Assembly (NCBI GenBank): GCA_001606155.1
Contig: LODT01000025.1
Coordinates: 62,001-126,000 of the forward strand
DNA from: Tieghemostelium lacteum
Taxonomy: Eukaryota > Evosea > Eumycetozoa > Dictyosteliales > Raperosteliaceae
Direction of reading: 5' to 3'
Length of the DNA: 64,000 nt
The first letter of the stretch is position 1, and every line of letters starts with the position of its first letter. A model generated the notes under the pieces. That model worked only from the letters and a program-made list of their open reading frames with translations, made no database searches and was not told the origin of the DNA. Shown in pieces: positions 1 through 64,000 of the stretch. A program made the translations under genes and the position numbers.

Positions 1-363
1 AGATTATTTAAATTGATTAAACCACAATTGGATATACAGATACAAGATAAAATTGAAATTGTTTGTATTATATTATTCTCTATTTTAGACTTTTTAGATC
101 AATCTAAATCTACTAGTAATAAACATGCATGTTCTGATAAATCAACATGTAGCTGTAAAGGTTGCTTTACCTGTAATAGTTGTAAGCTGACTGGACTATT
201 TCCAAGCATCAATGAAAAACCACAATTTCAGAAAGATCTCATTGAATTACTATCCGAACCATACCAATTAAAACAACAACATTTGACCAATGAAATTGAA
301 TATATTAAAAATATTTTCAAAAATTTATATCAATTTTGTTGTAATAATAAACCATCCAGTTAG
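1..363 (+). CDS. 3' end of an unrecognised gene, cut by the window edge
   Basis: The frame is open from the first base of the window to a TAG at 361-363, so this is the C-terminal 120 residues of a gene that starts outside. No ATG is needed inside the window: the first methionine-like codon is TTG. The visible part has a cysteine-rich patch (around CSDKSTCSCKGCFTCNSCK) that could bind metal or form disulphides, followed by a polar, helix-like tail. I do not recognise the family. An alternative is that this is a final exon whose acceptor lies left of the window. Confidence 0.5.
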   Translation, partial: RLFKLIKPQLDIQIQDKIEIVCIILFSILDFLDQSKSTSNKHACSDKSTCSCKGCFTCNSCKLTGLFPSINEKPQFQKDLIELLSEPYQLKQQHLTNEIEYIKNIFKNLYQFCCNNKPSS

Positions 364-396
364 TAACTTCTGTGTATCATCAATAACTTATATACA

Positions 397-405
397 TTCC
401 CATAA
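397..405 (+). promoter_or_regulatory. DUSE-like upstream element (TTCCCATAA)
   Basis: TTCCCATAA matches the Dictyostelium upstream sequence element, which lies roughly 60 bases upstream of many dictyostelid small non-coding RNA genes. A TATAAT lies at 423-428, and a GC-richer stretch with hairpins begins about 60 bases downstream. Spacing and order fit a small-RNA promoter. A nine-base match in AT-rich DNA can arise by chance. Confidence 0.4.
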
Positions 406-461
406 AGGATAAACTGAATTTTTATAATTTTTCAAATTTTTGATAGAGATTATTCTTTTTT

Positions 462-655
462 TTTGTCTTAGAGCTTTAGGTTGTAGGTGCTAGTCAACCT
501 GTTATCTAATTAAGTTCTTAAAAGAGAAAAGGAGTAATCTGGATTTTTTTTAAAAGATAAAAGACCATAGAGTGAACCTCAGATACACCCTACGACTCGT
601 CAGGGATTTTATTAAATGATTTGATGAGTTACCAAGGTGCGTTATATTTTTATAA
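462..655 (+). ncRNA. Candidate structured small RNA downstream of the DUSE-like element
   Basis: This stretch has no reading frame but is clearly less AT-rich than the flanking intergenic DNA. It contains two compact hairpins: AGGTTG pairing with CAACCT at 478-500, and CCCTACG pairing with CGT-C-AGGG at 588-605 with one bulge. It starts about 60 bases after TTCCCATAA. I could not match it to U1-U6, SRP, RNase P/MRP or class I RNAs. Both ends are guesses. Confidence 0.28.
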
Positions 656-867
656 ATTTAAATTACTAAAAAAACATAACAAATTAGATGCCAATTGGAA
701 TTCTATTTTACAATGTCAGACTATTTTTGTTGCATTACTAGTGATTTTGCATTACCACGTTTTTAAAAAAAGTATCACTTTTTTTTAATTTGAAAAATGC
801 ACCCCTTTCACTGTTGTAAATAGTTTTTTTTTTTTGATTGTATTATTAAATATATGTTTTAGATTAG

Positions 868-1804
868 ATGCACTATCCAAGATTTCTATGGAAACTCTAT
901 AAATTTTTAATTCATTTGTTTACAGGTAAATGTGAAATTGAAAGAATATGTTATGATAATGAATTAAAGAGTAAAGAGAGAACCAAGTTAATATTACTAT
1001 CATTAGAAAACTCTGATAAATTAAAAGAAATCAATAGAATAATTCAAAGTTCTGAATTTGATCCACAAGAAATTGCACAAAGAATTGCAGATGAAAAACA
1101 ATTTAATCAATTATCATTATTATTTGAATCAAAGTATGTACATGATTCTACCATTTTATAAAAGATCTTTTATGACTAATTTGATAATATATTATAGTAT
1201 ATTACCAATTTTAATATCAACTTTGGAGCCACTAAGTAAAATACAAATTTTAAAAAATCAATTAAAAACACTGTATAATCAAGCCTATTGTAATGATAAT
1301 GCAACACATGAGGAGAAATTAGAGGAGATTTGGTCTTCATTGAGACCTGGTATAAGAAGAAAAGCTAGACTGACAAGTGAGTGGGGTGATATTGGATTTC
1401 AGGGTAAAGACCCTTCAACTGATTTTCGTGGAATGGGTATACTGGGTTTAGAGAATCTACATTATCTATCAACACAACATAATGAAAAGGCACAGTTGAT
1501 ATTGACACAGGCAAATACTAAATCAGTTTACCCATTCTCTATTACCGGTATTAATATAACATCACTACTGGTACAAATGTTAGAAAAGAATCAGTTATGT
1601 AACCATTTCTATCATTCATCACCTACAGTACAACAATTTAATGAACTCTATGTAAAAGTATTTGTCTACTTTAACCAATACTATCAAGATAAAAAACCAG
1701 TAAATATTATGCAATTTGGAAATATAATGAAAGAATTTACAGCAGTAATCACTGAGAGACTAAACTCACCAACTTATGATCCATTTACAAGTTTACAATT
1801 ATAA
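868..1804 (+). CDS. ELMO-domain (ELMOD-like) protein, two exons
   Basis: Exons 868-1133 and 1198-1804 join in frame (873 bases, 290 residues). The donor is GTATGT at 1134 and the acceptor is TATAG ending at 1197. The N-terminus (FTGKCEIERICYD) is the usual start of ELMOD proteins. The central WGDIGFQGKDPSTDFRG is the ELMO-domain core, with the Arg of DFRG at the position used by ELMOD proteins as an Arl-GAP finger. No PH domain follows, so it is the short ELMOD type, not the DOCK-binding ELMO1 type. Known family roles are GAP activity toward Arl/Arf GTPases and, in Dictyostelium, control of actin and phagocytosis. The base triplet before the ATG is a stop, so 868 is the start unless a spliced 5' exon joins at exactly that point. 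Confidence 0.88.
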
Positions 1805-1835
1805 TTAACAGCAATAAAATTTATTGTTTGAATAT

Positions 1836-3794
1836 TTATAAATAACTACCATAGTTCAATGGATCATTAGTGTATAAATATAATTTGCATGTGGGTGGTA
1901 ATTTTAAATCATCAATTTGTTTTTGTGTTTTGGTGTTTATATACAGTTTCTTTAGTGTACTGGGTAACTGTTTTCTAGTGAGTTGTCTATTCATTCTTAC
2001 ACCTAATCTTAGAATTTCTAAACCCTCATGTAATGAACCTTCTTTAATCAAAAGATTACCCAATTCTAAATCTTTTATAGTATTTGGTAAATCTCCTGGT
2101 TTAATAGTATCTTTAAAATAGTAACCCAATTTTAAAACCTTTAGAGATGTCTTTGGAAGAATAGTCTCTAGGTTAAATTTAAAAATACCAAAATCAATTT
2201 GTAAAACCTCTAATCCTTCATTTAGACATCCAGGTTCAAATTCCTGTTCACATATATCTCGAATTCTAAGTTTTTTCAAAGATACAGGTAATGAACCAGG
2301 TTCAAAAACTCTATTAATTCTATCTGTAATTTCCAAATTGACAAGATTTGTTAAATCAGATAGTAAGCCTCTGACAATTGGTACACTACCTGGTATTATC
2401 AAATCTGTCAATGAGCTTGGTAATGATCCATTTTCAATAGTTGATCTAAATCCAGGATTTCCTAATTCCATAAACTGAATAGTAGATGGCAATTGCCCAA
2501 CAGATATTGGTAGATTGAATTGTAGCAATCTTAAAATTTCCAAACCATTAGGTAGATACCCAATATCTTTTTGTTTATAACTTTCATCAATAAACCATAC
2601 ATAGATTATTAATGTTTTTAGAGTATTTGGGAGCATTCCCTGTTCAAATGGTTGATTACACTGTGACAATTCTAATATTTTTAAATGTTTTGGTAGTTCT
2701 GTTGGAATACCATCTTTAAATTTATAAATTCTCAGTGATTTTAAATGTGGAGGTAGATAATCATTTTCATTTAATGTGTAGCCTATTGCATCTAGATGTT
2801 CAAGTGTCTCTGGAAGTATACCATATGCCAATGATATACAGTCTTCTGGTAATCTTAGTTTTTTTACACTTTTTGGTATTACATTAATATCTAGTGTAAT
2901 TTGATCACCTAATACTAATGTTTCCACAGTATCAGGAATGGAACCTACTACCAAAGGACCATTATAAGAACCTAAATTCAAATATTTCAAACTTTTTGGT
3001 AATACACATTGATTTTGGGTATTATCAGTTATAGTAGGTACTATTTGACAACATAATAGACCAACTCTCAGATGCTGTAATCCAGATGGTATAATTTTAT
3101 CCCATTCAAAACCTAAATAACAGAAATCATAGAGTATCTCTAGATTCTCTAGACTAGATGGTAGCATACCTTCTTTTAGTCTATACCTGATATTGTACCC
3201 CAGAAACAATGATATCAATGTACTAGGGAATTGAATAGTATCATCAAGTGAATACCAATCTTTACCAGTACTTCTAGGGTAATAAGGTGACTTTTCACCT
3301 TGAATATCACCACCTAAAACCATCTTTGTAATACCAGTCCATTGTCTAGGATAAAACCATGGATTTACAAAATTCTCTTTGGAATCACTTAAAATTTCAA
3401 TAGTGCCAATAGATAGGTTTTTTAGATTTGCAAAAACCACATCATAAAAGAATACATATAGTGTTTGGTTAACTGTAATTTTGGTAAAACACAATGGTAA
3501 AAACCAACCAAATTCTAATTTTTCACAAGATTGGTTATCTCTGTCTTCAACTTCTTTAGATTTCTTTTGTAATTTCCCAAATAACCTTTCAAGTAGAGGT
3601 TTACCACTTGGTGTCAATTTCTTTTTTTCATTACAATCAATTTCATACAAATAATTTAAAGGAAATTCTAAAAATGTAACATTTTTTCTATAGGCATAAT
3701 ATGATTTACAAATACTAATCAGATTACAAATTTCTTGATTACTACTTAAATTTGAAATAATCAATTTTACCACATAAACTGGTAGTTGAATCAT
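1836..3794 (-). CDS. FNIP-repeat protein with F-box-like N-terminus
   Basis: A single exon codes for 652 residues. Residues 1-45 (LPVYVVKLIISNLSSNQEICNL...) look like a degenerate F-box. From about residue 190 to the end there are at least sixteen units of roughly 22 residues with the pattern LPxxLKxLxLxxxFNxxIxxGxLP, for example FEQGMLPNTLKTLII. This is the dictyostelid FNIP repeat, a leucine-rich-repeat relative. Many dictyostelid FNIP proteins carry an F-box or other N-terminal module and are thought to present substrates or bind partners. This is inferred from the family. It converges with the ELMO gene (31 bases apart at the 3' ends). Confidence 0.85.
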   Translation of the reverse strand: MIQLPVYVVKLIISNLSSNQEICNLISICKSYYAYRKNVTFLEFPLNYLYEIDCNEKKKLTPSGKPLLERLFGKLQKKSKEVEDRDNQSCEKLEFGWFLPLCFTKITVNQTLYVFFYDVVFANLKNLSIGTIEILSDSKENFVNPWFYPRQWTGITKMVLGGDIQGEKSPYYPRSTGKDWYSLDDTIQFPSTLISLFLGYNIRYRLKEGMLPSSLENLEILYDFCYLGFEWDKIIPSGLQHLRVGLLCCQIVPTITDNTQNQCVLPKSLKYLNLGSYNGPLVVGSIPDTVETLVLGDQITLDINVIPKSVKKLRLPEDCISLAYGILPETLEHLDAIGYTLNENDYLPPHLKSLRIYKFKDGIPTELPKHLKILELSQCNQPFEQGMLPNTLKTLIIYVWFIDESYKQKDIGYLPNGLEILRLLQFNLPISVGQLPSTIQFMELGNPGFRSTIENGSLPSSLTDLIIPGSVPIVRGLLSDLTNLVNLEITDRINRVFEPGSLPVSLKKLRIRDICEQEFEPGCLNEGLEVLQIDFGIFKFNLETILPKTSLKVLKLGYYFKDTIKPGDLPNTIKDLELGNLLIKEGSLHEGLEILRLGVRMNRQLTRKQLPSTLKKLYINTKTQKQIDDLKLPPTCKLYLYTNDPLNYGSYL

Positions 3795-4088
3795 TTTGAA
3801 AAAAAACTAAAAAAAATCTTAGAAAATTAAAAATACATTATTACAAGTAAATTTCAAAAAATAATTACTTTTATAACTTAAAACATAGGATAAACATAAG
3901 AAATTATTCCAAGTAACTCTAGAATTAAAGTTTTTTTCACTGGAAAATTGATGTTATGTTTAAAATTTTAAAAAACAGAGAATCGATTACTTTTTCAGTT
4001 TGATATTTTTTTTGAAGTCGGAAAATTGTACCGCAAATCTCTTTTAAATCCCTTTTTTTTTAATAATATTTTATAACAGCTTGTGGTA

Positions 4089-7000
4089 ATGCAAACAAGA
4101 TATTTATTTATATTTTTTATATTCTTTATATCTGCTAATGTTCAGAAAACATTTGCTGCTTTAGACACTGAACAATGTGGGTGTTTAAAAAAAAATTGAA
4201 AATTCGTTACATTTACTGATTTTTCATTTTTTTCACAGATAATGCAATTGTAGATTTACAATCTACTTTAAAACAAACATGGAATTTGGCAAATATATGT
4301 TTAGGTAATACAAATTTTATATCATGCGACAATAGTGGTACTATTGTGAAAACATTAGTTTTTTCAAATCCTTCGGATAACTCCGTATTAAATGTGCCTG
4401 ATCAACTTTTGATAAAATTGTTAAATTTAACACAAGTGTAAATATACCTATTTTATTTAACAATTTAAAATCAATTTATTTATTCAATCAATCTATAATA
4501 GAACATTTTCAGCAAATATTACATTTAATGATATATTTTGGACAAATTTACAAAATTTTAAACAATTAACAACTTTACATATTGCTAAAATTATAAATTT
4601 ACCTGCAAATACTGGACTTTATTTTCCAATATCTCTAAATTCAGTGTAAGTAAAAATTTGATTTATTTTGTATTCAAACATAATATTAATTATTAAAATT
4701 TGAAGAGTTATTGATATAATGCAGATACCAGTTCCACAAACTTTATTACAGTTTACCAGAGGTAGTCTTATACTTGGCACTTCAAATACTGGTCCAGGTT
4801 TAATGTATCCTACCCAATTATCAGGACCATCACTTCTAACTAGTTTGTATGTTATCTGAATACCATTTAAAAACAATTTAATTAGGAATACTAATACAAT
4901 ATAGAACCACATCATCATATGGAGGAGGATTTCAAATTAATGGAGAGAATTTTGTACAATTAAATAGCTTGTATGTACTTTAAATTGTAAAATTGTTTTA
5001 TACAGATATTAACACAAGTGTTTTAATAGATCACTATATATTGGAGACTATCAATCTTTAGGATATAATATGTTTGACAAATTCCCACAATTAATTTATT
5101 TATTCATTCAAGCATCATCTAATATAATTGGAACACAAGTATTCCCACACTCAGTCTTTACTTCACTCAAATTAAATAATTTTAATTGTAAGGCTGCTGG
5201 CAAGTATTACATGGGTACACCCACCATTAATTTCTCAAATTCTCCAAACATTACATCAGTGTAAGTTTTAAATAATATTTATCTTGTATTTATATTTTGT
5301 ATCTAATGTAAATTTAAATTTAGATTTATAGAAGATTTAGATCTTACTTCGGCAATTACTTATCCAGGTATTCAAACATATCCCAATTCAGAAGTATTAT
5401 TCACTCTCCAGAGATGTAAAGTTGATTTGTCAAAAGTAGATTTTTCAGCAGCTAGTTATTTGTTTGTATATCTGATGAATTATCGTTATTAATCAAATTC
5501 TAATTAATATAAAATTTACAAAAGTGGTTTACTAGATTGTAATTTAATAGGAAATTTACCATCTAATCAAGATTATTCAAAATTATCAAAATTGGATATA
5601 GTTGGAAATTTCAGTGGAACTGTACCAAATGAAGTTTGTGAGGTTAAATCGTCGTTAAATTTATATAATACTTTGGTTTCATCTTTACCAGAGTGCTTTG
5701 TATGTGAATGGGGTGGTTATCAGTGTAAGATGGTCAATAATACATTGATGCCTTACCAATCACCTTCCTGTAGTAAGTAAAATGCAAATTATATTGGACT
5801 TTGATTGTGCATTTATTAATAGAAATTTTTCAAAATATAGATAATATCAGTACAGTAATGAGTCCTTCTCTTGTACCTACTCATGGTGGAGAGTTAATAA
5901 TAACTGGATATAATATGGGTTGGGGTGTTTTTGGTCTTGATAATATACAACTTCCAAGTTCAAAAGTGTATATTGGTAATGAGAAATTATCATTCTCTGC
6001 ACCAACAGGTACTGGTAAAAACAAGAATGTTTCATATAAACTTCATGGACCAACTTTACCAAATTTACCAAGTTTTTTAGGAACTTATAGTTATATGCCA
6101 CCTACAATACTTGGTATAATGGCAACTCCTGAAAATATTAATATTCAAGGAGATAATTTTACACCATTAGTTAATTTAATCAATGTAACTATTGCTGGTA
6201 TACAAGTTAAACCTACAACCTCCAACTACATTGGTATAGTAATAAAAAATCTACCATCAATAATACCTTATTATACAGATGTTATTGTGTCTGTAAAAGT
6301 GGTAGTTGATGGACAAGATACTACAAAAGTAATTAGACCAGCTAGTGGTACTGTCTCAGCTTCATTAGAATTTCCAACCCTGACCTCAAGTGGTGGTTAT
6401 CTTAGAATCATTGGCCAATATCTGACATTTGACACCACATTAATGAGTTTAACATTAAATGATGTATCATTGACGCTATTTAAAGCAGAGAGCGCAAACT
6501 CACTTGTGTTTTCATATGGTCCAATTGCAGCCTCACAAACTTACATATTAAATTACAACCAAGAAGGCACCCTATTCTCAGAATCTGTATCTGTATCCTC
6601 CCAACCACAATGTCAAGTTGTACAAGGTTATTGTGTTGGAAATCAATCAGTTTGTAATAGCGGATACACTGGTCCAGATTGCTCCTCTTTAAATATAGTC
6701 ACTCCAAAACCTACAACCAACCAATCATTCCCAATTACAAGTTATCAAGGATTATTGCAATTCAATAACCAAGCCATTGTCATTAAATACACAGTGCAAC
6801 CAGTATCGCTAAGAGAAAGAAACCAAGCTGGTCAAACTATAGTTGATTTTCCATTGTCAACATTTAATTTGACATCATATCCTGATGCTGACCAATATAC
6901 AATGAACTTCAATAACTCTACTCTGGTAGTAATTATACATAAATATACTTCAGCAAATTCAATTTCATATTCAGGAGGTTCTGAATTTGATGTGTTACCA

Positions 7001-8440
7001 TCAACCATTCGATATCAAACTGGTTTTTCTGCATATAATTTTAGTTCATCAACCAATACACTAGAAATTGCTTACCAAATGGTTATGGAATCTACTGAAA
7101 CAACTGGTGTATGTGGTGCCTATGATAGTAATGATATGACTGATTACTTTTACGGAAAATCAAAAATTAATTATATTGATTTCTTCACTAGAGTTAATAA
7201 GAAGTGTGACCAAAACCAAATGTCCGGCAATACTATATATTCATTATCTTATCCTCAGGTATTACCATACAAAATAACTTCAACTCTAACTTTCCAAGCA
7301 CCGGCATGGTTTCCATGGAATGTATACTCCTCTGATTTTGATTTCAATCTCCTATTTGATACAGTAAGTGCTAGTCAAGGTACTACTAAAATGGCTCCAG
7401 TATGTGCTACCACTCCATCACCTTCTTCTAATATACCATGCCAAGGTAACCCAGTTTGTGGTGGTCCATCCCAAGGTATCTGTCAGACTAACGGAACATG
7501 TATTTGTATCAATGGTTACACTGGTTCAATATGTGATTCAAAACCAACTAAAATTCCACAAACTGATCCAAACCCAAGTAACCCTAATACTGATACTGAA
7601 ACTGAAAGTGGTGTTGGTTTGCACATTTCAATCCTTTCAATTCGTGAATTGGATTTCCAAGGTAAACAAGAAAGAGAAATACCAATCAATGGATGGACTC
7701 TGAAACAAGTGAATTCAACTGAAAAGATTACATATCTCTACAGTAGTACTCTATTCAATGGAACATGTCTACTTAATGTAACAATTGATTATTTCAATCA
7801 AGACAGTGTGGTATCATTTGCTGGTCAGAACAGCACTAAACTTGCAGGATCAATCAAATATAGTGCACAAATCACAAAATGGCCATTCTTGAAACAAATT
7901 AATCAATTGGAAGTTGTATTCTCATCATCAATTAAAGATACCTCTGAATCAATTGATTCATGTACACACAAAACTATTGAATATGATGAATCAAATCCAC
8001 TAGAAACACAATCGAATGTCAGAATGGTTTACATTCAAGTCAATGACAGAACATTTTCAACCACATTTAACAATTTGGCAGTTGTTGATGGAATTCCACG
8101 TCAAATCAGAAATGTATTGTTACCAAATCAAGTTAATGATTCAAACACACAATCGAATTCATTGATTGGAGTTTTGACACCACATCACAATGAATATATA
8201 ATAATTGATCCTGATTTCAATTTATTGGTTTCCTATGTTGATCCAAGTGATAAAGAAGGTTCTATTTGTTCTGATTCTGATAAAAAGAAATTGACAAAAG
8301 CACAATTAGCTGGTATTATTGTTGCATCTGTTGTTGTTGGAAGTATACTTTTATTAATGGCAATCTATCTCATAAAAAGAACAACAACCTCAAAAATTTT
8401 AATTGGAAAAATGAAATCCAAAATGAATAGATTAAAATAA
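4089..8440 (+). CDS. ComC-like membrane receptor, tandem copy 1 (nine exons)
   Basis: Exons: 4089-4176, 4239-4437, 4502-4645, 4706-4846, 4905-4970, 5030-5260, 5324-5461, 5525-5772, 5841-8440. The sum is 3855 bases and 1284 residues. Residues 1-17 form a signal peptide. Exons 2-8 code for a leucine-rich-like region; exons 3-7 are each a multiple of three with phase-2 borders. Residues about 420-670 hold TIG/IPT domains. EGF-like segments lie at about 678-703 and 951-985. The two supersandwich-type domains are at about 725-900 and 1010-1150. One transmembrane helix (AGIIVASVVVGSILLLMAIY) precedes a short basic tail. The architecture matches the D. discoideum ComC group of surface proteins implicated in cell communication. 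Ligand and partner are unknown. The exon 1 donor (GTGGGT) is weak but fixed by phase and by the paralogues; the exon 7 donor (GTTTGT) is also weak. Confidence 0.85.
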
Positions 8441-8590
8441 AATATTAACCTTGCACAACAAATTATTACCTTAGCTTGTTAAATTAGAGTGAAATAAATC
8501 TAAAAAAATTCTGATTTTTGAAATCCACGACTTTAAAACGAAAAACTTTTGACTAAATTTTCAAAAATCCCCAAACGTCGATTTCATCAA

Positions 8591-11500
8591 ATGTCCTTAT
8601 CTATCACGAAATTTATAATTATAAGTTTTATATTTAAATTAATACAATGCCAATTGGATCCAATACAATGTAAATTCATAAGTTATCATAATATTTAAAA
8701 TATAGTAATTAATAAATAATACTTTTTATATATAGATAATGCTTTGGTGGTATTGAAACAAACATTAATTCAAAGTTGGGATATGAATAATATATGTGGG
8801 AATATAAATTCAATTCAATGTAACCCATCAGGAACTGTAATTACAAAAATTACATTTTCAAATCCTGCCAATTTAAATATTATAGAACTACCAAATTCAG
8901 AAATAATCAAGTTAGTTAATCTAACAGAAATGTAAGTATATAGTTACTTTGAATTTATAATTTTAAATTGAAATATTAAAATAATTGAATTTATTTTATT
9001 TTAAATTTTTAATAATATAGATATATACCAGAAAGTGTATCAGTAAATTCAGCATTTTGGACTAATATTCAATATCTAAACAATTTACAAACCCTCAATA
9101 TTTATATAGTAACTTCTTTACCCCAAGATATTGGAACTTATTTCCCAACATCATTGGTCGATTTGTAAGTAAATTTAAATTTTCCATAAACATAGAAATA
9201 TATATTTATAATTATAAAAATAGGACCATATCCAAAGTATCAATAAGCATTCCATCGAATTTGTTTACCACATTTAGAGGTAAACTATCTATTGGATTAT
9301 TAAATGGGATTTCATCAGGGAATATATATCCGACATCTATACCCTCAACATCACCAATTACAGAATTGTATGTACCAAATTTCTATATTTTTATTCACTT
9401 AACTAATACTTTATGTAAAGAAATATTGGTGTAGGAAATTATTTGACTTTATCGGGTTTAAATTTTACCAGTTTAACCAAATTGTAAGTTTGTTAAATTT
9501 GGTATTTTATAGAAACAATATTAATAATATTAAATAGATATATTTTCTTTACAACAGCACAAGGTTTATCATATAATCTATACCCTGAGTTTCCCCAATT
9601 AAAAAGTTTGACAATTCAATGTGCAGATACTATTGCTGGTAATATGCCATTACCTACTTCAATTTCCCAACTAACCAAAGTTACTGAAATTACAATTTAT
9701 GGTAATAGGAGATTGAGCATTACACCAAAATTAATAATGAATACTCCTAATTTAACACAATTGTATGTATGAATATTCAAAACTTAATACAACCAATAAT
9801 ATCTAATTTAATGAATAGTAATCTAGATCAATTTAATTTAAATACTGGAATGGAAAAACCAATTATATATACTTTGAATAGATTTTCATTGACAATTTCA
9901 AATTCAGAAGTAGATTTAAGTAAATTACGATCATTTTATAATCAATTGTAAATATTATAAAAATTTATACTATTTAACATTAATATTAACATGAATATAA
10001 AGATCTTTCATAAATTGCAATTTAATTTCCAATATAAATCAAGGTGGAACTACAGCAGATAGATTGGTAATGAATTCATTATCAATTCAAGGAAATTATT
10101 CTGGTACTTTCCCAGATACCATGTGTGAACTTACCAGTTCTTTAACTCTAAAAAATACACTTGTACAAACTCTACCATCTTGTTATATTTGTGAATGGAA
10201 TAGCACTAAAAATTCATTTGTCAATAATGCATTATTGCCTTATACCCAACCATCATGCCGTATGTAGCTAAATATTAATTATTATAAATATATTAATATT
10301 AATTACTTTTGATATCATATAGCAAATTTCCAAATTATAAATTATACAACTACAACAACAACCTCTGGTCATTATATTGAAATAAATGGTGTAGACTTAG
10401 GTTGGGAAATATATGACCAAAATTATGAACTTGTAAATGTTATTTTTATGTCAAATGATAAGGCATACGTGGTTGCACCTTCTGGAACAGGAACTGGTAA
10501 AGAATTAAATCTTAGATTCCATGCCCTTACACTTCCAGGTCAATTTTCCCAAACTATAGTCTACAATTATCTTCCCCCACTAATCAATGAGGTAGTGCCA
10601 AGTGGTAAGAATTTAACTATTAATGGTGATAATTTTACTCCTCAGAGTAATCTCATTACTGTCTACTTTGCAGGGGTACAAAAACCAATTGTAGAATCTT
10701 GGTATTTTAAACTTATTATATCTGATGTAAATTTACCATATACTGATGATCTGGTTGTTCATGTAAAGGTAATTGTTGATGGACAAGAAACATCAACTGT
10801 TGTTAGACCACATCTATCTATAACATCTGTTAATACACCTTATGCCAATTTGTATTCAGGTGGAGGTTATCTAAGAATAACTGGTGAATATCTTACTTTT
10901 GACTCTACAATAATGAATCTCACAATTGGTGGTACACCATGTACTCTATATAAAGCTGAAAGTGCTAGCTCTTTGATTTTTAAATATCCATCACTTTCAC
11001 CAAACCAATACACCTTGGTATATACACAAGAATCTACACCTTATTCATTTACAGTACAATCAGTTTCTCAACTACAATGTAAAGTTGTACAAGGATTTTG
11101 TGTTGATAATATAACTTTTTGTATTAATGGGTACACAGGTCCTGATTGTAGTTCACTACCAGCTAGATTACCTAAACCAACAGTATCTCAACAATCACCC
11201 CAAACCAATTCCTCTCCAAATCTTCCACCACTAAAATTTGACAACCAGATACTGAATATTAAGTATTCAATATACCCCGTATCAGTGAAAGAGGTTTCTA
11301 GTAATAGTACAGTTGTTGCAAACTATCCTATTAGCTATTCAATATATAACCAAATTACACCAGACAATAGTGTTTATATAATGCTTTATGGACAATCTAT
11401 CCAATTGAAAACTGAGGTATTTTGGTATCCCAATACCGTAAATATTGAATACCCTGATGATGTAGAAGTTCAAATGATTCAATCAACATCAAGATTTCAA

Positions 11501-12919
11501 ACAACCAACAATGGTACCTATGTATTTAATGAAAGTGGAAACACACTACAAATTGTTTATCAATTAGATTTTGAATCTGTGGAACAAAATGATGTATGTA
11601 GTTACTATGTAAGTAATATACTACCTTCAAACCCAGAACTCATCTATTCCAAATCAAAAATCAATTATATTGATTTTTATACTAGAGTTAGTAGAAATAA
11701 TGAGAATGGTCCAAGTTCCTATAACTTAACTCCAATTTCCAAGTCACCTTCTAAAATCTCAATGCAATTGACACTGATTGACAATTCTGCAAATGATACA
11801 ACTTGGGGTTTTGATGTAACTGTTTTGTATGATACTAAACATGCCAAACAAGAGATTGGTTCAAATTGCTCTTCAGTTACAACTACCTCTCCATCACCAA
11901 TTTCATGTCAAGGTAACCCAGTTTGTGGTGGTCCAACCCAGGGTATCTGTCAGACTAATGGAACATGTACTTGCATCAATGGTTACACTGGTCCAATATG
12001 CGATTCAAAAGTAACTGAAATTCCACCAACTAAACCAAATCCTAATACTCCTGATTCTGATACTGAAACTGGAACTGGTGTTACATTACACATTTCAATT
12101 CTTGCAATTCGTGAATTGGATTTCCAAGGTAAACAAGAAAGAGAAATACCAATCAATGGATGGACTCTGAAACAAGTGAATTCAACTGAAAAGATTACAT
12201 ATCTCTACAGTAGTACTCTATTCAATGGAACATGTCTACTTAATGTAACAATTGATTATTTCATTCAAGATAGTGTGGTATCATTTGCTGGACAGAATAG
12301 TACAAAACTTGCAGGATCAATCAAATATAGTGCACAAATCACAAAATGGCCATTCTTGAAACAAATTAATCAATTGGAAGTTGTATTCTCATCATCAATT
12401 AAAGATAGTTCAGAATCAACAGATTCATGTTCTTATAAAAATATTGAATATGATGAATCAAATCCACTAGAAACACAATCGAATGTCAGAATGGTTTACA
12501 TTCAAGTCAATGACAGAACATTTTCAACCACATTTAACAATTTGGCAGTTGTTGATGGAATTCCACGTCAAATCAGAAATGTATTGTTACCAAACCAAGT
12601 TAATGATTCAAACACACAATCGAATTCATTGATTGGAGTTTTAACACCACATCACAGTGAATATATAATCATTGATCCTGATTTCAATTTATTGGTTTCC
12701 TATGTTGATCCAAGTGATAAAGAAGGTTCTATTTGTTCTGATTCTGATAAAAAGAAATTGACAAAAGCACAATTAGCTGGTATTATTGTTGCTTCATCTG
12801 TGGTAGGAGTTGCCTTGATTTGTGTTGCTATCTATTTTATCCACAAAACTACAAAATCAAAAATTATTGTAAGCAAATTGAAATCTAGAGTTTCAAGAAT
12901 GACAATGTCCTTAAAATAA
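8591..12919 (+). CDS. ComC-like membrane receptor, tandem copy 2 (nine exons)
   Basis: Exons: 8591-8669, 8736-8931, 9021-9164, 9224-9367, 9421-9483, 9538-9762, 9819-9947, 10003-10259, 10323-12919. The sum is 3834 bases and 1277 residues. The signal peptide begins MSLSITKFIIISFIF. Exon 1 ends after IQ plus one base, exactly as in the neighbours. Domain order is the same as copy 1: leucine-rich-like exons, TIG/IPT region, EGF, supersandwich, EGF, supersandwich, transmembrane helix (ASSVVGVALICVAIYFI), basic tail. The tail differs from copies 1 and 3 (ends SRMTMSLK). It starts only 150 bases after copy 1 ends. The second supersandwich domain is nearly identical to copy 1 at the DNA level, while the N-terminal exons are diverged. 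Confidence 0.85.
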
Positions 12920-13089
12920 ATAAAAATATTTCCTCGTTAATTTAACAGTGCCACGCCATAAGATTGACTTGTCCAAAAAATTTCAAAAAAAAAGACTATT
13001 AAAGGATTTAAACGTTTAGAAAAGTATTGGGAAATTATCAAAAAAAAATCTAGATTGATTTCTATTCTTTTTTAAACCCATCAAAAGCT

Positions 13090-16000
13090 ATGATAAAGTA
13101 TTTAATAATTTTATTTTTATTATTTTCAGTCATATCAAGTCAAGTTGTTATTGAACAAAGTAAATTTTAGATTTTTCATCTTAAAATACATTACACTAAC
13201 ATTTCACCGTATAATTTTCAATAGAGGAAGCACTTGACCAGTTAAAGGTATCATTGTCTCAAACATGGGATTTAACTAATATATGTACAGGTAATAGTAA
13301 TTTGCTGAAATGTGATAATTCACAAACTGTAATTACCAAAATTGTTATTAGTAATCCAGCAATGTCAGGACCTTGGACCATACCAGATGCATCTTTCTTT
13401 AAACTAGTAAATTTAACTGAAATGTAAATAATAATATGGTTTTTTAGTTGTATTTCAATATAGCAATATAATATTAATATAAATCTATATAGATATCTAT
13501 CATCAGATATATTACCCACATCAACATTTTGGACAAATTTACAACTTTTGACACACCTAACAAAAATTCAATGTGCTAAGATCAATGGAATTTTACCAAA
13601 TGATATGGGTGTATATTTTCCACAATCTCTGAATCAATTGTATGTATTAGATACCAATTTAAATTGGTATATAAAGAGATCTAGATACTAATAGATTTTC
13701 AATTAGAATTATTGATAATATTTTAACAGCAATACCAGAATCACTTTTAATCAACTTTGGTGGAACTTTACAATTAGGTGGAACTAATTCTAACTCTGGT
13801 TTGACATTTCCAACCTCTCTATCACAATCATCAAAATTACTTGCTTTGTAAGTTAGAATCATTATGATCAAAATCAAGACTTTTTATACTAATTTTATAC
13901 ATATTAAAGGTATGTAACAAGTCACTCATTAGGTTTTAATATGAATGGTTCCAACTTTATAAATTTAAGATCATTGTAGGTTTTCATTTCAAATTACCCA
14001 TGTATATATAGTATAAAAAATGTCAACTAACATTAAATATTTAAATAGAAATGTAAAATTAGCAGATGATGCATCTATGGCATATGATAAATATGGTACA
14101 TTTCCAAATATAACATATCTAAACATACAGGTTTTAGATACAGTTGCATCTACACATGCTTTACCATTATCATTTTGTGAAATCCCAACACTATCCACTT
14201 TAATGTTAACGGTCAATAATAAATATACAACCAGCTATGTTATAGACTTAACATCTAACCAAGGTATAAACTTAATGTAAGTTATTAAGGTTACCATCAA
14301 TTGAGTTAACATATTAATGACCTTTACCCTATAGTACAATAGAATCAATGGATTTATCAACTACACCAACCCCTATTATAGCTAGACATGATGAAGCTAA
14401 AATAACTCTAGCATTAAAATTATGTACAGTGCCACTAGATAAATTAGATATATCTTTTGAACAATTGTAAGTTTACATCATTATACATGTTTAAATATTA
14501 ATTTATTAACACTGTTATATTTAGAATGTTCACAAGTTGTATTATGCAGAATAATTTACCATCTTCTTCAGGATATTCAGAAGTTACTGACATATATATT
14601 AATGGTAATTATGGTGGTACTATACCTGAAGAAGTTTGTAGAATTAAAGGTAAATTACAATTATATAATACATTAGTAAGTGCACTACCAACATGTTTCC
14701 TATGTGAATGGGGTACTCAAAGAAATACATTTCAAAACAATATTAATTTAATGTACACACAAGCATCATGTCGTATGTATAAAATTATTATTATAAATTC
14801 ACAAAATTGATATTAATATTTAAATATTATAGCAAATTTAAAATTTGATAATTATACAATGGATCTACCAACTAGTGGTGGAACACTTGATTTATTTGGA
14901 ATTGATTTAGGTTGGCAAGTTTTTGATGAAAATGGTCTACCAGTTGTTACAATGGTTATTATTGGTAATAGTCAATTGAGAGTATCATTACCACCAGGTA
15001 CTGGTAGTTCTTCTCAGTATAAGTTTAAATTTCATTATGATACCAATTCAAGTGCTTCATTACATATAGCTAATTTGCAGTATAGTTCACCTATTATTAA
15101 CAATGCAGCATTTTTAAATGGTGCATGGCAAATTAATGGTGGTAACTTTTATCCAAATAGAGATTTGATAAATGTATATGTTGCTGGTATTTTAATGAAT
15201 GTTTTATATGCTGGTTTTAATCAACTTAGAGTAACAGGTCTTACGCCACCTTATAATGATAATATTATAGTTTCTGTAAATGTTACTGTAGATGGTTTGA
15301 ATGGATATACTATTGCATCTCCAAGTGGTGAGTTAACTGTAGCAAATGCACCGGTAACAGAATTATTCAGTGGTGGTAGTTATATTCCAATTACTGGTGA
15401 AATGTTGACTTTTGATCAAACTATAATGTCATTGACATTAAATGGTATAATAATGAATTTGGCTAAAGCCGAAAGTTCAAGTAAATTGGTATTTAGATAT
15501 CCAACTTTAACAGTAGGTGTCTCTTACGAACTAGTGTATAAACAAGGTGCATATACATACAATACAACAGTTACTGTAACTAATCAACTTGGATGTCAAG
15601 TTGTTCAAGGATATTGTATTGGCACACAACCATATTGTTTGAATGGGTATACTGGTCCTGATTGTAGTTCACTTCCAGCTGGATTACCTCAACCTCCAAT
15701 TAACCAAACATTCCCAATAACATCAACAACCTCACCAGTTCAATTCAATAACCAGGAATTGAATATCAGATATTCAATCTACCCAACATCAGTTCAAGAG
15801 CTTACATATTCTGGTACAACTGTTAAGGACTTTCCAATGATTTTCGAAAAGTTAGAACCAAATCCAAATATATACCAGTATACTATGAATTTAACAGGAA
15901 GTAGTTTATTTTCAAGTGTGATTAGATGGTATAAAGATCCACAAATTGTTGAATACTCTGGTTCTAGAGTTGAAAATGTTAAATCAACTACAAGATATCA

Positions 16001-17411
16001 GACTATCATTTCAACCTATCCCTTTGCAAATCCTACAAATTACCTATTGATGAAATATAGAATTGATTTTGAGTCCATTGAACAATCTGATGTTTGTAGT
16101 GCTATTATATCCAAATTATTACCAACTGACCCCAACATGGCATACACCCAATCAAAATTCAATTATATTGATCTATTCACTAGAATAGATGTATTGGCAA
16201 TGGAGACCACAGATATAACAAATCTAGATTTTGAATCTCAAGTACTCTCTAGAACACCTACAAAAATCTCTCAAGAGATTTCAGTTAGAATTGGTGATTT
16301 TGGTAGTGTATTTCTATGGGATTTCGATGTAACAGTTCTCATGGATGCCAAGCATGCCAAACAAGAATTATCCCCATTATGTACCCCACCACCTCCAGTG
16401 AATAAACCATGTCAAGGTAACCCAGTTTGTGGTGGTCCAACCCAAGGTATCTGTCAAACCAATGGAACATGTACATGTATCAATGGCTATACTGGTGCCA
16501 TATGTGATTCAAAGCCAACTCCAATCCCACCTACCAAACCAAATCCAAATACACCAAATACCGATACTGAAACTGAAAGTGGTGTTGGTTTGCATATATC
16601 TATTGTATCAATTCGTGAATTGGATTATCAAGGTAACCAAGAAAGAGAATTAACTATACCAAGATGGTTACTAAAACAAGTAAATACCATAGAAAAGATT
16701 ACATATCTCTATAGTAGTACTCTTTTTAATGGTAGTTGTCTCATAAATGTAACCATCGATTATTTCAATCAGGATAGTGTTGTTTCATTTGCTGGACAGA
16801 ACAGCACTAAACTTGCAGGATCAATCAAATATAGTGCACAAATCACAAAATGGCCATTCTTGAAACAAATTAATCAATTGGAAGTTGTATTTTCATCATC
16901 AATTAAAGATAATTCAGAGTCAACAGATTCATGTTCTTATAAAAATATTGAATATGATGAATCAAATCCACTAGAAACACAATCGAATGTCAGAATGGTT
17001 TACATTCAAGTCAATGACAGAACATTTTCAACCACATTTAACAATTTGGCAGTTGTCGATGGAATTCCACGTCAAATCAGAAATGTATTGTTACCAAATC
17101 AAGTCAATGATTCAAACACACAATCGAATTCATTGATTGGAGTTTTAACACCACATCACAGTGAATATATAATCATTGATCCTGATTTCAATTTATTGGT
17201 TTCCTATGTTGATCCAAGTGATAAAGAAGGTTCTATTTGTTCTGATTCTGATAAAAAGAAATTGACAAAAGCACAATTAGCTGGTATTATTGTTGCATCA
17301 TCGGTGATTGGTGTTGCTTTATTAATTATGGCTGTATATCTTATTAAGAGAACAACAACCTCTAAAATTCTAATAGGTAAAATGAAATCAAAACTTAATA
17401 GATTAAACTAA
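13090..17411 (+). CDS. ComC-like membrane receptor, tandem copy 3 (nine exons)
   Basis: Exons: 13090-13159, 13225-13423, 13493-13639, 13695-13847, 13910-13975, 14049-14276, 14335-14466, 14525-14772, 14833-17411. The sum is 3822 bases and 1273 residues. The signal peptide is MIKYLIILFLLFSVISSQ. The layout is that of copies 1 and 2. The transmembrane helix (ASSVIGVALLIMAVYLI) and tail (KILIGKMKSKLNRLN) resemble copy 1 more than copy 2. From about 16790 to 17300 the DNA is almost the same as the other two copies, but just upstream (16600-16780) it differs in many places, where copies 1 and 2 agree. It begins 170 bases after copy 2. Confidence 0.85.
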
Positions 17412-17858
17412 GAATTGAAATCACAAGTTTAGAATGCATATATCACAAAAAACCCCCACATTCATTTTATTATAATATAATCCTACCCTTTAGAGAAAGA
17501 CTTATTAATTGGTGTAATTTTAATTATAAATATTTTTTTTCCTATTTTAAATCCAAAAATAACTTTTATTACTAAAAACACCCACTGTTTATTGGGTTGA
17601 ACACAACACATGTTTTTTATTTTTTTATAAAATAATCAAAGGCTTTTAACTTTTTACAATTAAAATAGTAAAAGGAAGAGATCACAACATTAAAGATAGT
17701 ATAAAAATGGTGTACACTCGAGATATGTTCTGAATTTAGATTAATTTAAAAAACCAATATAAATATGAAATGGCTTCTGAAAAGATGAATTTTAATAAAA
17801 AGTATTCATCATTTATATATATTAAACACAAATTCTAGAGTCTAAAAGAACTAAAAAT
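17412..17858. other. Intergenic, 447 bases
   Basis: AT-rich spacer between ComC-like copy 3 and the phosphodiesterase gene. It holds homopolymer runs and no exon-like frame. The 3' part presumably contains the promoter of the downstream gene, but I see no distinctive element. Confidence 0.5.
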
Positions 17859-19187
17859 ATGAAAAGAATAATAAATTTATTATTTTATACCTTAATGGTA
17901 TTGGTATCAGTTAAATCATCAGAGTTATATGAAGAGACACCAACTCGTTATCCATTGATGGTATTGTCACTTGATGGCTTTAGATGGGACTATTTAGACA
18001 GAGGTTTGACACCAAACCTTGATTCACTTTTATTGGGTGGTGTTAGAGCTAATTATACAACTGCTCAGTTTCCTACAAAGACATTTCCAAATCACTATAG
18101 CATAGCCACTGGTTTGTTACCTGAGTATCACGGTATTGTATCTAATAAGATGTTTGAACCTGAAACTGGAAAATCATATAACATGCGTATAAACGGTAAC
18201 GATTCCTATTGGTATGGTGGTGAACCAATTTGGGTAACTGCAAAGAAAGCTGGTTTGACAACTGCTTGTGCTTATTTCCCTGGATGTGGTGCTGCTATTG
18301 CCAATATGTTTCCAGACTATAATTTAGTACCTTATACTAATGTACCTCCAAAGATTGTAACTGATCAGTTGATTCAATGGACTGTTGATTATAAACCTGA
18401 TTTAACCATGGCTTATTACTATAGTGTTGATGCTGCTGGTCATAGTTTTGGTCCAGATTCAGTAGAGGTTAATAATGCAATCATGGAATTAGATTCCTCT
18501 ATCGGTGAGATTTTCAATCAACTCAAACAAGATCACAAATTCCAATTGACAAATATAATTGTACTCTCTGATCATGGTATGACTAAAATGACAGCACCAA
18601 AGAGAATTCTACTAGACACATGTCTGACATTTTCACAAATGAAGATTGTAGATATGTCACCAATTGTTGGAATCTATCCAGTAGATGGTAAAGCAACTCT
18701 CGATGAAATCTATCAAAATCTATCCAATTGTCATCCAAATTTACATGCTTACAGAAAAGGTGTTAATTTACCTCAGAATCTATTTAAAGGTGATAGTTCA
18801 TACCAAAATAGAATTGCACCTGTTCTCGGTGTTGCTGATTTAGGATGGTTAGTAACAACCAGCACCGAAGTAAATTTTGAAAGTGGTGATCATGGATATG
18901 TTTCAACTGAGCATGACATGTTTAGTATGTTCTTAGCACATGGTCCAAATATAAAACCACAATCTGATAAAATGAAACCATTTACTAATCTAGAATATTA
19001 CAATTTCTTTGCAAAGTTAATGCACCTTTCACCTCAATCACTTCCACCAACCAACAGTACACAGAAATTGGTAAATCTTTTGTATAAGGGTTTTGATGAT
19101 TCAAGCGATATTAGTTCATCCTCATTAATTAAATTACCATTAACTTTCATCACTATCATTTCTATTATTTTATCAATCTATTTATAA
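17859..19187 (+). CDS. ENPP-type phosphodiesterase/nucleotide pyrophosphatase
   Basis: A single exon codes for 442 residues. An N-terminal signal peptide (NLLFYTLMVLVSVKS) is followed by the alkaline-phosphatase-superfamily core. Metal ligand Asp39 lies in VLSLDGFRWDY. The nucleophile Thr75 lies in PTKTFPNHYSIATG. Further metal ligands sit in DAAGHSFGPDS, SDHGMTK and GDHGYVS, so all motif sets of the type I phosphodiesterase family are present. A hydrophobic C-terminus (LTFITIISIILSIYL) could be a membrane anchor or a GPI-addition signal. The family hydrolyses phosphodiester or pyrophosphate bonds in nucleotides or lipids outside the cell. The short length, without somatomedin or nuclease-like domains, fits ENPP4/5/6-like members. 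The substrate cannot be read from sequence. Confidence 0.9.
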   Translation: MKRIINLLFYTLMVLVSVKSSELYEETPTRYPLMVLSLDGFRWDYLDRGLTPNLDSLLLGGVRANYTTAQFPTKTFPNHYSIATGLLPEYHGIVSNKMFEPETGKSYNMRINGNDSYWYGGEPIWVTAKKAGLTTACAYFPGCGAAIANMFPDYNLVPYTNVPPKIVTDQLIQWTVDYKPDLTMAYYYSVDAAGHSFGPDSVEVNNAIMELDSSIGEIFNQLKQDHKFQLTNIIVLSDHGMTKMTAPKRILLDTCLTFSQMKIVDMSPIVGIYPVDGKATLDEIYQNLSNCHPNLHAYRKGVNLPQNLFKGDSSYQNRIAPVLGVADLGWLVTTSTEVNFESGDHGYVSTEHDMFSMFLAHGPNIKPQSDKMKPFTNLEYYNFFAKLMHLSPQSLPPTNSTQKLVNLLYKGFDDSSDISSSSLIKLPLTFITIISIILSIYL

Positions 19188-19240
19188 ATAAAACTCTGCG
19201 ATTCCAATTTAATCAACGATTTTTTTTAATTCACAAATTC

Positions 19241-20936
19241 ATGATTTTGAGAATGACATTTTCAACAATCTTATACCGAGATATAATTCAATATTGTTTA
19301 AATAGTTATGTGGTTGAATATAACCAATTATTCAATTTTTATAAATATTTTATTGGAACACTATCATTAGTATCAAAACAAATTCATTGTTCAGTTGAAA
19401 AAGTTATATATCCATTGATATATGTGTATCATAAAGAGGAAATCAAATATTATCTATATCTTCTCAATAGAGGTTTAAAGTTTAAAAAACTGATAGTAAG
19501 CTCTTCCATTTATAGATATTTAAAAAGAGAAGTAGATTCAGGTGTAGCATTAGAACAACAGTTATTAGAATTAATTCAAAAACTTTTACCAGTGGATTCA
19601 ACTGAAATACCTACTATTAAATACTTTCATCATGATCTATCACTATTAGATATTAGTTTGAATAAAGTGAATTGGATAGACAATGTTGAAACAAAATTAA
19701 AAGAATCATTAGTATTTCAACCTAGATCTACTTATGAAAGAGCTAGGATTATGCAAAATAATGATACAATAGAGACACTATGGAAAGATGTCAATTATAT
19801 AGTTAACCAAAGTAAATGTTCAGAATTACACCTATTGTATCTACTATTTGATCAATCTCAATATATCATTTATAAAGATGGGTTATATAGTTATCTATCA
19901 TTACAGACTAGTAAAGAAATTAAGTTTTGAAAGTTGTACATTTCCCAAAAGAGATTATATACTGATTCTAGAGAATAACCCACAATTGGAAAAGTTAGGT
20001 TTACATGTAAAAGTAGATTTTCATTTGATTTTAGAACAATTAATTGTACATCCTTCTATAAAATCATTGGATTTAAAGGAATATGACTGTAATGATATGC
20101 TTGCAACTTATGAAGAGTTGGTTGAATATTTAAATAGAAATACTGTAGTACGTAGTCTAAAATCTAAAGTAGGTCCAATTCCTTCACAGTCTGATGAAAC
20201 CAAGCCATATATTACCAACACAACTCTAAAAAAGCTGAATATACAAACAATAGAATACAAAAAAACAAATCTATTGTTACAGAGATGGAATGTAGTTTCT
20301 TCAGTTAATACTCTAAGTCTTTCAAGTAAAGATGCATTATTAAAAGATTCAATCATAGTGTATCATAAGAAAGCTACACAACTCTATGTTAGTGAAGATA
20401 CACAACTATTCACAGACCTCTTTGATAATCTACCAAATATTAAAAGAGCTGAAATTGGGTACTTGAATTATATACCAATTCTATTTTCAGTAGCTCTTAG
20501 TCAGAATATAGAGACATTAAGTTTCACAATGTTACTTAGTGAACCTGAAATTTGTACTTTGTTTCAATTAGAGAAACCTAAACTAAAAACCATCCTATTC
20601 AGAATAAAAGATGAATTATCATCAGAGACTATATCAAAAATCAATGACAATCAGTCAATCACTAATTTAACAATAACTAATGGTAATAGAGAAACCACTA
20701 ATCATAGCATTTTCAGTGTAATATTACGTAACAAAAAGAATTTACAAAAATTTGAATATCGTTTGTCTAGATTTCGTTTAATTGATGGTATAATGGCTGA
20801 ACTCACAAAAGATATAATAGAATACTATAGAAATACATCATTCAATGTATATATTAAACCTGATAGTTTATCAGTTGTTGAACTCTATACTAAAATTGAT
20901 ACTTATAAATGTTTTATAATTTCTCAAACACAATAA
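19241..20936 (+). pseudogene. F-box/LRR-like protein gene with one apparent frame break
   Basis: Two long frames overlap: 19241-19930, starting at an ATG, and a second running from about 19900 to 20936 in the +1 frame. Together they read as one protein of about 560 residues. Its N-terminus is like an F-box (LYRDIIQYCLNSYVVEY...FIGTLSLVSKQI). Its long C-terminal part has leucine-rich spacing, for example LEKLGLHVKV and IKSLDLKEYD. The change of frame falls near 19905-19930, and no intron of plausible length solves it. It may be a recent pseudogene, a sequence error or a shifted frame in life. The rest of both frames is clean for hundreds of codons, which argues against an old pseudogene. Exact family not identified. 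Confidence 0.55.
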
Positions 20937-21047
20937 TTATAATATATTAATGACAGAGAATCTTTACACCATGCACTTCTAGAATAATAAATCCTTTTTT
21001 TTTTTTTATATTAAAAAATGTGAAGTTGTTTTAGTGTGTTTAAGAAA

Positions 21048-21533
21048 ATGACAGAAGAAATAAAGTATCCAGTACCACCATTTAATAATATTGAAGATGT
21101 ATTTAAAAAAGTTAGAGCAGCTGAAGATGCATGGAATGGTGGTGATGCAGAAAAGATATCTATGGCATACAGTAAAGATTCAAAGTGGAGAAATAGATCA
21201 CAGTTTATCAATGGTAGACAAGAAATTGTAGAGTTTTTAAAGAATAAATTTCAAAAAGAACATGAATATCGTTTGATTAAAGAACTTTGGACATATGAAG
21301 TTGGTGGTAATAAAATTGCAGTTAGATTTGCCTATGAATGGCATGATGATAATGGTAATTGGTTTAGATCTTATGGTAATGAAAATTGGTTATTTAATGA
21401 AAATGGTCTAATGATTGAAAGACATGCCTCTATAAATGATGTACCAATTAAAGAATCTGAAAGACTTTATCGTTGGCCACTTAAATCTCCACGTCCTTTA
21501 AACCATCCAAGTTTATCAGAATTAGGTCTCTAA
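21048..21533 (+). CDS. NTF2-fold (SnoaL/DUF1348-like) protein
   Basis: The first true ATG is at 21048 (161 residues). The sequence has the DUF1348/SnoaL signature: an N-terminal helix pair (AEDAWNGGDAEKISMAYS), then W-R-R..F..GR-EIVEFL, the strand RFAYEWHDDNGNWFRSYGNE, and a C-terminal RHASINDVPI with SERLYRWP. This small cone-shaped fold binds hydrophobic ligands or acts as an isomerase-like enzyme. DUF1348 proteins are widespread in bacteria and fungi and their reaction is generally unknown. No signal peptide is seen, so it is probably cytosolic. Base composition matches the neighbours, so nothing in the DNA itself marks recent transfer. Confidence 0.85.
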   Translation: MTEEIKYPVPPFNNIEDVFKKVRAAEDAWNGGDAEKISMAYSKDSKWRNRSQFINGRQEIVEFLKNKFQKEHEYRLIKELWTYEVGGNKIAVRFAYEWHDDNGNWFRSYGNENWLFNENGLMIERHASINDVPIKESERLYRWPLKSPRPLNHPSLSELGL

Positions 21534-21617
21534 TAAGAATTAATTGCACTAATGTTTTATTATTTTATAAATAATGTGAAATATTTATAATAAACAATGT
21601 TTATTGTAAAATATTTT

Positions 21618-22217
21618 TTAAAATGTGTAATAGAGAATGTTACTAACTCTTGAACAGCCATTAAACTTTGTGCATTTACAACTAAAATTAATCATATTTG
21701 CAGTAACTACTAATGATCCACCATTCTTACAACCATCGTGAACAGCCCAAGCATGACTTGTAATAGTTCCACTTGCATATTTTGTACAAGTTACAGTTTG
21801 ATCAAAACCAATAAAACCTTGGAAAACAAAAGAACCTTTTCCACCAGTACCATCTATAGAACAAATAAAGTTTGGTGGTGGTTGGTTATCCATTTCAAGA
21901 TTAATTTTAAAATCACCTCCCCAAATACCTTCATCTGGAGCTTCATCACCATCGTCATCATCATCATCACCAGGTGCCATTTCTTCACTTTCAAAAATTT
22001 CAGGACTTTCCCCAAGAGATATATCATCAGTATAATCCATAGACATCTCTGCACATGAACATCCAGAGTTCCAACCACAAGACAAAGAGTTACCAGAACT
22101 ACAAGTGCATGTCATACAATTGGAATATGATTCTTGACAATATGCACTATAACATGCATTAGATTTTGAAACATAAATTATTGAAATTACAATTAAAATT
22201 AATGTGTATTTTATCAT
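21618..22217 (-). CDS. Secreted cysteine-rich protein with acidic linker
   Basis: A single exon from the ATG at 22217 codes for 199 residues. The signal peptide (MIKYTLILIVISIIYVSKSNA) is followed by an N-terminal knot of closely spaced cysteines (CYSAYCQESYSNCMTC). A linker rich in Asp and Glu (GDDDDDDGDEAPDE) follows, then a C-terminal domain with about six cysteines ending in CKCTKFNGCSRV. I do not recognise the family. It is most likely exported and disulphide-bonded. The 3' end lies 84 bases from that of the NTF2-fold gene, so the two converge. Confidence 0.7.
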   Translation of the reverse strand: MIKYTLILIVISIIYVSKSNACYSAYCQESYSNCMTCTCSSGNSLSCGWNSGCSCAEMSMDYTDDISLGESPEIFESEEMAPGDDDDDDGDEAPDEGIWGGDFKINLEMDNQPPPNFICSIDGTGGKGSFVFQGFIGFDQTVTCTKYASGTITSHAWAVHDGCKNGGSLVVTANMINFSCKCTKFNGCSRVSNILYYTF

Positions 22218-22429
22218 GATACTTGACAATGAAAATTAGTTTAAACTAATTTCATTTTTATATTCACCAATTACTATTATAACTTATGTTTATTTTCGTA
22301 AAATTAGATTTTCAAATAAATAAATAAATTTTAAATATATATAAAACTTAGATATCAATATTTGAATGTGGTAATCTGTAGGAATAATTTCAAAGTAAGA
22401 ATAGTGTTATACTTATTTATTTTTAAATT

Positions 22430-25400
22430 TTAAATGATAATTAGAAGATTATTAACATTACCACGTTCATCAGTGACAACAGGTTTTTGAGGATCATATT
22501 CCCAATTTCCATCAATAACAAATTTATATTCATACCTACCAGGAGCCAATTTAAGTATCACACTGGATACAAGATGACTCTCTGAGCATTTCTCTTCAAT
22601 TCCCAACACATTTGCATTATTTGCAGAATTAAGCGAGGTATTCAATTCGAGGTCATGAGTTAAAAGTACTCTTTTATCCCACATAAAAAATGAACCTGTC
22701 AGTTGAATAACATGACCACTATATGGCCAAGTAAAAGTAATGGGTACTGTGGATTCATCAAATTTCAATTTACTTGATGATCCCATTTTATCTGATAAAT
22801 TATTGTTATTGACTACGACTCCACCTACTACGCTGTTGACACCACCAACACCATTTCCAGAGACTACACCAACACTATTGACACCACCAACACCGCTTCC
22901 ACTATTACCACTTATAACAACTGGTAAATCATTGAGATCCTTTGGATGATCCATTAAATCTGATTTGTTACCTACAACAATACTATCAGAGAGAATCTTT
23001 AAGTCCTCTGAACTATTGTTCTTTTCTGTCATTTTCTCAGAGGTCAATAGTTTTTGGTCATCAGGTTGATCGTCATCACTATTTGAGGTACCATCACCCA
23101 TTTTCAAACCTTCAGGTGACATTTTATCATCACCAGGTAACAATGGTAACAATGATTGATTTGAAGACTCCTTTGGTGGAGATAGCTCAACTTCAATATT
23201 ACTGTAGACATTGGAGTTTCTGTAGATTAAGAGTTTACGTTTAAATGATAGTTCAACCATTGAGGTAATGAGTGCCAATGGCATTTCTTTAATCTCATTA
23301 GGTCCACTCTCTTTGAGATACATTGCAAATCCATAACGTCCATATTTTGATACTGGATGAACTGATTTTAAAAATCCTTCTAAAATCATCCAAGTATGTG
23401 GTAGAAAGTAATCAGGATTGGGTATGGATGGATTTACACCTTCAAATCTACCAGATGGTGGATAAATCAATCTATTTGGTTTCTCGCCTTCCAATATAAA
23501 ACCATAGAATCTAGCCAATGGAATGATAAGTACTTCAAAATTATAGTTTGGTAGACTTAGAGTTTTCATTCTCTTTATAATCTGAAGTTCAGTTGGAATG
23601 AAATAATCTCTTTTCAAACTATCCAAAATCTTCAAAAGATGAGATAGTATCTTTTTCAGATACTTTTGTAATTCCTGATAATGTTTCAATTCATATGGAC
23701 CACCGCTAGTATTCGTTCCAAATGCCCATAAAATCTGTCTAATCTCTTTAACATTAATCAAACCAAGTGACTCTGCATCCATTAGATATCCATTCAATTT
23801 AGAGTATCCAAGTTTATTAATTACCACAGCTGGTAACTTTATACCCAATTCAGAGAATGACAATTTCTTATTTTCACTTCTTTCAATTAGATCTAACAGT
23901 GGTGAGAATGGTGTAAGAATCTGTTTATAAAATAACATTGTCAAATTACTATTACTATTTGGTTGTATATCCAAATTGGATAGTAACTGTAATGATGAAT
24001 AAGATAATGGTATATTTTGTTCAGATTGTTCTTTACCCTCACTATTAGCACTTTGTTTCTTTTGTTTCTTTTTTTCTTTTTTTTCTATTTTTTGTTGATA
24101 TTGGTGATGATGTTGATGGACTATTTGTACTAGTTGTAGTTGTAGTTGTTGTTGTAACAATATGGTTACTATTATTATAATTATTATTACTAATATTATT
24201 ATTAGTTATAATATTTTGTGATTTAATAGAAGTAATTTCAAAATCCATTGAATCACCAATATAATTATCTTCACCAATTACAACAAATTTAGATAGTTCC
24301 TCATCATCTAATATATTATTATTGTTGTTGTTGTTGTTGTTACTAGTAATTGTTGTTTGTTGATATATACTAGAAATAGTTGATTCTAAATCACAATTAT
24401 CCTCTTTATAATAAGTATTTTGATCTTCTTCAGTTGTACTACTATTATTATTTGGGTTCTGTATATCTATATAATTATCATAATTCATATTATCATCAGT
24501 TGATGATAAATCATTATCTCTTGATGTGGGTGATGGTATTGTATCCAATACTTGTTTTTGTTTTTCAATATTCTCCAAATCAAGTGTCAAATTGGTTGTA
24601 ACCACATCACCCTGAGTAGGTGAATTATTTCCACTTTTTTCATTTAAATATTCTTCATTATCATTAATATGATTATTTACATTATTATTATTATTTGAAT
24701 TATAATTATTAATTTGGTTATTTGTATTATTATTATTAATATTATTGTTACTATTAATATTATTTACATTTGCAATATTTTGAATATTTTTGATATCTTT
24801 AGTTAAAGAATCTTTTTCCTTTATCTGTTCTCTGTTGTTATTATTATTATTATTGTTATTGTTGTTGTTATTGTTATTGTTATTGTTTAGATTATATATT
24901 TTTTGATTTTGGGGTGGTACATTTATACTGTTGTTTGATTGATTCAAAATGTTTGTATTTTGGTTTTGAGGATAGTTATTATAATGGGTATTATAATTTT
25001 GTTGTTGCGCTAAAGCCTGTTGAGGTTGTTGTTGTGGTGGTGGCGGTGGTTGTTGATATTGTTGATATACAATATTATTGTTATATTGTGATTGTTGTTG
25101 TTGATACGATTGAGGAAATGCTGAATATTGCTGTTGTTGCTGTTGTATAGTTTGAACTTGTTGTTGATGTTGAACAACCATAGCAGTAGTATTATTATTA
25201 TTATTATTATTAGGAGCATTTTGAGGTGAAGGTAAAAGATGATGTTGTAAAGGTGGTGAATTTGGTATTTTAATAGTACCTTTTAATAGAGACATCCATT
25301 CAAAAGATGCAGTTGCAGAGTATTTTAAAACATCAGAAGCATGTGCAGAATGAATTAAAAATACCTGATATCTTCTAAAAGTCAAAGTATTGAGTACATT

Positions 25401-25788
25401 TGAGAAATCTCTATCACCACTAATCAATACAATACAATGTGGTGGTTTATTATCAATTACCAATTTCAGTATCTCTACCAAAATGGCAATATCAGAGGCA
25501 TTAGATTTGTTTCTAGTGACATCATGTAAAAGTACTCCACATTCCTGTAAATTAGATCTCAATTCATCCTTTATCAATTTTAGATTTGCAAATGCTGATA
25601 TATTCTTTAGTACACCTCGGTGAAGTGAAAATGATCTTATAGAATTTACAACATGAATACCTTTCATATTACTAGGTACTGCACAATTCTCTAAATCCTT
25701 TTTAAAAATTCATTATTAAAATTTGATTAGATAATATAATATCAAATTTAAAACTTACCCAAAATACATTTACAGGTAAATCTTGCAT
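22430..25788 (-). CDS. MARF1-like NYN nuclease fused to a CBM48 (glycogen-binding) domain; one apparent frame break
   Basis: Exon 1 is 25788-25759 (MQDLPVNVFW) and the acceptor at 25698 resumes with DLENCAVPSNMKG. This rebuilds the NYN start VFWDLENC, with the acidic residues also seen in LISGDRDFSNVL, so the PIN-like nuclease site is present. A long Gln/Asn-rich low-complexity stretch follows. The second half (24160 to 22430) has a helical region with LSFSELGIKLP and YLMDAESLGLINV that resembles LOTUS/OST-HTH winged helices. It ends in a clear AMPK-beta-type CBM48 (TFTWPYSGHVIQLTGSFFMW ... GRYEYKFVIDGNWEYDP). The two halves are in different frames. They overlap at 24045-24160 beside A-runs, so an indel or a 49-base intron (GTAACC...AATAG) must join them. 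The family cleaves or represses RNA. Confidence 0.75.
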
Positions 25789-26023
25789 TTCACCTTTTAC
25801 AGAGGTAAAAAAAAAATTTATGTGAATATAAAAAAAAATTGTAATTTGTGTACAACTAAACTTATTATTTTTTTTTAATTTAATTCTACTGGATGATTCC
25901 TTGAATAAGACTAGAAAAAAAAAAAATTAAAATAAAAATAAATCGATTTTTTTATGTAGTCGAAGTAATCAAAAAAAATATATATATATATAAAGTATGA
26001 TAGAGATAAATTGATAAAAAGTA

Positions 26024-26998
26024 ATGTGGAGAATAGAACAGATTGAAAAAGAACCTAGTAGTAGGTGTGCACATCAAGCAGAGATTATAAATGATTATAT
26101 GTATATATTTGGTGGTTGGAATGATGAGAATCTAATGTTAAATGACATTCACAGATTTAATTCGGTGACTTGGGAATGGGAGCAATTGAATGTTGATACT
26201 GCTGAAAGTTGTTTTGTAGTGCCTAGAAATGGACATACAATGAATGCATACGGTAAACAATTGATTGTGTTTGGAGGTGGCTCGTTTTCTGGATTTTTAA
26301 ATGATATTTTATCATTTAGTTTAGAGAATTGCAAATGGAGTGCTATTCAAACTGCGGCGAATACTGTAGTACCTTGTGGAAGATCAAAACACTCTTCATG
26401 TTTGGTAGATGATAGATTGTATATATTTGGAGGTGGTGATGGAATTAGATTGTATAATGATATGTTTTATCTAGATTTGGTGCAATGGAGATGGTATCAA
26501 GTGGATTGTAGTAATGTATCTCAGAAACCGTCACCTAGATGGGGACACACAATGGTAAAGTTACCTGATAATAAGAGTTTGTTACTCTTTGGTGGTCATG
26601 CAGGGTCAAAGAGACTTAATGATCTATATATATTTAATATTGAAGAGAGTACTTGGCATCAGGTACAATATAGTTTAAATGAAGGTGATTTAGTACCTCC
26701 TCCAAGAGCTGGTCATACTGCAACCATGATTGGCCAACACATGCTACTCTTTGGTGGTGGTGATGGCAAGATCATTAATGATTGTTATCTACTAGATACC
26801 ATTGATTTTAAGTGGTGGAAATTCAATAACATTCCACCAGAAGGTAGATGTGCACACAGCACTCTCTTTCACAATAACAAATTAATCATATACGGTGGTG
26901 GTAATGGTGTGCAATGTCTAAGAAAGCTCATTGTATTAGATAGTTTAGATCAAATTGATAATCTATATAATCAATTTAAAGATTTAAAATCTCCCTCC

Positions 26999-27032
<34 letters not shown>

Positions 27033-27523
27033 TAGTAAATAGTCCAAACAACAATAATCAAATTCAAATTAAAAAGATTAAAAATCAAATTGAAGATTTA
27101 AATCTTTCACTATCACAATTATCAAATACAATTGAATTAAAAGCAAAGAAAATTCAAGAACAAAAAGAACAACAACAGCAACAAAATAATATAAAAGTTA
27201 ATAATAATAATAATGTAGATATAGATAAATTTAACAAAAGTAGATTAAATGATTATGAAAAAAGAGATATTATATATTTTCTAAATCAAATTGGAATGTC
27301 AAAATTTATAAACAAATTTATTGAAGAAGAGATTGATACAACAGTAGTTCATTTACTCACAGAAGATCATTTAAAAGAACTTGGTATTCAGTCATTGGGT
27401 GACAGATTGTCTATTATAAAAGGAATAAGAGAATCAACTTTATATTGCTTTAAAGGAAAATCTAGGTTATCAATGGAATATGATCCAAATCAATTAGTTA
27501 AATTCATTGATGATGATGATTAA
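26024..27523 (+). CDS. Kelch-repeat protein with C-terminal SAM domain
   Basis: A single exon codes for 499 residues. Residues 1-310 hold about six kelch blades with the usual diglycine (YIFGGWND, IVFGGGSF, YIFGGGDG, LLFGGHAG, LLFGGGDG, IIYGGGNG) and downstream W residues, forming a beta-propeller. An Asn-run and a coiled coil (IKNQIEDLNLSLSQLSNTIE) follow. Residues about 415-475 look like a SAM domain (FLNQIGMSKFINKFIEEEID ... LKELGIQSLGDRLSIIKGI). No BTB domain is present, so it is not a standard cullin-3 adaptor. It probably acts as a scaffold. It is divergent from the NYN gene, with about 235 bases of T- and A-rich promoter DNA between the two ATGs. Confidence 0.88.
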
Positions 27524-27713
27524 TTGATTAATTATTGTAAATAAACTCTTTTAAAATTTGATTTATTAATAATGAAATAAAATTATTATTGATCTTTAGG
27601 CCATATAAATTTAATATCTGAAAGTCTTTTAAGATCTTTAACAGCTAAAATTGAAATTTAAAAAAAAATTTGTTATCATTTTGTTTTTTTTTATAGGGAA
27701 CAAAGAAAGTAAT

Positions 27714-29384
27714 ATGACAACTCCAAATATACCTAAACCTACTAGTAAAGTAGAATTAAGATTTACATGTACAAAATTAAAGGATTTAGATGTTTTTAGT
27801 AAATCAGATCCAATGGTATTGGTATATGCACAAGATCCTAGAACTCAATCATGGAATAAGATTGGGCAAACAGAGATGGTAAAGAATAATCTATCTCCAC
27901 AATTTAAGACACCAGTTAGAATGGATTACTATTTTGAAGAGGTTCAAAATTTAAGATTTACAGTTATCGATGTTGATAATGCTGATCATTTAGATAAGAT
28001 TCAAGAACAGGATATGATTGGTGAAACTACTACTACTCTGTCTAATATACTGTCTAGAGCAGGTCAGACCTTAGAAACTGATCTATTGGATAAATCAAAG
28101 AAATTCTCTGGAAAGATTCGTGTCAGTTGTGAGGAACTGAAATCTACAAATCAAACTTTACGTATAAGATTAGGATGTTCGCATCTAGATAAAAAGGATC
28201 TGTTTGGAAAGACTGATTGTTATATATTGATTTCAAGAAAGACAAATAATGCTGCTGGTTTTGGTCAAGTTTATCAAACTGAGGTTATAAAGAATACCCT
28301 AGATCCAATATTTGCAGAGATTTCCATAAAATTGGAGGATATTTGTGGTGGTGATGTAACAGCACCTGTGAAATTTGATTTCTATGATTGGGATTCCATT
28401 GGTAAACACGATTACATTGGAACTTGTTTGGCATCTGTTCAAGATCTCCTGAAACCTCAAGCCTCATTCAACATTATCAATGAGAAAAAACAAAAAAAAT
28501 CATCCTACAAAAACAGTGGTGTGTTAAAAGTTTTTGAAGCTGAACTTTTTAGAGAATATAATTTTATAGAGTATCTAGTAGGTGGATGTGAAGTTAGTTT
28601 GATTGTTGGCATAGATTGTACTGGATCAAATGGTGAACCATCTTCACCTACTTCCTTACACTACCAACATCCAACTCAACCAAACCAATACGCTAATGCT
28701 ATTGTAGGTATTGGTAATGTACTTGCACCCTATGACTATGACGGTATGTATCCAGTCTATGGATTCGGTGGTGTTGTACCTGGACAAACACAGGTCAATC
28801 ACTGTTTTCCAATGGGTTTAAACCCAGATACGCTCTACTGTCGTGGTGTAGAGGGTATGCTAGATTGTTACTATAGAAATATCAAAAGTATAGTATTCTC
28901 AGGTCCAACCTATTTTGCACCTCTTATTAGGGAAGCTGCTAGACAAGCATCTATGCCAACACCAACTCAACAGAAATACACAATTCTCTTAATCATTACA
29001 GATGGTGAGATTCTAGATATGGATAATACCATTGACGCCATTGTAGAAGCTAGTATTTTACCATTTAGTATTGTCATTGTAGGTGTTGGTAATGCAAACT
29101 TTGATAATATGAATCAATTGGATGGTGATGGAGGTCTACTAAAGAGTACTAGAGGTCAAAGAGCTGAAAGAGATATTGTTCAATTTGTTCCTATGCGTCA
29201 ATTTACAACTGCACCTTTTGGTGCTTTGGCTTCTGAAACTCTTCGTGAGATTCCAGGTCAATTTATGGCCTTTATGAATAAATATAAAATTAAACCAAAT
29301 CCACCTCGTAATTTAGTAGTACAACAACAACCACCACCACAAACTACAACTGCAACTATACCACCCCCACAACCACCACAATAA
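27714..29384 (+). CDS. Copine (two C2 domains and a vWA/copine domain)
   Basis: The ATG at 27714 gives 556 residues. The frame is open upstream, but only non-ATG codons precede, and a splice acceptor (TTTTTTTTATAG) lies at 27688-27699. A 5' untranslated exon is therefore possible. C2A covers about 14-130 (KSDPMVLVY, DVDNADHLDKIQEQDMIG), C2B about 150-280 (GKTDCYILISR, DWDSIGKHDYIG) and the vWA/copine domain about 290-520 (LIVGIDCTGSNGEPSSP; ITDGEILDMDNT). Asp residues for calcium binding are kept in both C2 domains. Copines bind phospholipid in a calcium-dependent way; D. discoideum has several, with roles in cytokinesis, contractile vacuole function and chemotaxis. The Pro/Gln-rich tail is typical. 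Confidence 0.93.
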   Translation: MTTPNIPKPTSKVELRFTCTKLKDLDVFSKSDPMVLVYAQDPRTQSWNKIGQTEMVKNNLSPQFKTPVRMDYYFEEVQNLRFTVIDVDNADHLDKIQEQDMIGETTTTLSNILSRAGQTLETDLLDKSKKFSGKIRVSCEELKSTNQTLRIRLGCSHLDKKDLFGKTDCYILISRKTNNAAGFGQVYQTEVIKNTLDPIFAEISIKLEDICGGDVTAPVKFDFYDWDSIGKHDYIGTCLASVQDLLKPQASFNIINEKKQKKSSYKNSGVLKVFEAELFREYNFIEYLVGGCEVSLIVGIDCTGSNGEPSSPTSLHYQHPTQPNQYANAIVGIGNVLAPYDYDGMYPVYGFGGVVPGQTQVNHCFPMGLNPDTLYCRGVEGMLDCYYRNIKSIVFSGPTYFAPLIREAARQASMPTPTQQKYTILLIITDGEILDMDNTIDAIVEASILPFSIVIVGVGNANFDNMNQLDGDGGLLKSTRGQRAERDIVQFVPMRQFTTAPFGALASETLREIPGQFMAFMNKYKIKPNPPRNLVVQQQPPPQTTTATIPPPQPPQ

Positions 29385-29780
29385 ATGTAATTCTAAATTC
29401 AAATAACTTCTGGTTCTTCTTTCTTCTTTTTTTTTTTATATTAATTTCATTGCATCTCAGAAAACACTGGAATATTTTAAAGGAATTCAAATAATTCATT
29501 TGTCATTGATAGAATTGAAAAATTAAAAAAAAAAAAAAGAATTATGATTTCAGATGTCGAATTCTCTAAATTCGGTGATAGATTAAATTTAAATTTTGGG
29601 TTGGAATAAAAGATCGTAATTTATGATTGTCTACATTAATTTTTTTTTATTTTTTTTATTTTGCCTGTTCACTAGCCACACACCAAATTAAAAAAAAAAT
29701 AATACATTTTCATTACTTTATTCCAATATTAGCAACAACACAATAAGAAATTTCAAAACATTATCAGAAACAGCTTTGAA
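29385..29780. other. Intergenic, 396 bases
   Basis: AT-rich with long T and A runs (for example 29423-29438 and 29525-29539). I see no frame, repeat or motif of note. It holds the 3' end of copine and the promoter of the glucosidase gene. Confidence 0.5.
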
Positions 29781-32452
29781 ATGAAAAATATTTATTTATT
29801 TTTAATTTTATTGATTTTTGTTGTTGATAGATTTTCATCAACAAAGGTAACTAATAATGTAGAAGTCAATGTAACTGCAAATGATGACAATGAAAAAGTT
29901 ATAAAGAAAGAGATTCCAACACAACAGAAACAACAACAGTTATTGGAACCTATTGTAGTTGGAAAACATGGTCTCAATGATACATTGTATTGGGGGACTT
30001 ATAAACCACATACATACTTTTCAATGAAAACTAGATCTACACAACCTATAAACACTGGTTTACTATGGTCAACACCTAATGTCAATAATAGATATGAAAG
30101 ATTTGTTTACAAGTGCAATCAGGGTTCTGATGGTATTGAAAATTATGAATGGACAAAACATGATGGTAAATTATTTGGAATTCAAAATATACATGATAAA
30201 ACTGGTAATTTAAATATAACTACTAGTTTTATTAAACATCCTGGACCTAAAGGTAAATATTCTATAGAGCATTATCTCCTCACATAAACACACTCTAGAC
30301 CTAACCGTTAAAAATTTTTAATTTTTTTTTTGTAAAATGGTGAAGGTGGAGATTGGTCAGTTAGAATTAGTGGTAGATCAGATTCATTTTTTGATTCTCC
30401 AATTGTTTCATTAGTTTATTATATCCAAGATGAAAGTATACAGAAATCAACCAAAGATATTGGATTAAATATAAAAGGATTACAAAGTGGTGGAGGATCA
30501 GTACAACAAAAGAAAGGATTGGAGGGTGATGTTCAAGTCACTGGAACTCATCCAGAAATTGGTGAATATACATTATATTTCTCAGATGTACCAGAATCAG
30601 CACATCCAAAAGGAACATTCCTAAAAACACAACCATCAACATCCAAATGGCATTACTATGGTATCTCTAAATTTGATCAAGATAATTGGGATCCATTACC
30701 ACAAATTTTTGATAAAGTTACCAATACTCACTTACAAACCTCCTTCAATGAATGGGCAAAATTAAGATCACAACCTTCCAAATCACAACCAATACCACCA
30801 TTTCTACCAACTTTACCAAACAAATTCAGTAATAATACCAATCTAGTTGCAATTCAAAGACTTTTAAAAGTTCCATTTGATGTATGTATAATATATCTAT
30901 AAAATTTAGATATATATATCTAGATATACTAATTTATAAATCTTTAAAGATTGAAATTTCATTTGTTTCACATGATTATCATGTATTAAAAGATGGAGAA
31001 GTTTTAACAGAAGAGAGATTAGAAAAGACAGTAAAAGAGATGACAGGTTCCTATTTTAGTAGTACATTAGATAAATATCAAAGTCAATTTAATCAGACAT
31101 TTTTTGATAGATTTTTTGCAACTACAAGTCAACAAGATGTACATAAACAGATATCCAGAAAGATATTGTATAAGGAGTCTTATAGAATGTCAATGAGCTC
31201 ACTTAGTAATATAATGGGTGGAATTGGGTTTTGGCATGGGTCAGGTCAGATAAAGACTGATGCTAAGCAATTGGTTGCAAAGAAGGGTCCTATGGTATCA
31301 CTGTTTAGTGCTACACCAAGTAGACCTGCATTTCCAAGAGGGTTTCTATGGGATGAGGGATTCCATCAATTGGTAATCTCAAGTTTTGATGTAAGTCTTA
31401 CTGTGGAGTGTTTGAGTTATTGGTTGAATTTGATGGATGAAAACGGTTGGATTCCAAGAGAACAGATACTGGGAAGAGAAGCAATGTCAATGGTTCCAAA
31501 AGAGTTTCAAGTTCAGTCCTCAGAGATTGCAAATCCACCAGCTTTAATATTGGCTGTTAATAAATTAGTAGATATTGTAGAATCAGCACAACAACAGCAT
31601 TTATATGGAAGTACTAGTAAGGAGGTCGAACTGATTCAAGAGTTTCTAAAAGATGCTTATCCTCGATTGGAAAAACTATACAAGTTCTATTGGAAAACTC
31701 AAGATTCAGTTGTAAAGAATATGTTTAGATGGAGAGGTAGAGTTGTGAATCATACCCTATCATCAGGACTTGATGACTACCCAAGATGCTATCCAAATCA
31801 ATCGGAAATTCATATAGATCTCACAAGTTGGGTGGCTTTTTATGCAGGTTCTATGGCTAGAATCTCACAGACTCTAGGTAAAGATCACAGCAGATATCAA
31901 TTAGAAAAACAAACTATAGTATCTCTCATTGAAAAGTATCTTTGGGATGATGAAACCTCACTCTATCAAGATATTGTCTATAGAGGTGATTCAGAGCCTC
32001 CAAGATTCTTTAGAACACATGGATATATAAATTACTTCCCACTTATTCTAGGGTTGATACCAGAGGATTCTCCTCGTTTATCTCTGTTAATTGAGACATT
32101 AAAAGACACTCAAGGCATATGGTCTAGATTTGGTATTCTATCTCTCAGTAAAAAGGATCCCTATTATGGAACTGGTGAAAATTATTGGAAAGGTCCTATA
32201 TGGTTTAATATCAACTATCTCTTTACCCATAGTATGTATAAAAAGTATATTCAATCTGGACCACTTAAAGAGAACATCTATGATGTCTATACAACACTGC
32301 GTCAAAATCTTCTAGTAAATGTTTTGAAAAACTACAAAGAAACTGGTTTTCTTTGGGAACAATATGATCCTGAAGATGGAGTTGGTCGACGAAATCATCC
32401 ATTTAATGGTTGGACTTCCCTAATAGTTCTTGTTATTTCTGAACACTATTAA
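29781..32452 (+). CDS. Mannosyl-oligosaccharide glucosidase (glucosidase I, GH63)
   Basis: Exons 29781-30252, 30346-30881 and 30950-32452 sum to 2511 bases and 836 residues, very close to yeast Cwh41/GCS1. Residues 1-17 (NIYLFLILLIFVVD) are a signal anchor placing the enzyme in the ER membrane. The N-terminal domain has LYWGTYKPHTYFSMKTRS, and splicing restores GPKGGDWSVRI. The GH63 barrel has FPRGFLWDEGFHQLV, WIPREQILGREA and GENYWKGPIWFN, which carry the acidic catalytic residues. The reaction removes the outermost alpha-1,2 glucose from the Glc3Man9GlcNAc2 glycan in the ER, the first trimming step of N-glycosylation. Introns begin GTAAAT and GTATGT. Confidence 0.94.
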
Positions 32453-32786
32453 AATAAACTTATAATATATTTGAAGTATTCTTACCAAAAATTCAAATAG
32501 AAATAACATTGAATGCAAAGACCTAAATTCATCCACCTATTCTAAATCTTATGAAACAGAGTGATAAAAATAACCGGTTCATTCAAATTGCATCTAGAAA
32601 TTGATTTAGTAGATTGCATCTCTTGGAGTATCTAAGCCAAAAGTGATGAATTTCTAAATGAACTGACTTAAATTGAAATCATTAAAGAAAATATACCAAT
32701 TGATGGTATCTATAGATCACTTTGTATGTTTTATAACATACCAAAGGTAAGTGGAAAATGTAAATAGTAAATTGCATTGAATTAAT
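32453..32786. other. Convergent intergenic spacer, 334 bases
   Basis: Lies between the 3' ends of the glucosidase and P450 genes. It is somewhat less AT-rich than most spacers here. It holds a near-perfect inverted repeat at about 32720-32746 (CTTTGTATGTT pairing with AACATACCAAAG, one-base bulge). No open frame of note. It may be a hairpin in 3' UTR or a decayed gene fragment; I cannot tell. Confidence 0.4.
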
Positions 32787-34384
32787 TTACTTTATTCTTT
32801 TTTCAAGTTTTACTTGGAAAGCATTTGGATGAATGGTTAGACCAAATACTTCAGATTCATCTATTTTTTCAATACCATTTAGTGGTGATATTTTAAAATT
32901 CAAAATAATATTGGCCATTGCAGAATAGATTTCTTCATTAGCCAATGTCATACCAATACACATTCGTGGACCAACACCAAAAGGTACAAAATGTTGACTA
33001 TGTATGTCATGCAAGAATCTCTCTGGTTTGAATGTTAATGGATCATCCCAATACTGTTCACTTTGTAGTAGGCTACGAATATTTTGAATGATTTGAGTGT
33101 CTTTAGGAATGAATACATCTTGTACCCATATATCTTCTTTAGCTCTTCTAGGTAAACCCAATGGACCAATTGGATGGATTCTCATAACTTCTTTAATGAA
33201 TGCTTGTGTAAATGGTGTTTCTGTACGATCACTAATTAGAATCAATGGTTTGTCTCTACCAATTTTATAAACTTCCTGATGGCATTTCTCTTGGTAGTTT
33301 GGGTTATTAGCTAACATTAATAGACACCATTGTAATGTACCATTACTAGTCTCAGCACCAGCAACTAATAAATCAGAGGTTATATTAGTTACTGATCTTT
33401 TGGCATGCTCACTTTCAGTACCAAGTTCAGCAATACAATGGTCCATTAGATGTCTGGTTACATTTGGTTTATATGTTTTCATTATTTCCTCAGTCTTTCC
33501 TCTAAGGAATTTGGTTATATGATCAAAAGGTTGATCAGAATGAAACAAGTAAAATTCATAAAATGGCTTTAAAACATTTACAAAATCAGCCAAATTTGCA
33601 CTACCCAATTGTTTTAAAATCACAGAAAAATGATCAAATAACTTAACCAAAGGACTATTAGCCATTTCCTCTTGACCATATGGAATTTGTTCATCCATTA
33701 CATATTTTGTAATGATATTAAATGTATATCTTTCCAAAAACTTTTTTGGTGCAAACTATATATTTAATCAAAATTAGAACTAATACACCTCATCTGTCCA
33801 TTTAACTATACATACAGGTTCTGAAGTTTCAGCAAAAGAATTCATTACATCAACTAATTGTTGAGTTTGATCATCAATAGATTTAGTTACATGATTCTTT
33901 AGAGTTTGTTTAGTAAATGAATTTGCAAGCATTGCTTTAAAAGGTCTCCAATAAGATTCATCACCACTTATAAAATTTCTATAGTTATCAGTTACCTTTT
34001 TGAAAATTGGTGAACGTGTTCTCTCTACAAAAGAATCAAAATTCTTTACAAAAATCTCACGAAGCATATCAGGACATGTGATTACCAATGTATAAGTATC
34101 TCCCATATAAAATGACATTATATTACCATATCTCTCTGAAAGTCTGGAAAAATCTTCATGTGGTAGTTTACCAAGTGTCCATAAACTACCTAGTAATGGT
34201 AATGACAAAGGTCCTCTAACTTTTGGATTTTGACTTATATTTCTATTTTTTGAAATCTGTTTATATTAATCATGAATGTATTAATATAAATTTTTTAAAG
34301 TTTATACATAATCTTTTAAAGACATACAAAATCTTTAATCAAATATAAAAGAAATAATATACCTAATATTACAAATATAGACAT
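32787..34384 (-). CDS. Cytochrome P450, three exons
   Basis: Exons on the reverse strand: 34384-34328, 34256-33816, 33755-32787. All splice in phase 0 and sum to 1467 bases, 488 residues. Exon 1 is just the membrane anchor (MSIFVILGILFLLYLIKDF). Exon 2 begins with the basic and proline-rich hinge (PKVRGPLSLPLLGSLW). The I-helix oxygen-binding motif reads AGAETSN, the K-helix ExxR is EVMR, the PERF motif is FKPERF, and the haem loop is FGVGPRMCIG with the axial Cys. It is an ER-bound monooxygenase of the dictyostelid CYP508/513-like type; the substrate is unknown. Introns have clean GTATGT donors. Confidence 0.92.
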
Positions 34385-34864
34385 ATTCAAAGATGATTCA
34401 AAGGAAGAATAAAGAATTCATAAAGAAAATGAAAAAAAATTTGTAAGATAATACAAAAGTATTTGCTTATATTAATTTTTATTGACTTTCAAAGTAAAAT
34501 ATCTGATTTTTTTTTGACCAAATATCCAATCAAATCTATTTTAAAAATTATTGAAAATATAACAGTATTGTATTATATAAAAAATTTTGGTTTAGGTTTA
34601 CTAGTTTGGCCGTTCCTGTCAAGGTATTGCTAGATATATCCCAATTGTTTATAATTTATTTAAAAAAAAGCCTCAAATAAAAATAATGTCATGAGTTTTC
34701 TTATTGTCCAAAAAATAAAATAATTTGATTCAAAATTTATGGATATAGACTTAAAAAATAAAAAAAAAATAATAAAGGTTTAAATTGGTAATAGTATTTG
34801 ATATTAATGTATATTCAGATGTAATCAAAATGTAAAAATATTTTTTTTTTTTTATTTTACAAAA
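34385..34864. other. Divergent promoter region, 480 bases
   Basis: Lies between the start codons of the P450 and DUF1764 genes. It is AT-rich with T-runs. The only less AT-rich patch is at about 34600-34640 (contains TTTGGCCGTTCCTGTCAAGG), which I cannot assign to any known element. Confidence 0.45.
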
Positions 34865-35533
34865 ATGTCAGCATTAGAGAAAGTCAAAAAACAATCTGAA
34901 TCCTTTGTCCAAAATACAAATTCAAATAATACAACCAAGCCTGGTCTTAAATTGAATAAAAATTTTCCAAATAAACAACCTAGGAAAATATTAAAACTTG
35001 ATATCAATATAGATAAAAATACCAAAAATGTCAATGAAAATGATGAAACTAAAACTAAAATTCAAAATAATGTGGAAAGTAGTAAAAAGAAAGTTCAAGG
35101 GCAAAAAGTAATTAATACAACTGTAAATAATAATAAAAACATAATACCATCTACAACTAAAAAAGAAAAACTAAAAGATACAAAATCAATAACAACTACA
35201 ACAAAAACAACTACAACTACAAATACAACCACAACAAAGAATAACGATGATTTAGATTTAGATGAATTATTTGAAAAGAGAAAACAAACAAAAATTGAAA
35301 GTAAAGTAGCTGAAAGGAAAGCCGAAAAAGAGACAAAAGAAAAATTAGAAAAGAGTAAAAAGAGAAAATTAGAGTTAGAAGATGATTTTTTTGATAGTAG
35401 AGGTTTAAATATTAAAGATAGAAAATATGTAGATGGTTTACCTGTGTTCACTGAAGAGGAATTGGGTTTAGATACAGCTGGTGAAGGTGGTGATACTGAA
35501 CTCTGTCCATTTGATTGTCAATGTTGCCTATAA
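34865..35533 (+). CDS. DUF1764 family protein
   Basis: A single exon codes for 222 residues. The first 130 residues are low complexity (Lys, Asn and Thr rich). The conserved part is the C-terminus: a basic helix (KVAERKAEKETKEKLEKSKKRK), DDFFDSRG, then RKYVDGLPVFTEEELGL and the terminal cysteine motif GGDTELCPFDCQCCL. This end is the signature of the eukaryotic DUF1764 family, whose function is not established. The lysine-rich body suggests a nuclear or nucleolar protein (inference). It is in the same direction as the polymerase gene 169 bases downstream. Confidence 0.88.
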   Translation: MSALEKVKKQSESFVQNTNSNNTTKPGLKLNKNFPNKQPRKILKLDINIDKNTKNVNENDETKTKIQNNVESSKKKVQGQKVINTTVNNNKNIIPSTTKKEKLKDTKSITTTTKTTTTTNTTTTKNNDDLDLDELFEKRKQTKIESKVAERKAEKETKEKLEKSKKRKLELEDDFFDSRGLNIKDRKYVDGLPVFTEEELGLDTAGEGGDTELCPFDCQCCL

Positions 35534-35702
35534 CCTCCTTCTCTAATAAAGACTTTACTCATTAAACATAGATCATCTATTTATTATTATTATTAATATC
35601 CCATCAAGTTTCCCCTTTTTTTTTATTTATTTCATTGCCGAAAGAAAAGGAATAAAAAGAAAAACTAAATTAATTTTTTTTATAAATGATGTTTATATAA
35701 AC

Positions 35703-38700
35703 ATGAGTAATCACAATCGAAATTACTATAATTTTACTAGTAAATATAATAATAATCGAAATTATAATAATCAAAATAGTTATAATAATAACCAAAGCTA
35801 TAATAATCAGAATAATTATAACCAAAATAGTAATAATTACAGTAGTAATAGAGGTGATAATTCAAAAAATACACAATATTATAATAATAGAACACAAACA
35901 CAAAAACAATATACACAAAAAACAACATTAAAAGAAATACAAATTCAGAGGAATAGTGTAGAATCATTACAATGTAAAACCTGTAGTCAGAATATAGTTG
36001 GATTAGATTGGTTATGTTTTTATTTACCTGGTGGTATACAGGCTGATGGTTTAAATAGTACTAGTAAAGAGGTTCATTTATGTATACAATATAGATTATC
36101 TAAATCATTTTTAGAGACTAATAAATCAGTACAGATTCAAGCCAATCAAGATAGTAAACAATCAAAATACACTAAAAGGAATATCATTTGTATTAAATGT
36201 AATAGTGCAATTGGTGCTGAGACCACCAACTCTATGGGAAACACTTTTTATTCATTTGGTGGAAAAAATGTAAAATTAACTTTTTATAAAGGAAATTCTT
36301 CAAAATGGTCTGCTATCAGAGATCTTTTAATTAAAGAAAATTTAAATTTATTATTATCAAAATATTCTGATACTTTTTATCAAGATTCAGATAATATAAA
36401 TAATAATAATGTATGTTTTATTATAAAAAAATATATTTTTAAAATATTATATTAATAATTGTTATATTATAATAATAGAATATATCAAGTAGGGATACAG
36501 ATACTTTATTAAAAAATAAAAAGAGAAACTTAGATGAGGAAGATACAGTTGTTCAACAAGAGGATATTATAGTAGTTAAAAAACATAAAATTGATAATGA
36601 GACTATAGAAAAATCAAAAATAGAATCACTTCCACCACCGCCACCACCAATTGGAGGATATACTAAAGATGATGGTACACCTATATATCCAATGTCAGAT
36701 CCACAAAATTTGGATTATAGAAATTTAATTGATGCTAAACCTAGAGATTATCAATTACGTTCCTATGGACATTCTATAGCTCATTGGGTTGAGAAAAAGA
36801 AGAATTCTATAATTTGTTTACCAACAGGATCAGGAAAAACATTGATTAGTATGATGGTCGTTGCAAAGATGCTGCATTGTAATCCAATGAAGAAGGCTAT
36901 ATTTGTAGCACCTACTATAGTACTTACAACTCAACAATTGGAAAGATATAAAAGATCTATAGTTCAACAATATAACTTTAATATTCTTACTGGTGAGACT
37001 GTGGATGATCATTCTACAGTTTGGAAACAATCTGATGTACTATTTATAACTAGTGGTAAACTTAAAAGACTATTGGATATTCAACAAATTGATTTGGCAC
37101 AAGTTTGTTGTTTGGTTTTCGATGAGGCACATCATGGTGTTGGTAAAAGTATATATTGTGAAATTTTAAAGAATTACTATAACAAATTGTTACCAAGATT
37201 TAAACCATTGATATTGGGTTTAACGGCATCACCAGGTTTCTCAGATAATATACAAAAAACTGTTAGAACCATTCAAGATTTATCAGATATCTATAGTGCC
37301 GATGTATATAGACCAAAAACTGATGATTATACACCACCAAAAACTGAATTTAAAATATTGGATAACGAAGATGAAAGAAAGATTATTCTTCATTTTCAAA
37401 AATTTATTCAATTTCTATTGTCTTCCAATCATATAGAATTGGAAATTGTAGATAGATCACAATTATCATCATTGGTAAAATCAAATGCAGCTAATCACAG
37501 TCTCACAATGGCACTTAGAGTTTTCATTTTAACTGAAATGATACCAACATTGGGTATTCATCATGTATTTGAAATTCTATGTAAATATTTACAAGAGATT
37601 GAAGATAAAACTGCCAAATTATATCTTGACAAGTTTTTACAAAACTTTCCAAAATCTTTATTGGTTAGTACAGTTCAAGAAGAAATGGTAGAAGGTAAAG
37701 GTGAAGGTGAATTTTTTGATATTAGAAAGATTACAATGGGTGAAGATATCAGTAAATTTGGTAAAAAGTTTAAATTACTTTTAAATATAATACAAGAAAT
37801 AATTAAAGGTACTTTGGGTGAATGTAGAATATTGGTATTTGTTAAAGAACGTAAATTGGCATGTCAATTGGTTAATATGTTATCTACAATTGAATTTACA
37901 GAGTCATTGAACCCAACGTTTATCATTGGAAAGAATAGTAGTGGTATGGATTATGATAATGAACAAAAACCAATTCTAAAGGATTTTGAAGATGGTAAAA
38001 TTAGATTACTTGTCAGTACCAATGTACTAAAGGAAGGTTTGGATATCAGTAGTTGTAATGCAGTCATTTGTTATGACTCTGTTGAAAATGATCTATGTTC
38101 ATTTATTCAAACTCGTGGTAGAGCACGTTTAGAAAAATCTAGATATTTTATAATTCTAAATCATAAACCAGAGAGATATCTAGATGAAATTGAAAAAATG
38201 ATGATACGTGCTATAGAAATACTTCAACCTAGAGAATATCAATCAGTTTTAGATTTTATTTATAAAGTTCAACATGAACAACCATCAACTGATCAGTTAA
38301 TATCTAATAGTTTATCAATTTCCAATAATAATAATAATAATAATAATAGAGAGAAATTTAATCATTCTTATAGATTACATACATTTTGCCAAAAAGAAAC
38401 ACAACAATTAGAAGATAGATTTAATCAATTCTATGTACATGTTGATTATCAACCAAGTAAAAGAATTTTAAAAATTACATCAAATATTACATCAACCATG
38501 ATGATTAATGATTTGGTAAAAAAATGTAATTTATCTTCTATTTGGATTGAATTGGATATTTTACCTACTCAAAATAATTCAATTTTACCAATTTCAGTTA
38601 ATAATAATCAAAATCATAATATTAGTAAAACATATGAAATTAATTCTATAAAAAATGGAGAATTTCTATCAACTAGTAAATTTAAAGTAAATTGTAATTT

Positions 38701-41472
38701 ATTTGATAAATTAAAAAATTCAATTTATATGGATATTAATAATACAATGTTAACATTTAAACAACAAGAACCACAAAAAGTACCTGATAGTAATAATTCT
38801 ATAGTTTATTCGATACAATTACCAATCATTAGAATTAAAGAATATATATTGTTTGAATTCTCTGATTTATTCAATTTACAAGGGTATTCTTGTATTTATA
38901 TTCCATTAAAAGGTATACCTGATTTTATGGTTACACATTTCATTTTTGACCCCATTACAAAAATGGAAGATATTAAACATCAATTGATATCTGATAATCC
39001 AATTTCTAAATCAGTACTGAGGATTAAAATTCCCAATTCACAAGTAATATCATTTATTCAATATATAATGGTATCTTTATCAACTAGTATAAAAGTATAT
39101 TTTACCAATGGTATTACATCAAAAGGTTCACTATTTGATTATAGTGATTTAACAGAACAATATCAATTAACCATTTCAGAGTTTCCAATTGATGTAAAAT
39201 ATCAATTACAAATCTATGAAAATCAATTGGGTATTGGTTATTGGGATAGATTAACTATAGGGTATTTGAATAGCTTAAAAAAGACAATTAAAGATTGTTC
39301 AGGTACAGATGGTGGAATTTCAAAAATTCAAAATATGGAATGTAAAGATTTATCTTTGGATCTTTGTGATGCTTTGGAAAATAGTTTTCAGAGTGAAAAG
39401 AGACAGTTAAAGAATCATGTTTGGGTTAATAGGGTTGTAATAACTCACTATAGAACTATATGGTTACAACCCTATTTGCATCCACTAAATAGAGTATTAC
39501 GTAATCATTTGGCAGATGAATTCATCATAGTTCAATTTAAAGATGAAGATTTAAATGATTTGGATAGTAGTACAGTTAAACAAAGATTTTTAAATACACT
39601 AAAACAAGGTATATGGGATCCAAGTTCAAAAAAAATCTTTAGATTTCTATCTATAACTGGTACATTTAAAAGAAATGGTACAATGTGGTTTACAAGTTTA
39701 CCAGTTGATAGTTTGGTAACTGAAATTGGAAATATAAGAGAAAGTACATCAACACCAGGTCAATATCTACAAAGATTAAAATTGGCATTTTCAACTTCAA
39801 TACCAATTAATAAGACCTATGATTTCTCTATAATACCTGATCAAGTTAGTAAAAATTATATTCAGGGTCAATTGGTTCAAGTTAATTTTACTGATGGTTG
39901 TGGTAAAATTGGATCTGAATTGCTGAATGAAATTTCAGAGGATCTTGGATTTAGACCTAGTGCAATACAGATTCGTTTAGGTGGTTGTAAAGGTATATTA
40001 TTGGAAGATATAACTATACCAAAAAGATCAGTTCAAATTAGAGAATCAATGAAGAAATTTGATTCTGAAAGTAAAACTATAGAGGTAATTGAAAGATCTA
40101 GATATATACCATTATATCTAAATAGACAGATTATAACTCTTTTATCAAGTTTGGGTATTAAAGATGATGTATTTGTAAATTTAATGATTTCAGAATTGGA
40201 AGATTTAAGATCAGTACTCATAGATAATACATTGGCATATAAAGCTTTAGCATCAAAAACCAAACAATTTCAATTACCAATAACTGAAATTAGAGATTTG
40301 AATATATCATTTATTCAAGAACCATTCTATTATAGTTTGGTTAGAGAGATTTATTTGGAGAGAATTTATTATATCACAAAGAAATCTAAAGTTTTGATTC
40401 AAAACGGTAGATCATTATTGGGTGTTGCAGATAGTAGTGGTAAATTAAAAGAAGGTCAAGTTTATTTGCGTATTAGTATACCTGTAAATCTTAGTAAAGG
40501 TTTTGATGCTGAGGTACAACCAACCAATTTTAAAACTATCACTGGAAAGATTGGTATTGTAAAATGTCCTTGTTTGCATATTGGTGATTTTAGAGTATTA
40601 GAGGCTGTTGATGTACCTGAACTATCTTATCTCTATGATGTAATTGTATTTCCATCCAGTGGTAAAGGATTACCACATTTTCAAGAATGTTCTGGTTCTG
40701 ATTTGGATGGTGATATTTATTCTGTGTGGTGGGAACCAAAATTAATACCAGATCAAAATAGAGATCCATTATTTTTAGGCTCAAGTGTTAAAAAGACACA
40801 AGAAATTACAGTGGATAGCATTTCTGAACATGTTTTACAATCATTAATATCTAATGATTTGGGTAGTATTGCTAATTTACATTTAGCCTATGCTGATTAT
40901 TTGGGTGCAGAATCAGAAGAGGCAATTCATTTGGCTAAATTGCATGCCTATCAAGTGGATTTTGAAAAGACTGGTTATAAACCACATTTGGATATACAAT
41001 TGAAAAGACAGATTCTCTATCCAGATTTTATGGAAAAACAAGATAAATCCAATAGAAATTCGACATCGGCAATTGGTAAAATGTACAAGATGTGTAAGGA
41101 ATTGAATTTCTTACAAGTTGGTCAATTTAAAAATCAATTAAATCAGTTTTTTATCAATTTGGATAGTGCTAGTATTCAATTTCTAGAGAGTAGAGAAATT
41201 TTAGAAAATGAAATTAATATATTATACCAACAGTATCACAAGAAAATTGAAATACTTTTAAATAAGTATTCAATTGACAAAGAGGAAAAGATTATAATTG
41301 GTTGTGCTAGATTAGTTGGTGAATATAAAGGAGAGAATATAACTACAGTTCAAAAAGAATTGAAAATGATTATGGATTTTTATAAACATAAATTTGATTC
41401 ATTATGTTTAGAGTATTCAAATATATCCAATAGTCAATATATAGCTTCATTATGGTATAGTATTGGTACAAC

Positions 41473-41515
<43 letters not shown>

Positions 41516-43255
41516 CCAACTAGTACAAGTAAATTTTTATCATTTTCATGGATACCATCATTTGATTTAATTAGAAATGCAAATTTCAATATTTGTAAAT
41601 TTAATCAAAATCCTTATCAAATTATTGTTAATCCAAATAATGTATTGGAAACAGAAGTTAGTTATAGTATACAATTATTTTTAAATTCAGAATTTAAACA
41701 ATGGTTATTGGATGATATAGATCAGAGATTTAAATTAATTAGTAAATTGAAAGAGTCTATTGGTATTGATGGTTTGGAGTTATTACCATTTGGTAGTACT
41801 AGAACGTTACTGATTGAAAAGGATTCTGATATTGATTTGTATACTAGTACACCATTATCAATGGTCTATGAAAAATTACAAAAATTTGATCAACAAGTTT
41901 ATCAAATTCAATATCTATCAGATATTAAAATTCCAATCATCAAGATTATATCATCACAATTTAATTATCATGTTGATATCACCAATGATAATAATGGTCT
42001 ATTAAAATCTAATATACTATTGAATCAATTTATTGATTCACCTGGTGTATTCATTTTCTTTTATATTCTAAGAAAATGGGCAAAGTATAATAGTATGCTG
42101 GGTAGAGGTATACAAAAACCATCCTATTTTGATTTCTATTTAATAACTTGGTGTAAAAAGAATTCATTACTATCATCAGAATGGGATCAATCAACTAGAA
42201 ATCTTAATATTAAACAAATTATGGAGTTGATATTAAGAATGATAGAAGGATTTAGATTTTTGTCCAGTCAAACAGTATTTTCAGTTTTGAGTAAATTCTA
42301 TCAGGAACATTGTAATATCTCAGAATATATGGTACAAGATATTCTAAATTGGGAAGAGGTATTTAAAGCTGATGAATCTTATCTCTTAAGATTACATAGT
42401 CTCTCTATAGTGGCATTACATTCATTGACATTTTCTAGATCTGATATATCTACATTTTTCAAAATCAATAAGACTAGAACCAAGTTTAATCTAAATACTG
42501 ATTATAGTAAATACTATAAGGATAGAGAGATATTCTTTCAAGAGAAATTGGCAAAAGAATATCAATTACATAGTGTAGTCATTAAACCACAAAATAATCA
42601 ATCTAAAAGAGGGTTATTAACATTGGAGGCATATGGTAATCCAATGTCTATAAAGAGACTAGAAGAAGTATATCAGATTGCAATGAAATCCATTCAAGTA
42701 CCTTTCATTAGTAGAAGTTTTATTAAAGGTAGTATACTTTTAATGTTTGAAGGTAGTATATCATCCAAAGCCAAAATTCTATTATCACCTTACCAAGGTC
42801 AATTCAATAGAAATCACATTCACATGTTAAAATTGGTACCACAAATTGAAGATTTTGTCTCTGGTAGTATGTTAAAACAGTACAATAGATTCAATGAGGC
42901 ACTATTTAGACAGTTACAAGTACTACAACAAAACTCTCAACAAGATGTCTTACAAACTGCCTCTATTAGAGTTGGTAGTTTTTATCTATTAAATTTTGAA
43001 AAGTCACTTTATACCTATCAAATGGATATAAAATCTCTAGAGAAAATTATCTCTCGTTACAGTTCATCACTAGTAAAAAGAGATAAACAATTAGTATCAA
43101 AATTAGAAAAATCAAAATTAAAACAACAAAAGGAATTATTAGAAAATAATAGTAAAAAGTTAAATCTTAATACTATTAAAGAAAATAGTTCTCAAATTGA
43201 TATCAAAGATCAAACTTTATCATTTGGTATAAAAGTTTTAAATAATAATCTTCAA

Positions 43256-43329
<74 letters not shown>

Positions 43330-44035
43330 GAAAGAAAATATTGAAGAAAAGAAAAAGAAAAAGAATATATTAAAATCAACTAGTAGTTTTTTTAGTAATT
43401 GTAATATATCATTTACAAAGGCAATGACATTATTAGATAGATGGAATTTGGAAGTTGAAAGTTATCAAGAAACTTATTCAGTTTCAATAACTAAACCAAA
43501 TGTTTGTCTGATTAATCAGATTTTATCTGATAAATTAGAAATGATATCACAAACTTGTGATCCTTGTATATGGTTTTCTGGTACACTATTTCCATATCAA
43601 GTTGGTTCCATTGATCCAGTTAGTGGTTTGGCAAAATCTCAAGATCAATTGAGATTTTTAATATCTAGTGCTAGACCTTTACCTCAGGAACTCTATCAAT
43701 TGTATCCATCTCCTGCATTGGTCATGTCCAATGGTCAATTGGAAGTCATTGAACCACTTAGATCTCAAGTTTACTTTGCCAAACATAACAAGACAAAGAT
43801 TCTAAAGAAAAAAGTTTGTGATGATGGTACTAGAATTCATATCAACCAAGTGGTAATCTTTAATGATCTCAATGGAAAGACTGGTAAATTTCAATCCATT
43901 GTTCAGAATTTAATTGATTTAAAAATTTCTCTTCCACTACCATCAGTTTCAAATTACTCAACAAATCATGAATTTATTCAAAATTATTGGAATACTGGAT
44001 ATGAATTATCCCAATTTTTAAAAGATTTATTTTAA
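35703..44035 (+). CDS. Helicase-RdRP-nucleotidyltransferase fusion (RNA-silencing polymerase)
   Basis: Exons 35703-36410 and 36479-44035 join in phase 0 (GTATGT ... AATAG), giving 2754 residues. Order: Asn-rich start; Cys pairs C91/C94 and C163/C166; DEAH helicase with PTGSGKT at 351-357, DEAH at 451-454 and GLTASPG; helicase C domain with QTRGRARLEKS; cellular RdRP with DLDGD at 1644-1648; nucleotidyltransferase with GS at 2008-2009, Asp2020, Asp2022 and Asp2069, followed by a PAP-type central domain (FYILRKWAKYNSMLGRG). An Asn-run and an unassigned C-terminus of about 270 residues close the protein. D. discoideum RrpA-C are helicase-RdRP proteins acting in RNA interference. The transferase part corresponds to Cid12/RDE-3-type enzymes. 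All three catalytic motif sets look intact. Expected role: make double-stranded RNA from aberrant transcripts. Confidence 0.93.
43256..43329 (+). repeat. AAT trinucleotide run coding for polyasparagine
   Basis: About 24 uninterrupted AAT units inside the polymerase gene, read as Asn. Shorter runs of the same kind lie at 41473-41515 (same gene), about 27000-27033 (kelch-SAM gene) and, on the reverse strand, about 24836-24894 (NYN gene). Such runs are a hallmark of dictyostelid coding DNA and are length-variable. Confidence 0.9.
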
Positions 44036-44321
44036 TTTACATGTAAATTAATGTAACCTTTTATAATTGTGATGAACAAAAAAAAACTAAGACTAAAAAA
44101 TTTAATAAAAGATTTTATAATACATTCATTTACAAATATGAAAAAAAAAACTTGAGTTTGTAAATTAAAACTATTTATATGTACAATTTCTTAGAACTTT
44201 GAGACTATTAAATGAGATAATTAAAATAAATATGATAAGATAGGGGTTTTATTGGTTGAGTGTGAATACTATAGGTGTATAATTCACAAAAGGTAGGTTA
44301 TGTTGCAACATCAGCGAATAA

Positions 44322-44391
44322 CAAACTAAATAGATTGTCATCAGTTTTAACAGCATTATAATTTAAAACTGATGACAATCTATTTAGTTTG
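44322..44391. repeat. Perfect 29-base inverted repeat with 12-base loop
   Basis: Left arm 44322-44350 and right arm 44363-44391 are exact reverse complements (29 of 29), separated by 44351-44362. Each arm, read outward from the loop, gives the same peptide fragment KTDDNLFSL, so this looks like a foldback of a once-coding fragment and not a designed terminator. It lies 287 bases past the polymerase stop codon and just before the LTR-element remnant. Confidence 0.9.
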
Positions 44392-44499
44392 GTTACTCTG
44401 AACCAAATGACCATACACACCTCCCGGTAGGTTTGTCTATTGAAAGAGATTTTAATAAGTTTAAATCTCTTCTGGAGGTGCAATAGGCTTATAAGCCCA

Positions 44500-44862
44500 G
44501 CTGGGACTATCTGAATTTTTATTAGATAGAATTTGGAAAATTAATGATAATGCTTTCAAAATTGATGTATCTCCTAATAACTATCCAGTCGTTAATGTTG
44601 ATAGACTTAAGAAGGTTAAGTCTGCTAGTGAATGATTGTTTCTGCTGTAGGTTTTATTGAAGGTATATACCATTCTTTTCCCTACGTTCTACAAAATATA
44701 TATATGTGCCTGTTTTCGATTGTAATAGTACATCACTATTATACTAAGTGTTCTAACTAACTTTAACGATAAACGATTTCAGTTAGTAAAATGGAATTAG
44801 TATAAAAGGCTCCACAAATTCTATTTAATAAAGTTATTCTTTTATATTATTTTGGTTTTACA
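44500..44862 (+). mobile_element. Fossil of an LTR retroelement (Ty3/gypsy-like): Pol tail and LTR
   Basis: The first part (about 44500-44632) reads like the extreme C-terminus of a Ty3/gypsy Pol polyprotein (LDRIWKINDNAFKIDVSP ... VVNVDRLKKVKSA). It is followed by an LTR-like block, about 44633-44862, that starts TG, ends CA, and holds a TATA box (TATAAAAG near 44802) and AATAAAG near 44827. Only one LTR-like end and a small piece of Pol are visible, so the element is broken and incomplete. Its position about 540 bases before a tRNA gene fits the known preference of dictyostelid LTR elements for tRNA neighbourhoods. The family (Skipper or DGLT-like) is a guess. Confidence 0.55.
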
Positions 44863-45404
44863 TGGTATTTCAATTATAATAATCTTTATTTTTTTTATTT
44901 TTTTTTTAATTTTTTGTTAAAGGCGTACCAATTGATACCCTTATGCCCAGACCTAGGAGTTGGATCTAAAGTTTATTTATGTACATTGAAAAGGGCCATA
45001 AAATGGTCTGATATTAGAATTTGTATTAGGTAGTTATTTTTGCACCAAGTCTTGGTGAACATTTGATTTGAAATTTGATCGAGGATATACATTGGTTTTT
45101 TACCTTGTCTATAGTGGTACTGTGGTGGAGTCTCCAGTGTTTGGACATTAGGCCGAATGTTTTTTCCCATTCTGCTCTTTTAGCTATATTCATCTTGTAG
45201 GTGACAGCTAGCCAGTTCAGTTCCATTTCAATTTTATCGTGATTTTTCTAATTTCTCGAATACCATATGAAGGTCAAACAATATAGCGATAAATGAACCC
45301 AATACTGGGTTGTTGATTTGGTTTAATATTCTTTGGTATTTTTTTTTTTTTTTTTTTAATAATCTTTATTTATAAGAAGACTTAATTCAAAATCTATTTA
45401 GCAA

Positions 45405-45487
45405 TCCAAGGTAGCATAATTGGCAGTGCGTGTATCTCGTAATTTTACATGATAATACACGATCCAGGTTCAAACCCTGGCCTTGGA
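45405..45487 (+). tRNA. tRNA with 12-base intron, anticodon read as CGT (Thr)
   Basis: Cloverleaf: acceptor TCCAAGG (45405-45411) pairs with CCTTGGA (45481-45487). D stem is GCAT/GTGC, anticodon stem TGTAT/ATACA, T stem CCAGG/CCTGG with loop TTCAAAC. The anticodon loop is CT-CGT-A plus a final A after an intron at 45442-45453, the canonical position between bases 37 and 38. The mature length is 71. Internal promoters fit: A box TAGCATAATTGG (45412-45423) and B box GGTTCAAACCC (45467-45477). A long T-run from 45493 is the Pol III terminator. The isotype is read from the loop only. The T1-A72 pair is unusual, so Thr is less certain than the tRNA call. Confidence 0.88.
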
Positions 45488-45684
45488 ATCAATTTTTTTT
45501 TTTTTTTGCAATGGACCATGTTCAGAATTGTGGATGGTTTTTTTAGAATTGTAGATAAATTAAAACAATATCAATATCCGTATTTGGCGTATACTTTGCC
45601 AAGTCAGCAATGTCAAAGTTTTATCAAAAAAAAAAAAAAAATTTAATCATTTTTATAAAATTTAACAGCAATACAATATAGAAA

Positions 45685-48184
45685 ATGTTTAATAACATTC
45701 TTGCCAGAATGGGACAGGGATTATCTGTTGGACAACAGAGCTTTCCATATAATATTGGAAACCCAGTTTCAACCTATTTAGGAAAATCAATATGGACACT
45801 TCACAGTGGTACGAAAAAAGATGATGGATCACCAGTTAGTATATTCAGTTTTGATAAAACAAAAAATCAATCCAAAATCGATGTAGCAAAGAATGGATTT
45901 AAAAGAGCAAAAACTATAAGACATCCAAATTTTCTTACCTATTTAGATGGTATTGAAATGGACTCTAATATTTACATTGTAACTGAACCAATTCAACCAT
46001 TAGATGATCTAATAGATGATATAAAAAAATATGATAATGCCATTTCATGGGGTATTTATCAAATTGCAGTATGTAAACAACATAGATATATTAATATAGT
46101 AATAATATCTAATATCATCTTTACAATATATATAGAAAGCATTATCATTTTTAAATAATAATAATAATTTGGCACATGGTAATATCAATTTGACAACTAT
46201 ATTTGTAACAAAAGCAGGTGATTGGAAATTGGGTTCATTGGATTTAGTATCAGATCCAAAAGATCTTTATAGTGTATTAAAGAATCATCATGATTTAATA
46301 CCAGTTAAATATAAACCACCTGAGATTCTAAAGGGATTATGGTCACATTTACAAGAGTCACCTAGTTATGGTATAGATTCTTGGATGTTAGGATGTCTAC
46401 TCTATGAATGCTATAGTGGACCAATGAGTAAATCTGAAGATGTGCGTGATCTAGATAATATACCAAAACAACTACATCAACAATACCAAAAATGTTTTAG
46501 TTCAAAAACTGAATCACGTTTAAATCCTCAGAAATTCTTAGAATCAAGTTATTTTCAAAATATATTTGTTGAAACTTGTGTATTTCTTGAAAATATAACT
46601 TTAAAAGATAATTTTGAAAAAGAATCATTTTATAAGTAAGTTTTATTTATAAATTTATTATTATTATAATATATTAATATTATTATTATTGTAAAAAGAA
46701 AACTTGATTCAAATATTGAAAAATTACCAGCAAATATTTGTAAATTTAAAATTATACCACATTTATTGACAGCTTTTGAATTTGGTCCTATAAATTTAAA
46801 GATTTTAGGTATAATATTAAAGTTGAGTTCCAATTTGACACCAGAGGAATATTCAACAAAGATTATACCAAGTATATTAAAATGGTTTGCATCAGATGAC
46901 AGAGCACTTAGAATTAATCTATTGGAGAATTTAGAGCATTACATTCAACATTTATCATCAGATTTGATAAATAATCAAATATTTCAACATGTTGTCAATG
47001 GTTTTAATGATAATCCAACATTAAAAGAGATGACTGTAAAGTCAATGATACTGTTTGCACCAAAACTCACAGAAAAGACTCTTACACAGTTACTAAAGTA
47101 TTTTGCAGCATTACAAAAGGACCCTCTACCAGGTATCAGAACGAATACCACTATATGTCTAGGACGTATAACAGAGTATCTCAGTGATGATTTAAAAAAG
47201 AAGGTATTAATTCCAGCATTTTCAACAGCATTAAAAGATTCATTTGTACCACATGCTAATGCTGGTATCTCTGCTTTCCTGTTCACTATAAATTATTATA
47301 ATGCTGAACAGATTGCAACAAGAATTATACCTGAACTCTCTCAATGTCTCATTAATCCTGATCGTTCCATTAGAAATCTTGCTCTACAATCTATACAAAA
47401 GTTTCTAACAAAATTAGAAAAAATGATTGAAACAATGGAAAGTCCACCACAATCTCAATTGAATAGTAATAATAGTAGTACTGAAGGTTCATTAAATAAT
47501 AGTACTGGTAGTGATGGTGTATTATCAAATAGTATAGGTTGGGCAATGAATTATACTAAAAAACTAGTTGGTAATGAACAATCTTCAAATAATAATAGTA
47601 AAAATTCTTCACCTTCAACAACATATAATAATTCAACAACTACTTCACCAATTAATAATAATACATTTAAATCTACAAATTCAAATACTACATCAAAATC
47701 TAGTTTTCAAGTATCATCATCATCATCAACATCAAAATCTAATAATAATGGTTGGGAAGAAGACGATGAATTTGATGTACCACCTGTAAAATCAAAACCA
47801 ACCAATAATAATAGTAAAAATAGTAGTAAAAATAAAGTACATAATAGTGATGATGATAATGATGATGATGATGATGATGAAGAAGAAAAACCAAGATATA
47901 CAACTAAAAAAGAAGATTTACCAAAAATGGTAACTAAACCTAGTACTACAACAGGAACAACATCTAAACCTGCTAAAGGTGGATTAGTATTAAAGAAACC
48001 AGAAACTATAAAACCTAATACTTTAGTTGTTGATGATAATGGTTGGGATAACAATGATGATTTTGAAATTCCACCACCAACTAGTAGTAAAAAACAAAGT
48101 ACATCAATATTACCAACTAGTACTACATCTAAAAAATCTGTAAATAAAATTGCTACAGAAGGTTGGGAAGATTGGAGTGATTAA
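45685..48184 (+). CDS. SCY1-like pseudokinase (SCYL1-type), three exons
   Basis: Exons 45685-46068, 46136-46635 and 46699-48184 sum to 2370 bases and 789 residues, close to animal SCYL1. Residues about 15-290 form a kinase-like domain whose catalytic loop reads AHGNINLTTIF (no HRD Asp) and whose DFG position reads GSLDL, so it should be inactive. HEAT-like repeats follow at about 330-560 (YSTKIIPSILKWFASDDRAL ... LKYFAALQKDPLPGIRTNT). The tail is Ser/Asn-rich with three Gly-Trp acidic motifs, the last being EGWEDWSD at the very C-terminus. SCYL1 proteins work in COPI-dependent Golgi-to-ER traffic and tRNA export. It lies next to SEC13 on the same strand; I see no sign that the two are co-regulated. 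Confidence 0.9.
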
Positions 48185-48229
48185 TTATATTTAATCATTA
48201 CAAATATCTCTTTAAAAATATAGCGTACA

Positions 48230-48249
48230 TATATTGACATGTCAATATA
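48230..48249. repeat. Perfect 20-base palindrome
   Basis: TATATTGACATGTCAATATA is its own reverse complement with no loop. It lies 46 bases after the SCY1-like stop codon and about 150 bases before the SEC13 start. It may be a dimeric-factor site for SEC13 or a 3' end signal. Confidence 0.7.
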
Positions 48250-48402
48250 AACAATTTATATATGAGTCAATATTGGACAACTTCTCAAACTTGACTTTCG
48301 TGGTCAAAATGAAAAATTGCAGTAAAAAAAAAAAATTTTTTTTTTTATTTTTTTTTGATTTGTCTGTTCTCTTATCCCTCTTTTGTAATTTTAAATAAAA
48401 AT

Positions 48403-49399
48403 ATGACAACTTCACAATCACTAGATACCCATCATGAGGATATGATTGTAAGTTATTATTAAATACTTATCATAACAATAAAATAAAATATTAATATTAA
48501 TTAAAAATGATATATAGCATGATGCACAATTTGATTATTATGGTAAATTTTTAGCAACAGGATCATCAGATAAAATTATAAAGATATTTGATGTTAGTGG
48601 AGAAGGTCAACAGCATTTGGCAGATTTAAAAGGACATGAAGGACCAGTATGGCAAGTTGCATGGGCACATCCAAAATTTGGAAAGATTCTGGCATCAGCC
48701 AGTTATGATAGAAAAGTTATAATTTGGAAAGAGGTTTCACAAAATAATTGGGCTATTATTCATCAATATAGTGGACATGAACTATCAGTGAATAGTATCA
48801 GTTGGGCACCACATGAATTTGGATTGATATTGGCATGTGCATCTTCAGATGGTACAGTATCAGTACACAACTTTAAAGACAATCAATGGGAACAACCACA
48901 AAAGATTCAAGTCAGTCAGATTGGTGTAAATTCAGTTTGTTGGGCACCAGGTACCTCTACAGCTTCACTTGTCAATCTCAGTCAATCCAATCAACAACAG
49001 GTTACATTGGCACAGAAACGTATTGTAACTGGTAGTTGTGATAATCTTATTAAAATCTACAAACAACACGAACAGGAGAACAAGTGGGTCGAAGATAAGG
49101 TTCTATCTGACCATAAAGATTGGGTTAGAGATGTAGCCTGGGCTCCAAATATAGGTTTACCAACTTCAAAAATTGCATCTTGTTCTCAAGATAGACAAGT
49201 CATCATTTGGACTCAAGATGATCAAAATAGTCAATGGGTTGCCTCAAAATTACCTGAATTTGATGACAGTGTTTGGAGAGTTTCTTGGTCTGTTATTGGA
49301 AATATTTTAGCTGTTTCTTCTGGTGATAATAATGTATCACTATGGAAAGAATCAATTGATAATAATTGGGAATTAATTTCTAAAGTTGAAAATAATTAA
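48403..49399 (+). CDS. sec13: SEC13, COPII coat and nuclear-pore WD40 protein
   Basis: Exon 1 is 48403-48447 (MTTSQSLDTHHEDMI) and exon 2 is 48518-49399. Together they make 927 bases and 308 residues, the normal SEC13 size. Six WD40 blades cover the whole protein: HDAQFDYYGKFLATGSSD, KGHEGPVWQVAWAHPKFG, GHELSVNSISWAPHEFG, SQIGVNSVCWAPGT, SDHKDWVRDVAWAPN and DDSVWRVSWSVIGN. The open propeller is completed by SEC31 in COPII, or by NUP145C/NUP96 in the nuclear pore. The insertion in blade 4 (SLVNLSQSNQQQVTLAQKR) is normal for the family. The donor is GTAAGT and the acceptor ATATAG. Confidence 0.95.
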
Positions 49400-49820
49400 A
49401 AAAAAATAAAAGAAAATAATAAAAAACACATTAAATACTGATACAGAAATAACTTCACTTATAGATATTTTTTTATCTTTTTTAAAAACATATTAAGAGT
49501 GTGAGTGTGTTTTAATTAAAATACAATGAAATAAATATAATATTCCCACACACGCAAAAAACTCTTGGTGTGTGATGTGTGTTTTACTAATTTTCAGTTT
49601 TGTTAATAAAAGTAAATTTCCAATTTTAGAATTGATTACTAAATCCAAATTTGACATGAAATATTACTTTTGTATAATTTCTAAAATTAGGTATTAAAAA
49701 TTTAGTATAAATAGTTTCAAAATTTTAGTTTATTCAATATCAAAAACAACAATTTATTAATTTAATTAAAACAAAACAAGTTAATTAAAAAATAGTTATT
49801 TATTTATTTATTTATTCAAA
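49400..49820 (+). promoter_or_regulatory. Upstream region of the CBM49 gene with GT/CA-rich boxes and TATA
   Basis: Three GT- or CA-rich boxes stand out: GAGTGTGAGTGTGTTT (49497-49512), CCCACACACGC (49545-49555) and TTGGTGTGTGATGTGTGTTTT (49565-49585). They resemble the G-boxes bound by the dictyostelid factor GBF in genes induced after aggregation. TATAAATAG is at 49706-49714, and a CA-rich and T-rich leader runs to the ATG at 49821. The link to GBF is an inference from pattern only. Confidence 0.45.
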
Positions 49821-50621
49821 ATGTATTGGAAATCAATTTACTTTTGTGCTTTAGTAGCACTAGCTGGAGCTGTTTATGCCTACTCACCACCAATAATAAC
49901 AACAACTGGTGGACTTCCACCAATAATAACAACAACTGGTGGTTTACCTCCTCTTCCTCAGTATTGTCCAGTAAAGAATGATTGTCAAAGAGTTAGAAGA
50001 TTTGAAGAACATGGTTACCCATACACTGAATTTGAATGTATCCTTACCAATTATGGTTACTTGGATGTCGTCAATGTTGATATGAGATTAGATGGTGCCA
50101 GACTCAAGGAAATTAAAGGTATGGAAACTTCTGATAAGGGTTTCTCATGGAACTTCCCAGCTTGGAGAAAACAAAGACCTTTAGCTACTGGTGATAGTCA
50201 CAGATGGTCTTACATTGTCAATGGTTATGAGCCACTCAGAGTCACACTTTGTCCAAAATCACCAAGAGTTAACATTGAAGTCAATAATATGGAAGCTGGT
50301 AACACTCCTCCAACCATCAAATGTTCTTTAGATAACAAATGTACTATGGTCAAACAATGGGTTACTGATAACAAACCATACTATCAATACACTTGTCAAG
50401 TTATCAATAACGGTGTTGCCCCAGTTACTCATGCTGATGTTAGATTCGTTAATGCTACCTCTCTTTATGCAGTTTGGGAATTACAAACTTCAAACAATGG
50501 TTTAACTTATGATTTTGTTGACTGGAGAGAACAAAGACCATTAGAACATGGTCAAACTCACATGTGGGGTTATATTGCAAATGAAAACTTGGCTATTCAA
50601 GTTTGTGAAAAATATAACTAA
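49821..50621 (+). CDS. Secreted protein with two CBM49 (cellulose-binding) domains
   Basis: A single exon codes for 266 residues. Signal peptide MYWKSIYFCALVALAGAVYA; then two exact copies of PPIITTTGGLP make a short linker. Two related domains follow. Domain 1 is at about 48-150 (TEFECILTNYGYLDVVNVDM ... WNFPAWRKQRPLATG) and domain 2 at about 165-266 (YQYTCQVINNGVAPVTHADV ... YDFVDWREQRPLEHG). Both have paired cysteines and conserved Trp residues, matching the CBM49 family found in dictyostelid spore-coat and stalk proteins. It probably binds cellulose in the extracellular matrix. Synonymous sites use more C-ending codons (GCC, CTC, ATC) than neighbours, which suggests high expression. Confidence 0.88.
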   Translation: MYWKSIYFCALVALAGAVYAYSPPIITTTGGLPPIITTTGGLPPLPQYCPVKNDCQRVRRFEEHGYPYTEFECILTNYGYLDVVNVDMRLDGARLKEIKGMETSDKGFSWNFPAWRKQRPLATGDSHRWSYIVNGYEPLRVTLCPKSPRVNIEVNNMEAGNTPPTIKCSLDNKCTMVKQWVTDNKPYYQYTCQVINNGVAPVTHADVRFVNATSLYAVWELQTSNNGLTYDFVDWREQRPLEHGQTHMWGYIANENLAIQVCEKYN

Positions 50622-50899
50622 AAACTCAGTTAAATCATTTTCAATTTAATTAAATATTTTTAATTTTTTATATATCAATAATATAAAATTATTAATTCTA
50701 ATAATAAAAATTATTAATATATAAATGTTATTTAATTAAAATTTTAAAAGAAATTCTTTTTTATTTGATTTCGAAAACAGATATCTTTTTAGAATTGGAA
50801 CACATATCGGAGGGAACGAAAAAAGATTTTTTTAAAATTTTTTTTTTTTTTAAATTTAAATTTTCAAGGTAATCCTTTTTATCTAATTATTATTATAAT

Positions 50900-53200
50900 A
50901 TGGAAGGATTTAATTGGTCATATTTAGGTGACCCATTAGTAGAAAATATAAAAATTAAACAAGATGAAAAAGAACATGATTTAGTATTATTAGAAGCAAG
51001 ATTACATGAAATGAATTTAGAGATTCAAAGTATATCTTTAAAGAGGCAAATGTTAATTGAAGATATAACTAAAGCAAATAATGAAAAGTTATCATTACAA
51101 CAAACAATGAATAATTGTAGACAATCCGTTTCAGAGAAATGGATATCCATTGCCGATAGATATGGTTTCAATCCTAGAGAATCATTTTCATTATTTTCAA
51201 TACTACCATTAGAGGTTATGATTAATATCTTTGAATATCTATCATTTACTGATATTAATCTATGTATCTGTAGAGTTTCAAAACAATGGTATCGATATTC
51301 TCTAGCAGATAGTATTTGGAAAAATCTATTTCAAATTAAATGGAATACTTTAGATATTCATCACCAAAATGAATCTAAACCATTAAAAGCTATACCATCT
51401 TCATTTTGGTCTTCACCAATATTACCACCATCTCAACCTCCAAATTATAGTCCAACTTTACCAAATAATCAAAATAATAATAATATTAATAATAATAATA
51501 ATAATAGAAGAATTATACCATTACCTTCAAATACTGGAGGTAGTTTACCAAATACAATACCAATACCTCAACAACAAATAACAAATAATAATAATAATAA
51601 TGTTTATCCAAGTTCATCAATATTACCAACAAATACACCAATACATTTAATAAATTATAATAATAAGAGAACATCATCATTTATGAGTGATGATGAAGAT
51701 GATGACTATAAATATAGATATGGTGGTGGTTTTGGTGGTAATAGTAATGGCATTAATAGTAGTGGTGGTTTTAGCGATTCAAAAGATACTGATACTGAAG
51801 ATGAAGATAACAAAAGTTTGAATCATTCTCATCTTGGTAATGGTATTGATACTGATACTGATGATGATAGTAAATCTATATCATCTCTTTCATCAATTCA
51901 AGCTAATCCTGATAGACCTTCATTTAAAAAACGCCTTAGAATTGATTGGAGAGAGTTATTTATTAAAAGACAGAGAATTGAGAATAATTGGTTAAGAGGT
52001 GTTCAAAAGGCAACTAAATTACCTGGTCATACTGATTGGATTACTTGTTTACAATTTGATGGTAGAATATTGGTAACTGGTAGCTGGGATAGTTCTTTAA
52101 AAGTTTGGAATATAGATACTGGTGATTGTATGATCTTGTCAGGTTTAGAAACTGATAGTGGTCACAGTTCTGGTATTACATGTGTCCAATTTAAAGGTAA
52201 CAAATTGATTAGTGGAAGTTCAGATTCTACATTACGTATATGGGATTTGTCTACTGGTGAATGTATTCATGTACTTCAAGGTCATACCGATGGTGTAAGC
52301 TGTCTTTGTATTATAGATGATTTTACTTTGGCTTCAGGTTCCTTAGATAATACTATCAACTTGTGGTCTATTGAAAGTGGTAAATTACTGCATTCCTTCA
52401 GTAACCACATTTCTGGAATTTCATGTTTGTATTATAAAAATAATTTGTTAATTAGTGGTACTATGGGGGGAACTTTAAATGTTATTGATATACCTTCGAG
52501 AATTTGTCTTCAAACATTTCACGGTCACGGCGATAGAGTGACTAGTATACAATGGTGGGAGTGTCCTGATGATGGTGGTGTAAGAATTATCTCTTCCAGT
52601 TGGGATTATACACTTCGTGTTTGGAATTTACAAACTGGAAAAGCTGTACATGTACTTACTGGTCATTCATTTAGAGTTCGTTGTACTCAAGTTAGAGGGA
52701 ATATTTTGGTATCTGGATCTTGGGATACCACTGTCAGAGTCTGGGATCTTCTAACTGGTAAATGTATTCACACTCTATTTGGTCACAGTTTTAATGTTTG
52801 GTCTCTACAATTTGAAGGTAATCGTTTAGTTACTGCTGGTTGGGATAAAAAAGTTAAAGTTTGGGATATAGATGCTGGTAAACTTTTATACACTTTAGAA
52901 GGCCATACTGAATCTATTATCTGTATTCAATTTAAAGGTAGTAAATTGGTGACTGCTGCAAAAGAAATTATTGTCTATGATTTTGATTCTGATATACCTT
53001 CTCATTCTCATATTACAAATAATAATAATATTAATAATAATAATAATATTAAAAGATTAAGTTCAACCTATATTCCAATTGAAAATAATACTTTAGTTCA
53101 TCAACCAAATTCTCAAAATATTAATAATAATAATCAAAATAATAATAATAATAACGATTATTATTATAAAATTAGAAATAATTCAAATAATAAATTTTAA
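50900..53200 (+). CDS. F-box/WD40 protein, FBXW7/Cdc4-like architecture
   Basis: A single exon codes for 766 residues. Residues about 15-75 form a coiled coil. The F-box is at about 100-150 (FSILPLEVMINIFEYLSFTD ... VSKQWYRYSLADSIWKNLF). A long Asn/Ser/Asp-rich linker follows. From about 375 there are eight WD40 repeats, for example LPGHTDWITCLQFDGRILVT and LTGHSFRVRCTQVRGNILVS. Eight blades after an F-box is the Cdc4/FBXW7 layout, which presents phosphodegron substrates to an SCF ubiquitin ligase. Whether it is the true FBXW7 orthologue or a FbxA-like relative is not settled. The tail is again polyasparagine. Confidence 0.88.
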   Translation: MEGFNWSYLGDPLVENIKIKQDEKEHDLVLLEARLHEMNLEIQSISLKRQMLIEDITKANNEKLSLQQTMNNCRQSVSEKWISIADRYGFNPRESFSLFSILPLEVMINIFEYLSFTDINLCICRVSKQWYRYSLADSIWKNLFQIKWNTLDIHHQNESKPLKAIPSSFWSSPILPPSQPPNYSPTLPNNQNNNNINNNNNNRRIIPLPSNTGGSLPNTIPIPQQQITNNNNNNVYPSSSILPTNTPIHLINYNNKRTSSFMSDDEDDDYKYRYGGGFGGNSNGINSSGGFSDSKDTDTEDEDNKSLNHSHLGNGIDTDTDDDSKSISSLSSIQANPDRPSFKKRLRIDWRELFIKRQRIENNWLRGVQKATKLPGHTDWITCLQFDGRILVTGSWDSSLKVWNIDTGDCMILSGLETDSGHSSGITCVQFKGNKLISGSSDSTLRIWDLSTGECIHVLQGHTDGVSCLCIIDDFTLASGSLDNTINLWSIESGKLLHSFSNHISGISCLYYKNNLLISGTMGGTLNVIDIPSRICLQTFHGHGDRVTSIQWWECPDDGGVRIISSSWDYTLRVWNLQTGKAVHVLTGHSFRVRCTQVRGNILVSGSWDTTVRVWDLLTGKCIHTLFGHSFNVWSLQFEGNRLVTAGWDKKVKVWDIDAGKLLYTLEGHTESIICIQFKGSKLVTAAKEIIVYDFDSDIPSHSHITNNNNINNNNNIKRLSSTYIPIENNTLVHQPNSQNINNNNQNNNNNNDYYYKIRNNSNNKF

Positions 53201-53731
53201 AATATCTAGAAAATTGAAATAATTTATAATTATTTTAATTAAACCCTCCTCCTTTTTGTTATTATTCAAAAATACTAATGGTAATTTAAAGATTCCCATT
53301 GAATAAATTCTGATATTAATCTTTTTTACAAGTTTTATATAACTTGTTTGATATTTTAATCTCCCAAAAAGGTTCAACATAGCAACCATTTATGCTTGTT
53401 TGTGTCAGATAGTTGATAATTATTTAAATTTTAGAGTAATACTAATGAAATTGAATCTTAAATTGAAAAACAATTTTATTTAAATATACTATTAAAAAAA
53501 AAAAAATTCGACAAATTTTTACTAATTTGGAAAAAATTTTATTTAATTAGCGAATTGTTTATGAAGGGAATTTTAAAAGTACCCCTTTCTATTCCAATTT
53601 ACTTTACATTTTTGGTTTGGTGTCACATGATTAGTTTATATAGAAATTTAATTTTTTTTTAATTTTTAATCAACTTCACACTTTGTCAAATTTTTATAAA
53701 GTTATAATATTTAGTTTTCTACTTTTAATAT
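53201..53731. other. Intergenic, 531 bases
   Basis: AT-rich spacer with A- and T-runs (53491-53508, 53650-53660). I see no exon, RNA or repeat. The reverse-strand frame at 53183-53389 has no coding character. Confidence 0.5.
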
Positions 53732-55867
53732 ATGAATATGAGTTTATTTCATAGAAATAATATCAAAGGACAAACAGTTCCAGTAGGTGAAGAGACTGCA
53801 AACAGTGGTAGAGCAAGAAGAAATTACACTTCACCAGACCATTTAATTTCACATATAGAGGCTGATGGTGTTTATACTTTATATGATTCTCTATAGTAAT
53901 GTATAGTTTTTATGACGACTTAATTCATTTTTAAATTCAAAATGTTGTTTAACATCATTTTTTATATTAGTCACGCAACTAAAAAATATGGTGATAAAAA
54001 TGTTTTTGCAGAAAGAAAAAAAGAATCAAAATGGTAATTTAGGTGAATTTGAATGGATAAAATATAATGAATTTTTAGAAATGGTTGAATCTATTTCTCA
54101 AGGTCTTATTGAGATTGGTTTAAAATCTGTAAGTTTTTTTTACATTTTTTTATTTTTTATTTCACTACTAATATGGACATGTAGAAAGATAAAATTGGTA
54201 TATTTAGTAAAAATAGATTAGAATGGTTAACAGTACAATCTGCAAGTTTTTTACAATCAAATATTATCATTTCATTCTATGAGACATTGGGTGTTGATTC
54301 ATTGGCATTTGTATGCAGACACGGTGAAATTGAATTGGCATTCTGTTCCAAAGATACACTTCACAAGACTGCTGAAATTAGTAAAACTGTTGATATTCTA
54401 AAGACTATTATATGTTTTGATGATATTGAGGATGGTGGTGAACATCAATCTATATTGGACTCATTAAAAGATAGTGGAATTAGATTTTTCACCTATAGTC
54501 AACTAATGCAAATGGGTAGAGATGTAAAGGAAAAGACTCCACATACTCCACCACAAGCCGATACTTTAGCTACTATAATGTATACTAGTGGTACTACTGG
54601 TGATCCTAAAGGTGTAATGTTAACTCACAAGAATCTAACCTCTGTAATCTCTGCTGTAAATAATTTTGTAAAGGTTTATGATAATGATTGTCACTATTCT
54701 TATTTACCTTATGCTCATGTTCTAGAGAGAATTATTGTAATGTGTGCATTTCACTATGGTGCTTCTGTTGGTATCTTTTCTGGTGATACCTCAATGGTTT
54801 TGACAGAGGTTAAACAATTAAAACCTACGATATTTATAGGTGTACCTAGAATCTTTGAGAGAATTCGTGCAGGTGTTCTAAAGGAAATTGATAAAAAATC
54901 CGCAGTTGTAAAAGGACTATTCCACACATGTTACTCTTTAAAGAGTTGGGCTATTCTTCATGGTTATAGATTACCACTTTTGGAGACTCTATTCAATAAA
55001 TTGGTATTCGATAAGGTAAGGATGCAACTTGGTGGTCGTGTAAGATGTATCTTATCTGGTGGTGCTGCATTATCTAGAGAAACCGAAGCTTTCCTTGCAA
55101 CTTGTTTCAGTTGTTCGGTTATTCAAGGTTATGGTTTAACTGAAACCTGTGGTGGTACTGCTGTAAAGTTATTGGATGATGACAGAATTGGTAGTATAGG
55201 ACCACCATTTGTCTCTGTTGAAATCAAACTTGTTGATGTACCAGAACTCAACTATCACAGTCATGGTAAAATTGAACAAGGTGAAGTTTGTCTCAGAGGT
55301 CCTTCTGTTACAGTCGGTTACTATAAAGATCCTGAAAAAACCAGATCCGAATTTGATGCTGATGGTTGGTTCTACACAGGTGATATTGGTCAATGGAATG
55401 AAGATGGTTCACTATCCATCATTGATAGAAAAAAGAACATTTTTAAATTGTCTCAAGGTGAATATGTAGCTGTAGAAAAGATTGAAAATATACTATCCAA
55501 ATCCAAATATGTTGCTCAAATTTGTGTATATGGTGATGGTAAAAAATCATTCCTTGTTGCTATCGTTCATCCACATCCAGAAGACATTGAAGAATTTGGA
55601 AAATCTAAAAAGTCTGATAGATCCAAAAAAGAAATTTGTCAAGATCCACAATTTGTCAAAATGATTCTTGATGATTTGGTAAAAACTGGTAGATCTGCCA
55701 AACTCTTTGGGTTTGAAATACCCAAAGCCATTCATCTCATCGATGAACCATTCTCTGATCAAAATGGTCTAATGACACCATCTTTTAAACTAAAGAGACC
55801 ACAAATCAAAGATCATTTTTCACAAGAAATTGCCAATCTTTATTCTTCAACTCAAGAACAAAATTAA
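53732..55867 (+). CDS. Long-chain acyl-CoA synthetase; one apparent frame break
   Basis: Exons: 53732-53895, 53971-54128, 54185-55867. Exon 1 carries the usual ACSL start (YTSPDHLISHIEADGVYTLY). Exon 2 begins HATKKYGDKNVFAERKK, then needs one frame change at an A-run near 54009-54020 to continue as NGNLGEFEWIKYNEFLEMVE. Exon 3 holds the AMP-binding core: YTSGTTGDPKGVM, YLPYAHVLER, GYGLTETCGG, WFYTGDIGQW and IDRKKNIFKLSQGEYV. The enzyme makes acyl-CoA from fatty acid, ATP and CoA, usually at peroxisomal or endosomal membranes (compare D. discoideum fcsA). The rest is intact over 500 codons, so the break may be a homopolymer length error. Confidence 0.88.
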
Positions 55868-56059
55868 TAGTGTAAATACATATATATATATTGTTTTATA
55901 TAAAAAAAATATATTTATTAAAATAAATAACAAAAAATTTAAATATTTTTTTTTGTTACAAATTATAAAGTTACTTATTATTTTAAATAAGATTTTTTTT
56001 TTATTAAATTATTATTTTTTTGGTTATTAGTTTTCTTTTGGTTGTGATATTCAAAAGAT

Positions 56060-58526
56060 TTAAGCCATATAATTATAAATCTTTCTATCTTGTTTTGATC
56101 TTTCTAAATATTCTCTTTCAATAAGAGATTCAATTCTCTTTTTTACAATGATTGGGTTTGGAATGAATCTTGATTGAAGTTGTTTCATAACTTCAGATAC
56201 CAAATTGGAGTGCTCCATAGTTTTACGAGCCTTCATTACACGAACAATAGAAGCTTCAATTTGATGTTTTCTGTCTTCGTCTACTTTTTGTCTAGTTTCA
56301 GAGGCTTCTACATTGGTTTCCTTTTGAACTACAGCCATAACCTTAACACGGAACAATTTAGATTTGAATTTTTGATTGAATGAAAAGACATCACTTTCTT
56401 CAATAGTCTTGGTTTGTGACTCCTTTTCCAAAATCTTATTCTTTGGATTGGTAAGAGCCTGTAGATTTCTCTTGAGATCCTGCTGTGGGATACCAGTCAA
56501 ATCGGTAATCTCTTTAAATGTTAATTTTTCACTGTCATTAAAGTGCACCAATATTACCATTTGGTAACTGCTAACTTGTAATTCATGTGTTTTACTTGGG
56601 AAATTAGCTTTAATCTCAGCAGTACCCATATTAGTTTGCCACAAGAGTAATCTACCATTATGATTAGATAAATAATAGGATTTAAAAGTTTCACAACACT
56701 GTAAAATCTCACGAGGTAATATACAATTGGCTGTGTTTTGTGTTGGCCAAAATCCAGTAGTTAAAACATGTACATTTAAATCAATTGGTAATGTTTTCTA
56801 TTAATTAAATATTAATAAATAAATATATACTATATTATAAAAATTTTTAAAAATACATACTTTAGTTTCTTGTAAACGATTTCTAAAACCAGTCATGGTA
56901 TCAACAGATAATTTCATATCAGTGAACATACCTTCAAGTTTAGAAGTAAATTGATAACCACATTCAGTTTTCAATTTTGCAATCATTGTTCTTTCAGCAT
57001 CATCAGAAACTGATCTACCAAGTAACAGTCTTTTTGCTAGATGTTGTTTATAATATTTTTCAAATACATCTTTTTCTTGAATAAATCTAAACAGAGTCAA
57101 AATCTTATCCAAAATTACATCGATTTCCTCATCACTGACACCTTTCAATCCTTTCTTTAATTTTTCATCAATAAATAATGAAATAAATTCTGGTGATTTT
57201 GGATTTAAATTTATAAAATATTCAAATGCCTAAAATATTAATTAATAAAGTATTTAAAATTAATATTTTGTTCATGATTGGTTGACAAGATGATTAATTG
57301 ACAGATTAGTTGATTTTTTTATACATACTTGGTGAATAGAGTGAATAAATTGTTTATCATTGTTAAAGGCTTGTAATAGTAAACGATCATATTTATCTTT
57401 GAGATCCAGGAGACTTTGGAAATAGGTACCTTCTTCTTTGGCTTTTTCTTCATCAGATACAATATCTCTACCAATTTCTCTTACATATTCAGAGATTACA
57501 TTTTTCATGGTATTTAGACCATCAGAAACTCTATTAAATAAATTGTACATTCTCTTTAGATCTTCAACCTTGTCATCCTTTAGCATTGAAATGAGACCTG
57601 AATTTTCCATTTCAATTAGAGTTTTCATGTGATTGGTAATTAATTGTCTCTCACAAACCTCTTTAAGTTTTACCTCTGAACTGCTGTCTAGATAATGTGA
57701 AACTCTCTCTAGTTCCTCTTTTAAACAAATTTCCACTTTTTTCATATAGTCTGGACAACTACATGTTGTAATGAATGCCTGTGATTCACCTTGATAAAAT
57801 GATGATGTAGTTGATAATAATGGTTTTTCAAAATCTTCAACATATACAGTTTTAGAATTTACACCCAAATCAATTAACATTTGAGTTATATTTTTAATTA
57901 ATATTCTTTATATAAAAAAAAAAATAAAATAATATTAATATATTGGTTCATGAAAATCTAAGTAATCTAAAAACATACCTATCAATAACTTCACCAGCTC
58001 TTTCTTTTTGTACCATTGATAATAAAGTTTTTAATAGTCTATCTTTGATTTGAGAAGAACGTGCAATGTTATCACGAAATAGATGTAAACCCATTTCAAA
58101 AACAGTTGGAACTTTGTTCTTTTCCAAAAATGTTTTATCCATGTACATGAGAATATCTCTAATCATGAGCATTGAGGTTTTATGGTCAATCCATGACTTG
58201 TTCAGTTCAACTAAAAAGTATTCGTCGACAGAAGATGCTACATTAGAGGCAACTGACTTCAAATGTTTATCTACCATTTTTTTCAGTTTATTATATAGAA
58301 TTTCACCATACTTATGCAATACCATATTGTAAGCATTTCTATATAACTCTTCAAATGACAATACTGAACTGTTTTGTCTGTGAATTTCTCTAATGGCTGT
58401 TTTTAATAATCTCCATGTTCTCTTTGGATAATCTGGATCAATTTGTACACCTTGATTAAAGTGTTTGAATGCTATTCTATTGGAATTTGGTTTAGATGAA
58501 GGTGATGCTGACTGGTTGTTCATCAT
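56060..58526 (-). CDS. cul3: Cullin-3 type ubiquitin-ligase scaffold, four exons
   Basis: Reverse-strand exons 58526-57979, 57905-57329, 57229-56861 and 56797-56060 sum to 2232 bases and 743 residues. The N-terminus ([37 protein letters not shown]) is closest to animal CUL3, including the extended tail before it. The cullin-homology domain has [16 protein letters not shown] and [17 protein letters not shown]. The C-terminal winged helix has the neddylation site in [20 protein letters not shown] and ends [16 protein letters not shown]. It recruits BTB-domain substrate receptors and, through the C-terminus, the RING protein Rbx1. All three introns have GTATGT donors. Confidence 0.95.
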
Positions 58527-59110
58527 TTGTTATTATTGTTGTTTATGTCTATATATATTGTTTATTCAAACTACTTTATGATTTATTGTGAAATTCTCTT
58601 TTTTTTTTATTATTATTATTTAACAATCTGCAGTATTTAGAGGGTTTAAAATTTCTTTTGTAACTAATTTTACTATTTATGATCTAATACCCCTTAAATT
58701 AACTCTTTAAATTTAGACAAAAATAATACACAATAAAAAAAATTTAAAAAAAAAAAAATAAATTAAATTTGATCTTAGTGTGGGTGAATTGTATGTATAT
58801 ATATAAATAATTAATAAATAAATATACTAGTTTTTATCTACAAATCGCTTTCGAAAAATGAATTAAAAAATGATTGAAAAAATTTTTAGGTACTATAATG
58901 TATGAAAATTGAAATTATCTAAATAACAAATAATCTTCCAAAAATTTTCAATGAATTTTTGATTTATTTTTGGTTGTGTGATGATTAAAAAAAAATATAA
59001 AAAAAATAAATAAAATCAATTCTAAATTGTTTTCATTTTTTGCAACCTAAACAAAGAATACATATGCAAAAAACAGTATTGCTAATTCTTATTGTGAGTA
59101 ATTCTTTATT
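58527..59110. other. Intergenic, 584 bases
   Basis: AT-rich spacer between the cullin-3 start and the 3' end of the next reverse-strand gene. It holds T- and A-runs and no frame or motif that I can support. Confidence 0.5.
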
Positions 59111-59716
59111 TTAGAGAGTTGGGAATTGAGCAGCATGCCAGAACTTAAAGAGTTCATCAGCTTTAATTTGGTTACCTTCATTGTTTTTAAAGTAACCAGA
59201 ACCATCGTTATCCCAGAAGATAACCATTGTCTTTTTATTCCATTCCTTTAGAGTAATATCGTGGATTTTGAATTTCTGTCCCATTTGACACCAGATTCCA
59301 AAGAATTTTGGTTTTCTGTAACTGTATGTCCAAGGCTGGTCCATGTTAACTCTGGCTACTGCAATGTTACATAATGGATGTGATTTCACACTGTCACCTG
59401 TGTAGAGATCAAATGAAGTTCCATCATTCTTCTCAATACGAATGGTTTTATCCCACATGTTCTTTTCAGTTACCAAAATGATCATCATGGAATCCTTTTC
59501 ATGAGTGTCTACAAATGATTCATCAAATTTCAGTAGTGTCTCGTTTTTCAGTTCATCTTCTTTGTTAACCCAGAGATTTAATTCATTACTGATATAACCG
59601 AGAAACAGACCACTAGCAGTGCCAACACCAGCTGCAATTGCCTTTGATTTTGCAGATGCAATAATACCACTAATTAAATAAGCTCCAGCTTCTTCAATTG
59701 CAAATATTTCAGCCAT
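59111..59716 (-). CDS. Unrecognised protein, family copy A (Gly-rich N-terminus)
   Basis: A single exon from an ATG codes for 201 residues. The first 50 residues are small and apolar with a glycine pattern (SKAIAAGVGTASGLFLGYIS), which could insert in or lie on a membrane. The rest is a compact domain with MIILVTEKNMWDKTIRIEK, SFDLYTGDSVKSHPLCNIAV, YSYRKPKFFGIWCQMGQKFK and a final VIFWDNDGSGYFKNNEG. It is about 70 percent identical by eye to the gene at 60357-60968 and shares a weaker pattern with 61591-62193. I do not recognise the fold or function; alternating hydrophobic residues suggest beta structure. No signal peptide is obvious. Confidence 0.75.
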   Translation of the reverse strand: MAEIFAIEEAGAYLISGIIASAKSKAIAAGVGTASGLFLGYISNELNLWVNKEDELKNETLLKFDESFVDTHEKDSMMIILVTEKNMWDKTIRIEKNDGTSFDLYTGDSVKSHPLCNIAVARVNMDQPWTYSYRKPKFFGIWCQMGQKFKIHDITLKEWNKKTMVIFWDNDGSGYFKNNEGNQIKADELFKFWHAAQFPTL

Positions 59717-60356
59717 TATCTTTTATAGTTATACTAATTATTATAAAGAATAAATAATTATGATAATGATTATTTATAATAAAAAAAAAATTTTATAGAA
59801 TCTAATTAGATTAATGTAAAATAAATGATTTGATTGATTTATAACATCATTCGATTGGAGGTTTACTTTAAATATCTTCTTGGAAGAATAGTATTTCTAC
59901 TTGGTAATCTACATTTTAATCCATCCTACCCCTGAGTATATAAAATCAACTACTTGTAATTCAGATATTAATTCATAAGAAAGGAGGACAAGTCATATTG
60001 AAGTTGAAATGTAATCATGTTTCTTTAGATTTTCATTTCCCAGAGTGATTTCATAAATGCGAAAAGGTGTTAATGTTTTTTTTTTGTAAAACTTTTAGGA
60101 TAAATCAATAATGGATAAAATCAATGATGTTCCAAGATTTAAATCTCAATTCTAAAATATTGAAATATATTTTATTAAACAAATAATAAAAAAATAAATC
60201 TAAAACTAAATAAAATAAATTATTATTATAAATTTATTTGAAAATAAATTTTAATATATATTTTATCATAAAATTAATAAATTATTGGATTTTGGAAATA
60301 TATTTGTAATTATAATATTTTTATTTTTAAAATTTTAAAGAATTAATAGAATGAGT
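59717..60356. other. Intergenic, 640 bases
   Basis: Spacer between family copies B (3' end) and A (5' end). A less AT-rich stretch at 59845-60060 includes CCTACCCCTGAGTATATAAAA, read on the + strand. The copy A promoter should lie at the left end on the reverse strand; T-runs are present. Nothing else supported. Confidence 0.45.
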
Positions 60357-60968
60357 TTAGAGAGTTGGAACTTGAGCTGCATTCCAATATTTAACTAATT
60401 CACTAGCTGAAACTTGATTTCCAGGATTGTTTTTAAAGTAACCATCACCATCACTGTCCCAATAGATAACCATAACTTTTCTGTTCCATTCTTTTAGAGC
60501 AATATCATGAACTTTGATCTTGTTACCTATTTGACACCAGATTCCAAAGAATTTTGGTTTTCTGTAACTATATGTCCAAGCTTGATCCATTTTAACTCTG
60601 GCAAGTGCGATATTACATAAAGGATGAGAGGTAACACTGTTTCCAGTATAGATATCAAATGAAGTTCCATCTTCTTTCTCTACACGAATGGTCTTATCCC
60701 ACATTCCCTTCTCAGTTACCAAAATGATAACCATGGAATCATCGGCATGAGTGTCGGTATAGGTCTCATCAAACTTGAACATGGTCTCTTTATTCAATTC
60801 GGATTCCTTGTTAATCCAGTTATTCAATTCATTACTAATGTATCCAGATACCAAAGCGGAACCTACAGCAATACCAGCATTTATGGCATTCTTTTTGGCG
60901 AATCCTATAACAGCACTGAGGATAATACTTCCTCCTTCAACAGCTTCAATTGCTACAACTGTTGCCAT
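60357..60968 (-). CDS. Unrecognised protein, family copy B (Gly-rich N-terminus)
   Basis: The ATG at 60968 gives 203 residues; upstream codons in frame start only from a distant methionine in AT-rich DNA and are not homologous to copy A. The N-terminal region (NAINAGIAVGSALVSGYIS) and the C-terminal domain (MVIILVTEKGMWDKTIRVEK ... YFKNNPGNQVSASELVKYWN) align without gaps to copy A apart from a two-residue length difference near the start. The ends QVPTL and QFPTL are shared. Codons are rather C- and G-rich for this genome, as in copy A, hinting at good expression. Function unknown. Confidence 0.75.
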   Translation of the reverse strand: MATVVAIEAVEGGSIILSAVIGFAKKNAINAGIAVGSALVSGYISNELNNWINKESELNKETMFKFDETYTDTHADDSMVIILVTEKGMWDKTIRVEKEDGTSFDIYTGNSVTSHPLCNIALARVKMDQAWTYSYRKPKFFGIWCQIGNKIKVHDIALKEWNRKVMVIYWDSDGDGYFKNNPGNQVSASELVKYWNAAQVPTL

Positions 60969-61590
60969 AATTATCTCTATTACAATTAGATATTTAACAC
61001 AATAACCAAACAAATCAAACAATTGATTAAATTAAAATTTTTTTTATTTCCCTCTTACCTGACGAACTTATATCACACTTGTAACATCAATAGACACTAA
61101 GTTCATTTTAGTAAAATATTTTATTGTGAAGTGATTGATTCATCTCTACTTCTTCAGATTAGTACAACATTCACGGAATCTATCATTTTATGACCCTCCA
61201 TATTTCAAAAGGGATGAAAATGCATAAAATAAAAATCTTTTTCTTGATTTTTTGTAAATTACTTTTAATACCCCTCCTGGTGACCAATTCAATCCAAAAC
61301 GGTATGTCATACAACAAGTTCAAAAAATAATAAAATCATTAATTTACATTCAAATGAAATCATTTCCCAAAAATCACTATTTCCTTTAGATTGCAAATTG
61401 AAATCATCAAAAATGTAACAAAATCACTTTCAATGAAGATATTTTTGAATTTAAACTACTACAAATGATCATCGTCAAGAGTCTCTTATATTTTCATCAA
61501 TTTATATTTTTAAAAATTTAACAATTTTCATTTTAATTTACTCTTTAGTTTATAAATACTAAATAACTTTTTTAAATTTATAATTAAAAA
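60969..61590. other. Divergent spacer, 622 bases
   Basis: Lies between the starts of family copies B (reverse) and C (forward), so it should hold both promoters. It has patches of higher GC at 61055-61100 and 61265-61320. No exon or RNA is supported. TATAAATA lies near 61551-61558 ahead of copy C. Confidence 0.45.
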
Positions 61591-62193
61591 ATGTCAGAAT
61601 ACGATACATGTGTTTCAGTAGTCCAAGAAAAAGTAAATATTATAATTTCTCAAATTCAATATTATTTGTTATTTTAAAATTTAATTAACCACTATTTTTA
61701 AAAAAAATTCAAACAGGATGTTCTTTTAGAAGCATCTGATAAGGAAAAATGTAGATTTGTTGTTGTAACTCAATTTGATTGTTGGAGAAAGGATGTTAGT
61801 TTCAGAACTGCCGATCATAAACAATTGGACTTGAATGCTGGTCATGTAGCTCCATACCAATTCACAGCTAAAAATGGTGATAAAATTAAATTCACTTTTG
61901 TAACTATTGATTTGAAAGCTGGTCCATTTAAAGCTGTTTACCGTAGAGCCAAATCAGATGAACCAAACCCAATTATGGAAAGTATCAAAACTATAGAATA
62001 TAAAGTAGCCGATCTCAAAAAGGATATAGTCTATGTCTTTTGGGCTAAAAACAAGACTCCAGCCTACTTTAAAAACCATGATTTGTTAGCTGAAGTTAAA
62101 ACTCAAGTTAACAAAAAGATTGTTGAACATAAAGCTCTTCCAAAGACTGCTGTAAGATCAGCTCCTCTAAAAACAACTCCAGCTGGTAAATAA
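61591..62193 (+). CDS. Unrecognised protein, family copy C (no Gly-rich region), two exons
   Basis: Exon 1 is 61591-61632 (MSEYDTCVSVVQEK) and exon 2 is 61717-62193; 519 bases, 172 residues. After the start it reads CRFVVVTQFDCWRKDVSFRT, then LDLNAGHVAPYQF, a spacer, FKAVYRRAKSDEP, IEYKVADLKKDIVYVFWAKN and PAYFKNHD. The order and spacing match copies A and B (VT..MWDKT.R, FDLYTGDSV, YSYRKPKF, ITLKEWNKKTMVIFW, YFKNN), so I take it as a distant member lacking the glycine-rich segment. The tail is Lys, Ala and Pro rich. Function unknown. Confidence 0.72.
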
Positions 62194-62281
62194 ATGTGTT
62201 TGATCAAACCCCCAAACCACCATTTAATAGATTCTATTATCAATAAATAAAGGGTATTTGATGTCTGTTTTTTTTGAGTAT

Positions 62282-63255
62282 TTATTGGGTTGGAGGTTGT
62301 TCTAATTCATAGGATTCTACATCTATTTCATGTTGTTTTTGTTGTTTTTGTTGTTGTTGTTTTTGGTGTCTATCTGTATAATTTTTTAATATAAATGTCA
62401 TACAACCCATTAGAATTACATTTAATAATTGAAATATTACATTTACTAGTTGTACCCAATAACCATTTCCTAGGTTATAACTACCTAGATTTTCGTATCC
62501 AATTTTAAAAGCATGACCAATGCTATTGCTACTTGGTAAATTAACTGCATATGTATTATTAGATTCTGTTGGTTCTTTAATTGGTTTATAATATTCAATT
62601 TTATGTATTAAATCACCACTACAAAATCCAGGTTTAAAAACTATAGAATCGCCAGAATCCAAACTATTCTCATAAAATAATTGATTTGATTTAAATAAAA
62701 CTTTAGTAAAATAACTTTCATCACCACAAAATTGATTTTCTATTCAAATAATTTAATTAATAATTTGATAATTATTTTAAAAATTGATAATATTTACCTT
62801 TTTGAATATTGTTTGAAAATGTTAAGAAATATAGAATTGATAGTAATGAAAATATAAAATTTAATATAATTACAGCTTGTAATATCCATAATAATGTTCT
62901 ATTATTATTCTTAACTTTAAATTTTATAGATAATACAAGAGTTACACAAGAATACAGTAATCCAATTCCTAAAAACAGTGCTGTTGGTACCATTGTTTTA
63001 TTTAATGGTCCATATTTAAATTTTAAAATTTCTGATGTTTCAGACTAATTTTTAAAAATTAGATCTTGTGTTTATGAAATAGATACATGTTTTTAATCTA
63101 CTTACAATTTTATAAGTAGCCTCTGCTACACTAAAATATAGTTTATTTTCACCCATGGATGATGAAATACTATCACTCCATTGAAACCATGGTGTTGAGA
63201 AACTGAGAATATATAATGCCACTGAAATCACAGATATTATAATGATTGGTGTCAT
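62282..63255 (-). CDS. Four-helix membrane protein (claudin-like layout), three exons
   Basis: Reverse-strand exons 63255-63106, 63044-62798 and 62739-62282 sum to 855 bases and 284 residues. Transmembrane helices lie at about 2-20 (IIIISVISVALYILSF), 68-90 (ALFLGIGLLYSCVTLVL), 100-125 (LWILQAVIILNFIFSLL) and 235-257 (LVNVIFQLLNVILMGCM). A loop after helix 1 starts STPWFQWSD, and a larger loop of about 100 residues with two cysteines lies between helices 3 and 4. The cytosolic tail is Gln-rich and ends ELEQPPTQ. Topology and the W-x-x-W start of loop 1 recall claudin/PMP22-type proteins, but I cannot prove homology. Localisation is probably the plasma membrane or endosomes. Confidence 0.8.
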
Positions 63256-63590
63256 TTTATATAAATTCCTATTTTATTTAATTTACATGTATGTTTTGAA
63301 AATAAGTGTATAAAGTGAAGAAAGGTGAAAACAATTGTATCAAAGTTTATGTTTATGATAGAACACCAATTGCAGGTTACATTATACTACCTAAGACATC
63401 TTTCTAAATCATTTTTGAATTTTTTTTTGTTTTTTTTATTTTTTTTTATAAAAATCATCAATTCTGAGGGTTACAATTCTTTGAAATAATCCAAAACCCA
63501 AACAGTAATTGACTTTTACCAAAATTATAAATTTTTATAAAACAATCATAATGCAATAATGTTAATTTATTACAACACCTCAGTAGTTAT
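63256..63590. other. Intergenic, 335 bases
   Basis: AT-rich with a long T-rich block (63417-63448). Serves as promoter for the membrane protein on the reverse strand; no other content supported. Confidence 0.45.
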
Positions 63591-63725
63591 CTAATATAGT
63601 AGCTCAGCTGGGTCATGTAATCTTCGCAATCTAAGGACAGGTGCAATTTCTGTAAACTCCATTTCTATTATAACAATTAGTATTTTAGAATAACAAAAAA
63701 GATTCTCGAAATACTTACCATCCAT
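63591..63725 (-). CDS. Possible 26-residue microprotein with one intron
   Basis: Reverse strand: ATG GAT G at 63725-63719, intron with GTAAGT donor and TTATAATAG acceptor (63718-63665), then 63664-63591 ending TAG. The product reads MDEMEFTEIAPVLRLRRLHD followed by PAELLY. The second exon is clearly less AT-rich than its surroundings, which is how coding DNA looks here, and the splice signals are good. Against it: the length is very short and I know no family. It could instead be the last exons of a longer gene with a different 5' end. Confidence 0.35.
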   Translation of the reverse strand: MDGKYFENLFCYSKILIVIIEMEFTEIAPVLRLRRLHDPAELLY

Positions 63726-63924
63726 TTTCTTTTATAACAACACGAATAACTAATATTATCAGAAAATATATATATAAAATCAAATAATTTATTTATTTTT
63801 TAAATCATTATTTGATGTGGTAAACACACTCATTCACAATTTTACATAAAATACAAATTTTCAAATTTAGTAATTTTATACATGTGTGTGAATTATAAAT
63901 TTATTTTATGCATACCATTTAGGG

Positions 63925-64000
63925 TTATTGATTATCATTTAATAACTCCCTAATTGGTTTAAATAGAGTATTATTAGAATGTGCACCTAAACTTAGATGT
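63925..64000 (-). CDS. 3' end of a reverse-strand gene cut by the right edge
   Basis: From the right edge the reverse strand reads HLSLGAHSNNTLFKPIRELL then NDNQ and a TAA at 63927-63925. Composition and lack of stops suggest a genuine C-terminus. The family cannot be named from 24 residues. Confidence 0.45.
   Translation of the reverse strand, partial: HLSLGAHSNNTLFKPIRELLNDNQ

Follow-up and report, generated by a model that had tools for sequence, protein, structure and literature searches.

Can a single polypeptide unwind an RNA, copy it and add a tail to it? A gene of Tieghemostelium lacteum, located in the 64,000-nt stretch of DNA analyzed here (the window), raises this question. Unwinding, copying and, by prediction, tailing appear to be combined in one protein at this locus, while other silencing systems use separate proteins. 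In Tetrahymena, for example, Rdr1 complexes contain an RNA-dependent RNA polymerase (RdRP) that is physically bound to a nucleotidyltransferase, each as a subunit of its own. To our knowledge, it is not settled why the RdRP complexes of yeast and Tetrahymena include nucleotidyltransferases, or whether these enzymes modify template, product or bystander RNAs. In a natural fusion the tailing and copying domains occur in equal numbers, so that point mutations could address the question, and the lineage is genetically tractable.

Open frame and domain order

The gene was modeled with two exons and one 68-nt intron on the forward strand (35703-44035; Table 1), giving a predicted product of 2754 aa. 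Five splice options kept the frame, all with the donor at 36411, and we chose the option whose interior looks most like an intron. From the ATG at 36692, 2447 codons are free of stops in DNA of 26-27% GC, and the helicase, the cellular RdRP and the polymerase-beta-type nucleotidyltransferase all lie inside this open frame of exon 2, as judged by ORF and Pfam analysis. A first-pass annotation had read the three domains in one frame; this is correct for exon 2, which is open throughout, but the frame is not unbroken from 35703, given the two exons. Its coordinates and residue numbers were reproduced in the spliced model, with PTGSGKT at 351-357, DEAH at 451-454, GLTASPG at 483-489, QTRGRAR at 780-786, DLDGD at 1644-1648, GS at 2008-2009, and Asp2020, Asp2022 and Asp2069. 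Helicase, RdRP and transferase are thus encoded by a single open frame, and the catalytic motifs that we checked are intact in each.

Table 1. Features of the gene, in window coordinates.
Feature	Position	Strand	Evidence
Exon 1: Asn-rich start followed by two Cys pairs	35703..36410	+	splice model
Intron, 68 nt, 5.9% GC	36411..36478	+	splice model, GC profile
Exon 2, stop-free up to TAA (44033-44035)	36479..44035	+	ORF list, splice model
Helicase lobe 1 (ResIII/DEAD; GSGKT, DEAH, TAS), RIG-I/MDA5/Dicer type	36737..37237	+	Pfam, PDB, motifs
Helicase lobe 2 (Helicase_C, QTRGRAR)	37787..38125	+	Pfam, motif
Cellular RdRP, catalytic DLDGD aa 1644-1648 (nt 40700-40714)	39440..41092	+	PF05183, PDB
Nucleotidyltransferase palm (MTPAP-like_central), predicted	41714..42028	+	PF22600, own-genome profile, signature
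Palm sites	GS 41792-41797; Asp2020 41828-41830; Asp2022 41834-41836; KIPIIKI from 41927; Asp2069 41975-41977	+	
Central domain, divergent (recognizable: WAK helix from 42077, PSY motif from 42119)	42029..42535	+	
Small domain, candidate	42536..42682	+	DUF7636 0.043 and 0.011, both below cut-off
C-terminal extension, 444 aa, split by Asn tract	42701..44032	+	past end of paralogue's frame (alignment)

It is very improbable that the fusion is a gene-model artefact, with two adjacent genes or transcripts that stop before the transferase. An Asn tract (41471-41520, 8% GC) does separate RdRP and transferase, within an intron-like stretch (41455-41523), and 80-nt GC has minima of 17.5% (just past the RdRP) and 16.3% (transferase part), close to, though above, the intergenic values of 15% upstream and 12.5% downstream. 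However, the intron-like stretch preserves the frame, so that its removal would leave the fusion intact, and zero in-frame stop codons occur at the junction. The length of the open frame at this GC content also argues against two genes, as does GC by codon position, which holds its order across the junction, although GC level taken by itself would still allow them. Finally, the linker just past the RdRP aligns with the genome's second RdRP, the paralogue, with a z of 4.2 in local and 4.5 in global alignment (1/500 and 0/500 shuffles).

The RdRP is a cellular one, with both a domain match and the DxDGD catalytic motif present. PF05183 was matched at 1.1e-126 over profile positions 1-581 of 582, and the best PDB matches included 7w84 (4.1e-71, the top match) and RNA-dependent RNA polymerase 2 (7eu0; 1.6e-65). 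Scans of viral_contigs and genome_contigs with an alignment of the two RdRPs gave 63 and 103 pattern matches, respectively, and 0 confirmed relatives.

The regions that flank the three domains are less readily classified. The product of exon 1 carries two Cys pairs (CKTC at aa 91-94 and CIKC at aa 163-166) and is possibly zinc-binding; its Pfam match to Yippee-Mis18 (0.013) lay under the cut-off, the PDB search gave one irrelevant row (E 1.5), and AF2 without an alignment gave no usable model (mean pLDDT 32.8). The candidate small domain behind the transferase is possibly KH-like, by resemblance, and DUF7636 was absent from the Pfam listings for the whole frame and for positions 42380-43420. 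Domain searches of the C-terminal extension gave no recognized domain, and neither this extension nor the Cys-pair region had a counterpart that we could see in the genome's second RdRP.

Transferase part and the corresponding region of the second RdRP

The first-pass annotation had claimed a third activity in the same chain. This was borne out, in that profile comparison with families of the PAP/TUTase type gave a significant Pfam match (PF22600, MTPAP-like_central; 35.3 bits vs. a cut-off of 27, E 1.5e-8) and the frame is unbroken from the RdRP. NTP_transf_2 stayed under its cut-off, at 0.033 for the whole frame and 0.0054 for the fragment. Using a profile of five poly(A)-polymerase-like frames from the same genome, we obtained 32.1 and 33.9 bits for the transferase, compared with 10.2 for the best of 400 shuffles. 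This profile was built from five of the seven other places in the genome with MTPAP-like matches. L004 covers a frame in part, and L009 and L010, short pieces that probably belong to one gene, were not included. KIPIIK and WAK motifs are common to the transferase and the genome's own poly(A)-polymerase-like proteins.

Nucleotidyltransferase palms follow the consensus hG[GS], [DE]h[DE]h and a third h[DE]h. The corresponding catalytic signature is present in the window protein and in all five own-genome frames, and a signature scan found it absent from the paralogue. Restricted to Asp, the signature arose by chance in 3/2000 shuffles of residues 1881-2500 and in 15/2000 of the whole protein; when Glu was accepted as well as Asp, the counts were 10/2000 and 102/2000. 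We predict that the transferase is a polymerase-beta-type palm of the non-canonical poly(A)/(U) polymerase kind, on the strength of residues from one species.

The "PAP-like central domain" of the earlier reading survives in part. Its WAK helix and PSY motif are recognizable, but PAP_assoc (PF03828) was undetected, since its six places in the genome include none on this contig and hence none in the transferase, and the five-frame profile match stops at the WAK helix. Other searches with this part were weak or empty: zero NCBIfam models matched the fragment, phmmer against the PDB gave CutA at 0.011 and poly(A) RNA polymerase protein 2 at 0.42, and AF2 without an alignment gave no usable model for residues 1923-2401 (mean pLDDT 34.2). 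NDC1, the best PDB row (0.0008), and Nup88 were rejected as relatives, being matches to Asn tracts.

The genome's two RdRPs have a common helicase-RdRP plan, and the frame of the paralogue spans 2006 aa. The paralogue region that aligns with the transferase has one of the three aspartates and no KIPIIK motif. MTPAP-like_central was the sole Pfam family at E up to 5 in a 526-aa C-terminal fragment of the paralogue (0.011), but was missing from the whole 2006-aa frame at the same threshold. A one-sequence profile of the window transferase scored 0.1 bits against the paralogue, a value exceeded by several of 500 shuffles (up to 10.4); a combined profile and the five-frame profile found no domain in its C-terminal part; and hhalign aligned this part with the transferase at a probability of 0.3, on another stretch. 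Direct comparison of the two regions gave a shuffle z of 1.58 local and 1.57 global, or, by part, 0.27 local and 1.33 global for the palm and 1.82 local and 0.93 global for the rest. It is plausible, by position alone, that the C-terminal region of the paralogue shares ancestry with the transferase, the tests being mixed and mostly negative, and a "degenerate" transferase in the paralogue is a reading rather than a result.

These observations bear on whether the transferase fold could be a catalytically idle module for RNA binding or scaffolding, which we consider unlikely. Such a role would suit a protein in which PAP_assoc is undetectable, and the residues missing from the paralogue would, if the regions are homologous, make loss of activity within the family possible. 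On the other hand, GS, the three aspartates, KIPIIK and WAK are all retained in the window protein, which is unusual for a drifting module.

Relationship to known silencing polymerases

Both lobes of the helicase and its closest solved relatives, among the best 60 of 72 PDB matches, place it by sequence with the RIG-I/MDA5/Dicer-type SF2 helicases. Pfam E-values were 3.1e-22 for ResIII, 1.6e-21 for DEAD and 2.7e-14 for Helicase_C. The best 60 of 72 PDB matches comprised MDA5 (IFIH1; 6.6e-32), FANCM (1.3e-30), 1wp9 (1.5e-29), Dicer-like 4 (2e-29), and further Hef-type, LGP2, RIG-I, Dicer and a few other SF2 helicases, with no ZNFX1 or Hrr1 name among them. The top NCBIfam model, Hef nuclease (4.5e-50), fell under its own cut-off. 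The equation of this helicase with Hrr1 in the first-pass annotation could not be maintained, as the S. pombe Hrr1 is described as the orthologue of ZNFX-1 (PMC9276528). RNase III matched six places in the genome, and the one frame examined further, which holds two of them in 1188 aa, gave no match to a helicase at E ≤ 0.1. Together with the description of Dictyostelium Dicers as devoid of a DEAD domain (PMC4791657), this suggests that the Dicer-type helicase resides in the RdRP instead.

In the S. pombe RDRC, an RdRP (Rdp1), a helicase (Hrr1) and a predicted poly(A) polymerase (Cid12) are reported to cooperate (PMC4050365, PMC9276528), but as separate subunits and with a helicase of the ZNFX-1 type. 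The proposal of an RDRC in a single chain thus holds as an analogy of activities, with RdRP and transferase palm both represented; given the different helicase, the window protein is better described as RDRC-like in activities than as a fused RDRC. In C. elegans, RDE-3 (MUT-2) is reported to add poly(UG) to the 5' fragment of the cleaved target, whereupon RdRPs are recruited by the tail (PMC9276528). These pUG tails are one answer to the question of what such transferases act on (PMC9276528), although tailer and RdRPs are separate proteins there, whereas tailing in cis is predicted for the window protein.

Closer in architecture are the D. discoideum proteins RrpA, RrpB and RrpC, which published descriptions present as helicase and RdRP in one large protein (PMC3661229, PMC4791657). 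The descriptions consulted assign them no transferase, and words beginning with "nucleotidyl" are absent from PMC3661229 and PMC11014262. Similarly, the helicase-RdRPs of oomycetes, Hydra and Nematostella have the order DEAD, Helicase_C, RdRP, and their domain legends, as far as described, list no transferase (PMC4791657). In the literature searched, we found no description of a transferase part in such proteins.

The second RdRP of T. lacteum is probably RrpA/B-like, judging from its sequence, which by elimination leaves RrpC-like as the probable identity of the window gene. The second RdRP carries DEVH, as reported for Dictyostelium RDRs (PMC4791657). The peptide of primer 0022 scored 39 in it vs. 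25 at best in the window protein, and that of rrpB-02 scored 31 vs. 22. The rrpA-01 peptide behaved in the opposite way (20 in the window protein vs. 18), and several short rrpA/B primer peptides did not discriminate between the two RdRPs. Peptides of rrpC primers, taken from two papers, had no clear match in either gene, the top score being 24 for the window protein vs. 21, and the DNA of six published rrp primers matched the two genes at background level (best 16-20 of 27-29 bases).

Possible roles of the fused transferase

We give an even chance to the possibility that this protein is a trifunctional RNA-silencing polymerase, probably an RrpC-type dictyostelid RdRP, which adds a tail to a cleaved target at its 3' end and then copies that target in cis. 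The helicase would hold or open the target RNA, and the transferase would put a short untemplated tail on the free 3' end made by cleavage. The RdRP, kept on the same RNA, would begin at or near the tailed end and copy towards the 5' end of the target, and the duplex would be cut by a Dicer without a helicase of its own. Such a mechanism fits the report that siRNA spreading 5' of the trigger requires RrpC and DrnB in D. discoideum (PMC3661229). Against it, the same source describes the 5' siRNAs as dispensable for the observed silencing, and an earlier hairpin construct required RrpA (PMC3661229).

More tentatively, a single polypeptide may mark its own template, with the tail licensing silencing amplification and 5' spreading and the paralogue copying without marking. 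The absence of the signature from the second RdRP would fit such a division of labor, in which one paralogue makes tails. If template self-marking is correct, two aspartate changes would uncouple the tailing step from the copying step in live amoebae.

It is also conceivable, if rather doubtful, that an active transferase works on products, tailing siRNAs or Argonaute-bound RNAs, or marks RNAs for decay, with the RdRP as a means of delivery only. There is precedent in the oligo-adenylated sRNAs of Entamoeba (PMC7724847) and in the untemplated adenosines that fission yeast siRNAs carry when bound to Argonaute (cited in PMC7724847), and neither substrate nor base can be read from the transferase sequence. 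Template ends are the better fit for a fusion to the template-copying enzyme and for the part that RrpC plays in 5' spreading, although neither observation excludes product tailing. If the RrpC of D. discoideum has the transferase as well, a possible tailing enzyme was lost together with an RdRP in rrpC knock-outs, and the phenotypes of these strains (5' spreading lost, DIRS-1 derepressed) would need re-reading.

Continuity and domains of the fused protein

The first-pass annotation had described a helicase, an RNA-dependent RNA polymerase (RdRP) and a nucleotidyltransferase in one reading frame of Tieghemostelium lacteum. This observation was confirmed by the open frame, Pfam domains, a profile built from the same genome and a sequence signature. 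Exon 2 contains 2447 codons without a stop, counted from the ATG at 36692 in a frame scan, despite the low GC content of this DNA (26-27%). Among five splice options, the one whose middle part most resembles an intron yields a predicted protein of 2754 aa, which reproduces the residue numbering used previously. There is no stop codon between the RdRP and the transferase, the GC order of codon positions is maintained across their junction, and the linker right behind the RdRP can be aligned to that of the paralogue L003 (contig C29), the second RdRP gene of this genome (z 4.2 and 4.5). At first codon positions, GC is 0.40 within the RdRP and drops to 0.30-0.31 behind it. Since GC is 8% in the Asn tract between the two domains (41471-41520), and the nearby 80-nt minima (17.5% and 16.3%) lie only slightly above the intergenic values (15% and 12.5%), GC level is a weak argument for one gene. 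Removal of an intron-like stretch at 41455-41523 would preserve the reading frame.

Features of the fused gene and protein (window coordinates)
Feature	Position	Strand	Remark
Gene, two exons	35703-44035	+	splice model
Intron, 68 nt, 5.9% GC	36411-36478	+	chosen splice option
N-terminal region, two CxxC pairs	35940-36410	+	motifs at aa 91-94 and 163-166
C-terminal extension, 444 aa flanking Asn tract	42701-44032	+	past the end of the L003 frame

Pfam recognized ResIII/DEAD and Helicase_C domains as well as the RdRP (1.1e-126). In NCBIfam, a prokaryote-centred library, the top model for the helicase was Hef nuclease (4.5e-50, under its cut-off). Among the best 60 of 72 matches to solved structures, those nearest the helicase were MDA5, FANCM, 1wp9 (Hef-type), Dicer-like 4, LGP2 and RIG-I. 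Nearest the RdRP were two plant enzymes, 7w84 and RNA-dependent RNA polymerase 2. The N-terminal Cys-pair region matched Yippee-Mis18 weakly (Pfam, 0.013, under cut-off). The zinc beta-tent fold occurs in Yippee and Mis18 as well as in the C-terminal domain of RIG-I, and it is possible that this region adopts it too; no such part was seen in the apparent first exon and frame of L003. For the C-terminal extension, neither a PDB relative nor a Pfam family exceeding its cut-off was found.

The nucleotidyltransferase domain

The window protein matched MTPAP-like_central, the Pfam family for the palm found in mitochondrial-type poly(A) polymerases, at 1.5e-8 and 35.3 bits (curated cut-off 27). NTP_transf_2 stayed under its cut-off (0.033), no NCBIfam model matched the transferase fragment, and matches to solved structures were weak (CutA, 0.011; poly(A) RNA polymerase protein 2, 3nyb, 0.42). 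MTPAP-like_central also occurs at seven further places in the genome, and a profile built from five of these scored 33.9 bits on the C-terminal part and 32.1 bits on the whole protein, vs. a best of 10.2 bits among 400 shuffled sequences. The motifs FGS, DSDID, KIPIIKI, HVDI and WAK were aligned between profile and domain. The transferase signature, with the consensus hG[GS]x(9-13)DhDh...hDh, occurs once in the protein, at 2007, and in all five frames used for the profile; among 2000 shuffles each, 3 of the region and 15 of the whole protein contained it by chance. Judged by these profile scores, aligned motifs and shuffle counts, the predicted palm and its three aspartates exceed chance. PAP_assoc matched six other places in the genome and none at this transferase, the second half of whose central domain was unrecognized.

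The paralogue and the probable assignment to RrpC

A genome search found two RdRP genes. The apparent first exon of L003, read by eye, begins MTDVKFYQ and leads directly into the helicase; its motifs include DEVH (motif II), QRRGRAR and DLDGD, and the RdRP domains of L003 and the window protein share 35% identity. DEVH has been reported for Dictyostelium RDRs (PMC4791657). The peptides of D. discoideum rrp primer 0022, which appears under a lox/rox probe in PMC3661229, and of rrpB-02 matched best in L003, while rrpA-01 and some short peptides showed no preference for it. L003 is probably of the RrpA/B type. This leaves RrpC as the probable identity of the window gene, inferred by elimination; the rrpC primer peptides matched neither gene clearly.

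At the transferase position, the L003 alignment keeps GS, has Lys for the first Asp and Ser for the third, and misses KIPIIK. The signature search of L003 gave no occurrence, MTPAP-like_central reached 0.011 on its C-terminal fragment and was unlisted for the whole frame, and no direct comparison of this stretch with the transferase was significant. It is uncertain that the stretch represents a decayed transferase. A short intron seen by eye at about 2140-2242 of L003 interrupts helicase motif I (STGMG/KT); a scripted join search found none within its limits.

Relation to RDRC and a probable mechanism

PMC4791657 already describes helicase-RdRP fusions in Dictyostelium, oomycetes, Hydra and Nematostella. 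The first-pass annotation went further and proposed an RDRC in a single chain. The domain for the third activity is indeed encoded in the same chain, but fission yeast RDRC consists of Rdp1, Hrr1 and Cid12 (PMC4050365), and Hrr1 is the ZNFX-1 orthologue (PMC9276528), whereas the helicase here is Dicer-type. The window protein is therefore not a fused RDRC; by analogy, it may function like RDRC plus a tailing enzyme. No description of this transferase was found in the literature searched, whose coverage mostly excludes subscription papers. A text search found no 'nucleotidyl' in PMC3661229 and PMC11014262, and the sole match combining Dictyostelium, RdRP and nucleotidyltransferase has, by its title, Thg1 as subject. 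The transferase match could already be visible in automatic database domain annotation.

The catalytic motifs of the three enzymes are intact within one chain. In the mechanism that seems most probable, the Dicer-type helicase would take hold of a target RNA, the transferase would tail the target's cleaved 3′ end, and the RdRP would copy from the tailed end towards the 5′ end, with both tailing and copying in cis. In D. discoideum, siRNAs 5′ of a hairpin trigger are lost only upon rrpC or drnB deletion (PMC3661229), and DIRS-1 is also under RrpC control (PMC5633606). When a target is cleaved in C. elegans, RDE-3 adds a tail to the 5′ fragment, and this tail recruits RdRPs (PMC9276528). Against this mechanism, 5′ spreading was dispensable for reporter silencing in PMC3661229, and an earlier hairpin response cited there required RrpA. 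A Dicer-like frame of about 1190 aa elsewhere in the genome (L024, 721-4290, minus strand) has two RNase III stretches. No helicase was matched in this one RNase III frame examined, consistent with the statement in PMC4791657 that Dictyostelium Dicers are without a DEAD helicase domain.

Of 30 frames listed for the window, ten neighbours of the gene were scanned (window 26024-55864) and included no silencing genes; eight matched Kelch-SAM, copine, GH63, P450, DUF1764, CBM49, WD40 and AMP-binding enzyme, one had a weak HEAT match and one was matchless. About 290 bp downstream of the stop codon lies a perfect 29-bp inverted repeat with arms 12 nt apart (44322-44391; no Rfam match at gathering score). 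It is followed at 45405-45488 by a tRNA gene (Rfam, 51.2 bits) that, given its length of 84 nt, perhaps contains a small intron.
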